NCBI GenBank assembly: GCA_024742575.1
Contig: JANSYF010000005.1
Span: 1-64,000, forward strand
DNA from: Paracoccaceae bacterium
GTDB lineage: Bacteria; Pseudomonadota; Alphaproteobacteria; Rhodobacterales; Rhodobacteraceae
Direction of reading: 5' to 3'
DNA: 64,000 nt
Shown one piece after another: positions 1 to 64,000 of the stretch (within the stretch, counting starts at the first letter, position 1; every line of letters begins with the position of its first letter). The notes under the pieces were generated by a model. It was not told where the DNA came from and ran no database searches. It saw only the letters and a program-made list of their open reading frames with translations. Both the position numbers and the translations under genes were made by a program.

Positions 1-28
1 CCCGGCAACTGCTGATCCGGAGGGCGCA

Positions 29-1330
29 ATGCCGCAATTTCTGTCCACGCTAGATGCCGATTTCGACTCGCGCTTTACCGCGATCCTCAATGCCAAGCGC
101 GAGGATAGCCCGGATGTGGATGACATCGTGGCGGGCATCATCGCCGATGTGCGCAAGCGTGGCGATGCGGCGGTGCTTGATCTGACGGCCAAGTTCGACC
201 GGCTTGAACTGACCGCGGACCAGTTGCGCGTGTCCGAGGCTGAAATCGACGCCGAGATCGCCAAGGTGCCGGAGGCAGAACGCATCGCCTTGGAAACCGC
301 GGCAGAGCGTATTCGCGCCTATCACGCGCGGCAGATTCCGCAGGACGAGATGTGGACTGACGAACAGGGGGCCACCTTGGGCTGGCGCTGGACGCCTGTG
401 TCGGCAGCCGGATTGTATGTTCCGGGCGGTTTGGCCAGCTATCCGTCCTCGGTCCTGATGAACGCCGTTCCTGCTAAGGTGGCGGGGGTAAAACGGCTTG
501 CGGTTACGGTGCCTACACCCGATGGCATCATCAACCCGCTTGTGATGATGGCCTGCCGCATCGCCGGGGTGGACGAGGTGTACCGCATCGGCGGGGCACA
601 GGCGATTGCAGCCTTGGCCTATGGCACCGAAACCATCGCGCCGGTAGACAAGATCACCGGGCCAGGCAACGCTTTTGTCGCCGCCGCGAAACGCCGGGTG
701 TTCGGCAAGGTGGGGATCGACATGATCGCCGGGCCGTCTGAGATCCTTGTGATTGCGGATGGCGAGAATGACCCCGACTGGATTGCCCTCGACCTGATGA
801 GCCAGGCTGAACACGACGAATCCGCGCAATCCTTGCTGATCACCACTGACGCGGCCTTTGGTCAGGCCGTGGCCGATGCTGTTGCAAAACGGCTTCAGAC
901 GCTAGAGCGCCGCGCGATTGCCGGGGTAAGCTGGCGCGATTTCGGCGCGGTGATCACCGTGCGCGATCTTAACGAGGCCGCCGAACTCTGTGACCGGATC
1001 GCGCCGGAGCACCTTGAGCTTTGCGTTGATGATCCCGATGCATTGTCCGCCAAGATCACCCACGCAGGGGCAATCTTCCTTGGCCAATGGACGCCCGAAG
1101 CCATCGGGGATTACGTTGGTGGGCCAAACCACGTTTTGCCGACAGCGCGATCGGCGCGGTTCTCGTCCGGGCTGTCGGTGCTGGATTTCGTGAAACGCAC
1201 GACACTGGCCAAGATGTCACCTGATGCGCTGCGGGCCATTGGTCCTGCGGCTGAAACGCTGGCACGGTCGGAATCGCTTGAGGCGCATGGGTTGTCCGTG
1301 ACCGCACGTCTGCGCAAGCTGAACGGCTGA
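29..1330 (+). CDS. hisD: histidinol dehydrogenase
   Basis: 433 aa ORF with HisD motifs (KITGPGNAFVAAAKRRVFGKVGIDMIAGPSE; GPNHVLPT). Confidence 0.95.
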   Translation: MPQFLSTLDADFDSRFTAILNAKREDSPDVDDIVAGIIADVRKRGDAAVLDLTAKFDRLELTADQLRVSEAEIDAEIAKVPEAERIALETAAERIRAYHARQIPQDEMWTDEQGATLGWRWTPVSAAGLYVPGGLASYPSSVLMNAVPAKVAGVKRLAVTVPTPDGIINPLVMMACRIAGVDEVYRIGGAQAIAALAYGTETIAPVDKITGPGNAFVAAAKRRVFGKVGIDMIAGPSEILVIADGENDPDWIALDLMSQAEHDESAQSLLITTDAAFGQAVADAVAKRLQTLERRAIAGVSWRDFGAVITVRDLNEAAELCDRIAPEHLELCVDDPDALSAKITHAGAIFLGQWTPEAIGDYVGGPNHVLPTARSARFSSGLSVLDFVKRTTLAKMSPDALRAIGPAAETLARSESLEAHGLSVTARLRKLNG

Positions 1331-1390
1331 TCTTTCCCACCGCACTTAGATACTATAGCGGTTATCCCAAGACAGCAGCAGAGGTGCGCA

Positions 1391-2791
1391 ATGATCCCCG
1401 TTCAGGGCTTTGAAGGCCATCAGGTGGCCGTGTTGGGTTTGGGCCGGTCCGGCCTTTCGGCAGCGCGCGCCCTGCGCGAGGGCGGGGCGACGGCGATCTG
1501 CTGGGACGACAATCCCAAGGCCCGCGATACCGCCGAAGCCGAAGGGTTCGAGATTCGCGACCTGTCCCGTGACGGAGCGTTCGAGGCAGTTGCAAGCCTG
1601 ATCGTCAGCCCCGGCATCCCGCATCTCTACCCCGCACCGAACCCTGTGATCGCCAAGGCCTGGACCGCGGGCGTGCCCGTGGACAACGATATCGGCCTGT
1701 TCTTCCGATCTCTGGCAACGCGTGAATGGGATGAATTCGATACTGCTCCGAGGGTGATCGCTGTCACCGGATCAAATGGCAAGTCGACCACTTCGGCGTT
1801 GATCCATCACATTCTGTCCTCGACCGATCGACAAAGTCAGTTGGCAGGCAATATCGGGCGCGGGGTGCTGGACATTGACCCGCCGGGGGATGGCGATGTG
1901 GTGGTGTTGGAACTGTCCAGCTACCAGACCGATCTGGCCCGCGCGTTGACGCCGGATGTGGCGGTGTTCACCAACCTGTCGCCGGATCATCTTGACCGTC
2001 ATGCCGGGCTGGGTGGTTATTTCGCTGCCAAACGTCGGCTTTTTGCCGAGGGCGGACCAGACCGTGCAGTGATCGGCGTGGATGAAGACGAAGGGCTTTA
2101 TGTCGCTAACCAATTGGCTGAAGGACCGGGGGATGATCGGGTGATCCGAATCTCGTCGGGTCAAAAGCTTAGTGGGCCCGGCTGGCACGTCTACGCCCGC
2201 AAAGGCTTCCTGACGGAATGGCGCAAAGGCAAACAGGTGGCGTCCATCGATCTACGCGGCATAAAGGGGCTGCCGGGTGCGCATAACCACCAGAATGCTT
2301 GCGCCGCCTTTGCGGCAACGCGCGCGCTGGGCATTGCTCCGCGCCAAGTGGAAGCGGGCTTGCACACATTTGGAGGGTTGCCGCATCGCAGCCAGATCAT
2401 CGGCGAAAAGAACGGCGTGACCTTTGTCAATGACAGCAAGGCCACAAACGTCGATTCCGCGCTGAAGGCATTACAGGCATTCCAGAACATCCGCTGGATT
2501 TGTGGCGGATTGCAAAAAGAGGGCGGCCTTGATGGTCTGGCCCCCGGTTTCGAGCATGTTCGTAAGGCCTATGTCATTGGACGCGAAGCAGATGGGTTTG
2601 CGGTGCAACTGACTGGGGTCGATACAGAGGCCTGCGGCACCATGGAAGCTGCAGTCGCCAAGGCCGCCGCCGAGGCCGAGCCGGGCGACGTTGTGCTTTT
2701 GGCCCCGGCAGCGGCAAGTTTCGATCAGTATGACAGCTTCGAGAAACGTGGCGATGATTTCGCGGCCCGCGTGCACGCGCTTTTGACCTAG
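1391..2791 (+). CDS. murD: UDP-N-acetylmuramoylalanine--D-glutamate ligase
   Basis: Mur ligase motifs ([43 protein letters not shown]). Confidence 0.95.
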
Positions 2792-3405
2792 CCGTTGTCG
2801 CCGCGTTTGGCTGGTGGCGTGCGTAGCACTTGCATCAGACCCGCTGTAACTGCGTCGGCATGGATAACGCCCAGTTGCGCGGGGATCTTTTCGAGATCAA
2901 GAATATAAGCAATCGCGAACCGGTGCATGCCACCACCATCACGCAACGGGGTGCCGTCGCGGGCAATATGCACAAGGATGCCGCCTTGTTCGCGTCGGGA
3001 TGGATTCACGCTGCCATGTGGGCGCAACGTTCCGGTGCGCGTGGCTTCGTCGTATATTCGGTCAAGCTGATCATAGCGCCTGATCAGGTCTTCGCGGCTT
3101 GTCGCGCCGTCGATGCGGCCTTTCTCGTCGATCTGTTTAAGCATCCAGTCGAAAAGGTTGGTTTGCTGCCAAGGCACACCGCGTTCGAAATGGTCCCGAA
3201 TACTGTCCAGCTTGATCTGGCTTCCAAACGGTTTGCGCGACATGTCCCAGTCGCCGCCAACCACCATGCCTGAGTGCCTGCGCCGGAACCGGGGCGCGCC
3301 ATGGTCGGGATCGGCCTTGTACCAATCAGTCACATCGCGGGGTCGAATCCAGATCAGTTCGTCGCTTTGTGGCGCGTCAGGGCCAAATCGCCACCGGTTG
3401 CCCAT
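2788..3405 (-). CDS. ParB-fold-like hypothetical protein (paralog A)
   Basis: 205 aa; shares RRHSGMVxxGDWD and IPAQLGVxH motifs with the adjacent [27 protein letters not shown] resembles the ParB-type G-x-HR signature. Confidence 0.6.
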
Positions 3406-4118
3406 ATCACGCGCCGCTTTGACCGGAACCCCGGCAGATATCGCCTTCCTAAGGTTGGTAATGCCGGTCCGCTGCGCAACTTGGCCAGCGCGTTTCTGTC
3501 AATCGCGCCGGGATGCACGACACCCAGCTGCGCTGGGATCCGCGTCAACCCCAAGGCGCGAGCAATGCCGATACGGTGGTTGCCAATGGCCCCGAATATC
3601 GGCTGGCCATGGCGATCAAGATGGACAAACACACCTTCCGGCAAACGCGGAGTGCCAAACCGCTGAACGGTTTCATCACGGAACCCATTGTCGCGAATAT
3701 CCGAATAGAGTGCGTCAATTCTTTCGTAACGCGCGATAATGTCGGCCATGCTTGTGCAACTGTCGAACGGACCGTGTTCGTCGATCATATCCTGCATCCG
3801 CTCGTAAACGCCCGTGACCTCCCACGGTATGCCATCGCAAAAATGTGCAAGACAGGCGGCGATTTTCCAAGACTCGTCCAATGGTTCGGTGTTCGTATCC
3901 CAATCGCCAGCCAACACCATGCCAGAGTGGCGCCGCTTGTAATCCGGCGTCTCTGCCGGGTTGCGCGTGTAGATGCGTGTCAGTTGCGATGGGTCTATCC
4001 AGATCCTTTCCTGCGTCCGTGGGTAGTCGCCGCCACCAGACAGGTGGTTCGCCAAGTCGCGGAATGGGCCGCGCAGAATGGCAAAGGGAGAGGAAGGGAT
4101 AACGGGGCTAGAGGGCAT
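3354..4118 (-). CDS. ParB-fold-like hypothetical protein (paralog B)
   Basis: 254 aa; RRHSGMVLAGDWD and GNHRIGIARALGLTRIPAQLGVVHP shared with paralog A. Confidence 0.6.
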   Translation of the reverse strand: MPSSPVIPSSPFAILRGPFRDLANHLSGGGDYPRTQERIWIDPSQLTRIYTRNPAETPDYKRRHSGMVLAGDWDTNTEPLDESWKIAACLAHFCDGIPWEVTGVYERMQDMIDEHGPFDSCTSMADIIARYERIDALYSDIRDNGFRDETVQRFGTPRLPEGVFVHLDRHGQPIFGAIGNHRIGIARALGLTRIPAQLGVVHPGAIDRNALAKLRSGPALPTLGRRYLPGFRSKRRVIWATGGDLALTRHKATN

Positions 4119-4148
4119 GTCCCCAAAATGTAAAAGTTTTATGAAACT

Positions 4149-5339
4149 TCAAGCCCGTTCTGTAACAGCGCGGCCTGCCGCGACACCAGAACTCCACGCC
4201 CATTGGAAATTATAGCCGCCCAGCCAACCGGTCACGTCCACCGCTTCGCCAATCATATAAAGCCCCGGCACATCACGCGACATCATCGTCTTGCTGTCGA
4301 TCCGGTCGGTACTGATCCCGCCCAATGTCACTTCGGCGGTGCGGTAGCCTTCGCTGCCCGTGGGGGTCAGCGACCAGTCACGCAGGGTACCTGTAATCTC
4401 GTCGATGCGTTTGTCCGAAAGGTCGCCGACATTGCCGCCCAAGGGCATGTCGGCGGCAAGATGGGTCACCAAGCGTTCGGGCAGTACCTCGGCCAAGGTG
4501 GTGGTTACATTGCGTTTGCCGTGGCTTTGGCGGGCTGACTTGAGCGCGGTCGCCAGATCATGATGGGGCAACAGGTTCACACTGATCGCATCCCCTTCGG
4601 TCCAATAGCTTGAGATTTGCAGCACGGCGGGTCCGCTCAGACCACGATGGGTAAAAAGCAGCGCTTCTTCGAACGTCGTGCCGTTGGCCTGCGCAATCAC
4701 CGGGGTCGAGACACCCGAGATCGCTGCAAATCGCTGGTCAGAGAATGTAAGCGGCACAAGAGCAGGGCGGGTGTCGGTGATCGCATGGTCGAATTTCCGC
4801 GCGATGTCATAGGCCAGACCCGTTGCGCCCATCTTGGGGATTGATTTGCCACCCGTGGCCAGCACGAGGTTGCGGGCATTGACGCTGTGGCGTTTGCCCT
4901 CGCGTTCGATCTGCGCGGTGAAACGCGATCCGTCATGGCTCAGGTCCACAAGCGAGGTTTGCAGCCAAAGTTCGGCCCCGGCCTGTGCTATCTCGGCGCG
5001 CAGCATGTCGACGATCTGGGTCGCTTTATCGTCGCAGAACAACTGCCCAAGCGTCTTTTCGTGCCACGCGATCTTGTGGCGGGTTACGAGGTCAAGGAAA
5101 TCCCACTGGGTGTAGCGGCTGAGTGCGGATTTGTGGAAATGCGGGTTTTGTCCGAGGAACCGCGTGGGATCGGTGTGCATGTTGGTGAAGTTGCAGCGCC
5201 CGCCGCCAGAGATGCGGATTTTCTCGCCCGGCGACTTGGCGTGGTCTATGATGAGCGTCGATGGCCCAGCATGGGTCGCGCACATCATTCCGGCCGCCCC
5301 GGCACCAAGGATCAGAGTGTTCACCTGCATGGCGGGCAT
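4149..5339 (-). CDS. NAD(P)/FAD-dependent oxidoreductase, HI0933/BaiN family
   Basis: LILGAGAAGMMCA Rossmann motif; KIRISGGGRCNFTN; GWLGGYNFQWAWSSGVAAGR C-terminal motif. Confidence 0.85.
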   Translation of the reverse strand: MPAMQVNTLILGAGAAGMMCATHAGPSTLIIDHAKSPGEKIRISGGGRCNFTNMHTDPTRFLGQNPHFHKSALSRYTQWDFLDLVTRHKIAWHEKTLGQLFCDDKATQIVDMLRAEIAQAGAELWLQTSLVDLSHDGSRFTAQIEREGKRHSVNARNLVLATGGKSIPKMGATGLAYDIARKFDHAITDTRPALVPLTFSDQRFAAISGVSTPVIAQANGTTFEEALLFTHRGLSGPAVLQISSYWTEGDAISVNLLPHHDLATALKSARQSHGKRNVTTTLAEVLPERLVTHLAADMPLGGNVGDLSDKRIDEITGTLRDWSLTPTGSEGYRTAEVTLGGISTDRIDSKTMMSRDVPGLYMIGEAVDVTGWLGGYNFQWAWSSGVAAGRAVTERA

Positions 5340-5472
5340 CCATCACGGAACCGGATGACACGCAAGGGGTGCTGCGCGAATCATTCCTCTGGATCGCGCG
5401 AATCATATCGGTTAGAGTGCTGCCAAAGACCCGGGAAACACGGGTGATCGAGGCAGAAATAGCGGTGAAACC

Positions 5473-6639
5473 ATGACAGAGATGGTCTATGGCGCGGTGC
5501 CCACCCGCGCAGGCGAACCTGTGTTGCCGAAATGGTGGCGCACGGTCGACAAGTGGTCCTTGTCCTGCATCCTGATCCTATTCGGCATCGGCATCCTGTT
5601 GGGGTTGGCGGCCTCTCCACCCTTGGCGGAACGAAATGGGTTTGCGCCCTTCCACTATGTTCAGCGGCAGGCTGTATTCGGCGGACTGGCGTTGGGTGTG
5701 ATGATATTTGTCTCCATGTTGAGTCCCATTGTGGTGCGCCGACTGGCGGTTCTTGGGTTTGCTGCGGCCTTTATCGCCTTGTCGCTGTTGCCGTTTTTCG
5801 GCACCGACTTCGGAAAAGGAGCTGTGCGTTGGTACTCGCTTGGTTTTGCGTCGATCCAGCCTTCTGAATTCCTAAAGCCCACCTTCGTGATTGTGACTGC
5901 TTGGTTTTTGGCCGCCAGTCAGGATTTGGGCGGCCCTCCGGGCAAGACGCTGTCCTTTGCTATCACGATCAGCATTGTTCTGATGCTTGCCCTGCAACCA
6001 GACTTTGGTCAGGCCTGTCTGGTGCTGTTTGGCTGGGGGGTGATGTATTTCGTCGCCGGTGCGCCAATGCTGTTGTTGATGATCCTAGTAGGATTTGTGG
6101 TTCTGGGCGGCACTGTCGCCTACCAGAATTCGGAACACTTTGCCCGCCGCATCGACGGTTTTCTTAGCCCCGAGGTCGATCCAACCACGCAGCTGGGCTA
6201 TGCCACCAACGCCATCCGCGAAGGCGGGTTTCTAGGGGTCGGTGTGGGCGAGGGGCAGGTGAAATGGTCCCTGCCGGATGCCCATACGGATTTCATCATC
6301 GCCGTTGCCGCCGAAGAATACGGGCTTGTTCTTGTCCTCATCATTATCGCGCTTTACGCCACGATCGTGGTGCGGTCGCTGCTGCGGCTGATGCGCGAAC
6401 GCGATCCGTTCATTCGACTGGCGGGCACAGGGTTGGCCTGCATGTTCGGCGTTCAGGCGATGATCAACATGGGTGTCGCGGTGCGGCTTCTTCCGGCCAA
6501 GGGTATGACGCTGCCTTTCGTCAGCTACGGCGGGTCGTCCCTGATCGCTGGGGGCATTGCGGTTGGCATGCTTCTGGCCTTTACACGCAGTCGACCACAG
6601 GGCGAAATCGGCGATATCTTGCGAGGACGGCTGCGTTAA
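5473..6639 (+). CDS. ftsW: lipid II polymerase/flippase FtsW
   Basis: SEDS family motifs (GFASIQPSEFLKP; LPFVSYGGSSLI). Confidence 0.95.
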   Translation: MTEMVYGAVPTRAGEPVLPKWWRTVDKWSLSCILILFGIGILLGLAASPPLAERNGFAPFHYVQRQAVFGGLALGVMIFVSMLSPIVVRRLAVLGFAAAFIALSLLPFFGTDFGKGAVRWYSLGFASIQPSEFLKPTFVIVTAWFLAASQDLGGPPGKTLSFAITISIVLMLALQPDFGQACLVLFGWGVMYFVAGAPMLLLMILVGFVVLGGTVAYQNSEHFARRIDGFLSPEVDPTTQLGYATNAIREGGFLGVGVGEGQVKWSLPDAHTDFIIAVAAEEYGLVLVLIIIALYATIVVRSLLRLMRERDPFIRLAGTGLACMFGVQAMINMGVAVRLLPAKGMTLPFVSYGGSSLIAGGIAVGMLLAFTRSRPQGEIGDILRGRLR

Positions 6640-6722
6640 GTGCTTTATGTGGGGTGAATTACCCCTTGGTTTGTTGACAAACGCCTCTTTGGCAGGTCTC
6701 TGTCGGTCAATCCTTGGGCGGG

Positions 6723-7847
6723 GGACTTATGCGCAAACCTTATCTTGTCATCGCAGCCGGAGGGACCGGCGGTCACATGTTCCCGGCACAGGCGCTGGCC
6801 GAGGTCATGTTGCGCCGGGGCTGGCGGGTTAAGCTATCCACCGATGCGCGGGGCGCGCGCTACACAGGTGGGTTTCCGCATTCGACTGAGATCGAGCAAG
6901 TCGCTAGCGCAACCTTCGCGCGGGGTGGCATTGTTGCCAAAGCCTTGGTGCCTCTGCGTGTGATTGGCGGTGTCCTGTCCATGTCGTGGCGGATGCTGCG
7001 CGACCGACCTGACGTGGTTGTCGGGTTTGGCGGCTACCCGTCGATCCCGGCACTGGGGGCTGCGTGGGTGCTGCGCCGTCCGCGCATGATCCATGAACAG
7101 AACGGCGTGCTGGGTCGGGTCAACGCCATTTTTGCCAAGCGGGTCGATCAGGTCGCTTGCGGGACGTGGCCTACAACCCTGCCCGACGGTGTCAACGGCG
7201 TGCATGTAGGCAATCCGGTACGGCTGGCCGTCAAGGACCGTGCGGGCGCGGCCTATATCCCACCCGGTGACTACCCGATGTCGATCCTCGTGATCGGTGG
7301 GTCGCAGGGCGCGCGTATCCTGTCGGATGTGGTGCCGCCCGCGATTGCGTCTTTGCCGCTTGAAACCCTGCAACATCTGCGCGTCAGCCATCAGGCGCGT
7401 GACGAAGACGGGGAACGTGTGGCGGCCTATTATGCGGAACAGGGCGTCAATGCTGACGTGCAGCCTTTCTTCAGCGATGTGCCCAAGCGGATGACCGAAG
7501 CACAGCTTGTGATTTCGCGCTCGGGCGCGTCAAGCGTCGCCGATATTTCGGTGATCGGGCGACCGTCAATCCTTGTGCCCTATGCCGCGGCGACCGGCGA
7601 TCATCAGAGCGCCAATGCGCGCGGTTTGGTCGAATCCGGCGCAGCGATCCGCATTCCCGAAAGCAAACTGAACGTCGACAGTCTGGCCGAACAGATCGTC
7701 GCGGTTTTGCAAAACCCCCAAGCGGCGTTGCACATGTCACAAGCCGCGCTGTCGCAGGCCAAACCCGACGCCGCGCAAGACCTTGCCGCGCTGGTCGAGA
7801 TGTTGGCAGGCCAAACACCACAGACCCCAGAAGGACAGACCGAATGA
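6723..7847 (+). CDS. murG: undecaprenyldiphospho-muramoylpentapeptide beta-N-acetylglucosaminyltransferase
   Basis: [50 protein letters not shown] track opens at 6714, internal start MRKPYLV likely. Confidence 0.95.
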
Positions 7848-9241
7848 ATGCCGCCACCAAACTGCCCGTCGATATCGGCGCCATCCATTTTGTCGGCATC
7901 GGCGGTATCGGCATGTCCGGCATTGCCGAAGTGCTGGTTAACCTTGGCTATACGGTGCAGGGATCAGACCTGAAGGCCAGCAAGATTACCAGCCGACTGG
8001 CGGATCTGGGTGCGCGGATTTTCGAGGGGCAACGGGCCGAGAACCTTGATGGGGCCGAAGTGGTTGTCGTCTCAACCGCGATCAAACCGGGCAATCCCGA
8101 ACTGGACGAGGCGCGCAAGCGGGGGCTTCCCGTGGTGCGCCGGGCTGACATGCTGGCTGAACTGATGCGGCTCAAGTCGAACATCGCGATTGCCGGGACA
8201 CATGGGAAAACCACGACCACGACAATGATGGCAGAACTCATGGTGGCGGGCGGGTTCGATCCGACGGTGATCAATGGCGGGATCATCCACGCCTATGGCT
8301 CGAACGCGCGGATGGGGCAGGGCGAATGGATGGTGGTCGAAGCGGACGAAAGCGACGGATCGTTCAATCGTCTGCCCGCGACCATCGGGATCGTCACCAA
8401 TATCGATCCCGAACATATGGAGCATTGGGGCGACTTCGACAAACTGCGGCAGGGCTTTCAGGACTTTGTGTCGAACATCCCTTTCTATGGTGTCGCCGTG
8501 TGCTGCACCGACCATGAAGAGGTGCAACGCCTCGTCGGCAAGGTTACGGACCGACGTGTTGTGACCTATGGCTTCAACGCGCAAGCAGATGTGCGGGCTG
8601 TGAACCTGCGCTATGAAAAGGGCGTGGCGCATTTCGACATCGCGCTTCAGGCGGAGGATGACACGATTGAAGAGTGTACCCTGCCGATGCCCGGCGATCA
8701 TAACGTGTCGAACGCGTTGTCCGCAGTTGCTGTTGCCCGGCACCTGGGGATGAAGAAATCCGAAATCCGCGAGGCGCTTGCGGCCTTTGGCGGTGTGAAC
8801 CGACGCTTCACCAAGGTGGGCGAATGGAACGGTGTGACGATCATCGACGATTACGGCCACCACCCAGTCGAGATTGCCGCAGTGCTTAAGGCCGCGCGAC
8901 AGGCGTCCGAGGGGCGGGTGATCGCCGTGCACCAACCGCATCGCTATACCCGTCTGGCCAGCCTTTTTGATGATTTCTGCGCCTGCTTCAACGAAGCGGA
9001 TGTGGTGGCGATTGCCGAAGTGTTTTCAGCCGGGGAAGACCCCATCGAAGGCGCGTCGCGCGATGATTTGGTCGCGGGCCTGATCCGACACGGCCACCGC
9101 CACGCGCGTGCAATCCTGAACGAAGACGATCTGGAGCGGCTTGTCCGCGAACAAGCCCGCCCGGGGGATATGGTGGTCTGTCTTGGCGCAGGGACGATCA
9201 GTACCTGGGCCAACGGGTTGCCAGAGCGGTTGGCAAAGTAG
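7844..9241 (+). CDS. murC: UDP-N-acetylmuramate--L-alanine ligase
   Basis: [34 protein letters not shown]. Confidence 0.95.
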
Positions 9242-9257
9242 GTTCGGATCAGCCGAA

Positions 9258-9297
9258 GGATGCGTCGACGCATCCTCGTTTTCGGTCGACCGAAAAC
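9258..9297. repeat. paired-palindrome element, copy 1
   Basis: GGATGCGTCGACGCATCC (9258-9275) then GTTTTCGGTCGACCGAAAAC (9278-9297), both perfect palindromes. Confidence 0.9.
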
Positions 9298-9429
9298 AGG
9301 GGCGTTGTTCCCAAGCTTGCGACTTCACTCCAACAGATTTGTGAACCAGAGGAGACCGGGGTTCGGGTTTCCTTGGCGGCGCGTTGCGTCTACCACTTGA
9401 GATCAGTTTTTGGATGCAGGAGCGACGCG

Positions 9430-10098
9430 ATGGACCTGAATGCGGATTTCACCAAACGGGTTGTGGTTCACGCAGGGGACGCGCCGTGGATCGCGTCGCC
9501 CATGCCGGGAGTGGATCGGCGGATGCTGGACCGGATCGGCGATGAGGTGGCGCGCGCGACTTCTATTGTACGTTACGCGCCCGGCAGCGCGTTTTCGGCC
9601 CACACCCACACGGGGGGTGAGGAATTCTTGGTGCTGGAGGGTGTTTTCCAAGACGAACATGGTGACTATCCGGCGGGTACCTACGTGCGCAATCCGCCGA
9701 CCACGTCACACACACCTGGAGCGGCAGAGGGTTGCACGATCTTTGTCAAGCTTTGGCAATTCGATCTTGAGGATCGCACCCAGTTCCGGCTCAACATGGC
9801 TGAAGAAGTTGGGCCGATACAGGACAAGATCGCACGGGCCGAACTGCATCGCGATACGCGCGAGGTGGTGTCTTACGTCGTGCTTGAACCGGGGGCTGAA
9901 CTGATCGAAGTCGCGCCCGGTGGCATCGAAGTTCTGGTGCTGGAGGGTGAACTACGTAACGGCGCCGATGATCTGGTGCCGTGGTCCTGGCTGCGGCTGC
10001 CGGACGGCGTGCCCTTGAAAGCGACGGCTGGGTCTGAGGGCGCGCGGCTTTGGATGAAGACGGGGCATCTGCCCTTTGCTCAAGCGCCGTTGGTCTGA
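9430..10098 (+). CDS. ChrR-like double-cupin protein
   Basis: [34 protein letters not shown] cupin motif; second cupin-like half ([28 protein letters not shown]); start at MDLNADF. Confidence 0.75.
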
Positions 10099-10100
10099 CT

Positions 10101-11147
10101 TTGACCGGGACAGTGGCGATTGTTGGCGGTGGTCTTACCGGGCTGGCACTTGCACATCGGTTGCATGTTGCAGGGCGTGCGTTTCGGCTGTTCGAAGGAC
10201 GGGATCGGCTGGGCGGACGGATCAAGACGACTCGCGTCGGAGAGCAGTGGTTTGATCTTGGCCCGTCGTGGTTTTGGCCGGGGCAACCACGTATGGCGGC
10301 ATTGATACAGCAGTTGGGGTTAGAGGTTTTTCCGCAATTCGCCGACGGTGCACAGCTTTACGAAACCGTCCAAGGCGCCGTGATCCGGGACCATGGCTTT
10401 GCTTCAATGCAGGGCTCATTGCGGGTGCGGGGTGGAATGGGTGCGATTGTCCAACGCTTGGCCGAGCGGTTGCCGCAGGCGTGTGTTGAGACGGCGCACG
10501 CGGTGCGGTCGGTCTCTGGCGATGGCGTGCTTGTATTTGCAAATGGCGACCAGCACTCCTTTGATCAGGTCGTCTTGGCAATGCCGCCGCGGATTGCGGC
10601 TGCTTTGGAATTTACACCGGAGGTGTCAACGTCCGTACTGTCGACATTGCAGGATATCCCAACCTGGATGGCGGGTCACGCAAAGCTCGTGGCGGTGTAT
10701 GACACCGCCTTTTGGCGTGACGATGGGCTGTCCGGGGATGCGTCGAGCCAGCGTGGTCCTTTGGCTGAAATCCACGACGCCAGTGCCGATACCGGTGGGG
10801 CGCTGTTCGGTTTTCTGGGGGTGCCCGCATCGGCTCGCGTTGGGCAACGGGAGGCGGTGATTGCGGCGTCCGTGGCGCAATTGGTGCGCTTGTTCGGGCC
10901 GCGCGCGGCATCGCCGGAAGAGGTGTTCTATACGGATTGGTCTGTCGAGACGTTGACCGCAGTGTCGACCGATCAGGCCCCGCTGACCCATCATCCTGCA
11001 TATGGCCGCCCAGCCACCTTGGTGCCCGCGCACGACAGCCGTATCCTTTTCGCATCAACTGAGTTGGCGTCCGAGATGGGCGGCTACCTCGAAGGCGCGT
11101 TGGCGGCCGCTGACGAGGCGGCGGACTGGGTATTGAAAGGGTCTTAG
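10101..11147 (+). CDS. FAD-dependent oxidoreductase, amine-oxidase-like
   Basis: VAIVGGGLTGLALAHRL...FEGRDRLGGRIKT; exact start uncertain (ORF opens at 10050). Confidence 0.8.
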   Translation: MTGTVAIVGGGLTGLALAHRLHVAGRAFRLFEGRDRLGGRIKTTRVGEQWFDLGPSWFWPGQPRMAALIQQLGLEVFPQFADGAQLYETVQGAVIRDHGFASMQGSLRVRGGMGAIVQRLAERLPQACVETAHAVRSVSGDGVLVFANGDQHSFDQVVLAMPPRIAAALEFTPEVSTSVLSTLQDIPTWMAGHAKLVAVYDTAFWRDDGLSGDASSQRGPLAEIHDASADTGGALFGFLGVPASARVGQREAVIAASVAQLVRLFGPRAASPEEVFYTDWSVETLTAVSTDQAPLTHHPAYGRPATLVPAHDSRILFASTELASEMGGYLEGALAAADEAADWVLKGS

Positions 11148-11162
11148 CCCAAAGGGCGGAGC

Positions 11163-11202
11163 GGATGCGTCGACGCATCCGTGGTTTCGGTCGACCGAAA
11201 CC
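11163..11202. repeat. paired-palindrome element, copy 2
   Basis: GGATGCGTCGACGCATCC (11163-11180) then GGTTTCGGTCGACCGAAACC (11183-11202). Confidence 0.9.
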
Positions 11203-11312
11203 TGTCGCGCGATAGTTGTGAATTCCTTGGCTTCACCCTTTTCAGGACGTGATTTGGTCAAAAATCGTCTGTACGCGCTGAGCAAGGAACAACAAACGGA
11301 AGATACGCCGTC

Positions 11313-11561
11313 ATGCTTCTCTGGCTCTCGATCGGGTGGGTCTTCGCCTCGGCACTTGTTGCGATGCTGCCTATGCGACGGCAGTATTTGCCCGGTGTAA
11401 TCTTGCTTTTGGCCGCACCCGTATTGATTGTGTTGCTGGCGAAAGAGGTGGCTCTTTGGGCTGCATTCGCGGCGGCTTTGGCGTTTGTGTCGATGTTTCG
11501 CAACCCGTTGCTGTATTTCTGGAAGCGCCTGTCTGGGCAAATGGTGGAGCGTCCCCAATGA
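11313..11561 (+). CDS. small membrane protein, DUF2484-like
   Basis: 82 aa hydrophobic ORF upstream of murB; overlaps the next small membrane ORF. Confidence 0.6.
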   Translation: MLLWLSIGWVFASALVAMLPMRRQYLPGVILLLAAPVLIVLLAKEVALWAAFAAALAFVSMFRNPLLYFWKRLSGQMVERPQ

Positions 11562-11818
11562 TGAGCTATTCTCTTAGTGCAGCCTGTTGCTGGATCATCT
11601 TTGCAGCCATCCTTGCGGCGATCCCGTCGCAGGACAATCATTGGAGGCGGGCATATTTCCTGATGGCGGTAGGCGCGCCGATCCTGATTTGGGTATACAT
11701 GGCCGATGGTCTGTACTGGGGATTGGCCTTTACGATAGCGGTGCTGAGTGTGTTCCGTTGGCCCCTGCGCCATTTCATCGCCTGGGTTTTGCGGATGGTG
11801 ACGCGCCGAGCCGAATGA
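11558..11818 (+). CDS. small membrane protein, DUF2484-like (second copy)
   Basis: MMSYSLSAACCWIIFAAILAAIPSQDNHWRRAYFLMAVGAPIL, 4-nt overlap with preceding ORF. Confidence 0.6.
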   Translation: MMSYSLSAACCWIIFAAILAAIPSQDNHWRRAYFLMAVGAPILIWVYMADGLYWGLAFTIAVLSVFRWPLRHFIAWVLRMVTRRAE

Positions 11819-11857
11819 GGCTTTACGCGCCGCAGCCCTTTGGGCAAAACGCGGGGT

Positions 11858-12775
11858 ATGAGCACACTTCCTGACGTTCGGGGCGCGTTGACCCCTAATC
11901 GAGTTTTATCCGACCTGACCTGGCTGCGCGTGGGGGGGGCGGCCGACTGGCTTTTTCAGCCTGCGGATCTGGAGGATCTGGCCGACTTTCTGCGGGATCT
12001 GCCGGGCGATATGCCCGTGTTTCCCATGGGCGTCGGGTCAAACCTGATCGTGCGGGATGGCGGTTTGCGGGCGGTCGTGATCCGCTTAGGGCGGGGCTTC
12101 AACGGGATTTCCATCGAGGGTACGCGCGTGACGGCAGGGGCTGCGGCGCTCGATGCTCATGTGGCTCGCAAGGCGGCCGATGCGGGCGTCGATCTAACTT
12201 TTCTGCGCACCATTCCGGGTGCTATCGGCGGCGCCGTATGTATGAACGCGGGTTGCTATGGGTCTTATGTCGCCGATCATCTGATCGAAGTGCGCGCCGT
12301 TTTGCGCACGGGTGAGGTGGTTACTTTGCCAGCCTCCGACCTGCACCTTGCTTATCGGTCCAGCGACGTGCCCGAAGGTGCGGTTGTGATCGATGCCGTG
12401 TTCGAGGGTCAACCCGGTGATCCGGCAAAGCTGCATGCGCGGATGGAAGACCAACTGGCCAAACGCGATGCGACCCAACCCACCAAAGAACGCACCGCTG
12501 GCAGCACGTTCCGCAATCCGGCGGGGTTTTCGTCGACCGGGCAGGCTGACGACGTGCATGATCTGAAGGCATGGAAGGTCATCGACGATGCCGGGATGCG
12601 GGGGGCCATGCGTGGGGGCGCGCAGATGTCGCCTAAGCATTCGAACTTTTTAGTCAATACAGGTGGCGCCACTGCGGCGGACCTTGAGGGATTGGGTGAA
12701 GAGGTGAGAAAAAAGGTTTTCTTGCACTCTGGAATAGAGTTACAATGGGAAATCAAACGGGTCGGCGAACCGTAG
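11858..12775 (+). CDS. murB: UDP-N-acetylmuramate dehydrogenase
   Basis: [47 protein letters not shown] opens at 11840. Confidence 0.95.
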
Positions 12776-12893
12776 GTTCGCAAGGCGCGACCGGACAAGG
12801 GACAAACCCTTGCAGGTGAAGGCGGTGCGCCGGGCAGGTTGCACAATAAAATATGGGGCATAGCCCCAGGCAGAAATGGGGGCAAACCCCCAT
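12765..12893. repeat. cluster of four short hairpins between murB and ddl
   Basis: GCGAACC-GTA-GGTTCGC (12765-12781), CAAGGG-ACAAA-CCCTTG (12796-12812), TGGGGC-ATA-GCCCCA (12854-12868), ATGGGGG-CAAA-CCCCCAT (12876-12893). Confidence 0.85.
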
Positions 12894-12913
12894 GATTTGA
12901 GGCGATTTTGGGT

Positions 12914-13828
12914 ATGTCGAGCAGGGCAAGCCCGAAAGTGGCAGTATTGATGGGTGGCCCCTCGGCCGAACGCGAGGTGTCCCTGTCATCAGGGCGTGAA
13001 TGCGCCGCCGCTTTGCGGGACGAAGGATTTGAGGTTCACGAGGTCGATGCGGGCCGTGATCTCGCATCCGTATTGATGGCCCTTTCCCCCGATGTTTGTT
13101 TCAACGCGCTGCATGGTCGTTGGGGTGAAGATGGCTGCGTCCAAGGCCTGCTAGAGTGGTTGGGCATTCCTTATACACATTCCGGCGTTTTAGCCTCGGC
13201 TGTTGCGATGGACAAAGAGCGGACCAAAGATGTCTATCGTCGTCACGGTCTGCCAGTGGTGGACAGCATTCTTGCCGCGCGCGATGACGTCCGGCAGCGC
13301 CACGTCGTGGAGCCACCCTATGTGGTCAAGCCGTACAACGAAGGATCTTCGGTTGGCGTCTATCTTGTGGGCGAGGGCGCGAACAATCCTCCGCAACTTT
13401 CCGACGATATGCCCGAGACAGTGATGGTGGAAGCCTTTGCTCCGGGTCGCGAATTGACGACGACAGTTGTGGGCGACCGGGCGCTCGGCGTGACCGACAT
13501 TCTGACCGACGGCTGGTATGACTACGACGCAAAGTACAAACCCGGTGGGTCGCGCCATGTTCTGCCTGCTGATGTGCCGGACATGATTGCAGCGGCCTGT
13601 CTTGATTATGCGGTACGTGCGCACAACGCATTGGGGTGCCGAGGGGTCACCCGTACGGATTTCCGCTGGGACGAAAGCAAGGGCTTGGCGGGGTTGATCC
13701 TGCTTGAAACCAACACTCAACCCGGCATGACGCCAACATCGCTGACGCCGGAACAAGCGGCGCATGCTGGCATGAGTTTCGGCGCTCTGTGCCGTTGGAT
13801 GGTGGAGGATGCGTCATGTCACAGATGA
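12914..13828 (+). CDS. ddl: D-alanine--D-alanine ligase
   Basis: [49 protein letters not shown]. Confidence 0.95.
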
Positions 13829-14691
13829 CCGCGCGCCCCGATCCAGCGCCGTCGCGCCTGAAGTACCGGATGGAGCGGCTGATGTTGACGCCGCTGTTCC
13901 GATTGCTGCTTCGGTTTGGGCTGCCGTGCCTGCTGACGTTCGGGATCGCTAGCTGGTGGCTGTCCTACGATGACAATCGCATGAAGATCATCGACACTTA
14001 TGCCGATCTGCGGTCGCAGGTGGAAAGCCGCCCCGAGTTCATGGTCAACATGATGGTTGTGGATGGCGCGAGCGGCATCGTCGCTGATGGTATTCGCCAG
14101 ATGTTGCCGTTGGATTTTCCGATCAGTTCGTTTGACCTCGACCTCGAAGCAATGCGGGCCACAGTCGTCTCACTGGATCCGGTGAAATCTGCGCGACTTT
14201 ATGTGCGGCAGGGCAACGTCCTGCAGGTCGACGTGGTTGAACGGGTCCCTGTTGTGCTGTGGCGCAACGAGCGTGGATTGCAGCTTTTGGATAACGAGGG
14301 TGTTCTGGTTGGCCCGGCCTTTGTGCGGGCAGATTGGCCGGAATTGCCGTTGATCGTCGGCGATGGCGCCGACGCGTATGTGACCGAAGCGTTAGACTTG
14401 ATTGCGGCCGCAGAGCCGCTTTCCGCGCGTTTGCGTGGTTTGGTACGCATGGGAGAGCGACGCTGGGACGTTGTGCTGGACCGCGACCAGCGCATCATGT
14501 TGCCAGAAACCGAATCTGTGCAGGCGCTGGAGCGTGTAATCGCGATGGATCAGGCAGTCGACATGCTGGAGCGGGATCTTGTGGCGGTGGATTTGCGCTT
14601 GCCGCACAGGCCAACACTTAGAATGACAGGCGGAGCGGTGCAGGAATTGCTCCGCATCCGGGCGATCGAGGCAGGGGAACCAGTGGAATGA
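13816..14691 (+). CDS. ftsQ: cell division protein FtsQ
   Basis: Position between ddl and ftsA; single N-terminal TM and POTRA-like domain. Confidence 0.85.
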
Positions 14692-16022
14692 TCGAGCTAT
14701 ACGAGTCACAGCGGGCTATGCGCAATATGCGCAAGGCGGCGATGCAGCGAGGGGTGATTGCGATCCTCGACATCGGCAGCTCCAAGATTGCTTGTCTGGT
14801 ACTGCGCTTTGATGGAACGGATCGCGCGGTCGAGAGTGACAGTATCGGGTCATTGGCGGGGCAGTCCGGGTTCCGTGTGATCGGTGCCGCAACCACTCGG
14901 TCACGCGGGGTGCGCTTTGGGGAAATCGATTCAATGGGCGAGACCGAGCGCGCCATTCGCACGGCTGTTCAAGCCGCCCAGAAAATGGCCCAGATTCGCG
15001 TCGATCACGTGATCGCATCTTTCGCAGGTGCCGACCCGCGCAGCTATGGTTTGGCGGGCAAGGTTGAAGTCGCGGGCACAACAGTCGATGAGCAAGATGT
15101 GGCGCGTGTTCTGTCGGCCTGTGACGTTCCCGATTTTGGCCATGGGCGCGAGGTACTACACGCCCAACCCGTGAACTTTGCACTGGATCATCGCTCTGGG
15201 TTGATCGATCCGCGGGGGCAGATCGGGCAGGAACTGGCCGCCGACATGCATATGCTGACCGTCGATGCGATGGCGATTCAGAACCTTGCGCATTGTATGA
15301 AGCGCTGTGACCTTGAACTCGCTGGGATCGCCAGCTCGGCCTACGTGTCGGGTGTGTCGGCTTTGGTCGAGGATGAGCAGGAACTGGGGGCCGCTTGCAT
15401 CGACATGGGCGGTGGTTCAACTGGTCTGTCAATCTTTATGAAAAAGCACATGATTTACGCCGATGCGGTGCGCATGGGCGGCGATCACGTAACCAGCGAT
15501 ATTTCCATGGGACTGCAGGTTCCTATGGCCGTGGCTGAACGGATCAAGACTTTTCACGGTGGCGTTGTCGCTACCGGGATGGACGACCGCGACATGATCG
15601 AAATCGGTGGGGATACCGGCGACTGGCACCATGACCGCCGTTCCGTCAGCCGTGCTGAACTGATTGGCATCATGCGCCCGCGCGTCGAAGAGATCCTCGA
15701 AGAGGTACGTGCGCGTCTGGATGCTGCGGGGTTCGAACATCTGCCCAGCCAGCAAATCGTGCTGACAGGTGGAGCCAGCCAAATTCCGGGGCTGGATGGT
15801 TTGGCGACTAAAATCCTTGGTCAGCAGGTGCGCCTTGGACGCCCGATGAGAGTGCATGGTTTGCCACAAGCGGCGACGGGTCCGGGATTTGCCAGCGCTG
15901 TGGGTTTGTGCTTGTTTGCTGCCAATCCACAAGACGAATGGTGGGATTTTGAAATTCCCGTGGACCGTTATCCAGCTCGATCATTACAGCGTGCTGTGAA
16001 GTGGTTCCGCGACAACTGGTGA
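14688..16022 (+). CDS. ftsA: cell division protein FtsA
   Basis: IAILDIGSSKIACLV; ACIDMGGGSTGLSIF; IVLTGGASQIPGL. Confidence 0.95.
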   Translation: MIELYESQRAMRNMRKAAMQRGVIAILDIGSSKIACLVLRFDGTDRAVESDSIGSLAGQSGFRVIGAATTRSRGVRFGEIDSMGETERAIRTAVQAAQKMAQIRVDHVIASFAGADPRSYGLAGKVEVAGTTVDEQDVARVLSACDVPDFGHGREVLHAQPVNFALDHRSGLIDPRGQIGQELAADMHMLTVDAMAIQNLAHCMKRCDLELAGIASSAYVSGVSALVEDEQELGAACIDMGGGSTGLSIFMKKHMIYADAVRMGGDHVTSDISMGLQVPMAVAERIKTFHGGVVATGMDDRDMIEIGGDTGDWHHDRRSVSRAELIGIMRPRVEEILEEVRARLDAAGFEHLPSQQIVLTGGASQIPGLDGLATKILGQQVRLGRPMRVHGLPQAATGPGFASAVGLCLFAANPQDEWWDFEIPVDRYPARSLQRAVKWFRDNW

Positions 16023-16058
16023 TCGATCCTGTCATCTGTGTCTGCGGAAGAAAGGGTG

Positions 16059-16080
16059 GGTCGGACAAAATTGCCCGACC
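16059..16080 (-). terminator. hairpin between convergent ftsA and DsrE-like gene
   Basis: GGTCGG-N10-CCGACC; on the minus strand followed by CCTTTCTT. Confidence 0.5.
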
Positions 16081-16089
16081 ACGCCTGCA

Positions 16090-16554
16090 TCAAGGCTTGA
16101 TGTAGGTGAACCCTTGCATCTGCAAATGCGACAGTTCGGCGACGCCGCTTGGAACGATGTCTTCTTCGAACACGTCGAACAGATCATCCTCGTACGAGAT
16201 GTTCCGACCGCGAAGAGTGTTGTTGCAAACGTGGACCGACACGTTCTGACCTTTCAGTTCTAGAACCTGACCCTGTAGCATTTCGTTTGTCTTGGCCGCA
16301 GCCAGAAGGCCAAGCCCGTTGCCATGCAAGACCAACTTGATCTCCATATTTTCTGCACCAACCGCGTTGATGTGGTTTTGCATGTTGCGTAAGGCGCCAC
16401 GGTACGCTTTGTCCTCTTCGCCGCCGTTGTAATTGATGTGGTACACGACTTTCTGTTTGCCATAACGCTCTTGCGCTTGGCTGTCCGAAGTCGTTGCAAA
16501 GAAGCCGAAAACGGCCATCGCGCAAACCAGCAGCAGTGATGTGAGATGTTTCAT
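16090..16554 (-). CDS. exported DsrE-like protein
   Basis: Signal peptide MKHLTSLLLVCAMAVFGFFATTSDSQAQ; KVVYHINYNGG...AALRNMQNHINAVG...LVLHGNGL...VHVCNNTL typical of DsrE/DsrF-like fold; GGAGG RBS before 16554. Confidence 0.75.
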   Translation of the reverse strand: MKHLTSLLLVCAMAVFGFFATTSDSQAQERYGKQKVVYHINYNGGEEDKAYRGALRNMQNHINAVGAENMEIKLVLHGNGLGLLAAAKTNEMLQGQVLELKGQNVSVHVCNNTLRGRNISYEDDLFDVFEEDIVPSGVAELSHLQMQGFTYIKP

Positions 16555-16673
16555 GTGGTCCTCCCATTTCGTTGGCGGGACGTGTGTACGGCCCGTGACC
16601 CAGCGTGACACAGCGCGACCTTGGGAACACCTCGGGTGAACCATGGGAAGTGCCTGTATTTGCCCGGTGAGAT

Positions 16674-16694
16674 ACCTAGGCTTGCAGTCTAGGT
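16674..16694. promoter_or_regulatory. lux-box-like dyad ACCTAG-N9-CTAGGT
   Basis: Perfect 6-bp arms upstream of the DsrE-like gene, just past the stop of the LuxR-type regulator. Confidence 0.5.
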
Positions 16695-16700
16695 TGGGCG

Positions 16701-17933
16701 TCAGGACGCCAAAGCCACCAATTGTGTTGATGATCGCGCGTCGAATTTCTTAAGCAGATTGGCGCGGTGAAATTCGACCGTCTTAGGGCTGATCTTGAGT
16801 TGCTGCGCGATCTCTTTCGACGAATACCCTTCGGTGATGTAGTCAAGGATTTGGCGTTCACGCTTGGTCAGGCTGGGCATGTCTCTGTCAGGTGCGGAAT
16901 TCGGTATCGCGTCGTTTGATATGTGATCCGAACCTGGTCTAAGGACACGCAAGGCGAGTGCAGCAACAATGGTAAGACCAGCCGCGACAATTGCGATCAG
17001 CGGCCAGAGTCCTGCCAGCCTTTGCCATGCGCTTGGGTTTTCGACCCGGAGCGCAAATGCCTGTTTGAGATCAATGGCGGCATGGTAGGCAACAGGCGAG
17101 GACCAGTAATTGCGAAGTCGCCCGTCTTGTGCCAATGGACTGTCTTTCGCGTTTAGCAGAGCGATCGTCACGGCGTCGCGCAACGCAGGGTCAACGTTGG
17201 CCAGAGCCGCAAAAGGCCATTCCGGATACAGCCTAGTGCTAAGCATATCAGGGTGCGCAAAGGTGACGTTGGTGTTGAGAAAGGTGAAATCGCTTTTCGA
17301 ATAGGTGCCCTCGGCGAGAACACGCTCCATCAGTCCGCTGCGTATGATCCCGATATCGGCTTGTCCTGTGGCCACGCGGTCAATAACGCCGTCCATCGGA
17401 AAGCCAACGAAGACCAAAGATTTCGTATCGGTGAACAGATTAATCTGGGCATTATCGAATTCACGCCAGGCCAATTGAAAGCCGCCAAACGCCATTTTGT
17501 CGATGGCCGCCACGGTCTTGTCGCGTGCATCGCTCAATTCCTCGATGCCGGAATTCGCGCGCGCGATAATCAGGCTGCCGAATTCAGCCGAAAAACGACC
17601 GTCGCTCCGCTGGACATTGCGAGTCGCAAGGACGCTCATTGCGTGGTCTTTTGAAAGATCGACAAAATGCCCCGGATTCGTGAGAAGAAAATCAATCTGC
17701 CCACCAGCAATCTGTGAAGATGCAGATGCCAAGGTCATGGGAACAAGCTCAAATTCGTGGGTCGGCACCGAGGCGTCAAGATACCTTTTCAGTCCGTGCC
17801 ATCGTACCAGCGCATCTTCGTATCCAAGATAGGCAAGCACGCCAATCCGGGCTTGCGACACGGCGGATTGCGCGTCGCAAGGTACGGGACCAAACCCGGC
17901 AAGACACACGGCCAATAGGGCTGCCCTGAGCAT
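16701..17933 (-). CDS. membrane one-component regulator: PhnD/TtrS-like periplasmic domain + TM + LuxR-type HTH
   Basis: N-terminal signal peptide; ARIGVLAYLG...GQIDFLLTNPGHFVDL PhnD-like; LIAIVAAGLTIVAALAL TM; LTKRERQILDYITEGYSSKEIAQQLKISPKTVEFHRANLLKKF LuxR HTH. Confidence 0.8.
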   Translation of the reverse strand: MLRAALLAVCLAGFGPVPCDAQSAVSQARIGVLAYLGYEDALVRWHGLKRYLDASVPTHEFELVPMTLASASSQIAGGQIDFLLTNPGHFVDLSKDHAMSVLATRNVQRSDGRFSAEFGSLIIARANSGIEELSDARDKTVAAIDKMAFGGFQLAWREFDNAQINLFTDTKSLVFVGFPMDGVIDRVATGQADIGIIRSGLMERVLAEGTYSKSDFTFLNTNVTFAHPDMLSTRLYPEWPFAALANVDPALRDAVTIALLNAKDSPLAQDGRLRNYWSSPVAYHAAIDLKQAFALRVENPSAWQRLAGLWPLIAIVAAGLTIVAALALRVLRPGSDHISNDAIPNSAPDRDMPSLTKRERQILDYITEGYSSKEIAQQLKISPKTVEFHRANLLKKFDARSSTQLVALAS

Positions 17934-18355
17934 TGTCTCCTCCTGTGGGATTTATACGCGGAGCATGGTCGGTGGCGCAATCACACACTGACTGGTCCGT
18001 AACCAAGATTGTCGTGGGGAATCAGGCGGAACGGCTCACGTTGTGCTGGCAGGTTGAAGGGCATTGTGCTAAGATTATTGAATAATAAAGGCAGAGCCGA
18101 GCAGGCCAATATTCACATCTACACGGATCATCCGCATTTGACGGGCCCTTAAATGGTGCCTTGTGCCAAGATTAGCTTGTTCCGCTATATATCGACAACT
18201 TGGCGAAATTCCGCGATCAACCTCCAGTTTTGGCCCATATTTGGGGGCAGAACCGTGTTTTTTGCGTGACCTTCGTTGCTCTGGGCGGTAATACTTACAG
18301 GAATAGGTGCAGAAAACGTCCCTGAATGGGGCTGAGAAAGCAGGCGGACAGAAAA

Positions 18356-19978
18356 ATGACATTGAACCTTTCGGTGCCCGGACAGGAAGAATTGAAACCC
18401 CGCATCACCGTGTTCGGTGTGGGTGGTGCTGGCGGAAACGCGGTCAACAACATGATCGACAAGTCCCTTGAGGGCGTCGACTTCGTGGTGGCCAACACAG
18501 ATGCGCAGGCCCTACAACAGAGCCGGTCGACCAGCCGAATTCAGCTTGGTGTCAAAGTAACCGAAGGTTTGGGCGCAGGTGCACGGGCGACGGTCGGTGC
18601 TGCGGCAGCTGAAGAAAGCATCGAACAGATTGTCGATCACCTTGCAGGGGCGCACATGTGCTTCATCACAGCCGGCATGGGCGGCGGCACCGGGACAGGT
18701 GCTGCGCCGATCATCGCACAGGCGGCACGCGAGCTTGGCGTTCTGACAGTGGGTGTCGTCACCAAGCCGTTCCAGTTCGAAGGCAACAAGCGGATGAAGC
18801 AGGCCGAAGAGGGTGTCGAAGCACTCCAGAAGGTCGTCGATACGCTGATTATCATTCCGAACCAGAACCTGTTCCGTCTGGCCAATGAAAAAACCACGTT
18901 CACCGAAGCGTTCTCCATGGCGGATGACGTTTTGTACCAAGGTGTTAAGGGCGTGACTGACCTGATGGTTCGTCCGGGCCTTATCAACCTCGACTTTGCT
19001 GATGTCCGCGCCGTGATGGACGAGATGGGCAAAGCGATGATGGGGACAGGCGAAGCCGAGGGCGAAGATCGCGCAATTCAGGCAGCCGAAAAGGCCATCG
19101 CAAACCCGCTCTTGGACGAAATCAGTCTGCGCGGTGCAAAGGGTGTTCTTATCAACATCACCGGCGGTCACGATCTTACGCTGTTCGAACTGGACGAAGC
19201 CGCAAACCGCATCCGCGAGGAAGTGGACACCGACGCGAACATCATCGTGGGCTCCACACTGGATGACAGCATGCAGGGCATGATGCGCGTGAGTGTCGTG
19301 GCAACCGGTATCGACGCTGTTGACGTCCATACCGAAGTGCCGGTTCCGCGTCGTTCGCTGGCGACACCACTGACCCAAACGACGCGTGTGGAAGAAGCGC
19401 AGCACGCCGAAAAGCTAGCTCCTCAACCCGAGCAGGTTGCCGCACGAAGCGCGGAAGAACCGTCGCTTTTTGATGCAGAACACAAAGCCGCAGACGAACA
19501 GGTGGAACCCATCTTCCAAGACACCGGCGTGCAACAAGAGGCTGTAGATGACGACGGTCTACCGCCGCCCGCCTACCGTCCGCAGGTCGCCGAATTCAAT
19601 CCGCGCGAAGACAGCATTGAAGCCGACCCCGAGCAATTCGTTGCCCCGCGTGCCCCGGCACCGGGTACACCCAGCGCAGAAGCGTTGGCCCGTTTGCAAG
19701 CGGCTGCTTCTCGCGCCCGCCCTGCGCCGGGAAGTCGCCCGAACAACATGCAGGTCGAACAAGAACCAGCTGACAGCGAGCGCCCTCGTTTCGGGATCAA
19801 TTCCTTGATCAACCGAATGACGGGACACAGCCAGCAACCTGAAGCTCAGGTACGTCGCACAGCGCCGCCGCCGGTCCAATCCAGCGCAGCAGCTCCGGCA
19901 CGGGCACCCGCGCCGGAAGCGGATGAAGATCAGGAACGGATCGAAATTCCCGCTTTCCTGCGCCGCCAAGCGAACTAA
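18356..19978 (+). CDS. ftsZ: cell division protein FtsZ
   Basis: [38 protein letters not shown] tubulin signature. Confidence 0.97.
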
Positions 19979-20000
19979 AACGCGATTAACCGCCTGTGAA

Positions 20001-20025
20001 ACGCCCCCTTTCTGGGGGCGTTTTT
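20001..20025 (+). terminator. intrinsic terminator after ftsZ
   Basis: ACGCCCCC-TTTCT-GGGGGCGT-TTTTC. Confidence 0.85.
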
Positions 20026-20156
20026 CGTTTCGTGGTAAGCGGTTGGAAGGCTGGGCAAGATTTCGCCTATATCTTTCGAGAGCTTGTTTCAGGCCGTTAC
20101 AATCTTTGATTTGAGGCAGGATAGGTCAGAGAGTATCACCTACCTCGAAACGCCGC

Positions 20157-21110
20157 ATGGGGGTGCCGGCGTATGATATCGAGGGTTTCTTGCAAACAAC
20201 GGTTCATTCCACCGTCCGGTTCTCGGGCATTGGCCTGCACACTGGTCTGACCGTGAATATGGTCATCTGCCCCGCTCCGGCAGACCATGGCGTCGTGTTT
20301 GAACGAACTGATATCCGGTTGGGCGATGCCCGCATTCCCGCTCTTTTCGATTATGCAGAGCAATCGCCGCTCTGCACGAAGATCGTGAACCAAGCTGGTG
20401 TGTCCGTGTCGACCATCGAACACGTGATGGCAGCTTTGGCTGGTTGTGGCGTGCACAATGCTTTGATCCGGATCGACGGACCTGAAGCGCCAGTGTTGGA
20501 TGGCAGCGCAGCCCCCTTTGTGCGCAGTATCCTAGCAGTCGGTGTCAAAAAACTCCTCGCGCCAATCCGCGTGATAGAGGTTCTGAGCACGGTCGAAGTC
20601 CATACAGCGCAAGGCTGGGCGCGGCTTGGGCCGGGGCAGGGCCTTACGATGGATTTCCACATCGACTTTTCCGATCAGGCAATCGGCAAGCAAAGCAAAT
20701 CGCTGGATCTGGCCAATGGCACTTTCGTGCGCGAATTGTGCGACAGCCGGACGTTCTGCCGGGCGTCTGATGTAGAAGCGATGCGCGCGGCGGGCAAAGC
20801 TTTGGGTGGCACAATGAACAACGCCGTGGTTGTTGACGGCGATGCCGTCCTAAGCCCCGGTGGGCTACGCCACAAAGACGAGGCCGTGCGTCACAAGATG
20901 CTTGATGCGCTTGGCGATCTTGCACTGGCAGGCGCGCCATTGCTGGGCCATTACGAGGGCTACAAGGCTGGGCACACGTTGACCAACATGCTTTTGCGCG
21001 AACTTTTCGCAACAAAGGATGGTTACCGTTTTCGTGAATGTGACACGGCTTTGGCAGCGCGGTTACCCGGTGCAGGTGTTGAAGCGCATGAGATTCCGGC
21101 AGTCGCCTGA
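20157..21110 (+). CDS. lpxC: UDP-3-O-acyl-N-acetylglucosamine deacetylase
   Basis: QTTVHSTVRFSGIGLHTG; STIEHVMAALAG; LDGSAAPFV; HKMLDALGDLALAG. Confidence 0.95.
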   Translation: MGVPAYDIEGFLQTTVHSTVRFSGIGLHTGLTVNMVICPAPADHGVVFERTDIRLGDARIPALFDYAEQSPLCTKIVNQAGVSVSTIEHVMAALAGCGVHNALIRIDGPEAPVLDGSAAPFVRSILAVGVKKLLAPIRVIEVLSTVEVHTAQGWARLGPGQGLTMDFHIDFSDQAIGKQSKSLDLANGTFVRELCDSRTFCRASDVEAMRAAGKALGGTMNNAVVVDGDAVLSPGGLRHKDEAVRHKMLDALGDLALAGAPLLGHYEGYKAGHTLTNMLLRELFATKDGYRFRECDTALAARLPGAGVEAHEIPAVA

Positions 21111-21269
21111 CGTTCTGAAAACTTGCTTAGATAACATAGTGCACACCACTTGCGCGGATCGTTGATCGCTTGTGTGCCTAAAGGCGTTTTGCCTTCCGAT
21201 TTAATGTGCTAGGACCAATGGCAGACAAGTGGCACATATAGCCACGGCGGTTTAACGAAGGTGACGGGC

Positions 21270-22124
21270 ATGGCAGCGGGCAGAAGCGCAAGAGCTGTGA
21301 TCGGAGCGGGGCTCTTGGTGGTGGCGCTGACGGCGTGCAGCGATGGCGAACGTCCGGGCTTCGGCCCCGGTGGCATACCGATTGAGAATTTTACCGCACA
21401 GCAGATTTTCGAACGGGGCGAATTCGAACTGGATCGCAGTGATCCTGAAGATGCCGCATTCTACTTTTCAGAAGTCGAACGGCTTTATCCCTATTCCGAA
21501 TTGGCAAAGCGCGCTGTGATTATGCAGGCCTTTGCGCATCACCAGAACAAAGACTACGAGAACAGCCGTTCCGCAGCTCAGCGCTATATCGACTTCTACC
21601 CAACCGACGAAGACGCGGCTTATGCGCAGTATCTTCTCGCGCTCAGCTATTATGACCAGATCGAAGAAGTGGGCCGCGATCAGGGTCTGACCTTCCAGGC
21701 GTTGCAAGCGTTGCGGACGGTAATCGAACGTTACCCTGACAGCGAATACGCGCGGTCGGCGGTTCTCAAATTCGATTTGGCGTTCGACCACCTTGCTGGC
21801 AAAGAAATGGAAATCGGTCGCTATTATTTGCGTCGCGATCATTATGCCGCTGCGATCAACCGTTTCCGGTCCGTGGTCGAGGACTTCCAGACCACCACCC
21901 ACACCGCCGAGGCGTTGCATCGTCTGGTTGAGTCGTATCTGTCGTTGGGGCTGACCGATGAAGCGCAGACGGCAGGGGCGATTTTGGGCTATAACTACCA
22001 ATCCACGGATTGGTACGAGGACAGCTTCAAATTGCTGACGGGGCGTGGTCTTGAATTGAAGGCGACCGGAGACAACTGGCTGCGGCAAATCTATCGCCAG
22101 ATGGTCAAGGGTCAGTGGCTTTGA
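21270..22124 (+). CDS. bamD: outer membrane assembly lipoprotein BamD
   Basis: Lipobox LTAC; TPR-like repeats (YPYSELAKRAVIMQAFAHHQNKDYENSRSAAQRYIDFYP). Confidence 0.9.
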   Translation: MAAGRSARAVIGAGLLVVALTACSDGERPGFGPGGIPIENFTAQQIFERGEFELDRSDPEDAAFYFSEVERLYPYSELAKRAVIMQAFAHHQNKDYENSRSAAQRYIDFYPTDEDAAYAQYLLALSYYDQIEEVGRDQGLTFQALQALRTVIERYPDSEYARSAVLKFDLAFDHLAGKEMEIGRYYLRRDHYAAAINRFRSVVEDFQTTTHTAEALHRLVESYLSLGLTDEAQTAGAILGYNYQSTDWYEDSFKLLTGRGLELKATGDNWLRQIYRQMVKGQWL

Positions 22125-22165
22125 TCGGGGGGCGGTGCGTCTGACAACGCACCCGGTTGCACAGA

Positions 22166-23818
22166 ATGCTGCGCACGCTTGAAATACGGGATATGCTGAT
22201 CATCGACCGGCTGGAGCTTGAGTTCCAGTCGGGTCTCAATGTGCTGACCGGTGAAACCGGTGCGGGCAAATCGATTCTGCTCGACAGCCTTGGCTTTGTG
22301 CTGGGTTGGCGCGGGCGTGCTGAACTGGTGCGCAGCGGGGCAGAGCAGGGCGAAGTCACTGCCGTTTTCGATCTGCCGACAGGCCACCCGGCACATGACG
22401 TTTTGGCAGAGGCCGGGTTCGAGGATGCGGACGAATTGATCCTGCGCCGCGTGAACACTGCTGATGGGCGTAAGACCGGCTGGGTCAATGACCGACGCGT
22501 GACGGGCGAGATGCTCCGCGCTTTGTCGGATACGCTGGTAGAATTGCACGGTCAGCACGATGACAGGGGATTGCTGAACCCCAAGGGCCATCGCGCGCTT
22601 TTGGATCAGTTTGCGGGGCACGATGACTTGCTGGTCGCCGTGAAAACAGCGTGGCGCGCAATGTCCCAAGCCCGCAAGGCGCTGGCCGAGTCGGAAGCGG
22701 CCTATAAGGCGGCACAGGCCGAAGAAGAATTCCTGCGCCATTCGGTGGCCGAGCTGGACAAGCTGGCTCCTGAACCGGGCGAGGATGCGGATCTCGACGC
22801 ACGCCGCCGCATGATGCAGGCGTCCGAGCGTATCCGTGACGACATCGTGCGCGCGGCACAAGTGATGGGTCAGGACGGAGCCGAAGGCGCACTGTCGGAT
22901 GCGCTGCGCTGGCTCGAAGGCGTGAGCGATGCCGCAGACGGACGTCTGGACGACCCGCTTGCTGCACTTGCCCGAGCGATGGCGGAACTGGACGAGGCGG
23001 CGCGGGGCGTGTCTGACTGTCTCGACTCTCTGGAGTTTGATCCAAACGAACTTGACGCCACAGAGGAACGGCTGTTTGCGCTCCGGGCGCAGGCGCGCAA
23101 ACACGGGGTTGCGCCTGATGAACTGTCCGGTTTGGCCGACACGCTGCGCGACCGTTTGGCGGCGCTGGATCAGGGGGCTGACCGCATGACGCTGTTGCAA
23201 TCCGAATTGCGCAATGCCGAAGCGGCGTATGACAGCGCTGCGATGGCTTTGCGCGACAGTCGTATGACAGCGGCCAAGCAGCTGGACGCGGCGGTCTGTG
23301 CGGAATTGGCTCCGCTCAAGATGGAACGTGCGGTGTTTGTAACCGATCTGGCTGGCGCACCCGCAGGCCCAGAGGGGAGCGATGCCGTGGCCTTTACTGT
23401 TGCCACCAATCCCGGCGCACCAGCTGGACCCATCGGCAAGATCGCATCTGGTGGCGAACTCAGTCGATTCCTGCTGGCGCTCAAGGTGTGTCTGTCAGAA
23501 CAGCGCGATGCCGGGCTGACCATGATCTTCGACGAGATTGACCGGGGTGTAGGTGGGGCCACTGCCGACGCAGTTGGCCGTCGTCTGGCGGCTTTGGCGG
23601 AAGACGGTCAAGTTCTTGTCGTCACACACTCGCCGCAAGTGGCGGCCCTTGGTGCGCATCACTGGCGGGTGGAAAAACGCGTTGCCGACGAACAGACCAC
23701 CTCGACCGTGGTGCCACTTGATGCGCCCGCGCGGGAAGGCGAAATCGCCCGTATGCTGTCGGGCGACACCATCACGGACGAGGCCCGCGCGGCGGCGCGG
23801 GCGCTCTTGGCGGGTTAG
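22166..23818 (+). CDS. recN: DNA repair protein RecN
   Basis: LNVLTGETGAGKSILLDSLGFVLG; SGGELSRFLLALKV; FDEIDRGVGGATADAVGRRLAAL. Confidence 0.95.
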   Translation: MLRTLEIRDMLIIDRLELEFQSGLNVLTGETGAGKSILLDSLGFVLGWRGRAELVRSGAEQGEVTAVFDLPTGHPAHDVLAEAGFEDADELILRRVNTADGRKTGWVNDRRVTGEMLRALSDTLVELHGQHDDRGLLNPKGHRALLDQFAGHDDLLVAVKTAWRAMSQARKALAESEAAYKAAQAEEEFLRHSVAELDKLAPEPGEDADLDARRRMMQASERIRDDIVRAAQVMGQDGAEGALSDALRWLEGVSDAADGRLDDPLAALARAMAELDEAARGVSDCLDSLEFDPNELDATEERLFALRAQARKHGVAPDELSGLADTLRDRLAALDQGADRMTLLQSELRNAEAAYDSAAMALRDSRMTAAKQLDAAVCAELAPLKMERAVFVTDLAGAPAGPEGSDAVAFTVATNPGAPAGPIGKIASGGELSRFLLALKVCLSEQRDAGLTMIFDEIDRGVGGATADAVGRRLAALAEDGQVLVVTHSPQVAALGAHHWRVEKRVADEQTTSTVVPLDAPAREGEIARMLSGDTITDEARAAARALLAG

Positions 23819-24357
23819 AGGCGCATCATTCCGTATCCGGCAAGCGCTAGCGTAAGCCCACTGAAGACGGTGCGCATCACGTTATAGACCTGCCATGTGC
23901 CCGAGTATTCGACCCAAATCGCGCGAGCGGCGTCGATATCCGTAGGTACGGTCAACAGGCCCAAGGCTTCGTTCATCGGCACGTTGTTCGTCATGGTCAG
24001 GATCAACCCTCCAGCTGCATAGATCAATCCGCCAACCGCAAAAGACACCGCCGCGCGGTTGCGGTGGGTGCGCCATGCCAGAAGCGCGGCAATCCACAAA
24101 ACGAAGGGTGTGCCGAAAAAGGCAGGTGCAAAGACGGCGTTACGCACCGATCCGTTCATTGCCTGCATGGCTTGAATGGCGACCCGTGGGTCTGTCGCAT
24201 CCAGCCCCCACATGGTCGAACAGACCCACGCATAGAAGAACCCGAAAATCGCACCGCTGAAAACAACGGCGGTCAAGCCTGCACAGCGGGTCACCAGATC
24301 CGCCAAGGCGGAAATCTGCGGTGTCGGTGCGCTATAGGCGGCGGGAAGGGGGGTCAT
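23815..24357 (-). CDS. DUF1772 (anthrone oxygenase)-like membrane protein
   Basis: Four-TM small protein (TAVVFSGAIFGFFYAWVCSTMWGLDATDP), divergent to a TetR gene. Confidence 0.6.
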   Translation of the reverse strand: MTPLPAAYSAPTPQISALADLVTRCAGLTAVVFSGAIFGFFYAWVCSTMWGLDATDPRVAIQAMQAMNGSVRNAVFAPAFFGTPFVLWIAALLAWRTHRNRAAVSFAVGGLIYAAGGLILTMTNNVPMNEALGLLTVPTDIDAARAIWVEYSGTWQVYNVMRTVFSGLTLALAGYGMMRL

Positions 24358-24401
24358 GTCGGTTTCCTTTCAAATCCGTAATTTAGTGTACGCCTTTACA
24401 A

Positions 24402-24423
24402 ATCCGTACATATGATTACGGAT
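24402..24423. promoter_or_regulatory. putative TetR operator ATCCGTA-N8-TACGGAT
   Basis: Perfect 7-bp arms in the divergent promoter; extra half-site ATCCGTA at 24374-24380. Confidence 0.6.
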
Positions 24424-24455
24424 ACGAGTCAACTGGTTTTTTCGAAAGGTATCGG

Positions 24456-25055
24456 ATGCGCGAGGACAACAAGGCGCAGAGGCGCGAACAGATCGAAGCG
24501 GCGGCCTATGAGCTTCTTGCCGAAAAAGGCTTTCAGAACATGTCGATGCTGGCAGTCTCGAAAGCGGCGAAAGCCTCGAACGAAACTTTGTATCGGTGGT
24601 ACGGCGACAAGATCGGTCTCTTCAAAGCCTTGATTGCCACAAACGCCGAACGGGTTGCCGGGCGGCTGCGCGAAGCGTTGGAAACCAACGCGCCGCTGGA
24701 TCAAGCTTTGATGCAGACTGGCCCAGTCCTTCTGAGCATGCTGCTAAGTGACCGTGCTATCGCTCTCAATCGGGCGGCGGCGGCAGATGCCAGCGGCGTT
24801 CTGGGCGAAGCGTTGGCACAGGAAGGGCGCGGTAAAGTGTTTCCGTTGATCGCGGACCTTTTTGGCAAGTTGGTCAAGCAGGGCGTACTCAATGGCGACC
24901 CCGCTGAGATCGCAGCACTTTACGTCGACCTACTGGTTGGCGACCTGCAAATCCGGCGCGCAACTGGGGCGTTGGGGCCGCTGCGCGACCGGGTGATTGC
25001 TGATCGTGCGCACCGTGCCCAAGAGCGTCTTTTCCGACTTGTTGGTGTGTCCTGA
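24456..25055 (+). CDS. TetR family regulator
   Basis: EQIEAAAYELLAEKGFQNMSMLAVSKAAKASNETLYRWYGDKIGLF HTH. Confidence 0.9.
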   Translation: MREDNKAQRREQIEAAAYELLAEKGFQNMSMLAVSKAAKASNETLYRWYGDKIGLFKALIATNAERVAGRLREALETNAPLDQALMQTGPVLLSMLLSDRAIALNRAAAADASGVLGEALAQEGRGKVFPLIADLFGKLVKQGVLNGDPAEIAALYVDLLVGDLQIRRATGALGPLRDRVIADRAHRAQERLFRLVGVS

Positions 25056-25172
25056 CACCGACGGTCACAGACTGTGATCGCATCAGGGGTGGACACTTCA
25101 GCTGCATTGAATAAGCCTTGGTAATCAGAAGTTTTTTTGGCGTGGTTCGCTTCCCCGAAAGGTCCGCTCGGC

Positions 25173-26849
25173 ATGGCGCCTGCTTTGCGTGGTCAGTTAC
25201 AGGCAATGAAAAGGCAGTTCGCGCGCGGCTGGGATTTGCTGCGCCATAAGGGACCGTCGCAATTTCAATTCTGGCTGATCGCCCTTTTGATCGGAATTGC
25301 CGCCGGTTTGGCGGCCACGCTGTTCCGGCTTGCCATCACGTTTTTGCAAACCTCGGTCTACGGCACACCCAGCGTCACAACGATTCACAGCTACGCCGAA
25401 AACCTGCCATGGTGGATGCTGCTGCTTATCCCCACAGTGGGCGGTCTCGTGGTGGGTGTGATCATCCACTACTTCACACCGGATGGGCGCGTCCGATCCG
25501 TCGCGGACGTGATCGAAGGCGCGGCTCTCAATGATGGGCGGGTGGAAAAGAAGGCGGGCATCGCGTCGGCCATCTGTTCGTGGATCACATTGTCAACTGG
25601 CGGCAGCACTGGGCGGGAAGGGCCGGTGGTACATATCGCAGCGATGCTGTCGTCTTGGGTGTCAAACACGATCCGGGCTGACGGTATCACCGGACGCGAC
25701 TTGCTGGGGTGTGCTGTGGCCGCCGCTGTGTCGGCCAGTTTCAATGCGCCCATCGCGGGGGCTTTGTTCGCGCTTGAGGTCATCCTGCGTCATTTCGCGG
25801 TCCACGCCTTTGCCCCCATTGTGGTGGCAAGCGCTGCTGGGACGGTGATCAACCGTCTGGTGTTTGGCGATGTGACCGAATTCAAACTGCCCGGAACCAC
25901 CACGGTGGAGTTTTATCTCGAACTGCCTGCGTTTTTTATTCTTGGCCTGATTTGCGGCCTAGTCGCGGTGGCGATGATGCGCGCTGTGTTTCTGGCCGAC
26001 GATGTCGGATCAAAAGTGCAGCGCAACCTAGGTCTGCCGCACCTGCTGCGCCCGGCGGCGGCAGGGGTCATGCTGGGCGCGCTTGCGATCTGGTTTCCCC
26101 ACATTATTGGCGTCGGTTACGAAACCACATCCCGCGCCCTGACCGGATCACTTCTGTGGCACGAGGCGGTGGTCTTTGCGATGCTCAAGGTGGTTGCGGT
26201 GGCCATCACCATGGGCGGGCGCATGGGCGGTGGCGTGTTCTCTCCCTCGCTGATGTTGGGTGCGCTGACCGGGCTGGCGTTCGGTTTGATCGCGACCGGG
26301 CTTTTCCCGGATCAATCGGGAACCGCAACGCTTTACGCGCTTGCTGGTATGGGCGCTGTTGCCGCTGCCGTTCTGGGCGCGCCGATTTCAACCACGCTGA
26401 TCGTATTTGAACTAACCGGAGACTGGCAGACGGGCCTTGTGGTGATGGTCTCGGTTTCGATGTCGACCGCTGTGTCAGCGCGTCTGGTCGATCGATCTTT
26501 CTTTCTCACCCAGTTGGAGCGGCGCAATGTGCACCTTGCCGCCGGGCCTCAGGCGTATCTGCTAGCGATGTTTCGGGTGCAAGGCGTGATGCGCAAACCC
26601 ACCGACAACAATGCGGCTGATGAAGAGGCGTGCCTCACGATGATCGAACAGGGGCTTTTTGTGCAGTCCCAAGCCACACTGGAAACCGCGTTGCCGCTTT
26701 TTGACAAATCAGGCGTGGCTTTCCTGCCGGTGGTCAAACTTGAAGGTCCGGAAGACGCGCCCGTCTTGCAGGGCGCGCTGTTCCATGTCGATGCTTTAAA
26801 GGCTTATAACCGTGCGCTTGCCGCGACGGCGGAAGAAGAGCACAGTTGA
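25173..26849 (+). CDS. CLC-type chloride channel/transporter
   Basis: GSTGREGPVVHIAAML; FNAPIAGALFALEVIL; GGRMGGGVFSPSLMLGALTG; ORF opens at 25137. Confidence 0.9.
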   Translation: MAPALRGQLQAMKRQFARGWDLLRHKGPSQFQFWLIALLIGIAAGLAATLFRLAITFLQTSVYGTPSVTTIHSYAENLPWWMLLLIPTVGGLVVGVIIHYFTPDGRVRSVADVIEGAALNDGRVEKKAGIASAICSWITLSTGGSTGREGPVVHIAAMLSSWVSNTIRADGITGRDLLGCAVAAAVSASFNAPIAGALFALEVILRHFAVHAFAPIVVASAAGTVINRLVFGDVTEFKLPGTTTVEFYLELPAFFILGLICGLVAVAMMRAVFLADDVGSKVQRNLGLPHLLRPAAAGVMLGALAIWFPHIIGVGYETTSRALTGSLLWHEAVVFAMLKVVAVAITMGGRMGGGVFSPSLMLGALTGLAFGLIATGLFPDQSGTATLYALAGMGAVAAAVLGAPISTTLIVFELTGDWQTGLVVMVSVSMSTAVSARLVDRSFFLTQLERRNVHLAAGPQAYLLAMFRVQGVMRKPTDNNAADEEACLTMIEQGLFVQSQATLETALPLFDKSGVAFLPVVKLEGPEDAPVLQGALFHVDALKAYNRALAATAEEEHS

Positions 26850-26858
26850 TCCGCAGGA

Positions 26859-27203
26859 TCAGACCTGCTCGACCTGCACGCCATCTTGAACCCAGAACGC
26901 GAGGCGATCCTTGATCTCGGCCACCTCGGCTTTTGGACCTTCATAGGACCAGACTGCATTGGAATAGGTCATGCTTTTCGAAACAATGTCGAAATAGCTG
27001 GCTTCGCCTTTGTGCGCACAGGTTGTTTTGTGGTCTGATGCATCCAGAAACGCCATCGCCACGTCCGACCGGGGGAAGTAGACGACAAATGGCATGTCGC
27101 CCTCCGTCACTTCCAAAGCATTGGAGCTTTCTGCAATCACGGCGCCACCAGCGCGCACCACCCATGTGCCTTCAGCAGGTCTGACTGTAATGTGTTTCTG
27201 CAT
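26859..27203 (-). CDS. DUF427 family protein
   Basis: VYFPRSDVAMAFLDASDHKTTCAHKGEASYFDI; VWSYEGPKAEVAEIKDRLAFW. Confidence 0.8.
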   Translation of the reverse strand: MQKHITVRPAEGTWVVRAGGAVIAESSNALEVTEGDMPFVVYFPRSDVAMAFLDASDHKTTCAHKGEASYFDIVSKSMTYSNAVWSYEGPKAEVAEIKDRLAFWVQDGVQVEQV

Positions 27204-27262
27204 GATCCATCCCTTTTGACTGCGATGTACCGGGGTTAGCGGGGGAATGTAAATGTTTATGG

Positions 27263-29044
27263 TCAGATTGGCGCGCAGGCCTGTGTCAGCCAGATAGACA
27301 CATCACCTTCAACCAACGGCCCGATCCGCGCCAGAACCTCTGCGTGATAGGCGTTGAGCCAATTGCGTTCAGTCTCTGTCAGAAGGCCCGTGTCGATCAG
27401 CCGCGAGTCGATGGGCACATGGGTCAACGTCTCGAACCGGTACATCTCGGGCACCGTCTGACCGGGCAGGGCTGGGGCCTCTTCCACAACAATCAGGTTC
27501 TCGATGCGGATTCCGAACGCGCCTTCTTTATAAAAGCCCGGCTCATTCGACAGGATCATCCCCGGCATGAACGGCACAGTCCCGGTGCGGGCCAGCCGTT
27601 GCGGCCCTTCATGCACGCTAAGGTACGATCCGACGCCATGCCCGGTGCCGTGCCCATAGTCCATCCCGTGTTCCCACAGCGCCACCCGCGCCAGCGCATC
27701 CATGTCCCGCCCAGCCAAGCCTTTGGGCCAGCGCAGACGGGAAATCGCAATCATGCCCTTGAGCACCAGCGTAAACGCGCGCCGTTCTTCCTGTCCCACC
27801 GTTCCGATGGCGATGGTGCGGGTAATGTCTGTGGTGCCATCCACATATTGTCCGCCACTGTCGACCAACAGAAGCCCTTGTTCGACCCGGCGATTGGTCT
27901 TTTCCGTCACACGGTAATGCACGATAGCCCCGTTTGGACCAGCACCACAGATCGTGTCAAAGCTGATATCGCGCAGCGCATTGGTCGCGGCGCGTTCGCC
28001 TTCCAGCCGTGTTACCACGTCGATCTCGGTCAGGCTGGCTACGGGTTGTTGGTCGAGCCAGTATAGAAACCGTGCCATTGCAGCGCCGTCGCGCAGATGC
28101 GCCGCGCACGCGCCGTCCAGCTCTGCGGGAGATTTACACGCCTTTGGCAGGGCACAAGGATCCTGGGCCTCAATCATCTTCGTTCCGGCCTCGCGCAGCG
28201 TGTCGGCCACGATCACCGGGCAACTGGCCGGGTCAATCCGGACCGGACCTTCCAGCTTGGCCAAAGATGGCAGGAAATCTTCCACCGGCGCCACGTATAC
28301 GTTCGGGCCAAGGTGATCCCCCAGATGGGCCAGCTTCTCGGGGTTCATGAACAGCGTGACTCTTTCGTCCGCATGCAGCAGCGCAAAGCCAAGCGCAAAC
28401 GGCGTTCGGGGCAGATCATCCCCACGGATGTTCAAAAGCCAGCAAACGCTGTCTGGCAGGGTCAGAACGGCACTGCGCGCAGGGCCAAGCGTTGCTGCCA
28501 GCCGCGCAATCTTAGCGCTATGCGGGTTCCCGGCTAGGTCCACTGGCTGCGCAAAGGCATGGCGCGCGGGTGGATCAGGCTGATCTTCCCAGATGCGATC
28601 CACAAGGTTTTCCGTCCGTTGCAATGTCACACCGGAGGCCCCGGCTTCCAGTTCCCGGATCTGCGCCACGGTGTGTAACCATGGATCAAAGCCCACAATG
28701 CCGTCCGGCGCGACATGCTCTGTCAGCCAGTCGCCCAGCGTCACCTCGGGCCAATGCACCGGCGTGAATACATCTGCTACCTGCGCGCGGACCTGCACCC
28801 GGTAGCGACCATCGATGAACACGCCTGCCTTGTCCTGCAACGCCACGCAAAACCCGGCTGATCCTGTAAAACCGGTCAGCCATGCCAAACGGCTGTCCCG
28901 CTCGGCCACGTATTCGCCCTGATGCGCATCGGCGCGGGGAATGATGAAACCGTCCACACCCGCAGACACCATTTCGCTGCGCAAAGCCGCAAGCCGCGGA
29001 GGGCCCTGTTCGGGAGACGAGGTTTCGAAAAAGCGCTGGAACAT
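27263..29044 (-). CDS. pepP: Xaa-Pro aminopeptidase (M24 family)
   Basis: Creatinase N domain; LLLVDSGGQYVDGTTDITRTIAIG; DYGHGTGHGVGSYLSVHEGP; LSNEPGFY. Confidence 0.85.
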   Translation of the reverse strand: MFQRFFETSSPEQGPPRLAALRSEMVSAGVDGFIIPRADAHQGEYVAERDSRLAWLTGFTGSAGFCVALQDKAGVFIDGRYRVQVRAQVADVFTPVHWPEVTLGDWLTEHVAPDGIVGFDPWLHTVAQIRELEAGASGVTLQRTENLVDRIWEDQPDPPARHAFAQPVDLAGNPHSAKIARLAATLGPARSAVLTLPDSVCWLLNIRGDDLPRTPFALGFALLHADERVTLFMNPEKLAHLGDHLGPNVYVAPVEDFLPSLAKLEGPVRIDPASCPVIVADTLREAGTKMIEAQDPCALPKACKSPAELDGACAAHLRDGAAMARFLYWLDQQPVASLTEIDVVTRLEGERAATNALRDISFDTICGAGPNGAIVHYRVTEKTNRRVEQGLLLVDSGGQYVDGTTDITRTIAIGTVGQEERRAFTLVLKGMIAISRLRWPKGLAGRDMDALARVALWEHGMDYGHGTGHGVGSYLSVHEGPQRLARTGTVPFMPGMILSNEPGFYKEGAFGIRIENLIVVEEAPALPGQTVPEMYRFETLTHVPIDSRLIDTGLLTETERNWLNAYHAEVLARIGPLVEGDVSIWLTQACAPI

Positions 29045-29122
29045 GATACGGCCTCTCTTCGATATGTCGCGAGCGAACCCGGAATGACACGCAATGGCAA
29101 GCCCCGCTTCACCCGTTCAGGG

Positions 29123-29184
29123 GGGGATATGCCCCCAGCTTCTTCTTTTTACAAATATGCAAATCGCGGCCCGCAGGGCCGCGC
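29123..29184. repeat. two hairpins between pepP-like gene and cobT
   Basis: GGGGG-ATATG-CCCCC (29123-29137); CGCGGCCC-GCA-GGGCCGCG (29166-29184). Confidence 0.8.
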
Positions 29185-29218
29185 CAATTGGACCGGCTCG
29201 GCCAGTCCGAAACCAAAA

Positions 29219-31096
29219 TCAACTTGCGCGTTTGATACCCATAAGCCGCGCCCGTGCCCGCGGATCGCTGTCAAACAGCGACGCCAGTTGTTCTGTCATC
29301 GCCCCGGCCAATTGTTCTACATCGGTGATCGTCACCGCGCGTTCGTAATAGCGCGTCACGTCATGGCCGATTCCGATGGCCAGCAACTCCACCTGCTTGC
29401 GCCGTTCCACCATTGCGATCACGTCCCGCAAGTGCTTCTCAAGGTAATTGGCTGGGTTCACCGACAACGTACTGTCATCCACGGGTGCGCCATCCGAAAT
29501 CACCATCAGAATTTTGCGTGCCTCAGAGCGGTGCAGCATCCGCCGATGCGCCCATTCAAGTGCTTCACCATCGATGTTTTCCTTAAGCAGCCCTTCTTTC
29601 ATCATCAAACCCAGATTGGATCGGGTCCGCCGCCAAGGCGCATCAGCGCTCTTGTAAATGATGTGGCGTAGATCGTTCAGGCGACCGGGTTGCTGTTCGC
29701 GTCCATCGTTCAACCATTTTTCGCGCGCCTGTCCGCCTTTCCAAGCCCGCGTGGTAAAGCCAAGGATCTCGACCTTGACCGAACACCGCTCCAACGTCCG
29801 TGCCAGAACATCAGCGCAGATCGCCGCGATGGAGATCGGGCGGCCCCGCATGGATCCGGAATTGTCCAGAAGCAGTGTCACAACCGTATCACGGAATTCG
29901 GTGTCTTTCTCGACCTTGAAAGACAGCGGTGTCGTTGGGTTCGCAACAACGCGTGCCAGACGACCGGCATCCAAAATGCCTTCTTCCAGATCAAACTCCC
30001 AAGACCGGTTTTGCTGCGCCTGCAAGCGGCGCTGAAGCTTGTTGGCCAAGCGACTGACCGCGCCCTTCAGCGGCTCCAACTGCTGGTCCAGATAGGCCCT
30101 CAACCGCTCCAGCTCGATCGGCTCCGCAAGGTCTTCCGCCAGTATTTCCTCGTCATGGGTCGAATCGAATACTTTGTAATCGGGGTCCGCTTCCGAGATC
30201 GGGGCAGGGGGCGGTGGTTCCAACGGCGCTTCGCCCTCGGGCATCTCGGTTTCGTCGCTCATCTCCTGATCGGCCATCTCGTCCATGGACACCTGCGCCT
30301 GGCTGGGGTCCTGGGTTTCATCCTGACTCGATTCGGGGTTTGCTTCGGCGTCTTCGCTGTCGTCTTCGTCCTGACCGGTGCTGTCGGGTTCTTGTTCGTC
30401 GTCGCTGCCCTCTTCGGCTTGATCCTGCGCGTCTTCGTCCAACTCGTCAGGATCGTCGCCCAACTGATCACCATAACCCAGATCGGTGATCACCGCGCGG
30501 GTGAAGCGGGCAAAAGCCGCCTGATCGCTCAGCACGTCCTGAAGGTTCTCCAGCGTCCCGCCTGCCTGATTTTCGATAAATCCGCGCCACAGGTCCATGA
30601 CGTTCTGCGCGCCCTCGGGCAGGTCGCGTCCAGTGGCCAGATGGCGCACCAAATACCCTGCCGCTTCGGCAAGGGGCGCGTCCGAGGCTTCCTTGACCTG
30701 ATCATAGCCGCGCCGCAGCGCTTCATGGCCGATTTTGGCGTCGATGTTACCAGCGGTGCCGGGCATGTCGCGCGCGCCCATCGCCTCGCAGCGGGCGGTC
30801 TCCATGGATTCGTAAAGTTCGCGTGCCAGATCGCCCTGAGGCGCATAGCGCGTGTGCGTTCCTGCATCGTGATAGCGACGGTACATCGCCATCGCATCGG
30901 CGGTGCCGCGCGCCAGCATCACCTCGTCGCGGGTCAAACGACGGCTGATCTGCGGCAGGCGCATCGCGTCACCGGAAATTCCGGATGGGTCAACCGAATA
31001 GCTGACTGTCAATTCCGGGTCGCGCGCCATGACCTTGGTGGCTTCGGCCAGCGCTTTCTTGAACGGATCGGCTGGGTTGTCACTCGGTTTGCTCAT
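29219..31096 (-). CDS. cobT: cobaltochelatase subunit CobT
   Basis: vWA domain ([32 protein letters not shown]), acidic central linker, position next to cobS. Confidence 0.9.
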
Positions 31097-31195
31097 GACC
31101 TGACCTTTCCACGCGGTTCGTTTGCACGCAATGCCGTCGGCCCGAAGGTGCGGCGCGTCATGCAGGCATCTTTGGGCCGAAAATACCTCGGGGGT

Positions 31196-31241
31196 CTGGG
31201 GGTGGAACCCCCAGCCTGTCGGATCGGCATCGCCGATCCGA
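31196..31241. repeat. two hairpins between cobS and cobT
   Basis: CTGGGGG-TGGAA-CCCCCAG (31196-31214); TCGGATCGGC-ATC-GCCGATCCGA (31219-31241). Confidence 0.9.
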
Positions 31242-31247
31242 TACTCA

Positions 31248-32234
31248 TCAACCCAAGCTCAGGGAGGCCGCGCTCTCGGGCAGTTCTTCGTCAAAGCAAC
31301 GCTGGTAGAATTCGGCTACAGTCTGACGTTCGAGTTCATCGCATTTGTTCAGGAAAGATACGCGGAACGCATATCCCACATCGCGGAAAATCTCGGCGTT
31401 CTGCGCCCAAGCGATCACGGTCCGCGGGCTCATCACGGTCGACAAATCGCCTGACATGAATGCTGCGCGCGAAAGATCCGCCACGGTCACCATCTGGCGC
31501 ACGGTCTTGCGGCCCTTCTCGGTGTTGTAATGCGGTGCCTTGGACAGAACGATCGACGTTTCGGCGTCGATCGATAGATAGTTCAGCGTCGCCACCAAAG
31601 ACCAGCGGTCCATCTGACCTTGGTTGATCTGCTGGGTGCCGTGATAAAGACCAGTAGTGTCACCCAAGCCAACTGTGTTGGCGGTGGCGAAGATGCGGAA
31701 ATACTTGTGCGGGGTGATCACCTCGTTCTGGTCAAGCAGCGTCAGCTTGCCGTCAGTTTCCAGTACCCGCTGGATCACAAACATCACGTCGGCACGACCA
31801 GCGTCGTATTCGTCGAACACAATGGCGGTCGGGTTGCGCAGCGCCCAAGGGAGGATGCCTTCTTGGAATTGGGTGACTTGTTTGCCATCCACCAGTTTGA
31901 TCGCATCCTTACCGATCAGATCGATCCGGCTGATGTGGCTGTCAAGATTGACGCGCACGCAGGGCCAGTTCAGTCGCGCGGAAATCTGTTCGATATGGGT
32001 CGACTTGCCTGTGCCGTGATAGCCTTGGATCATCACGCGACGGTTGTTGCGGAACCCAGCTAGAATCGCCAGCGACGTGTCTGGGTCGAATTTGTAGGTG
32101 CTGTCGATGTCCGGCACGCGGTCCGTGCGCTCTGGAAAGCCATGGACAACCATGTCCGTATCAATGCCAAACACCTCGCGTACGGAAATTTCTTCTGTCG
32201 GTTTGGCGTTGATGTCGATCGTCCCGTCGGCCAT
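31248..32234 (-). CDS. cobS: cobaltochelatase subunit CobS
   Basis: AAA+ MoxR-like: [45 protein letters not shown] opens at 32282. Confidence 0.93.
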
Positions 32235-32323
32235 GTTGCGGACATCCTTCTCAGCTTGGGTTTTGCCTGTGTGGTGCAACATAATGGCGGGAGGAGCAAG
32301 GGAAAGGGCATGGGAATTCGTTC

Positions 32324-32866
32324 ATGACGCCGCAAGAAGAGGTGGAAAACCTCATTGCCCGGGTGGCGATGGGCGACCGTGCCGCGTTCAACCGTCTTTA
32401 TGACAGGACGTCTGCGAAACTTTTTGGCGTTTGCCTGCGTGTGTTGAATGATCGCGTAGAAGCCGAGGAGGTGTTGCAGGACGTGTTCGTAACGGTGTGG
32501 AACAAAGCCGACAGCTACAAGGTCAACGGGTATTCCCCGATGACGTGGCTCATCACGATCACCCGCAACCGCGCGGTGGATCGTCGGCGTGCGATGAAGC
32601 TTCCCCCCGTGCCGATCGAAACCGCCGACCTGATGCCCGACAGCAAACCCGGACCCGAAGCCAGCGCCGTCGCCGCCTCTGAGGCACGTCAGATTACGGC
32701 CTGCCTAGACGAATTGCCCCGCGCGCGTGCGCATTTGGTGCGCCGGGCCTATCTCGAAGGCGACAGCTATGCGGACCTTGCGCAAGCGACGGGGATTAAC
32801 CTGAACACCATTCGCACATGGCTGCGCCGCAGCCTGATGGCCCTGCGGGAGTGTTTGAGCAGATGA
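32324..32866 (+). CDS. ECF RNA polymerase sigma factor
   Basis: Sigma70 region 2 (AFNRLYDRTSAKLFGVCLRVLNDRVEAEEVLQDVFVTVW) and region 4. Confidence 0.93.
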   Translation: MTPQEEVENLIARVAMGDRAAFNRLYDRTSAKLFGVCLRVLNDRVEAEEVLQDVFVTVWNKADSYKVNGYSPMTWLITITRNRAVDRRRAMKLPPVPIETADLMPDSKPGPEASAVAASEARQITACLDELPRARAHLVRRAYLEGDSYADLAQATGINLNTIRTWLRRSLMALRECLSR

Positions 32867-33576
32867 GCGATCAGACCCTCCCCCCCGATGGCCCTGAAGA
32901 GGACGAAGACCGCGTTCTGGCTGCAGAATACGCGCTGGGATTGCTTACCGACAAGGAACGCGCCCTGTTCGAAGCACAGCTTGAAACGGATGCCGGCCTG
33001 CGCGCCGAAGTCGTTGCATGGGATGAACACTTCGCGACCGTCATCATGGACGAGGTCGAAGAGGTGGCCCCGTCACCGCAGGTCACCAAGCGTTTGCAGG
33101 CGATTCTATTCAAACGCGAGAAACAATCATTTTGGCAGCACATCTGGCCTTATGGCTTGGGCGGTTTGGCGGCTGCGCTGGTCCTTTGGCTGGCAATCAA
33201 CACGGGGATCATTAACCCGGAAGAACAGGCCTTGCGCTCTGACCTAGTTGCCGAACTGGCCCCAACTGCTGACGGGGAAGGCCTTGTTATCCGCGCCAAT
33301 GTGGACACAGAACGCGGAGCCGTTCAGGTAGTCCTCTCCGCGGGCACTCCACCAGAGGATCGCGTGTTCGAGCTTTGGCTGATCGCAGGCGACTCAGCGC
33401 CCGTGTCGCTCGGCCTGCTGGATGAGAGCGAAAGTACGATCATCGACCTGCCGCCGGACGTGCTGGCCGTGCTGCCCGGTGCGCTGCTTGCGATTTCGGA
33501 TGAACCTCCCGGGGGGTCGCCGACAGGTGCGCCCACAGGTGCAGTGCGCGCTGCTGGCTCGCTCTCGTCCTCGTGA
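32863..33576 (+). CDS. anti-sigma factor, RskA-like
   Basis: LAAEYALGLLTDKERALFEAQL; single TM; RVFELWLIAGDSAPVSLGLL; ATGA overlap with sigma gene. Confidence 0.85.
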   Translation: MSDQTLPPDGPEEDEDRVLAAEYALGLLTDKERALFEAQLETDAGLRAEVVAWDEHFATVIMDEVEEVAPSPQVTKRLQAILFKREKQSFWQHIWPYGLGGLAAALVLWLAINTGIINPEEQALRSDLVAELAPTADGEGLVIRANVDTERGAVQVVLSAGTPPEDRVFELWLIAGDSAPVSLGLLDESESTIIDLPPDVLAVLPGALLAISDEPPGGSPTGAPTGAVRAAGSLSSS

Positions 33577-33671
33577 TCGACTTGTGATCGCCCATCTGAA
33601 ACGCAGGTGATGTGACGCCCGTGTCTACGTCCGACCCGCCGGAAAGCCGGTGGGAAAAACTGGAGGACGAT

Positions 33672-34241
33672 ATGACACTCAAGACTATGATCACCGCCGC
33701 TGTGGCAGCTACCGTTTTGACCGGCGCAGCCTTTGCCGAAAGCCATGCTGGCACCGACAATCCGATGGTGGGCGGCGCTGCGATGTTCCCAGACATGAAC
33801 ATCGTCGAAAATGCCGTGAATTCCGCCGATCACACCACTCTTGTCGCCGCAGTCAAGGCCGCGGGCCTAGTTGACACCCTGATGGGCGACGGCCCGTTCA
33901 CCGTGTTTGCGCCGACCAATGCGGCCTTTGACATGATTTCAGACGAGTCACTGAATGCATTGCTTCAGCCCAAGGCCAAGGCGCAGTTGACGCAAATCCT
34001 GACCTGCCATGTGGTTGCTGCCAACGCGATGTCAGATGCCATCGCGGGCATGATCGCGGATGATGGCGGAATGCACCCGGTGGAAACCGTGGGTGGCTGC
34101 ACCCTGCAGGCCAAGATGGTTGGCTCCAAGATCACCCTCACGGACGAAAACGGTCGTGAAGCCACCGTCACGATTGCCGATGTGCGGCAGTCGAACGGCG
34201 TAATTCACGTGATCGACCGGGTGCTTTTGCCGGCTCAGTAA
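33672..34241 (+). CDS. exported fasciclin-domain protein
   Basis: Signal peptide; LVDTLMGDGPFTVFAPTNAAFDMI; ILTCHVVA; GVIHVIDRVLLP. Confidence 0.92.
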   Translation: MTLKTMITAAVAATVLTGAAFAESHAGTDNPMVGGAAMFPDMNIVENAVNSADHTTLVAAVKAAGLVDTLMGDGPFTVFAPTNAAFDMISDESLNALLQPKAKAQLTQILTCHVVAANAMSDAIAGMIADDGGMHPVETVGGCTLQAKMVGSKITLTDENGREATVTIADVRQSNGVIHVIDRVLLPAQ

Positions 34242-34349
34242 CCCTTTCAACCCCATCCTAGGGGTGAAGAGATCGCGCAAAAGTGTGTGCCCCGGTCTTG
34301 CGTGTTGGCGGGCTGGGGCACCATGTTCAATTAAGTGAAGGAGGACACG

Positions 34350-34823
34350 ATGTTGAGACGACATTTCCTGCAGACCGCCGCTGCCGCACTGGGCCTTGGA
34401 GCTTTGGCAAAAGGATCGGGTGCAGCCGAGGGTACGTTTGAAATCACCCGCTCCAATTCCGAATGGAAAGCCATGCTGAATTCTCTGGAGTACCGCGTGA
34501 TGCGTGAAGAGGGCACGGAACGTGCGTTCTCATCTCCGCTGAACGACGAGAAACGCGCTGGCATGTTCCATTGCAAAGGGTGCGATCTGGCGCTTTATGC
34601 CTCCGAGCACAAGTACGACAGCGGCACAGGTTGGCCCAGTTTCTGGCAGGCACAGGGCAAGGCCATCGGGACCAAGGCTGATCGGGCTCTGTTCATGGTG
34701 CGGACAGAATGTCATTGCCGCCGCTGCGGCAGTCATTTGGGGCATATCTTCGATGATGGTCCGCAGCCGACAGGCAAGCGGCACTGTATCAACGGTGTCA
34801 GCCTGACGTTCCGCGCCGCATAA
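34350..34823 (+). CDS. msrB: methionine-R-sulfoxide reductase with twin-arginine-like leader
   Basis: MLRRHFLQTAAAALGLGAL leader; AGMFHCKGCDLALY; SGTGWPSFWQ; RTECHCRRCGSHLGHIFDDGP; RHCINGVSLTF. Confidence 0.9.
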   Translation: MLRRHFLQTAAAALGLGALAKGSGAAEGTFEITRSNSEWKAMLNSLEYRVMREEGTERAFSSPLNDEKRAGMFHCKGCDLALYASEHKYDSGTGWPSFWQAQGKAIGTKADRALFMVRTECHCRRCGSHLGHIFDDGPQPTGKRHCINGVSLTFRAA

Positions 34824-34835
34824 TCCGGTATCGGG

Positions 34836-36032
34836 TTATGCGCCTTTCGCGCCTAGCCCAAGTTGCATAAGCGTCTTGCGCACCGGCGTCAGCGTATAAA
34901 GCGCGTCCAATCCCTTGGCTCGGATGTCGCGCAGGGGTTGCGCGCTGAGCATCGAGGTCCGGTTGAGCAGCGTGATTCCCGCCACCCGCGACCGGATGTC
35001 GACGATGCGCTTCTGGTGATAGGTGTCCAGCATCTTGCGATCGCCGATGTCTTGGCCTGCCTGTCGGGCCAGATCGCGCAAGACGCTTAGGTCCTTAAGG
35101 CTCATATTCAGGCCCTGCGCCCCAATAGGCGGCACCACATGAGCTGCCTCTGCCACAAGCGCGATCCGTTCGCCGCTAAGGCGATCCGCGTGTTGGCTGA
35201 TGATAGGCCAGATCGTGCGGCGTGACGCCAGCTCAAGCGGCCCGAACAGGCTGCATGACCGTGCGGTCATTGCCTCTTCGAACGCGTTGGTGCCTAGCGC
35301 CATCAGCGCTTCCGCCTTTGGGCCTTCCTCCATCCAGACGATCGCAGAAGACGGTCGTCCGTCGCGATCGGGCAGGGGAACAAAGGTAAAGGGGCCTCCG
35401 GTGCGGTGAATTTCGGTCGACACATTGCCATGCGGGATTGGATGAGTGACGGCAAAGGCAAGCGCCTTTTGGCCAAAGCGCGTGGTCTGGACGTCGATTC
35501 CCACCGCGTTACGCATGGGCGAGTTGCGCCCGTCCGCCGCAATCACCAGCTTGCAGCGCACCTTGGTACCATCGCTCAGCCCGACACGAGCTTCAGCCTC
35601 GCGCGTGAACAGCGACGTGGTGCCGACCCCGGCGCGAAATGTGACCGTTTCAAGCCCGTCCAAATGCGCCACGAATTCCCGACGCAGCAGCCAATTCGGC
35701 AAGTTCCACCCAAACGGCAGGTCCGAAATGTCGGACGCGTTGAATTCTTTGGTCACGCGCGCTGTAGGCTCTTCGCCACCGGCATCGACGATCCGCATCA
35801 CCTGCAAGGGCATCGCATGGTCCGCCAGTCGCGCCCAAAGCCCGATTTCATCCAAAAACGCCTGAGCGGGCTGCAGAAACGCGGTCGTCCGCAGGTCGGC
35901 CCCTTCCGCATCGCGGTCAGTGACCGGTGGTGCAGGATCAAGGCAAAGAACCGAATAGCCATCCGAACCAAAGGCTGCCGCGGCTGCCAATCCGGCGATT
36001 CCGCCACCTGATACAACGATGTCGTAAGTCAT
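34836..36032 (-). CDS. UbiH/UbiF/VisC family FAD-dependent hydroxylase
   Basis: DIVVSGGGIAGLAAAAAFG; AEAAHVVPPIGAQGLNMSLKD. Confidence 0.88.
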   Translation of the reverse strand: MTYDIVVSGGGIAGLAAAAAFGSDGYSVLCLDPAPPVTDRDAEGADLRTTAFLQPAQAFLDEIGLWARLADHAMPLQVMRIVDAGGEEPTARVTKEFNASDISDLPFGWNLPNWLLRREFVAHLDGLETVTFRAGVGTTSLFTREAEARVGLSDGTKVRCKLVIAADGRNSPMRNAVGIDVQTTRFGQKALAFAVTHPIPHGNVSTEIHRTGGPFTFVPLPDRDGRPSSAIVWMEEGPKAEALMALGTNAFEEAMTARSCSLFGPLELASRRTIWPIISQHADRLSGERIALVAEAAHVVPPIGAQGLNMSLKDLSVLRDLARQAGQDIGDRKMLDTYHQKRIVDIRSRVAGITLLNRTSMLSAQPLRDIRAKGLDALYTLTPVRKTLMQLGLGAKGA

Positions 36033-36104
36033 GGCGTGGCCTTTCGGTTTGGGTGTCGGTTCTCTTATACGCAGGGCGTGTCCGATGTGCGATGCGTCAG
36101 GGCG

Positions 36105-36350
36105 CTATTTTCCAACGGTGATCAGGATCAACAGAGCCATCACCACAGGCACCATCGCTAGTGCGGTCATGGTCAATGCAACAACACCCCATGTCTTAAC
36201 CGCAAGCACCAGAAGGGTCAGCAGCGCGACAAGGAGGTAGTAAATCGTGTCCGGTCCACCTTCCTTAAGATCGCGGGCGATCCAGCCGAACACCGGAATG
36301 GAATAGAATGGGCTGCGGCTCTGCGCGAGTGTTGGTTCGGAAACGGACAT
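36105..36350 (-). CDS. small membrane protein
   Basis: 81 aa after internal start MSVSEPTLAQ; two hydrophobic helices. Confidence 0.5.
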   Translation of the reverse strand: MSVSEPTLAQSRSPFYSIPVFGWIARDLKEGGPDTIYYLLVALLTLLVLAVKTWGVVALTMTALAMVPVVMALLILITVGK

Positions 36351-36438
36351 GTGAGATCCCTCTTTTGTGTTTGTCAGAGAGATAGGCAGCCGAAATCGCT
36401 TGAAAACTGCCAAATTGCCGCAATGCAGCAGGAACGGG

Positions 36439-37083
36439 TCAGGTCAGCCGGGCAAGAAATTCGGTAAGGTCAGATGCGTGGTGGTGGATATGGTCGGCCG
36501 CTACCGCGTCCGGGGCCACATGGACCGTGCGCATGCCCATCGCGTGCGGAGCGGCCAAGTTGCGTGGATCATCCTCAAACATCGCAGCGCTTCGTGTGTC
36601 AGTGCCATCGCGGCCAAACACTTTTTCGAACGCGCTGCGCTCTGGTTTGGGGTGATAATCGGCGTGCTCAACGCCATAGACCGCGTCGAAAATCCCATCA
36701 AGACCGCGCGCTTTCAGCACGTTGCGGGCATACGGTTCCGACCCGTTTGTGTAGACGATCTTTCGCCCCGGCAGATCGCGGATTAGCGATGCCAGATATG
36801 GGTCTTCAGACAGGACGGTGAAGTCGATGTCATGCACTTCGTGTAGGTACGGGGTTGGGTCAACATCATGTTCGCGCATCAACCCGGCCAGGGTGGTCCC
36901 GTAGGTTTTCCAGTATTGGACGCGCAGTGTATTCGCCCGCTCCTTTTCGACGCCCAGCGACTCCATGACAAACTTCGTCATCCGCACTTCGATCTGATCG
37001 AACAGGCGCACGGCAGGTGAATACAAGGTGTTGTCGAGATCGAACACCCAATGGCGGACATGTGTGAAAGCGGATTTTACCAT
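36439..37083 (-). CDS. HAD family pyrimidine 5'-nucleotidase
   Basis: HWVFDLDNTLYSP; KIVYTNGSEPYARNVLKARGLDGIFD; FEDDPRNLAAPHAMGMRTVHV. Confidence 0.88.
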   Translation of the reverse strand: MVKSAFTHVRHWVFDLDNTLYSPAVRLFDQIEVRMTKFVMESLGVEKERANTLRVQYWKTYGTTLAGLMREHDVDPTPYLHEVHDIDFTVLSEDPYLASLIRDLPGRKIVYTNGSEPYARNVLKARGLDGIFDAVYGVEHADYHPKPERSAFEKVFGRDGTDTRSAAMFEDDPRNLAAPHAMGMRTVHVAPDAVAADHIHHHASDLTEFLARLT

Positions 37084-37186
37084 ACCCCGCAAACTAGGTG
37101 TCCCAACTGGGCGCGGCAATGGCTGAACTTGCGTCTTTTGATGAACCAGCGCTATCGTGCTGGAACTTGGATAGGGATCACGCAGT

Positions 37187-37837
37187 ATGAAAGATGTGAA
37201 GCCTCCTCAGAAGGACGCGTATTCGTCGATCCTCGAGGCGATTGATGTGGGTGTTTACCGGCCGGGAGACCGGTTGGTGGAAAGTGATTTGGCTGAACGG
37301 TTTGGCATGTCACGGACACCAATACGCGAGGCGTTGCAGCGGCTTGAAACGCAATCACTGCTGACGCGGGACGGGCGATCGCTGATCGTGGCCTCGCTTG
37401 ACCATAACCAAATGGCCGAGCTTTACGTGGTCCGCACCGAACTTGAGGGGTTGGCCGCGCGCCTTGCTGCCCGGCATGCCACCGAAGAAGAGGTGCAAGT
37501 GCTTCAGGACATGGTGGATGACGACCGTGCTTTGTTAAATGACCCATCCGCCCTCGCGCGGGCGAACCGTCGGTTTCACAAGCAGATCCACCTAGCCTCG
37601 CACAACCGCTTTCTTGTGCAGCAGCTTGATCTTGTGCATCGCTCGATGGCGTTGATGGCAACCACATCTTTGGCGGCGCAGGGACGGGGAGAGATCGCCT
37701 TGGCCGAACATCAGGCGATTGTTGATGCCATCACCCAGCGCAACGAAGATGCGGCGTACAAAGCGTTGCGCGATCATATTTCGGTTGCCTTTGTCACACG
37801 ATTGAAGCTCGACTCGATGGCCAAAGATCAGGTCTAA
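37187..37837 (+). CDS. GntR family (FCD-type) regulator
   Basis: PGDRLVESDLAERFGMSRTPIREALQRLETQSLL. Confidence 0.9.
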   Translation: MKDVKPPQKDAYSSILEAIDVGVYRPGDRLVESDLAERFGMSRTPIREALQRLETQSLLTRDGRSLIVASLDHNQMAELYVVRTELEGLAARLAARHATEEEVQVLQDMVDDDRALLNDPSALARANRRFHKQIHLASHNRFLVQQLDLVHRSMALMATTSLAAQGRGEIALAEHQAIVDAITQRNEDAAYKALRDHISVAFVTRLKLDSMAKDQV

Positions 37838-39640
37838 TCAGCGGATCGTTTCGTGGATGTCACCGCCGGGCACGTCCGGTTCTGATCGGCCATGCTCAGT
37901 CTTGTCCCAGTAGAAGGGTTTGAAGACCAGTTCGGACCACGCTTTGTAGACTGCAAAAACGCCGAGCGGAAAATAGAAGAACATCATTGGCACCCATTGC
38001 ATAAGGCCTTCATGCTGGGTGCGGGCGACCGCTACGAACCCGGTAAGCAAGGACACCAGTTCCGCTAAAATAAAAAGGGCCAGAAGGCCCTTTACCCAAT
38101 CTGCCGGGATCACCTCGAACAAGGGGGTCGTGACCCCTACAAAAACCAGCCAGAATGACCAAAGCGCGGGGGCCAAGGTGAATTGCAGGATGGTGGTTAA
38201 GAAAAACACCTGAAACCCCAGAAATTTGCGCGCGCCGATCTCTCGCAAAAGCAGGAAAGGGCGGCGCATGTGGACAAGATACGTGATGATGTATCCCTTG
38301 AGCCAGCGGGACCGTTGCCGAACCCAAGGAACGATACGATTGTTCGCCTCTTCCCGCGTAACCGTGGGGATGAGGATGGTGCGATAACCGAAACGATAAA
38401 GGCGGATACCAAGGTCCGCATCTTCGGTCACGTTGTGTGCGTCCCATCCACCAACATGTTTTAGCGCGGCCCGTTTCAGGAAAACCGTCGTGCCACCAAG
38501 CGGTATCGGCAGGCCCAGCCGCGCCGCGCCCGCCAGAACGATGCGGAACCAAATGGCGTATTCAATGGTAAAACACCGCGCAAGTGCGTTGGATTTTGTG
38601 TTGTAGAAATCCAAAATGCCCTGAACGCAGGCCACCTCGGACGGCGCTTGATGGAAAGCCTCGACCACCCGCTCGATCTGGTCGATGGCCGGAGCATCCT
38701 CGGCATCCAGCACGCCGATTATATCGCCGCGCGTGTGAGCCAATGCATAGTTCAGCGCGCGGGGTTTGGTGGTGAGCTGCCCATCCGGCACGCTCACGAC
38801 GCGCATCCATGGGGGTAGCGATACTTCGTTTATCATTTGGCGGGTCTTGTTGTCTTTGGCTTCCAGAACCAAGACCACGTCCAGAAGCGATTTCGGGTAG
38901 GTCAGACGCGACAGCCGCAGAACCAGCGCGTTGGCAATAGCCGCTTCGCGGAACAGGGGAACAATCAGGCTCACCACTGGTTTCTCGGCAAGGGGCACAT
39001 CGATTGGGCGATCAGGAGGCTTTTTGTACCCGGCCAAGAATACTGCGATTTTGAACACCAGCGTTGCGATCAGGTTGATCACGGCGACGGCGGTGATCCC
39101 CGCGAAAAAGACGTTTGGGAACAGATAGATCAAGGCCAGACTTATGCCGAAAAACAATGACGCTAGTAGACCGCGTGACAGGCTGAGCTTGTTGATGTCC
39201 CGGCAACTGTAGTCATCCGGAACCAGCCTTTCCGCGCGATCGGCAAGGTAGTCGCAATGGCGGTCTTCGACGATCCGCAGCAAATCCTCTTCGGCGACAT
39301 CGGCAAACAGAACCGGCCCGATAAGTTGCTCCATGATGTCACGCAATTGCGTGCGATCTCGATCAGGCAGGGTGCCGACAAGGATCGCGTCGCCAACCCG
39401 GCCCCAAGGCAGAACCCGGTACTCAAGACAGAATTCCGGAGGAAGCAGCCCGTCCAGTTCTGGATCGGGTGGATAGGTGCCGGGGTTAAGTCGACGATGC
39501 TGCCCAGAAATCTGACGGGCCTGATGCAACACCTGAATTGTGTCCACATCGCGCGCTGCAATCGTCGCATTGCCAGACGAGCGATGCGCTGGTGTCAGCA
39601 CAAATGGTGTCTCAAACCGTGATACTGATCTTCCGAACAT
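37838..39640 (-). CDS. family 2 glycosyltransferase with N-terminal MshEN-like domain
   Basis: LPPEFCLEYRVLPWGRVGDAILVGTLPDRD (MshEN-like); VSLIVPLFREAAIANALV; VLDAEDAP; RQRSRWLKGY. Confidence 0.75.
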   Translation of the reverse strand: MFGRSVSRFETPFVLTPAHRSSGNATIAARDVDTIQVLHQARQISGQHRRLNPGTYPPDPELDGLLPPEFCLEYRVLPWGRVGDAILVGTLPDRDRTQLRDIMEQLIGPVLFADVAEEDLLRIVEDRHCDYLADRAERLVPDDYSCRDINKLSLSRGLLASLFFGISLALIYLFPNVFFAGITAVAVINLIATLVFKIAVFLAGYKKPPDRPIDVPLAEKPVVSLIVPLFREAAIANALVLRLSRLTYPKSLLDVVLVLEAKDNKTRQMINEVSLPPWMRVVSVPDGQLTTKPRALNYALAHTRGDIIGVLDAEDAPAIDQIERVVEAFHQAPSEVACVQGILDFYNTKSNALARCFTIEYAIWFRIVLAGAARLGLPIPLGGTTVFLKRAALKHVGGWDAHNVTEDADLGIRLYRFGYRTILIPTVTREEANNRIVPWVRQRSRWLKGYIITYLVHMRRPFLLLREIGARKFLGFQVFFLTTILQFTLAPALWSFWLVFVGVTTPLFEVIPADWVKGLLALFILAELVSLLTGFVAVARTQHEGLMQWVPMMFFYFPLGVFAVYKAWSELVFKPFYWDKTEHGRSEPDVPGGDIHETIR

Positions 39641-39705
39641 ATGCCCCCCGGACTGATCCGGGAGTCAGATAATCTGCAAACGGTTAAGCGGTGGTTAATG
39701 CCCGC

Positions 39706-40875
39706 TTAGGCGCTGACAGTCTTCCGAGCAGCTATCGAGGCGGCGAAGCGTTCGAACAGGTAGAAGCTGTCCTGTGGGCCGGGGCTTGCCTCGGGGTGTT
39801 GCTGAACCGAGAACACTGGCCGGTCGGCCATGCGGATGCCGCAGTTCGAACCGTCAAAAAGCGACACATGCGTTTCCAGAACACCCGTAGGCAGGGTTTG
39901 GCTGTCCACTGCGAAGCCATGGTTCATAGACGTGATCTCGACTTTGCCAGTCTCTGTGTCTTTCACCGGGTGGTTTGCGCCGTGGTGGCCGTGGTTCATC
40001 TTGACCGTCTTCGCGCCAAGCGCGAGTGCAAGCATCTGGTGGCCAAGGCAAATGCCGAACATCGGCAAATCGGTCTCGTTTAGTATTTTTTGGATCATCG
40101 GCACGGCATAGACGCCGGTCGCAGCCGGATCACCCGGACCGTTCGACAGGAACACACCATCGGGCTTGTGCGCCAGCACATCTTGCGCAGTTGCTGTTGC
40201 CGGAAGCACGGTTACGTCGCAGCCCGCGCTTGCAAGACAACGCAGGATGTTGCGCTTTGCGCCATAATCAATGGCGACCACCTTGTGCTTGGGGTCGGTC
40301 TGGCGGGTGTAGCCTTCGGGCCAAGCCCACCGCATTTCGTCCCAGCGGTATGATTGTGCGCAAGTGACGTCTTTGGCCAAGTCCAGCCCTTCAAGACCGG
40401 GGAACGCGCGTGCCTTTTCAACCAAGGCCGCGATGTCGAACTTACCTTCAGGATTGTGCTCCAATGCCACATGCGGCGCACCAAGTTGCCGGATTGCGCG
40501 AGTCAGGCGGCGGGTGTCGATGCCGCCGATGGCAATCCGCCCCCGGGCCGCAAGCCACTCACTCAGTTCCTGCACAGCGCGCCAGTTCGAGCTTTGCGTC
40601 GGCATCCACTTGACGACCATACCTTCCGCCACTGGATCGCCGGTTTCATCGTCATCCGGGTTCACACCCACATTGCCGATATGCGGGAAGGTGAAGGTCA
40701 CGATCTGGCCCGCGTAAGATGGGTCGGTCATGATTTCCTGATAGCCGGTCATCGCGGTGTTGAAGCACAGTTCCGCTACCGATGTGCCGATTGCGCCAAA
40801 GCCCTGACCGTAGAAAACAGTGCCATCCGCAAGGGCAAGGCAGGCGGTCGGTGTGTCATTCATAGGCTGGGACAT
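39706..40875 (-). CDS. carA: carbamoyl-phosphate synthase small subunit
   Basis: FNTAMTGYQEIMTDPSYAGQIVTFTFPHIGNVGVN; MFGICLGHQMLALALGAKT; NHGFAVD. Confidence 0.96.
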   Translation of the reverse strand: MSQPMNDTPTACLALADGTVFYGQGFGAIGTSVAELCFNTAMTGYQEIMTDPSYAGQIVTFTFPHIGNVGVNPDDDETGDPVAEGMVVKWMPTQSSNWRAVQELSEWLAARGRIAIGGIDTRRLTRAIRQLGAPHVALEHNPEGKFDIAALVEKARAFPGLEGLDLAKDVTCAQSYRWDEMRWAWPEGYTRQTDPKHKVVAIDYGAKRNILRCLASAGCDVTVLPATATAQDVLAHKPDGVFLSNGPGDPAATGVYAVPMIQKILNETDLPMFGICLGHQMLALALGAKTVKMNHGHHGANHPVKDTETGKVEITSMNHGFAVDSQTLPTGVLETHVSLFDGSNCGIRMADRPVFSVQQHPEASPGPQDSFYLFERFAASIAARKTVSA

Positions 40876-41054
40876 GGCGCGACTCCGCAAGGGTAAAATC
40901 TCGCGGAACCTAAGGCTGCACCGCTCTGTGGTCAAGGGAGCAGGAAAAATGTGATATATATACTTTTCAATGACTTAGCGTGCGGCGTCAGCGCTTGCGT
41001 CTAAAGGGGTCCTCGCTTAATGTGCGCGCTCGTTTAACCTTGGGATAGGAACTC

Positions 41055-41519
41055 ATGGACCTTCGCACCCGGCTCAATACGTCTGTCAAGCAGGCGATGC
41101 GCGACAAGGACAGTGCACGGCTTTCGACCCTTCGTCTGATCAATGCCGCGATCAAGGATCGCGACATCGCAGCGCGCGGGGATGGCAACGAAGATGGGGT
41201 GGGGGACGACGAAGTCCTTGGCATCCTTGGTAAAATGGTCAAACAGCGCAGGGACACCGCCAAGACCTACGAAGAGGGTGGGCGACTTGATCTCGCGGAA
41301 CGCGAATTGTCCGAGATTGGCGTGATCGAAGAATTCCTACCGCGCAAGCTTTCAGATGATGAAGTGAAAAACGCTGTGGATGCCGCGGTGTCTGAGACCG
41401 GCGCTTCGTCGATCCGCGACATGGGGCGTGTCATGGGCGCGCTCAAGTCGAAATACACGGGCCAGATGGATTTCGGCGCGGTCGGCGGCATGGTGAAAGA
41501 TCGCCTCTCGGCTCTTTGA
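41055..41519 (+). CDS. GatB/YqeY domain protein
   Basis: MDLRTRLNTSVKQAMRDKDSARLSTLRLINAAIKDRDIA; MGRVMGALKSKYTGQMDFG. Confidence 0.9.
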   Translation: MDLRTRLNTSVKQAMRDKDSARLSTLRLINAAIKDRDIAARGDGNEDGVGDDEVLGILGKMVKQRRDTAKTYEEGGRLDLAERELSEIGVIEEFLPRKLSDDEVKNAVDAAVSETGASSIRDMGRVMGALKSKYTGQMDFGAVGGMVKDRLSAL

Positions 41520-41525
41520 ACAGGT

Positions 41526-41566
41526 GCGTTTCCGTCAACGGAAACGCGGAACTGCGTTGACGCAGT
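41526..41566. repeat. paired-palindrome element, copy 3 (inverted)
   Basis: GCGTTTCCGT-CA-ACGGAAACGC (41526-41547) then ACTGCGT-TG-ACGCAGT (41551-41566). Confidence 0.85.
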
Positions 41567-41577
41567 GCCTTGCCATG

Positions 41578-42474
41578 TCACAGCCTGAAATCATCCCTGA
41601 TCGTTTCAAGCGTGTCGGTGTCGTCAATTCGGTAGGATTGCACAAACCGCGTCTTGTATCCCACGCGGCCCCGACGCGCGCCAAAATTCTCGCCATGGTT
41701 CAGCATGTAAAGCACTGAAGGGCGCGACAGTGGGTGCAGCGATTGCCCTGCAAGTGCTGCGAGATACGGAAACATCCGATGTTCGTGCTGGGTCATCTCG
41801 GTCAGAAATGTGGTCGTCTCTGGCACGGATGGATCATGATAAAGCGCCGCGCAGCTGCCACAGAGCTTCCAGAACGGCTTGCGCATCGGTGCTGACAAAC
41901 TGCGCATGTCAGCAAGGCCTATATCGCCGGTGGACACGTCCATCACGTACCCCGATTGCACAAGGTATCCGCCGTGCTCTTGCTGCTTAAGCATCTCGCG
42001 CACGGTGCCTTGTCGCAGCAGATCATCCGCATCAAAAGACATCACATACCCCGGCGCATCCGCCAAATCGGAAAGCGCTTCACCCAGAACGCGCAGCTTG
42101 CGCCACTTGTCGTTACCGGGTGTTGGGTCGGTGAAGGGCAGGTAGGTGATGCGCGGGTCATCCGGCAGGTCGGGCCGGGATTGGCAACAGACCGCAGCGC
42201 GCCAGTTAGCGCTGTCTTGCGCAACAAACCCATCCAGAGTTGTCCTGAGCCGCGCCGCCACCGCATCCCAATCACCAACTTGATCGGGGCCGACCATTGG
42301 CAATAGGAACGTCACCTGTTGGGCCTTCTCTTGGTGCAGGCCCTTCGCACGAACCGCAAGCGCCGCGCGTTCAGAGGCGACCATGTCCGCCGTGGGATTG
42401 ATCCGTCCGAACAGGGTGCTGCGCAGTAAATGCCGCGCACGGGTAAGTTTCGGGACGGCGGGAACCTGTGCCAT
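41578..42474 (-). CDS. glycosyltransferase-like (GT-A fold) protein
   Basis: YVMSFDADDLLRQGTVREML DxD-like motif; NHGENFGARRGRVGYKTRFVQSY. Confidence 0.55.
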   Translation of the reverse strand: MAQVPAVPKLTRARHLLRSTLFGRINPTADMVASERAALAVRAKGLHQEKAQQVTFLLPMVGPDQVGDWDAVAARLRTTLDGFVAQDSANWRAAVCCQSRPDLPDDPRITYLPFTDPTPGNDKWRKLRVLGEALSDLADAPGYVMSFDADDLLRQGTVREMLKQQEHGGYLVQSGYVMDVSTGDIGLADMRSLSAPMRKPFWKLCGSCAALYHDPSVPETTTFLTEMTQHEHRMFPYLAALAGQSLHPLSRPSVLYMLNHGENFGARRGRVGYKTRFVQSYRIDDTDTLETIRDDFRL

Positions 42475-42485
42475 GAAGCCTCGTG

Positions 42486-42977
42486 TCAGGGGGTGGCGAT
42501 GCGCCGAACCTTCTCACTCAGCTCTGCGTATAGCTCTTTGCGTTCGTCTTCGCTCAGAAACGCGCCGATCTCAACCTCTCTTCCGGCACCCGACAGCGTG
42601 ACGTAATGCGGCACCGGCCCACCTTTCTGGTGCATGTTCACTTGCGTCCAGTACGGGTTGCAGTGCCATTCCTGCGGCGCACTTTTGGGTGTCTGCCGCG
42701 TCAGGTGCAGATCCTCAGGCGTCAGGGTCAGCACTTCCATGATCTGCAAATCCCGTTCGTTCCGTCGCAGCGCGTACCACATCGCCCCCAGCGCCATGAG
42801 CATGAAGGGCAGGATACCCCACAGCAGCACCGTCCCGATCAGCCCATAAAGCGGGATCGTCGACAGGGCGAAGATGCCAAGGATGGTGGCGGCAAACCCA
42901 TGGGCAGGCAGCGATTGGTGCGGCCAGAGGCGAAGCTCAGTGGTCTCGTGAGAGTCGTCGGTCCATGTATACGGCAT
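42486..42977 (-). CDS. DUF2244 family membrane protein
   Basis: PHQSLPAHGFAATILGIFALSTIPLYGLIGTVLLWGILPF; RRNERDLQIMEVLTLTPEDLHL. Confidence 0.7.
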   Translation of the reverse strand: MPYTWTDDSHETTELRLWPHQSLPAHGFAATILGIFALSTIPLYGLIGTVLLWGILPFMLMALGAMWYALRRNERDLQIMEVLTLTPEDLHLTRQTPKSAPQEWHCNPYWTQVNMHQKGGPVPHYVTLSGAGREVEIGAFLSEDERKELYAELSEKVRRIATP

Positions 42978-42983
42978 GGCGTT

Positions 42984-43283
42984 TCAATACCCGGTCATAA
43001 GAAGATCGCAAGCGCGGATGATTTCGTCGCGCTGATGCGCGGCTGAGCCGATATATGTGCCAAGCTCTTTCTTCGTCAAAGTGGCGATTTCCGTGCTTTG
43101 CAGTCTAAGCGTAACATCACCAAGAAAGAGTTTGGGGGACAGGTGTTTCAACGGCGGTTCCGGCCAGTTCTCGGGCACCAATCGCGCGACAACGCGGGTG
43201 GCGAGGCTTTCGAACGTGTCGCTTTGCAGGACAAGGACATGGATGTCGTTTGAGGTTCGATACACATCAAATTGACGCGCCAT
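42984..43283 (-). CDS. ccdB: CcdB-like toxin
   Basis: MARQFDVYRTSNDIHVLVLQSDTFESLATRVVARLVPENW; two nt after CcdA-like stop. Confidence 0.85.
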   Translation of the reverse strand: MARQFDVYRTSNDIHVLVLQSDTFESLATRVVARLVPENWPEPPLKHLSPKLFLGDVTLRLQSTEIATLTKKELGTYIGSAAHQRDEIIRACDLLMTGY

Positions 43284-43285
43284 AC

Positions 43286-43507
43286 CTACCACTTCCGATA
43301 GGCGTCGAGTGGCAGTCCGTCCTGCTCGACCCGCCGATTGTAAGCCTCAATTGCGTGCCGGTTCTCATCCGCCCAACGCGCGGCTTCGGCTTTCCGAACT
43401 TCGCCTTCGATCCCCGCTTCGGCTGCGCGGGACAGGTTCACGCCTGCATCCTTGGCACGGGCGATGAGGTCGGCGTCTAGGCTGAGACTGGTGGATTTGC
43501 GTGGCAT
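43286..43507 (-). CDS. ccdA: CcdA-like antitoxin
   Basis: SLSLDADLIARAKDAGVNLSRAAEAGIEGEVRKAEAARWADENRHAIEAYNRRVEQDGLPLDAYRKW. Confidence 0.88.
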   Translation of the reverse strand: MPRKSTSLSLDADLIARAKDAGVNLSRAAEAGIEGEVRKAEAARWADENRHAIEAYNRRVEQDGLPLDAYRKW

Positions 43508-43539
43508 AGACAGGCTCCTGTGTTCCGAACGCTACCGTA

Positions 43540-43567
43540 AAACCTACCCGCAAACAACGGTAGGTTT
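43540..43567. promoter_or_regulatory. putative ccdAB operator
   Basis: AAACCTACC-N10-GGTAGGTTT perfect 9-bp arms just upstream of ccdA. Confidence 0.6.
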
Positions 43568-43573
43568 AATAGC

Positions 43574-43604
43574 AAAAGGCCCCGGCATTTCCACCGGGGC
43601 CTTT
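43574..43604 (-). terminator. intrinsic terminator downstream of ctaD
   Basis: AAAGGCCCCGG-N8-CCGGGGCCTTT, T-rich tail on minus strand. Confidence 0.8.
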
Positions 43605-43624
43605 CGTTTCCACTCAAACACAGA

Positions 43625-45298
43625 TTAGTGCGCGTGTGTCTTTTCCCAGTCTTCCCGCTTCGGCAGCTGCTCGAACGTGTGCTCGGGCGGCGGGGAGGGC
43701 AGGGTCCATTCCAGCGTGTCTGCGTATTCATTCCACGGGTTCTTCGCAGTCTCGGTACGGCCTTTTGCAAGGCTCCATGCGATCACACCGATGAAGAACA
43801 GGAACGATGCGAAGGACAAGAAAGCGCCCCAGCTCGAGATGTAGTTCCAGTATGCGAACGCTTCGGGGTAGTCGATGTAACGACGCGGCATACCCTGACG
43901 GCCCAAGAAGTGCTGTGGGAAGAACGTGATGTTCGTGCCGATGAAGAACGTCCAGAAGTGCAGCTTGCCAGCCCATTCCGGGTACATCTTGCCCGTCATC
44001 TTGGGGAAGTAGAAGTAGATCCCCGCAAAGATACCGAACACTGCACCAAGGCTCATCACGTAGTGGAAGTGTGCAACAACGTAGTAGGTGTCGTGATACG
44101 CACGGTCCACAGCGGCTTGGCTCAGAACGATCCCGGTCACACCACCAACGGTGAACAGGAACAAGAAGCCAAACGCCCAAAGCATCGGTGTCTTGAACTC
44201 GATCGAGCCGCCCCACATCGTGGCGATCCACGAGAAGATCTTGACCCCGGTCGGAACCGCGATGACCATCGTGGCTAGCATGAAGTAGGACTGCTGAGTC
44301 AGCGACATACCCACGGTGTACATGTGGTGCGCCCATACGACAAAGCCCAGGGCGCCGATCGCGATGATCGCCCAGACCATCGGCAGGTAGCCAAAGACGG
44401 GCTTGCGGCTGAACGTGGCGATGACGTGGCTGATGATGCCGAACGCCGGCAGGATAACGATATACACTTCCGGGTGGCCAAAGAACCACAGGATGTGCTG
44501 GTAAAGAACCGGATCACCACCGCCTGCGGGGTCAAAGAAGGTCGTGCCGAAGTTACGGTCTGTGAGCAACATGGTGATCGCGCCCGCCAAAACCGGCAGC
44601 GCCAGAAGGATCAGCCAAGCGGTGACAAAGATCGACCAAGCAAACAGCGGTACCTTAAAGAGCGACATGCCCGGAGCGCGCATGTTCAGGAACGTGGTGA
44701 TCACGTTGATCGCACCAAGGATCGACGAGGCACCCGAGACGTGGACCGCAAAGATCGCGAGGTCCATCGACATGCCACCCTCATTTGTCGATAGCGGTGG
44801 GTACAGAACCCAGCCCACACCAGAGCCAAGCTGGCCGTTACCGCCCGGTGCAAAGACCGAACAGATCGCCAAGGTCGTACCGGCCACGAAAAGCCAGAAG
44901 GACAAGTTGTTCAGACGCGGAAACGCCATGTCCGGCGCACCAATCTGCAACGGCATGAAGTAGTTGCCAAAACCGCCGAAAAGCGCCGGGATAACCACGA
45001 AGAACATCATCAAGATGCCGTGTCCGGTGATCAAAACGTTCCAAAGATGGCCGTTCGGGGTACATTCGCCAACCGCTGCTGCGGTCAGGCGGGCGCCTTC
45101 CATACACATGTATTGAACACCGGGGTTCATAAGCTCCATGCGCATGTAAACGGTAAAGGCCACCGAGATGAAGCCCGCGAGGCCCGCAACGATCAGGTAG
45201 AGAATCCCGATATCTTTGTGGTTCGTGGACATGAACCAGCGGGTGAAAAAGCCGCGCTGGTCTTCGTGTTCGTGGCCGTGAATGGCGGCGTCTGCCAT
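43625..45298 (-). CDS. ctaD: cytochrome c oxidase subunit I
   Basis: [59 protein letters not shown] opens at 45469, start [14 protein letters not shown] likely. Confidence 0.96.
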
Positions 45299-45504
45299 AT
45301 CTGCCTCCTGCTGGTTCCCAATAAAAAGGCGCAGGGATTCTCCGAGCGCCGTTTGTTCCATTGTCGTTTTAGAATGTGAGGCCAGCGGCGGCAACGGACG
45401 TATTTGACGCAGATCAAACTTTATTGTCGCACTTTGGTCGGAGTTCTGAGCGCACGAAATGTCTGCCAACTAGAGCCAAGGCGCTGATTTCAATACGTTG
45501 TTCC

Positions 45505-45545
45505 TTAAAAAGAAAAACCCCGGACGCAAACTTACGTCCGGGATT
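45505..45545 (-). terminator. intrinsic terminator downstream of PhoX-like gene
   Basis: CCCGGACG-N8-CGTCCGGG; minus-strand tail GTTTTTCTTTTT. Confidence 0.85.
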
Positions 45546-45566
45546 GTGTTTGATTAAGGATACGGA

Positions 45567-47495
45567 TCAGCCGACCAACCCACCGTCATCGCGAGTCACC
45601 GTGACAACTGCAGAGCGGGGCAGATTGCCTTCGCCATCCGGCCAGTTGCTGCCCGGGTGCTGGATACCGACGAACATAGTGCGGCGGTCGGTTGACCATG
45701 TCAGTCCAGTGACCTCACAGCCATTCGGGCCGGTCAAGAACCGTTCGATGCGACCAGTGACCGGATCACCAGCCAGCATCTGGTTGTTGCCCATTCCGGC
45801 AAAGTCGCCTTCGTTGTCATCATCGCCATCGGTTTGGATCCAAATCAAACCGGTGGAGTCGATCTGCATCCCATCCGGCGAATTGAACAGGTTGCCTGCG
45901 TTGATGTTCGCAGAACCAGCGTTCGGTCCTTCCGTGTGAACGGTCGGGTTTCCAGCCATCACATACAGATCCCACGAAAAGCCGTCTGCACCATGATCGC
46001 CGCCTTCCGGACGCCAGCGCACGATCTGACCGTAGCGGTTGGTCTCACGCGGGTTGACAGCATTTGTGGTCATCGGGTCACCGCCCGCATTGGTCCGCAC
46101 CGTGCCATTATCGTTCAACACACCGCGTCGCGAGTTGTTGGTCAGGCAGCAATAAGCTTCGGACGCGTTCGGATGCACAGCGATCCATTCGGGACGGTCC
46201 ATCGTGGTGGCACCGACCTTGGACGCTGCCATGCGGGTGAAGACAGCGATATGCGCCGCATCCATACCTGTTGTTGCGGGGGTCAGCGGAACCCAGCGAC
46301 CGGACATGTCGTCTTCGAACACCGCAACCGACAGCGTGCCGTCGACCAGCAGGGTCGAGGTGTCGCCGCCCGGCACATACACGTCATTGCTGACCCAACG
46401 ATACATGAACTCACCGCGTTCATCGTCGCCCATGTAGACCACAACGCGGCCATCGGCGGCGATGCCATAGGCGGCGTTTTCATGTTTGAAGCGGCCCAGA
46501 GCGGTGTGCTTGATCGGGGTCATATCCGGGTTGGCCGGGTCGATTTCTACGATGTAACCCGCGCGATGCGGCTCGTTCGGGTTAGTTGCGATGTCAAAAC
46601 GCGCGTCAAAGCCGTGGTAGTTATAACGACCCGCATCAACCTCTGTGCGCACGCCGTAGCGGCGGAACCCATCCATCACCATGGAATCGGCCGCAACTTC
46701 GGAAGCAGCACCGAAATAGCCGTTGAAATTTTCTTCGCACGTCAGGTACGTGCCCCACGGTGTCCGGCCAGACCCGCAGTTGTTGAACGTGCCCAGCGAT
46801 GCCATGCCGGTCGGATCGGCTTCGGTCTTGAGCAGATCATGACCGGCCGCCGGACCAGAAAAGGTCATCGGTGTATTGTGGTGGATGCGGCGGTTATAGG
46901 GGCTGTCGACAACGACATTCCAACCGTCATCGCCCTGCGCCAGTTCCATTACAGTCACACCCTGCAGATGCTGAAGGATGCGCACGTCATCAAGGCTGCC
47001 CGGCAGACCGTCTTCGCGGTGCGGCAGGTTGGTCTTGTTGTTGGTGTATTCGCTGTTCACAACAAGGATTTCGCGCCCGTCAACGTTGAACAGTTCCATG
47101 CCATCCGTGTTTTCGCCCATCACGCGGTCTGCGAATTCGACGGAAACGCCGGCGGCGGAATCATACGCGCCGTCCGCATCCGAAAAGAGCGGATCACCCC
47201 AACGCACCAGCGTTTTCCAGCTGTAGCCCTCGGGAACATGAATGGTGCCGTCAGTCTGTGCCGCGATTGGCGTGAACGGAAAGCGCGATGCAGGCTGCGC
47301 CATTGCGGTTGTGCCCTTGAGCATCCCTGCGCCCATGACAGCGGCACCCGAGCCGAATGCAAGCACACCGCCAAGGAAGCCACGGCGAGAAATCGCGCGG
47401 TCGACCACTTTGTCGAAATCATTGCCTTCGGGGCGCGGGTCGTTCAGTTCGTCCCATTCGTCTGCAGAAAGGTCGTGAATATCTTTGGGTGTCAT
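45567..47495 (-). CDS. phoX: PhoX family phosphatase (DUF839)
   Basis: Tat-like motif SRRGFLGGVLAFGSGA; NNCGSGRTPWGTYLTCEENFNGYFG; YIVEIDPANP; ESPEWIAVHPN-type region PEWIAVHPNASEAYCCLTNN. Confidence 0.85.
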   Translation of the reverse strand: MTPKDIHDLSADEWDELNDPRPEGNDFDKVVDRAISRRGFLGGVLAFGSGAAVMGAGMLKGTTAMAQPASRFPFTPIAAQTDGTIHVPEGYSWKTLVRWGDPLFSDADGAYDSAAGVSVEFADRVMGENTDGMELFNVDGREILVVNSEYTNNKTNLPHREDGLPGSLDDVRILQHLQGVTVMELAQGDDGWNVVVDSPYNRRIHHNTPMTFSGPAAGHDLLKTEADPTGMASLGTFNNCGSGRTPWGTYLTCEENFNGYFGAASEVAADSMVMDGFRRYGVRTEVDAGRYNYHGFDARFDIATNPNEPHRAGYIVEIDPANPDMTPIKHTALGRFKHENAAYGIAADGRVVVYMGDDERGEFMYRWVSNDVYVPGGDTSTLLVDGTLSVAVFEDDMSGRWVPLTPATTGMDAAHIAVFTRMAASKVGATTMDRPEWIAVHPNASEAYCCLTNNSRRGVLNDNGTVRTNAGGDPMTTNAVNPRETNRYGQIVRWRPEGGDHGADGFSWDLYVMAGNPTVHTEGPNAGSANINAGNLFNSPDGMQIDSTGLIWIQTDGDDDNEGDFAGMGNNQMLAGDPVTGRIERFLTGPNGCEVTGLTWSTDRRTMFVGIQHPGSNWPDGEGNLPRSAVVTVTRDDGGLVG

Positions 47496-47564
47496 GATCC
47501 ATGTCCGATGATGATTGACTGAAGCCGGTAAACGGCGCCTTGCGCCGCACCGGTTGCAGGCAAT

Positions 47565-48263
47565 TCACCGGATTCGGGTATCAGTTCCGTGACAGGTTCG
47601 TGTCAGTTCTGCTGCATCGCCAAAAACACCGTCAAAGCTTTGCCGCAGCGCAACATCGACATCGTCCATCGTCACGGGCAACCCCAGATCCACCAGCGAT
47701 GTCACCCCGTATTGCGTGATCCCGCAGGGCACAATGCCATCAAAGTGGCTCAGGTCCGGTTCCACATTGATCGAGATACCATGAAAGCTCACCCATTTGC
47801 GCAGACGGATGCCGATGGCCGCGATCTTGTCTTCGGCGATTTTACCATCTGGTAAAAGTTTCTTGTCCGGCCGTTCGATCCATACCCCGACACGGCCATC
47901 ACGGATGTGGCCGGTCAACCCAAATTCGCCCAAGGTCGCAATCACCCAGCGTTCGAGGTCTTGTACGAAACAACGGACATCCCGCCCGCGCTTTCCGACG
48001 TCAAGCATGACATACACCACCCGCTGACCGGGTCCGTGATACGTATACTGACCGCCGCGTTTGCTGGGGAAAACCGGGAACCGGTCGGGGTCTTTCAGGT
48101 CTTCGACCTTTGCACTGGTCCCGGCGGTGTAGAGAGGCGGATGCTCGACGAGCCAAACCAACTCCTCCGCAGACCCCTCGGCAATCGCGGCCGCCCGCGT
48201 CTCCATAAAATCCACGGCTTCGTCGTAACCTGTCAACCCGTCAGTGATGCGCCATTCAACCAT
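47565..48263 (-). CDS. lipB: octanoyltransferase LipB
   Basis: [55 protein letters not shown]. Confidence 0.95.
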
Positions 48264-48269
48264 AATTCG

Positions 48270-49049
48270 TCAGGGCAAAAGCCCAGCCTCTTTCAGTTTG
48301 GGAAGGTTCGCGCGGCTGACGGGAACGTCGATGCCGGTTTTCATATGCAATACCGCACGGTCTCCTAGGCGGCTGGCTTTGGCAACCTGATCGAAAGCGG
48401 CCCAGTGCGACCGGTGCACCTGGGCGCCGGTTGTATGTCCCACTTCGCGTATGGCGTCAGCAAGGCGCATCAAAAGCATTTCGTCTCCAAGGGTAGTTTG
48501 CACCCTGACATAATGGTCCTCCACCGACAGCGCCACCAGTGGCCCGCGTTTGTCAAAAGGCAGGCGGTCAAGAAGGGGCGGTGTCTGGACTGTCGTCTCA
48601 ACCGGAGCGGGATGTTGGCGAAGGTTGCGGTTGAACATGTCGATCACCGCCATAACGATGACCGAAATCGCGACGGTTGTAGCAACAAATGTCGGATAGT
48701 TCGTAAAACTGGGTAAGACACCAAAGACCGGGATATTCAATGCTGTGACAATTGCTGTCATCGCAATGCCTGTCAGGATTCCAGCAAGCAAAACAAGTGG
48801 GATGCGATGCTTTGGTGCAGTGGTGCGCGCAAGGATCGCGTAGCTGATCAGGTAGCCGCCGACATAACCCGAAACCACCAAGACCCCCCAATAGGCGGCG
48901 CGTTCCGGCAGGGACAGCGACTGAATCGTCCCAAACGGTCCCACCAATGCAAGAACCGCCGTAACGCCGGCAAGGGCTGTAATGGTCAACGGGTTCAGCA
49001 AATGCCGCCGCCATTCACGAAGCGCGAGTTGCAAAGCCGTGGATTTCAC
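48270..49049 (-). CDS. membrane-bound LytTR domain regulator
   Basis: Four TM helices then LytTR (LVALSVEDHYVRVQTTLGDEMLLMRLADAIREVG...QVHRSHWAA); GTG start at 49049 uncertain (ORF opens at 49304). Confidence 0.8.
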   Translation of the reverse strand: MKSTALQLALREWRRHLLNPLTITALAGVTAVLALVGPFGTIQSLSLPERAAYWGVLVVSGYVGGYLISYAILARTTAPKHRIPLVLLAGILTGIAMTAIVTALNIPVFGVLPSFTNYPTFVATTVAISVIVMAVIDMFNRNLRQHPAPVETTVQTPPLLDRLPFDKRGPLVALSVEDHYVRVQTTLGDEMLLMRLADAIREVGHTTGAQVHRSHWAAFDQVAKASRLGDRAVLHMKTGIDVPVSRANLPKLKEAGLLP

Positions 49050-49144
49050 GAACGCATCCCTGTCACTGGCGCATCTCCTCTGGCTCGGTCGGTTTGCATG
49101 CGGTGTTAGGTGCCGCATCACATCCAAAACGACAAGAGGACGAC

Positions 49145-49642
49145 ATGACGCTAGACCCATTCCTGACCGCATCGCAACATCTGCAAGTGCACATGGTCTC
49201 TGCCATCCTTGGCCTGACACTTGGTCCCGTTGTTCTTTACAGGCACCGACGGGACAGGGTGCACAAAATCCTGGGCTATGTCTGGGTCGTGGCCATGGCG
49301 TCACTGGCGCTGTCGTCGTTCTGGATCGAAGCGTTCTGGAGCCCGTTCTACTTTGGCCCGTTGCACGGGTTCGCAGTGCTGACGCTTGTATCGCTCTGGA
49401 TGGGGGTGCGGCATGCGGTAAACCGTGATTTCGAGGCGCATCAGGCGGTCTTTCGCAGTCTCTATTCCAATGGCTTGATCATCGCAGGTGCGTTTACGTT
49501 CTTGCCCGGACGGTCGATCAACCGGATGATATTTGGCGATCTACCCGAGATGGGCTGGGCCGTAATCGCGGTTGTCCTGACCATCGTTGTGGTGCGTGCG
49601 TTGGGGCCGCGGGTCGGGGTCTGGCAGCGAACCTCGCAATAG
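49145..49642 (+). CDS. DUF2306 membrane protein
   Basis: HMVSAILGLTLGPVVLYRHRRDRVHKILGYVWVVAMASLALSSFWI. Confidence 0.75.
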   Translation: MTLDPFLTASQHLQVHMVSAILGLTLGPVVLYRHRRDRVHKILGYVWVVAMASLALSSFWIEAFWSPFYFGPLHGFAVLTLVSLWMGVRHAVNRDFEAHQAVFRSLYSNGLIIAGAFTFLPGRSINRMIFGDLPEMGWAVIAVVLTIVVVRALGPRVGVWQRTSQ

Positions 49643-49708
49643 TGCGAAATTTGTCCTTGCCCCCGATTGCGACCTTCGCTAATGAGCCGCCTACCATGTC
49701 AAGACAGT

Positions 49709-49794
49709 GCGGTCGTGGCGGAATGGTAGACGCGCAGCGTTGAGGTCGCTGTGGGGTAATACCCGTGAGAGTTCGAGTCTCTCCGACCGCACCA
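49709..49794 (+). tRNA. tRNA-Leu (anticodon GAG)
   Basis: GCGGTCGTGGCGGAATGG...TTGAGGT anticodon loop...GTTCGAGTCTCTCCGACCGCACCA; encoded CCA. Confidence 0.95.
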
Positions 49795-49841
49795 TTTTCT
49801 GAACATCATCAATTCGCTGAAGGTTTGCAAACCAGAGTTTG

Positions 49842-50870
49842 CTACTTTGCAATTCGGGTGTTGAAGACACGCGCGGCCAATGGCGCACCCATGATGACCA
49901 CGAAAATCCGCAACACATGGTGCGCCACAACAAAAGCAACGTCGGCACCAACGATCAGTGCAAGCACCGTCAGTTCTGCCTGACCGCCGGGGGCAAAGGC
50001 GAGCAAGGTCTCCATACCGGGGGCAAAGCCCAGTCCGTAGATTGCCTCTACGAAAATCAGTGTGAGCACGATCAGAATTCCGCAAAAGCCCAATCCGGCT
50101 GCCAGATCCTTGCGAATCTCGGCCATCGTGATCCCGGCGTATTTGGTGCCGATCGTCATGCCGATAAAGAATTGCGCGGCCCAGATCGCCTCGGCGGGGG
50201 GGCGGTTGTGCAGCCCGCCTGCCAGCGTCAGCGCGGCTGTGACGATCAGGGGGCCAAGGATCGACGCCCCGAACAGGCCCACGCGTTTTGCCAGACGCCA
50301 GCCAGCGATGGCACAGACCGCCATAAGTAACAGCTCAACGGGGGGGATGCTGACAGCAGGTGCGCCGGGTGGGTTAGACAAATCCGCGTCCCAGATGCCA
50401 ATCAACAGAAAGGGAAGGGCAACCACGATCACCATCACCCGTGTCGCGTGGATCAGGCTAAGCGTGCGCACGTTGGCTCCGGCCTCTTCTCCAAAGACAA
50501 TCATATCCTGCAATCCGCCGGGCATGGTGGCGTAATAGGCCGTGGCGAAATCATACCCACACAAGCGCTGAAAATAGGGCACTCCGACCGCGCCTATCAC
50601 CGCAACCATGATCGGGACTAACAGAAGCGTCGGCCACATCGCAGGGAAGGTCCCCAGAACGGAGGGGGTGAGCGTTGCTCCGACAGCAACGCCCAGAACC
50701 GTCCGCATTGAATCATTAAGCAGCTTGATCCCGCGCATCTTGACCCCGGCAAGCGCGGTGGCAAGGCAGGCAAAGATCGGTCCCATCAGCCATGGCAGCG
50801 GCAGTTGCAGCAGCTTGAACAGCGCAACCCCAAGTCCGGCGATGGCAAAGGTGCGCAGAACCACAATCAC
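49842..50870 (-). CDS. AbrB family membrane protein
   Basis: LPLPWLMGPIFACLATAL; YYATMPGGLQDMIVFGEEAGANVRTLSLIHATRV. Confidence 0.85.
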   Translation of the reverse strand: MIVVLRTFAIAGLGVALFKLLQLPLPWLMGPIFACLATALAGVKMRGIKLLNDSMRTVLGVAVGATLTPSVLGTFPAMWPTLLLVPIMVAVIGAVGVPYFQRLCGYDFATAYYATMPGGLQDMIVFGEEAGANVRTLSLIHATRVMVIVVALPFLLIGIWDADLSNPPGAPAVSIPPVELLLMAVCAIAGWRLAKRVGLFGASILGPLIVTAALTLAGGLHNRPPAEAIWAAQFFIGMTIGTKYAGITMAEIRKDLAAGLGFCGILIVLTLIFVEAIYGLGFAPGMETLLAFAPGGQAELTVLALIVGADVAFVVAHHVLRIFVVIMGAPLAARVFNTRIAK

Positions 50871-51508
50871 GCTGACATGCCTTTGAGTCGGTATCTAAGC
50901 GAGGTTTGCAGATGCGACTCGGCGGCATCCGCTGCTTTGTCGCCGTCGCGCTGGCGCAGGGCGGTGGTCACCTCGCCATGCTGGGATACGACGATGAGGA
51001 TGCGGTCAGGGTCGAGATATGTTGTCGGCCCCAGTAGGATCAGCGCGTTGTTGATCGCCTCGGCCGAAGTCAGCAGAAAACGATTACGGGCGGCACGGTA
51101 AAGCGCCTCGTGGAAATCCTGATTGATTGCAGCCCCCAAGGTGGGTGTGTTCTGCGCATCAAGGATACGGGCGTTCATGTCATCCAACGCGTCAAACTCG
51201 GCCTCGGATCCATGCTGTGCCGCCATACGGGCGGCGGTGCGTTCCAGCACGATCCGCATCTCGTAAAGTTCGACCACCTCGGTTTGGGATAGTTTTCGGA
51301 TCACCGCGCCAATTCGGGGGCGGTGTTCGACAATGCCGTTGTTTTCAAGCCTCCGCAGCGCTTCGCGCACGGGGGTGCGGGACAGGTTGAGCCGTTGGGC
51401 CACGTCTTCTTCACGTAGACGATCACCGGGGGCGAAGTCGCCACTGCGCAGCGCCTCTATGAGGCTGTCATAGGCGGCTTCACCGCTGGATTTCTTGGTG
51501 GTGCTCAT
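50867..51508 (-). CDS. GntR family (FCD-type) regulator
   Basis: PGDRLREEDVAQRLNLSRTPVREALRRLENNGIV; overlaps AbrB-family gene by 4 nt. Confidence 0.9.
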   Translation of the reverse strand: MSTTKKSSGEAAYDSLIEALRSGDFAPGDRLREEDVAQRLNLSRTPVREALRRLENNGIVEHRPRIGAVIRKLSQTEVVELYEMRIVLERTAARMAAQHGSEAEFDALDDMNARILDAQNTPTLGAAINQDFHEALYRAARNRFLLTSAEAINNALILLGPTTYLDPDRILIVVSQHGEVTTALRQRDGDKAADAAESHLQTSLRYRLKGMSA

Positions 51509-51530
51509 ATTGTATCCGTTTGGATACAAT
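51509..51530. promoter_or_regulatory. GntR-type operator
   Basis: ATTGTATCC-GTTT-GGATACAAT perfect 9-bp arms abutting the gntR start codon. Confidence 0.7.
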
Positions 51531-51577
51531 CTTGATACGCAGACCCCGTCGTCTTGTCAAACTCCACGTGCAAAAGG

Positions 51578-51603
51578 AAAACGCGCCCCAATGGGCGCGT
51601 TTA
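51578..51603 (-). terminator. intrinsic terminator of small exported ORF
   Basis: ACGCGCCC/GGGCGCGT stem; minus-strand T-rich tail GTTTTCCTTTT. Confidence 0.75.
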
Positions 51604-51619
51604 TTACAGCTTTCCCGCG

Positions 51620-51901
51620 TCAATCCGCTTGAGAAAGCTGGAAAGGTTGTGGCGCGAAATCATGTGTGTCCGCATGCTCCAAAGCACCAGCGTTTTGCAG
51701 TTCTTCATGTACCAGCAAAACTTTCATACCGTGCGACAGGTCAGAGCGGCCGTGGATGCCCCGGATCTTATCTCTGACATCGACGCCAAGTGTCACTGCG
51801 TTGAAATTCGTGACGTAGGTGCTGATCACCTCGGGCAGCGGTTCCGCAGCAAGGCTCAGGGGCGTCAGGGTCATCATCAGTGCAGCAATCAGTCGGGTCA
51901 T
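51620..51901 (-). CDS. small exported protein
   Basis: 93 aa with signal peptide MTRLIAALMMTLTPLSLAAE; own downstream terminator. Confidence 0.55.
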   Translation of the reverse strand: MTRLIAALMMTLTPLSLAAEPLPEVISTYVTNFNAVTLGVDVRDKIRGIHGRSDLSHGMKVLLVHEELQNAGALEHADTHDFAPQPFQLSQAD

Positions 51902-51973
51902 GATCTGGTATCCGTTTGGCAGCGGTTCACCAAATCAACGATTGTCAGGCGCGAAAAGTTCCGCGCTGACGGC

Positions 51974-52909
51974 TTAGGGCAAAGCGCCGAGCCAAATCCA
52001 TGCAGTGACAACAGACAATGCGCTGGCCATCAATACTGAAGATGCTGCAACCCGGCGGGCGCGGCCATAGATGTTGGCAAAGACATAACAATTGACACCC
52101 GGTGCCATCGCTGCGGTTAGAACCGCGCTGCGAAACGCGCTGTCGTCAAGGTCGAATGCAGTTCCGAGGGTCCAAGTGATCGACGGATGCAGGACAAGGC
52201 TGATCGCGCAGACAAAAAGGATGATCCGAATATCCCCTTCGGGGCGATAGCGGTAGAGGACGCCACCCATAGCGAACAACGCCGCAGGCAGGGCGGTGCG
52301 TACCATCATGTCCAGCGCGTCTGTAAACGGTGCGGGCAGATTCACGTTGAACAGGTTAAATACCGCACCGATGGCGATGCCGATCACCAATGCGTTGCGG
52401 AACATGGCCTTGGCTACGATCACCGGCAGGTCGCGGTTCGGTTTTCCTGCGGCGCGGGCGCGTACGAACTCCATCACTGTGATGCCTAGCCCGTAGCAAA
52501 ACGGCGAATGCAGCGCGATGATGGCGTAATTGGCTGAAAGCGAGTCCGGACCGTAGGCGCGTTCTGTGATCGCGAGACCCAACAGCACCGAGTTGGCAAA
52601 GAGGCAAGTAAATCCGATAGCAACGGAATCTTCCCAATCCCGCTTGAACAGGTAGCGGGCACCAAAAAGGCCGACGATAAAACAGCTTAACGATCCGGAG
52701 TAAAAGCTGATGAGCAGCGGCAGCGAAAAGCTGTCATCAAGGTCAAGAGTCCAGATCGCCCGAAACAGAAGACAGGGGATCGCGACGTTCTGGGTAAAGG
52801 ACATCAGCCCGTCGATAGAAGCTGCAGACAGCAATCCCCGCCAAGCCACGAGATAGCCGAACCCGATCACCAGAAAGACCGGCAGAATGATGTCGAGAAG
52901 CGCCTGCAT
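51974..52909 (-). CDS. AEC family transporter
   Basis: IILPVFLVIGFGYLVAWRGLL; AMAPGVNCYVFANIYG. Confidence 0.85.
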   Translation of the reverse strand: MQALLDIILPVFLVIGFGYLVAWRGLLSAASIDGLMSFTQNVAIPCLLFRAIWTLDLDDSFSLPLLISFYSGSLSCFIVGLFGARYLFKRDWEDSVAIGFTCLFANSVLLGLAITERAYGPDSLSANYAIIALHSPFCYGLGITVMEFVRARAAGKPNRDLPVIVAKAMFRNALVIGIAIGAVFNLFNVNLPAPFTDALDMMVRTALPAALFAMGGVLYRYRPEGDIRIILFVCAISLVLHPSITWTLGTAFDLDDSAFRSAVLTAAMAPGVNCYVFANIYGRARRVAASSVLMASALSVVTAWIWLGALP

Positions 52910-52955
52910 CAGCCGCGCATCCGTTCGGTTCGCCCGCCGTATCGTACGGTCAGCG

Positions 52956-53759
52956 TCACCCCAGTGGCTGCGTGATCACCATGCCATCATAGGCCGGTGT
53001 GATGTGGTCGGGGGTTTCGGCCTCGACCGTGGCGTAGTCGAGATCGATATGCATGTTGGTCAACACGCCTTGGCGCGGTTTCGCGCGTTCCATCCATTCC
53101 AGCGATTGCGCGAGGTGCGCATGGGTTGGGTGCGGGGCGCGGCGTAGCGCGTCGAGGATCCAAACGTCTAGGTTTTGCAAGTGGTCTGTCCAGACGTCCT
53201 CGGAGATCTTGGCGACGTCCGGCAGGTAAGCCAGATCGCCAATGCGGAATCCCAGCGCGTCGATGCTGCCGTGGTTGACCTTGAACGGAGTCAGGGTGAT
53301 TTCGCCACCCGCGCCTTCAATGTGCACCGGACCGTTGATGGTGTTCATGTCAAGGATCGGCGGGTAGGGGCTGTCGGCAGGCTGCACAAAGGCATAGCCA
53401 AAGCGCGAGAAAAGATCGTTCTGCGTGTCGCCATCGGCCCAGACTTGCAGCCGTTTGCGCATGTTGAATACGATCATTCGCAGGTCATCGACCCCGTGCA
53501 CATGGTCGGCATGGCTGTGGGTGTAGACCACCGCGTCCAGCTCTCCGACGCCTGCGCTCAGGAGTTGGGCGCGCATGTCGGGGCTGGTGTCGATCAGCAC
53601 ACGGGTAATGCCGTCATCCGTGACCCGTTCGACGAGCATCGAACAGCGGCGTCGGGTGTTCTTGGGGTTCTCGGGATCGCATGCGCCCCAAAGACCACCA
53701 AGACGGGGCACCCCGCCGGATGATCCGCAGCCCAGAATGGTGAAACGCATTTCACCCAT
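52956..53759 (-). CDS. MBL-fold metallohydrolase, PhnP-like
   Basis: ILGCGSSGGVPRLGG; VYTHSHADHVHGVDDLR. Confidence 0.88.
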   Translation of the reverse strand: MGEMRFTILGCGSSGGVPRLGGLWGACDPENPKNTRRRCSMLVERVTDDGITRVLIDTSPDMRAQLLSAGVGELDAVVYTHSHADHVHGVDDLRMIVFNMRKRLQVWADGDTQNDLFSRFGYAFVQPADSPYPPILDMNTINGPVHIEGAGGEITLTPFKVNHGSIDALGFRIGDLAYLPDVAKISEDVWTDHLQNLDVWILDALRRAPHPTHAHLAQSLEWMERAKPRQGVLTNMHIDLDYATVEAETPDHITPAYDGMVITQPLG

Positions 53760-54562
53760 TACGCGGCTGCCTCGTATTGCGCGGCTTTCCAGAACAGGCG
53801 TTCGAAATTGGCCTCGGTCTGGGCGGCGAAATCGGCGTAGTCCATGCCGTAGATGTCAGCCCCAACGCGGGCGGTATGTGCTGTGTAGGCCGGTTCGTTG
53901 CGTTTGCCGCGATGGGGCGGCGGCGCAAGGTAGGGGCTGTCGGTTTCCACGAGCACCCTGTCCACCGGAGCAGCAGCGAAGATGTCACGCAATTCCTGGC
54001 TCTTGGGGAAGGCGGCGATGCCGGACATCGACAGGTAGAAGCCAAGGTCCAGTGCCGCGCGCGCCAGTTCTGCGGACGACGAAAAGCAATGCATCACGCA
54101 GGTATAGGGCTTGGTATTGAAGCCATCCGTTAGGATTTGGGCCATGTCGTCATCCGCCGCACGGGCATGAATGATCAGAGGCAGGCCGGTCTCCTGCGCC
54201 GCCTCGATATGCACTTTCAGAGAGGTCTTCTGAATCTCGGCGCTTTCGGCGGTGTAGTGATAGTCCAGTCCGGTCTCGCCAATGCCGACGAATTTCGGAT
54301 GCTGCGCAAGCTTGACCAGTTCATCGACCGTTGTCAGCGGCTCATCAGCGGCGCTCATCGGGTGGGTGCCAGCGGCGTAGAACACTGGGGCAAACGCTTC
54401 GGCAATCGCGCGCACCTGCGGTTCAAGCCGAAGACGGGTGCAGATCGTGACCATGCGGCGCACGCCTGCATCAAGCGCGCGGGCAATGACTTCGGGGCGT
54501 TCGTCGTTGAAATCCGGGAAGTCCAGATGGCAATGGCTGTCGGTGATCTGTGGTGTCAACAT
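53759..54562 (-). CDS. TatD family hydrolase
   Basis: ITDSHCHLDFPDF; GIGETGLDYHY; VLVETDSPYLAPPPHRGKRNEPAY. Confidence 0.93.
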   Translation of the reverse strand: MLTPQITDSHCHLDFPDFNDERPEVIARALDAGVRRMVTICTRLRLEPQVRAIAEAFAPVFYAAGTHPMSAADEPLTTVDELVKLAQHPKFVGIGETGLDYHYTAESAEIQKTSLKVHIEAAQETGLPLIIHARAADDDMAQILTDGFNTKPYTCVMHCFSSSAELARAALDLGFYLSMSGIAAFPKSQELRDIFAAAPVDRVLVETDSPYLAPPPHRGKRNEPAYTAHTARVGADIYGMDYADFAAQTEANFERLFWKAAQYEAAA

Positions 54563-54605
54563 GAGGCTGGTATCAGGGATGCGGGCAGGGGCGTCAAGAT
54601 GTGGC

Positions 54606-55733
54606 TTACGACCTGGGGCAGCCATCCTGAAGGGCAAGAAAGCTGGACAGCACAAGCGATCCCGCTTCAACATTCACGGCGCGCCCGTGGCGCAGGCGTT
54701 CGCCTTGGTCTTGTGCCAGTTGCGCCCATTGCCGGGCCGCTGTGGGTGAGGGGCACAGACGTTGGAAGGTCTGCGCCTCTTGCGCTGCCGCTTCGGGATC
54801 CGGCGGTTGCCCAGTGGCGCCCGTGCGGGCAAGGCGAGTCAGGGCGCGGTCAAAAAGGCCGAGCAGTAGATCAAGTCTTTCCTCCTTGCCACGTCCAGCC
54901 GCGCTTTCGGCCAACGCGATGGCATGCGGGCGGCTGAGATCGGGCAGGGTGGAGAGAAGTTTCACCAGATCAGCGTAAAGCTTAAGCCCGTCCTGCTGCA
55001 TCAGGCGGACTGCTTCGCCAACGGACCCGCCTGACAGGGCAGCCAAAGCGGCAGGGTCGGACACGGACTGGTCGATCTCGGTTGCCGCAAGCGCTTGTGC
55101 CATATCGGCTGCATTGAGCGGGGCCAGCCGCAATTCGCGGCAGCGGGACCGGATGGTGGGCAAAAGCCGCGAGGGCTGATGGCTGATCAAAAGCAGCGTT
55201 GTGCGGTCGGGTGGTTCTTCCAGCAGTTTGAGGATCGCATTGGCGGCACTTACGTTCATGTCGTCGGCGGCATCGACAATCACCACGCGGCGGCCCCCAT
55301 CGGCAGAGGACAACGCAAAGAACCCCTTTAGACGTCGCACCTCGTCAACGGTTATTTGTGCCTTCAGGCGTTTCGCTTTCTCGTCGTAGGGACGGCGCAG
55401 CGCGAACAGCCCCGGTTCCGCCCCCGCCATCATGCGGCGTGATACGGGATGCTCTGGGTCGATATGCAAATCAGTCGGAGGTGGCGGTGCGCCGAACAAG
55501 CCATCGTCCTGCGTAATGGGGGTGGCTAGCAGGAACCGCGCGATCTGCCATGCAAGTGTGGCTTTGCCCACCCCGCGCGGTCCGGTGATCAGCCAGCCAT
55601 GATGCAGCCGGTCGGAACTGAACGCCAGCAGAAAGTCGGCTTGCGCCGCGTCCTGACCATACAGCAGCGATGTCTCGCGCGGGTGCGGCGCACCGTCGAT
55701 ACGGTCTGGTTCTGGCTGTGTTGCGTCACTCAT
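54606..55733 (-). CDS. holB: DNA polymerase III subunit delta'
   Basis: HHGWLITGPRGVGKATLAWQIARFLL; NAILKLLEEPPDRTTLLLISHQPSRLLPTIRSRC. Confidence 0.92.
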   Translation of the reverse strand: MSDATQPEPDRIDGAPHPRETSLLYGQDAAQADFLLAFSSDRLHHGWLITGPRGVGKATLAWQIARFLLATPITQDDGLFGAPPPPTDLHIDPEHPVSRRMMAGAEPGLFALRRPYDEKAKRLKAQITVDEVRRLKGFFALSSADGGRRVVIVDAADDMNVSAANAILKLLEEPPDRTTLLLISHQPSRLLPTIRSRCRELRLAPLNAADMAQALAATEIDQSVSDPAALAALSGGSVGEAVRLMQQDGLKLYADLVKLLSTLPDLSRPHAIALAESAAGRGKEERLDLLLGLFDRALTRLARTGATGQPPDPEAAAQEAQTFQRLCPSPTAARQWAQLAQDQGERLRHGRAVNVEAGSLVLSSFLALQDGCPRS

Positions 55734-56356
55734 GTCAGATGCGGGCTTACCGCAGCCCAGACATCCTCTGCAACGGTCTCGGCATCCCGCGCGCCGTCAA
55801 TCACGCGGAACCGGTCAGCGTATTCTTCGGCCAGCGCCAGAAATCCGGCGCGCATCGCTTCTTGCAGCGACGCGCCGAAATCCTCGAACCGTTCTTCAAC
55901 CGTATTGCGTGCTTTGGCGCGGCTGAGGCCGGTTTCCGGGTCCATGTCGATCAGCAGCGTCAGGTCCGGCTCGACCCCGATCATCAGATCGTGCAGCGCG
56001 TCGACCTTGGCCCGCAAGTTCCCACGTGACAGGCCCTGATACATGCGGGTGCTGTCGGCAAAGCGGTCGCAGATCACCACCTTGCCCGCCTCAAGCGCGG
56101 GCCGGATCGTCCGTTCCAGATGGTCGCGGCGGGCAGCGGTGAAAAGCAGGATCTCGGTCTCTGCCGACCAGCGGTCAGGATCGCCCTGTAACACCAAGGC
56201 GCGTATTTCCTCGGCCCCCGGACTGCCTCCGGGTTCGCGGGTGTGGATCACATCGACGTCCTGCGCGCGCAGCCTGTCCGCCAGCGTCCGCGCCTGTGTG
56301 GATTTTCCTGACCCATCTATTCCTTCGAAACTGACGAACAGCCCGGATCGGATCAC
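55730..56356 (-). CDS. tmk: thymidylate kinase
   Basis: FVSFEGIDGSGKSTQA; THTREPGGSPGAE-type motif; VICDRFADSTRMYQG. Confidence 0.95.
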   Translation of the reverse strand: MIRSGLFVSFEGIDGSGKSTQARTLADRLRAQDVDVIHTREPGGSPGAEEIRALVLQGDPDRWSAETEILLFTAARRDHLERTIRPALEAGKVVICDRFADSTRMYQGLSRGNLRAKVDALHDLMIGVEPDLTLLIDMDPETGLSRAKARNTVEERFEDFGASLQEAMRAGFLALAEEYADRFRVIDGARDAETVAEDVWAAVSPHLT

Positions 56357-57525
56357 ATCGTGTCCTCAGCAGGGGCTTGGATGCGGCCCAGCAGCACCTG
56401 CGACACGCTCATCATTCGGGCGACAAACCCACTGGCGGGAACCGCATTTGCCGCGAAAAGGGGAATGCGGTGTTCGGGTAGGCCCTCGGGGCTGATGATC
56501 AGCTCGGCCAGTTGCCGTCCTTCGGCGATCGGTGCTTCGATCGGACCGGTATAGACCACTTCGGCGGTGACGCCTTGACCCGGAGTATTCGGCAAGAGCA
56601 GCGTCACATCTTCCTTTGCAATCAGGCCAACTTTATCGCTGGCACCCATCCAGACGTCGGCTTCAGCGACGACGGCACCGGCACGGGTTACGGTCTTTTC
56701 CGCAAACTGTCGGAAGGCCCAGTTAACAATGGATTCCGATTCCTGCGCACGGGCTTGCGCGCTGTCGAGCCCCGTGATGGTAAAGATCACTCGGCGGTCG
56801 CCCTGCTTGGCCGATCCAACCAAGCCGTAGCCTGCTTCCTGAGTATGGCCGGTCTTCAACCCATCGGCGCCGATACCGAGTGCAAGAAGTGGATTGCGGT
56901 TGAACCGGTTGGAGGATTCCGCTTCGTCGAACAGAAACTCTTTTTCCGCGAACATTGGGTAGAACTCGGGGAAGTCCTCAATAAGATGGCGGGCCAAAAG
57001 GGTCAGGTCGCGCATGGACATCACATGCCCCGAGGCGGGCCAGCCGCTTGAGTTCTTGAAAACGGAATTGGTCATGCCAAGCTGCTGCGCACGTTGCGTC
57101 ATCATGCGGGCAAATCCAGGCTCTGTCCCATCCGGTGACAAGGCTTCGGCCAACACCACACACGCGTCATTGCCGGACAGAACGATGATTCCTCGGATCA
57201 GGTCCTCGACCGAAACGCGCTCACCCTGTCGCAAAAATAGCGTCGAGCCGCCAAACGAATTGGCATGCGCCGAGACCGGCAATTCCTCGTCCAGCCGTAG
57301 ACGGCCGTCGCGTACGGCTTCGAACGCAATGTAAAGTGTCATCAGCTTGGACATGGACGCGGGCGGCAGAGCTTCGTCCGCATTCTTGGCAAGAAGCACG
57401 GTCCCGGTTTTTTCATCCAGCACAAAGGCAGCTGTCGCGCGGGTGTCGAATGCCGCGACCGAAGTCGTCGACAACAGCAGCGCGATAAGTCCTGCGGAAA
57501 CACTAGCGCGGTATTTGCGGATCAT
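56353..57525 (-). CDS. D-alanyl-D-alanine carboxypeptidase (penicillin-binding protein 5/6 type)
   Basis: PPASMSKLMTLYIAFEAV (SxxK), SGNDACV (SGN), DGLKTGHTQEAGYGLVG (KTG). Confidence 0.93.
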   Translation of the reverse strand: MIRKYRASVSAGLIALLLSTTSVAAFDTRATAAFVLDEKTGTVLLAKNADEALPPASMSKLMTLYIAFEAVRDGRLRLDEELPVSAHANSFGGSTLFLRQGERVSVEDLIRGIIVLSGNDACVVLAEALSPDGTEPGFARMMTQRAQQLGMTNSVFKNSSGWPASGHVMSMRDLTLLARHLIEDFPEFYPMFAEKEFLFDEAESSNRFNRNPLLALGIGADGLKTGHTQEAGYGLVGSAKQGDRRVIFTITGLDSAQARAQESESIVNWAFRQFAEKTVTRAGAVVAEADVWMGASDKVGLIAKEDVTLLLPNTPGQGVTAEVVYTGPIEAPIAEGRQLAELIISPEGLPEHRIPLFAANAVPASGFVARMMSVSQVLLGRIQAPAEDTM

Positions 57526-57557
57526 GGCAGCTCTCCTGTCATACCTGCGGGGTCGGG

Positions 57558-58448
57558 TTAGTTGGTGACGGCATAGGCGTCGGTAAATCCGGTATCCTTG
57601 ATCTTGGCAAGCAATGTGCTGCGCTCTGCGCGGGTCTGTGCCGGTCCGACAAGTACCCGCCAAAAGGTCTTGCCGCTTGAAGATTGCTCAAGAACCGTCG
57701 GCATCATACCTGCCTGACGCATCGCGGTGGCGGTGTTGTTGGCGTTCTGTTCAATACTGAAAATACCGATCTGAATGAACGGTTTGTCCAGCAAAGATGT
57801 CGCAGCAGGCGCAGGTGCCGCCGCTGGGGCGGGGGCGGGTGCAGCATCAAGTGCTGCGGCTGCGGATTCGGCAATCGGGTCCAGCGTCGATTCCGCGACA
57901 TCGGTCGGCGCGGCAAAGGTACCATCGCCGACAGGCGCGTCCTGCGGCGGGGCGGATGTTGCATCATCGGGCACCTCTTCGCGGCGCAGGGCAACGACAT
58001 TCAATTGGGTCGGTGCACCGGCGAGGACACCAAGTGCGGCGGCGGCATCAGACGAAATTTGCAAACGTGGACCGGGTGTTTCGCGCTCTTTGCGGAACAG
58101 CGCACCGATCACGAAATTGCCGTTCGCTTCGTTGCGGATAATCACACGTTCGGGTTCCGACACATCGGGGTGCGCCGCCCAGACACCCCCCAGAGACGGG
58201 CGACCGTCCCAAAGTCCGTCCTCGCTGACTTGAAAGACTTCGGGTGCTTCGACATCACGCTCAACAAGCCGTGTAGCGCGGGTTCCTGCGGCCGATGATC
58301 CGTCCTGCGAGGCTGCGTTCGCCCCGCCCTGCAGAAACGCGGGAAGGTTCGCGCCCTCGCACCCGGCCAGCGCAAGCAGCGCCACTCCGCACATCGCGGG
58401 GGTCCGTACACTGCGCCATAGCGAAGAGTTCGTGATCGTGAAGTCCAT
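57558..58448 (-). CDS. SPOR-domain lipoprotein
   Basis: Lipobox LALAGC; C-terminal SPOR-like region (FIQIGIFSIEQNANNTATAMRQAGMMPTVLEQ...FWRVLVGP). Confidence 0.8.
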   Translation of the reverse strand: MDFTITNSSLWRSVRTPAMCGVALLALAGCEGANLPAFLQGGANAASQDGSSAAGTRATRLVERDVEAPEVFQVSEDGLWDGRPSLGGVWAAHPDVSEPERVIIRNEANGNFVIGALFRKERETPGPRLQISSDAAAALGVLAGAPTQLNVVALRREEVPDDATSAPPQDAPVGDGTFAAPTDVAESTLDPIAESAAAALDAAPAPAPAAAPAPAATSLLDKPFIQIGIFSIEQNANNTATAMRQAGMMPTVLEQSSSGKTFWRVLVGPAQTRAERSTLLAKIKDTGFTDAYAVTN

Positions 58449-58635
58449 TGCCTGCTCGCCTTCTGCTGTGCCCATTTGGGCGCATGTCCGGGCTGGTAGC
58501 CCCGCGCCACTCGTTGTTTTGCGCAAAGCTTACAGTCTTCGGTGCGTCAAGAAAAGTCTGACGGCATCGATGTGTAGATTTTCCCGAAACCGCGGCTTTT
58601 AGAATCGCATTTGTACCGCTATGTCACCAGCCACC

Positions 58636-58725
58636 GGAGGTTTGGCAGAGTGGTCGAATGCGGCGGTCTTGAAAACCGTTGGGCGTGAGAGCGTCCCCAG
58701 GGTTCGAATCCCTGAGCCTCCGCCA
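58636..58725 (+). tRNA. tRNA-Ser (anticodon UGA)
   Basis: GGAGGTTTGGCAGAGTGG...CTTGAAA anticodon loop...GGTTCGAATCCCTGAGCCTCCGCCA; long variable arm. Confidence 0.95.
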
Positions 58726-59110
58726 AAATCCAATTAAAACGTTGATTTAAAAATATTTTTATAAGGGCTTGAGCTGTCTCAACCTTGAATTTTGCTGTTA
58801 AGCGGTTCTTCGGGGACGCTGGTTGATCGATAGGATATTGCAGCGTCTGCGCTGACGAATTCACTGAACGTGCTTCTTTCTCGCTCAGTATGTGTTTGAG
58901 TTGATTGAATTTGTGCACCTCTTGATAATGATTCCTCGTCCCGATTGAGGGTATCACGAGATACATAACCAAGGTGAGGCTCTCAACGGTATAAGGCTAC
59001 CGGTTCGTATCGGTCTAACTGGGGCAAATCACGCAAAATTCCTGTTTCAGGTGACTTGCGAACTTTGGCGATGCGTGGCGGTTTGAAACGGTAAGAATCC
59101 GGAGCGGCCT

Positions 59111-60112
59111 TTGTCAGAGTCCAATCATATTGCCTTTCTTGGAACGTCGCGTTCCGGTTTGGGGCACTTGCGACGCATTGCCAATATCGCGGGTCAGGTG
59201 GCCCGTCGCCACCCAAATGCAAGGCTGAGCCTGCTCAGCAATGCCGAACCGGCAGCTCTGAGCCGGACTGAGCTCAGGTGCTTTTCACAGATTATCGTGT
59301 GTGAGAAGCAAGACATGAGCGCAGTTCTGGCGAAAACAGGAGTCACTTTGGCGGTTGCCGACACAATGACCCTGCCGGGTATTGGCATTTATCGCGGGCT
59401 GTCTGCGCTGATCTTGCGCGAAACGCCGCCAGACCGGTTGGAGCGATTTCGGCGCGATGACGGCCGTGCGTGGGACTGTGTGATCATACCAAACACCGCT
59501 GCGCATTGGATGCCACCTCTTGGGCCGGATTTCGCCCAACGGGTTGAACCTGCGGGATGGATCCTACGTCCCACAGGCGCGCGAAGGATTGAGGAGTCGA
59601 GCACAGGTATTGTGCTTGCTACGGGCGGGGGCGGCACAGTGGAGACGCGGGCGGAGCTTTACCCGCTTTTGTCCGAACTTCTGTCAAAGACAAAGGCGCG
59701 TTGCCGCACAGGGTTTCGTATCCGGCAGGCGCTGGGGCCACGGGCGGGCGGAGAGGCGCTTGAGTGTGTCGACGGCGTCTTCGATCCTGGGGCGAGTCTG
59801 AATGCGGTGTTTCGCCGTGCTGATCTGGTGATTTCGACGGCGGGTTATAACTCGGTTCTGGAATTGGCGAGCACGGACACACCGGCGCTGATAGTGCCAA
59901 TCCCGCGCAGCCTTGATGATCAGGCGGCACGGGTACGGCTTTGGGGGCCTCGGCTTGGGTTCGGTTTGCTGCCGGATCGTATCGATGCGACGGCTGATTG
60001 GCTGGCTGATCAGCTGAACAGGCCGCGCAGGCGTCCGCCCGTGGATCTGGGGCCTGATGGGGCAGGGAGGGCTGCAGAAATTCTGCTGGATATGATGTGC
60101 CCGGTTTCCTGA
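59111..60112 (+). CDS. GT28/MurG-like glycosyltransferase
   Basis: GTSRSGLGHLRRI; VDGVFDPGASLNAVFRRADLVISTAGYNSVLELASTDTPALIVPIPRSLDDQAARV. Confidence 0.65.
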   Translation: MSESNHIAFLGTSRSGLGHLRRIANIAGQVARRHPNARLSLLSNAEPAALSRTELRCFSQIIVCEKQDMSAVLAKTGVTLAVADTMTLPGIGIYRGLSALILRETPPDRLERFRRDDGRAWDCVIIPNTAAHWMPPLGPDFAQRVEPAGWILRPTGARRIEESSTGIVLATGGGGTVETRAELYPLLSELLSKTKARCRTGFRIRQALGPRAGGEALECVDGVFDPGASLNAVFRRADLVISTAGYNSVLELASTDTPALIVPIPRSLDDQAARVRLWGPRLGFGLLPDRIDATADWLADQLNRPRRRPPVDLGPDGAGRAAEILLDMMCPVS

Positions 60113-60783
60113 AACGCTATACAGATGCCGCCCAAGCGGCAGAGGCGTTGCGGCGGACCCGTATTCTGCGTGCGCAATCGGTGAGAACACCCGCCGCCAC
60201 ACCCGGCCCGACAGTTGCGGAGTTGGACTTTGACAATATTGACGGAAGTACCGGGCATGACCTGATCGGTTACGATTTGCGCCCGCTTTTGCAATCGGTT
60301 GCCGCGCTTCATCGAGCCAGTGTGCCAGGCCTCGCGTCCTACGATCCGCTGTTGCGCATCCGCCCGCGACTTGCGCTGACGGAAGTTCCCATTTTGCGTG
60401 AGATCGCCGATGGCCCCGCCCCACATGGAAATGCCGTGCTGCATGGCGACCTGCATGTGGGACAATTCATCGTCACGCCCGACAGTGCGGTCTGGGTGGT
60501 TGATCTGGACGACCTGGCGGTTGGTCCCCCAGAGGCAGATTTAGCCAATTTCGTAGCGCATCTTGCAACCACTGACACGAGGTCCAGTATTGCGGATTGG
60601 GCTCGCAGGGTGTGCGACGCGTGGGACGGTGTCGGCCAGATTGTTGATGGTCATATTTTTACACGTTACTTGCGATTTGGGCTGCTGCGCAGACATCTGA
60701 AACTCCGCGAAGCCGGGCGACCAGATTTCGAGGAGGCCATCCTGACTTATTTGCGGGAAAGTTCCAGCTTTTCCATACGATAG
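60097..60783 (+). CDS. small APH-like kinase/phosphotransferase
   Basis: VLHGDLHVGQFIV...VWVVDLDDLAVGPPEADLANFVAHL; overlaps upstream GT gene by 16 nt. Confidence 0.7.
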   Translation: MPGFLKRYTDAAQAAEALRRTRILRAQSVRTPAATPGPTVAELDFDNIDGSTGHDLIGYDLRPLLQSVAALHRASVPGLASYDPLLRIRPRLALTEVPILREIADGPAPHGNAVLHGDLHVGQFIVTPDSAVWVVDLDDLAVGPPEADLANFVAHLATTDTRSSIADWARRVCDAWDGVGQIVDGHIFTRYLRFGLLRRHLKLREAGRPDFEEAILTYLRESSSFSIR

Positions 60784-61955
60784 CGCAATGTGTCTCGCGT
60801 GACTCCAAGCAACTCGGCCGACCGCGATACATTTCCGCCCGTGCGCGCGAGGGCTTTAGAGATCGCCCCCTTCTCAAGCTCCAGAAGTGTCGGGATATCG
60901 CGGGTCTGTGTGGCGGCGATGGCGCGGACATCGTTTGCGTCGATCCGACCGTCCTTTTGCAAAAGCATGGCGCGGGCGATGCAATTGCGCAATTCGGCGA
61001 TGTTTCCCGGCCAATCATGTTCAAGCAGTTTCGCGCGCGCGGCAGCGGTGAAACGCGGACGGGATTGCCCGGCCTCACGGGCCTTCAAGCGGGCGAAATA
61101 ATCGGCAAGGGGTAGAACGTCCGCCGCACGGTCTGTCAACGGAGGCATGTCGATCCATCCGACTTGAATTTGATAAAGCAGATCGGGCAAGAAACCCTGG
61201 CCAGGCAGAAGGTGCTTGATCGAAGTGGCGATAAGCGCGGGTGGTGTTGCATCCTTTTGTAGCATTCGCAACAAGCTGGCTTGGGCTTGTTCGCTCAGGT
61301 CAGAGACATGTCGCAAAAGTAGTGTTCCGCCCTTGGCTTCTGCGTAATGTGCTTCGAGATCTTCAACGTCGGACAGTGTGCAATCAAGCGTGCTAAGCGC
61401 CCTGTTCGTGTTCGCCATTTCATGCAAGGCAAGTGCGGTCAGGGACTTGCCGCTGCCTTCGGGACCCATGATCAGGATCCCGGGGCGGCCCGTTGCCGGT
61501 TTGCCGAGCGTTCGGATCGTGGCGCGCAGGCTATTCGCCGCCGAAGAGCGCCCGATGATCCGGTCAACGCCAGTCCGGTCTAGCCCGCCCTGCATCTCGT
61601 CGAGCATCAAGTCGTTGGCAATCGCCGCGATGGATGCCAAGGGGGTCGGCTTGACCAGAAAATCGCGGGCACCGGCCTTCATGGCTCGAACGGCAACATC
61701 GACATCGCCGTGTCCGGTCATCATGACAACCTGCGTTGCAGCGTATTTTTGACCGATCCAGCGCAACAGGTCGATCCCGTCATCTTTGTTCAACTTGTAG
61801 TCAAGGATTGCCAGACGCGGGGCAGCTTCGTTGAATTGTGCTTTGGCTGAAGCCGCATCAACGGCGAACCGAGAGGAAAAGCCGCGGCGTTCGAGAAAGC
61901 TCACAATTGAGCGCGCAAGAACCACTTCATCTTCGATGACAAGTATATCGCTCAT
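60747..61955 (-). CDS. NtrC-like response regulator with degenerate AAA+ domain
   Basis: Receiver (LAILDYKLNKDDGIDLL); GPEGSGKS; no GAFTGA; GGTLLLRHV in place of GGTLFLDE; Fis HTH. Confidence 0.85.
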   Translation of the reverse strand: MSDILVIEDEVVLARSIVSFLERRGFSSRFAVDAASAKAQFNEAAPRLAILDYKLNKDDGIDLLRWIGQKYAATQVVMMTGHGDVDVAVRAMKAGARDFLVKPTPLASIAAIANDLMLDEMQGGLDRTGVDRIIGRSSAANSLRATIRTLGKPATGRPGILIMGPEGSGKSLTALALHEMANTNRALSTLDCTLSDVEDLEAHYAEAKGGTLLLRHVSDLSEQAQASLLRMLQKDATPPALIATSIKHLLPGQGFLPDLLYQIQVGWIDMPPLTDRAADVLPLADYFARLKAREAGQSRPRFTAAARAKLLEHDWPGNIAELRNCIARAMLLQKDGRIDANDVRAIAATQTRDIPTLLELEKGAISKALARTGGNVSRSAELLGVTRDTLRYRMEKLELSRK

Positions 61956-61959
61956 GTGT

Positions 61960-63354
61960 TCAGGCTTTCGCGGGCAGAGTTAGGGTCACGGCAACCCCGC
62001 ATTCGGGGCGGTTCTTCAGGTCAAGAGTGCCGCCTAAGCGTTCGGCAATGCGACGTCCCAGCGCAAGGCCCACACCTAGGCCCGACGACTTGCTGGTCTG
62101 GAACGGTACGAATAGCCTTTCCAGTTGTTCCGAAGACAAACCTGGGCCGGTATCCTCGACTTCGATTGCAATCCGCCCGCCTGGTACGGGATGCCACCTG
62201 ATTGTCAGAAGGCCACCGGATTTCATGGCCTCGATAGCGTTGGACAGGATCGTGTTGAGAACCTGCTCGACTTCAGAGGACGACGCGGCCGCAACGGGGC
62301 TTCCCGAACTTTGCGACACCTCAACACGGATGCCGCGTTTTGCCAACTGAGCGGAAAACCCCCGAATACAATTCTGGATGATCATGTCCACATGAGCCGT
62401 ATCGGCGGCCAGCTCGGGCTTGTCTCGGGTGCGTGTCAGAAACGACCGGATCCAAGCCTCCAGCCGGTCAACCTGGTCGGTGATCTCAAGTACGATTTCG
62501 CGCGTCTCTGCCGGAATGTCATCGTCGGCGGCCAGTTCGGCACAAGAGCGGATCGCGGCCAGCGGGTTGCGCAGCCCATGCGCCACAGCCGAGGCCATTT
62601 CGCCGACAACAGCCAGCCTCTCGGTTTCGATCAATCGTTGTTCCTGCCGCTTAAGGATCCGTGCTGCGTAATAGACCACCGACAGCAGGGCCGCGAAAAG
62701 AACAGCGCCAGAAACGATCGCGCCCACCCAAGCGAGTGTGACGACATGGTGAATCGTGGCCAATAGGCTTGCGGGAGCTTTGTAAACCTCCACTGCGCCG
62801 ATGATCGCATCGCCGGATTCGGCCCAGATCGGGATGTAAAACTCGATGAATTCATCGACATGTTCCGGCATGCCGATATGCTCTTCTTTTTCGCCGCGGT
62901 CGACGACAACAATCTCCGGATGCAGCTCGCCACGCAGGGCTGTCTCCAACTCTTCGTTGCCTTGGAAGGTTTGGCCAATCAGCTCCTTGTCACTCGACCA
63001 GAGGATTTCACCAGTGGCCGCGTAGACATTGGCGCGAAAAACATCCGGTAGGCGCGAGACGTGTATAAAGAACTCTTCGGTCTCGGGGTCATCGGTAAAT
63101 TCTGATGCAGGCGTCATGGTGAACGATCGTGGGTCCTGTTCTTCGACGCGCACGATAGAATTTAGAAACTCCATCGACACGACCGCGTCCCGCATCATCA
63201 TGTTCGTGGTCATGTAATTGGCCAAATACTGGCTAAGAACGACGGTTGTGGTGAAGATTGCGAAAAAGCTTGTGACCACGAAGATCGCAAGCACCTTCAC
63301 GTAATGTGGCGAGTCACGCAGTGACAGCAGTGTATGCACGTTTTCGGCCCTCAT
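61960..63354 (-). CDS. membrane sensor histidine kinase
   Basis: GEMASAVAHGLRNPLAAIRS H-box; VEDTGPGLSSEQLERLFVPF; two TM flanking a periplasmic domain; ORF opens at 63378. Confidence 0.9.
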   Translation of the reverse strand: MRAENVHTLLSLRDSPHYVKVLAIFVVTSFFAIFTTTVVLSQYLANYMTTNMMMRDAVVSMEFLNSIVRVEEQDPRSFTMTPASEFTDDPETEEFFIHVSRLPDVFRANVYAATGEILWSSDKELIGQTFQGNEELETALRGELHPEIVVVDRGEKEEHIGMPEHVDEFIEFYIPIWAESGDAIIGAVEVYKAPASLLATIHHVVTLAWVGAIVSGAVLFAALLSVVYYAARILKRQEQRLIETERLAVVGEMASAVAHGLRNPLAAIRSCAELAADDDIPAETREIVLEITDQVDRLEAWIRSFLTRTRDKPELAADTAHVDMIIQNCIRGFSAQLAKRGIRVEVSQSSGSPVAAASSSEVEQVLNTILSNAIEAMKSGGLLTIRWHPVPGGRIAIEVEDTGPGLSSEQLERLFVPFQTSKSSGLGVGLALGRRIAERLGGTLDLKNRPECGVAVTLTLPAKA

Positions 63355-63428
63355 TGGTTCACCATTTCGCAATTTCACGATTCCACTTAGCCAGAATTCT
63401 CACAATCAACTGAGGGTTAGACGCTTGA

Positions 63429-63450
63429 TTTTGGGGCATATACCCCAAAA
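63429..63450. promoter_or_regulatory. inverted repeat in the sensor kinase/galU divergent region
   Basis: TTTTGGGG-CATATA-CCCCAAAA perfect 8-bp arms. Confidence 0.55.
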
Positions 63451-63549
63451 GTTTACGTCGCTTTCCCCCAAATCCCCAGATTGCGTCTCTCATTGCGCGT
63501 GTCCTTTTCTGTCAGGTTGGCTTTGAAATCGAAAAGCGAGGCGGGAAAG

Positions 63550-64000
63550 ATGACCAAACAATCCAAGGTGACAAAGGCCGTCTTTCCCGTGGCGGGTTTG
63601 GGTACGCGATTCCTTCCGGCGACTAAGTCCGTCCCAAAAGAGTTGCTGCCCTTGGTGGATCGTCCCCTGATCCAGTACGCGATCGAGGAAGCACGGGCTG
63701 CAGGCATCAAAGAGTTCATCTTTGTGACCGCGCGCGGCAAGTCGGCCCTAGAGGATTACCTAGACCATGCCCCGCATCTAAGCGCGACATTGCAGAATGG
63801 AAACAAGACGAACTTGTTGGCAGAGCTGGAACGCATACGGATGCCCTCAGGCGCAGTGGCCTATGCCCGCCAAGACGAACCGCGGGGTCTTGGTCATGCT
63901 GTGTGGTGTGCCCGACACTTGATCGGGAATAACCCCTTCGCGGTGATCCTTCCTGATGACGTGATCGCCGGCCCGACGCCTTGTTTGCAGCAGATGGTCG
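63550..64000 (+). CDS. galU: UTP--glucose-1-phosphate uridylyltransferase (truncated by window end)
   Basis: KAVFPVAGLGTRFLPATKSVPKELLPLVDRPLIQYAIEEA; no stop before 64000. Confidence 0.93.
   Translation, partial: MTKQSKVTKAVFPVAGLGTRFLPATKSVPKELLPLVDRPLIQYAIEEARAAGIKEFIFVTARGKSALEDYLDHAPHLSATLQNGNKTNLLAELERIRMPSGAVAYARQDEPRGLGHAVWCARHLIGNNPFAVILPDDVIAGPTPCLQQMV

Follow-up and report, generated by a model that had tools for sequence, protein, structure and literature searches.

The window analysed here, a 64,000-nucleotide stretch of a Paracoccaceae genome, carries between ftsA and ftsZ a pair of minus-strand genes: a one-component membrane regulator and, downstream of it, an exported DsrE-like protein that we refer to as DsrE1. 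The features of the locus are as follows.

14688..16022 (+): ftsA, a flank outside the system (Pfam)
16090..16554 (−): dsrE1, encoding an exported DsrE-like protein of 154 aa with an invariant Cys110 (Pfam, orthologue alignment, model pLDDT 92)
16628..16638 (no strand): a further inverted repeat, CACCCGAGGTG, conserved without change in four loci of the genus; a possible second operator
16675..16680 (no strand): CCTAGG palindrome between regulator and dsrE1, a candidate operator (enrichment), within CCTAGGTATCTCACCGG at 16664-16680 (−)
16701..17933 (−): PhnD-like one-component membrane regulator, 410 aa (profile matches, AlphaFold2 model, orthologues)
16707..16874 (−): LuxR/FixJ-type HTH (GerE) of the regulator, residues 354-409 (Pfam, structural relatives)
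16944..17006 (−): transmembrane helix of the regulator, residues 310-330 (AlphaFold2 model, hydropathy)
17136..17843 (−): periplasmic PhnD-like (PF12974) domain of the regulator, residues 31-266 (Pfam, fold matches)
17868..17933 (−): signal peptide of the regulator, about residues 1-22 (hydropathy peak at residues 1-19; cleavage site approximate, placed without a dedicated predictor)
18356..19978 (+): ftsZ, a flank outside the system (Pfam; start 18356 probable)

The regulator gene starts at an ATG preceded by the Shine-Dalgarno sequence aggagg. In Pfam, its product matches Phosphonate-bd (PF12974, E 2.9e-32) at residues 31-266 and GerE (PF00196, E 5.7e-22; 77.5 bits against a curated cut-off of 23.5) at residues 354-409, and the hydropathy profile has just two peaks, the N-terminal signal and residues 313-331. 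The AlphaFold2 model (pLDDT 79) places an alpha/beta binding-protein fold at residues 26-298, followed by a helix (310-330), a disordered linker (332-351), and the HTH (357-409). Neither Pfam nor the model revealed a kinase or receiver domain; after the sensor come just the transmembrane helix, a linker of 20 residues, and GerE. These data confirm the architecture proposed in the original prediction—signal peptide, PhnD-like domain, one transmembrane helix, and LuxR-type HTH, with neither kinase nor receiver—and the domain order and fold model likewise support its one-component logic. By its predicted topology, the regulator is bitopic, with an N-out sensor and a cytoplasmic C-terminal HTH. 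The sensor domain has its best fold matches in the oxyanion-binding proteins PtxB, ArrX, PhnD, and AioX, and the top NCBIfam match of the periplasmic part (residues 26-269) is TtrS (E 5.4e-45). For the HTH, EsrB and FixJ were the top solved relatives; a derivation from TtrR was not supported, since SsrB- and FixJ-type profiles scored higher.

We found no description of a PhnD-TM-LuxR regulator in the open-licence papers searched, and two known groups invite comparison. ToxR-like membrane-integrated one-component regulators (CadC, ToxR, TcpP) combine an N-terminal winged HTH with a C-terminal periplasmic domain (PMC5936718). They share with our regulator the single chain, the one transmembrane segment, the periplasmic sensor, the membrane-tethered DNA-binding domain, and the lack of a phosphoacceptor. 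The order is inverted here, however, with the sensor at the N terminus and the DNA-binding domain at the C terminus, and the regulator further differs in having a LuxR-type instead of a winged HTH, a PhnD-like sensor, and a signal peptide. The second group, TtrS/TtrR and ThsS/ThsR (PMC5408782), resembles it in the PhnD-like periplasmic domain, the transmembrane segment, the LuxR/FixJ-type output HTH, and the sulfur context. Unlike these pairs, the regulator unites sensor and HTH in one chain without kinase or receiver, lacks a cysteine pair (see below), and is partnered with an exported DsrE rather than a tetrathionate or thiosulfate reductase.

The partner gene does encode an exported DsrE-like protein on the same strand, as predicted, but the start originally assigned to it (16644) lies 90 bp too far upstream; the ATG at 16554, which follows GGGAGGACCAC, has a good Shine-Dalgarno sequence and agrees with the orthologues. 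DsrE1 matches DsrE (PF02635, E 1.1e-9; 39 bits against a Pfam cut-off of 22.7), its model (pLDDT 92) matches the folds of MTH1491, ST0148, and YchN (1l1s, 2pd2, 1jx7), and Cys110 is invariant across 30 exported homologues. It shares the fold and one invariant cysteine, putatively sulfur-carrying, with the DsrE/DsrF-like family (PF02635; DsrE3A of Metallosphaera, YchN, MTH1491), whereas its signal peptide, its export, its predicted control by a sensor of its own, and its position outside any dsrEFH, tusBCD, or shdr cluster set it apart from the known members. DsrE3A takes a thiosulfate group onto its cysteine, forming Cys-S-thiosulfonate with tetrathionate (PMC4175335), and by analogy, thiosulfonate formation is a plausible model for the chemistry of Cys110. 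On a Pseudochrobactrum plasmid (L230:2351-5432), we observed a row of DsbD, a DsbA family protein, and an exported DsrE with a two-component system adjoining, an arrangement that suggests a periplasmic thiol-redox link for exported DsrE proteins.

To follow the pair across genomes, we used two samples, 298 genera of the family and 399 genomes from across the phylum. The one-component regulator occurred in nine genomes of the former, in which the other PhnD-domain matches were longer proteins, mostly kinases, several of them adjoining ttrBCA. In the phylum-wide sample, the only full one-component match besides the window came from another alphaproteobacterial family (G611), and a single-sequence scan of genome contigs returned nothing beyond same-genus orthologues and HTH-only matches. 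DsrE1 orthologues (E below 1e-43) were present in 21 of the 298 genomes, well apart from DsrE2, a distinct exported subfamily about 26-33% identical to DsrE1. Co-occurrence of regulator and DsrE, which the original prediction had named as its own refuting test, was pronounced: six of the nine regulator genomes encode DsrE1, versus 15 of the 289 others (Fisher p 4e-6), and in all six the two genes are adjacent, with the regulator first. Order and strand are constant in eight genera, reaching into a second alphaproteobacterial family, and at unrelated loci (carriers being the window genus, G159, G070, G182, the genus of G062 and G443, G178, G379, and, from the other family, G611), and the pairing holds down to about 33-53% sensor identity. 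Elsewhere, the regulator is followed by a divergent DsrE of the DsrE2 type (G207) or is partnered with a different exported protein, an SBP_bac_11 binding protein (G157, G359), while one regulator (G144) has neither DsrE1 nor SBP_bac_11 as a partner; as two regulators have the binding protein and one has neither, dsrE1 is not the sole target. We also noted a 619-aa variant (G268, L046:1289-3148) composed of a PhnD domain, a transmembrane segment, a stretch of about 200 aa that matches nothing in Pfam, and a LuxR HTH; it precedes an SBP_bac_11 binding protein, as do the regulators in L042 and L161.

In the window, the pair is transcribed towards ftsA, in convergent orientation, and away from ftsZ, in divergent orientation. 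That it splits these two genes, as the original prediction had stated, is real here but not general, for the gap is empty in two same-genus genomes (186 bp and 175 bp). A third (G476, L174:2096-3148) carries an unrelated antisense gene for a membrane protein-like product of 350 aa in the same place, and the gap has therefore been filled more than once in the genus. Roughly 170 bp adjoining ftsZ can be aligned between occupied and empty sites, arguing that the ftsZ-proximal region was left undisturbed and that the pair sits just behind ftsA. Given the empty and otherwise occupied sites, and the location of the pair elsewhere in other genera, we rejected a functional role for the site and regard the location as incidental. 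In G178 (L045:9440-11640), the pair also lies in the dcw cluster, albeit between ftsW and murD, and adjoins copper-oxidase-like and cupredoxin-like genes.

The space between the two genes was searched for shared words without a preset motif, comparing 2080 6-mers in the 200 bases before dsrE at 11 non-redundant sensor-dsrE loci. The palindrome CCTAGG, a rare word, was the most enriched, exceeding even Shine-Dalgarno words, with 7 of 11 loci against 0.09 expected (binomial p 5.6e-13, which overstates the case as the loci are partly related). The fairer comparison is between loci with and without the sensor: CCTAGG precedes dsrE1 at six of ten one-component loci and, where there is no sensor, at none of 15 (Fisher p 0.0012). 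Two of the four one-component loci without it carry CCCCGGGG or CCCAGGG instead, one locus has CCTAGG much closer to dsrE than the others do, and none of 13 regulator genes has the palindrome at its own 5′ side. Within the window genus, CCTAGG precedes CTCCCGGG, which reads CTCACCGGG in the window, and the inverted repeat CACCCGAGGTG comes next. The extended motif has a single exact match in the window genome, the regulator-dsrE1 site itself; near matches occurred at the control rate, and a wider regulon in this genome was rejected. Control of the sox operon through CCTAGG was likewise rejected, as the sox promoters of this and three other regulator genomes contain no such site. Scans for sigma-70 promoters and terminators gave scores no better than the shuffle level. 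The distribution of the motif therefore marks dsrE1 as the local target, and CCTAGG, a candidate on sequence grounds, is the predicted operator linking regulator to dsrE1. This shared operator-like palindrome lends support to the proposal that the regulator may control the DsrE-like gene.

How does the pair relate to sulfur metabolism? The original prediction had tied DsrE folds to sulfur chemistry, and this link is borne out by exported DsrE relatives inside or beside sox operons. DsrE1 adjoins soxXYZABCDE in G189 and G171, is found together with SoxV, SoxS, and SoxW in Indioceanicola, and has a more distant relative directly after soxB in G927. Another relative, in Methylorubrum, lies among DsbD-, DsbA-, YeeE-, persulfide-dioxygenase-, and rhodanese-like genes (named by eye from sequence), in what looks like a sulfide-detoxification-like cluster. 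Several Rhodobacteraceae (L103, L104, L105, L106) have DsrE2 encoded with soxB on one side and soxC on the other; its position corresponds to that of Sulfitobacter orf2, named a "DsrE family protein", which also lies between these two genes, is reported without a function (PMC11034169), and is likewise an exported-type DsrE of the Rhodobacteraceae. DsrE1, in contrast, is a distinct subfamily mostly outside the sox operon: 13 of the 15 dsrE1 genes without a regulator do not adjoin sox genes, and in the window genome the sox operon has no dsrE, with dsrE1 encoded apart from it. At the level of genomes, 20 of 21 with DsrE1 (p 7e-4) and all nine with the regulator (p 0.015) have SoxB, versus 189 of 298 overall. 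A separate arrangement was seen in G853 (L185:4642-11508), where a TtrS-like kinase and its regulator are divergent from soxY-soxZ-soxA-(210-aa gene)-soxB, a candidate for two-component control of a sox operon.

A two-component counterpart of the pair exists in another family (G742, L164:8287-12012), where a PhnD histidine kinase, a REC-LuxR regulator, DsrE1 (an orthologue at 50%), and a SoxS-like thioredoxin (37%, E 3e-25) are encoded in a row. Here, CCTAGG lies at the stop codon of the REC-LuxR regulator, near its position in the one-component loci. The best reading is that one chain in the window performs what a TtrSR-like kinase/regulator pair performs in this relative. A tree built from 63 PhnD domains gathers all 16 one-component sensors into one group among the kinases (support 91/87); it does not resolve which relatives, the kinase of G742 and those of the TtrS/ThsS type among them, are nearest to that group. 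Collapse of a kinase-regulator circuit into a single chain is the likeliest history; this direction is favoured because kinases are far more widespread, the tree itself being unrooted.

The pocket of the sensor bears on the ligand. PhnD-like domains are in use in TtrS and ThsS (PMC5408782), and kinases of this type adjoining ttr (L047-L049, L197, L201, L202), phs-like (L194, L195), or sox genes (L185) have in common a cysteine pair aligned with regulator residues 200 and 229—a feature derived in the present analysis and not from the literature—and carry N or G at position 238 in most cases. Members of the one-component clade, like the G742 kinase, show R198-x-G200, no cysteine at 229, and E238 in their place, so the regulator pocket may differ from that of the TtrS/ThsS-type kinases. 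This weakens the TtrS-type ligand analogy of the original prediction, and none of the one-component loci inspected has tetrathionate or thiosulfate reductase genes adjoining. Sensing of "reactive sulfur", also put forward there, is unlikely to proceed through thiols of the sensor, since the mature periplasmic domain contains no cysteine at all. As for the cysteine pair itself, it marks PhnD-type kinases adjoining tetrathionate, thiosulfate-like, or sox genes and could aid ligand prediction; its use for telling thiosulfate from tetrathionate was rejected, as both ttr- and phs-like-associated kinases have it. For the regulator, the likeliest ligand is a sulfur oxyanion, a best guess made because of the partner gene.

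Taken together, we consider it rather probable that, in some marine bacteria, the bitopic regulator senses an oxyanion, most likely inorganic sulfur, and controls dsrE1 through a CCTAGG-type palindrome, with DsrE1 handling sulfur near the SOX system. In this model, the periplasmic PhnD-like domain would bind a small oxyanion such as thiosulfate or sulfite, and the signal would pass through the single transmembrane helix and linker to the LuxR/FixJ-type HTH, probably via changed dimerisation. The membrane-tethered HTH would then bind the palindrome just past the regulator's own stop codon and control transcription of dsrE1, perhaps by switching it on. Exported DsrE1, in turn, would probably act alongside SOX in the periplasm, accepting or handing over sulfane sulfur or thiosulfate groups.

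The same architecture and local control of dsrE1 could also serve a ligand other than sulfur—phosphite, phosphonate, phosphate, arsenate, or another oxyanion—with DsrE in a general periplasmic thiol/redox role. We hold this to be an unlikely alternative: the closest solved folds (PtxB for phosphite, ArrX for arsenate, PhnD, AioX) bind phosphite, phosphonate, or arsenate, the cysteine pair of TtrS/ThsS-type sensors is missing, and no recognised sulfur genes adjoin several of the kinases that share the R-x-G and E of the regulator, but TtrS is the top family match of the sensor domain, the partner's family sits in sox operons, all nine regulator genomes have soxB (p 0.015), and phosphonate or phosphite uptake genes were not noticed adjoining the regulators. 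If the regulator were a genuine TtrS/ThsS-type sensor of tetrathionate or thiosulfate from which only the kinase has been lost, the best profile match and the PhnD-like domain shared with TtrS and ThsS (PMC5408782) would both be explained; the exchange of the cysteine pair and of N/G at 238 for G200, a non-cysteine residue at 229, and E238 makes this improbable, as does the separation of the clade from TtrS/ThsS kinases in the tree, although the deep branching there is unresolved. Finally, that the genes merely hitch-hike together while the HTH regulates something else would fit a cassette found at unrelated genomic sites and regulators with other partners, yet is improbable given that only loci with the sensor have CCTAGG between the genes, that no sox promoter of four regulator genomes has it, and that the pairing is kept to about 33-53% sensor identity, even across one- and two-component versions.

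For the preferred reading, a sulfur-oxyanion regulator of dsrE1, the wider meaning is as follows. As a biosensor part, a periplasmic oxyanion sensor that consists of one protein and brings its own promoter would be convenient, and the one- and two-component versions adjoining orthologous dsrE genes are a natural experiment on the simplification of two-component circuits. The sensing of external sulfur by regulators of sulfur-oxidising bacteria is a process that the literature calls poorly understood (PMC11582611); for the DsrE gene present in some roseobacter sox clusters, the function is listed as unknown (PMC11034169). The regulator-dsrE1 pair links both gaps: its sensor is self-contained, its operator predicted, and its target a single exported DsrE. 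There is an even chance, in our estimate, that the regulators represent a hitherto undescribed, inverted class of membrane-spanning one-component proteins, collapsed from a TtrSR-like circuit and controlling an exported DsrE via CCTAGG; roseobacters that oxidise sulfur would then possess, in addition to SoxR/SoxT, a switch leading directly from extracellular sulfur to DNA.
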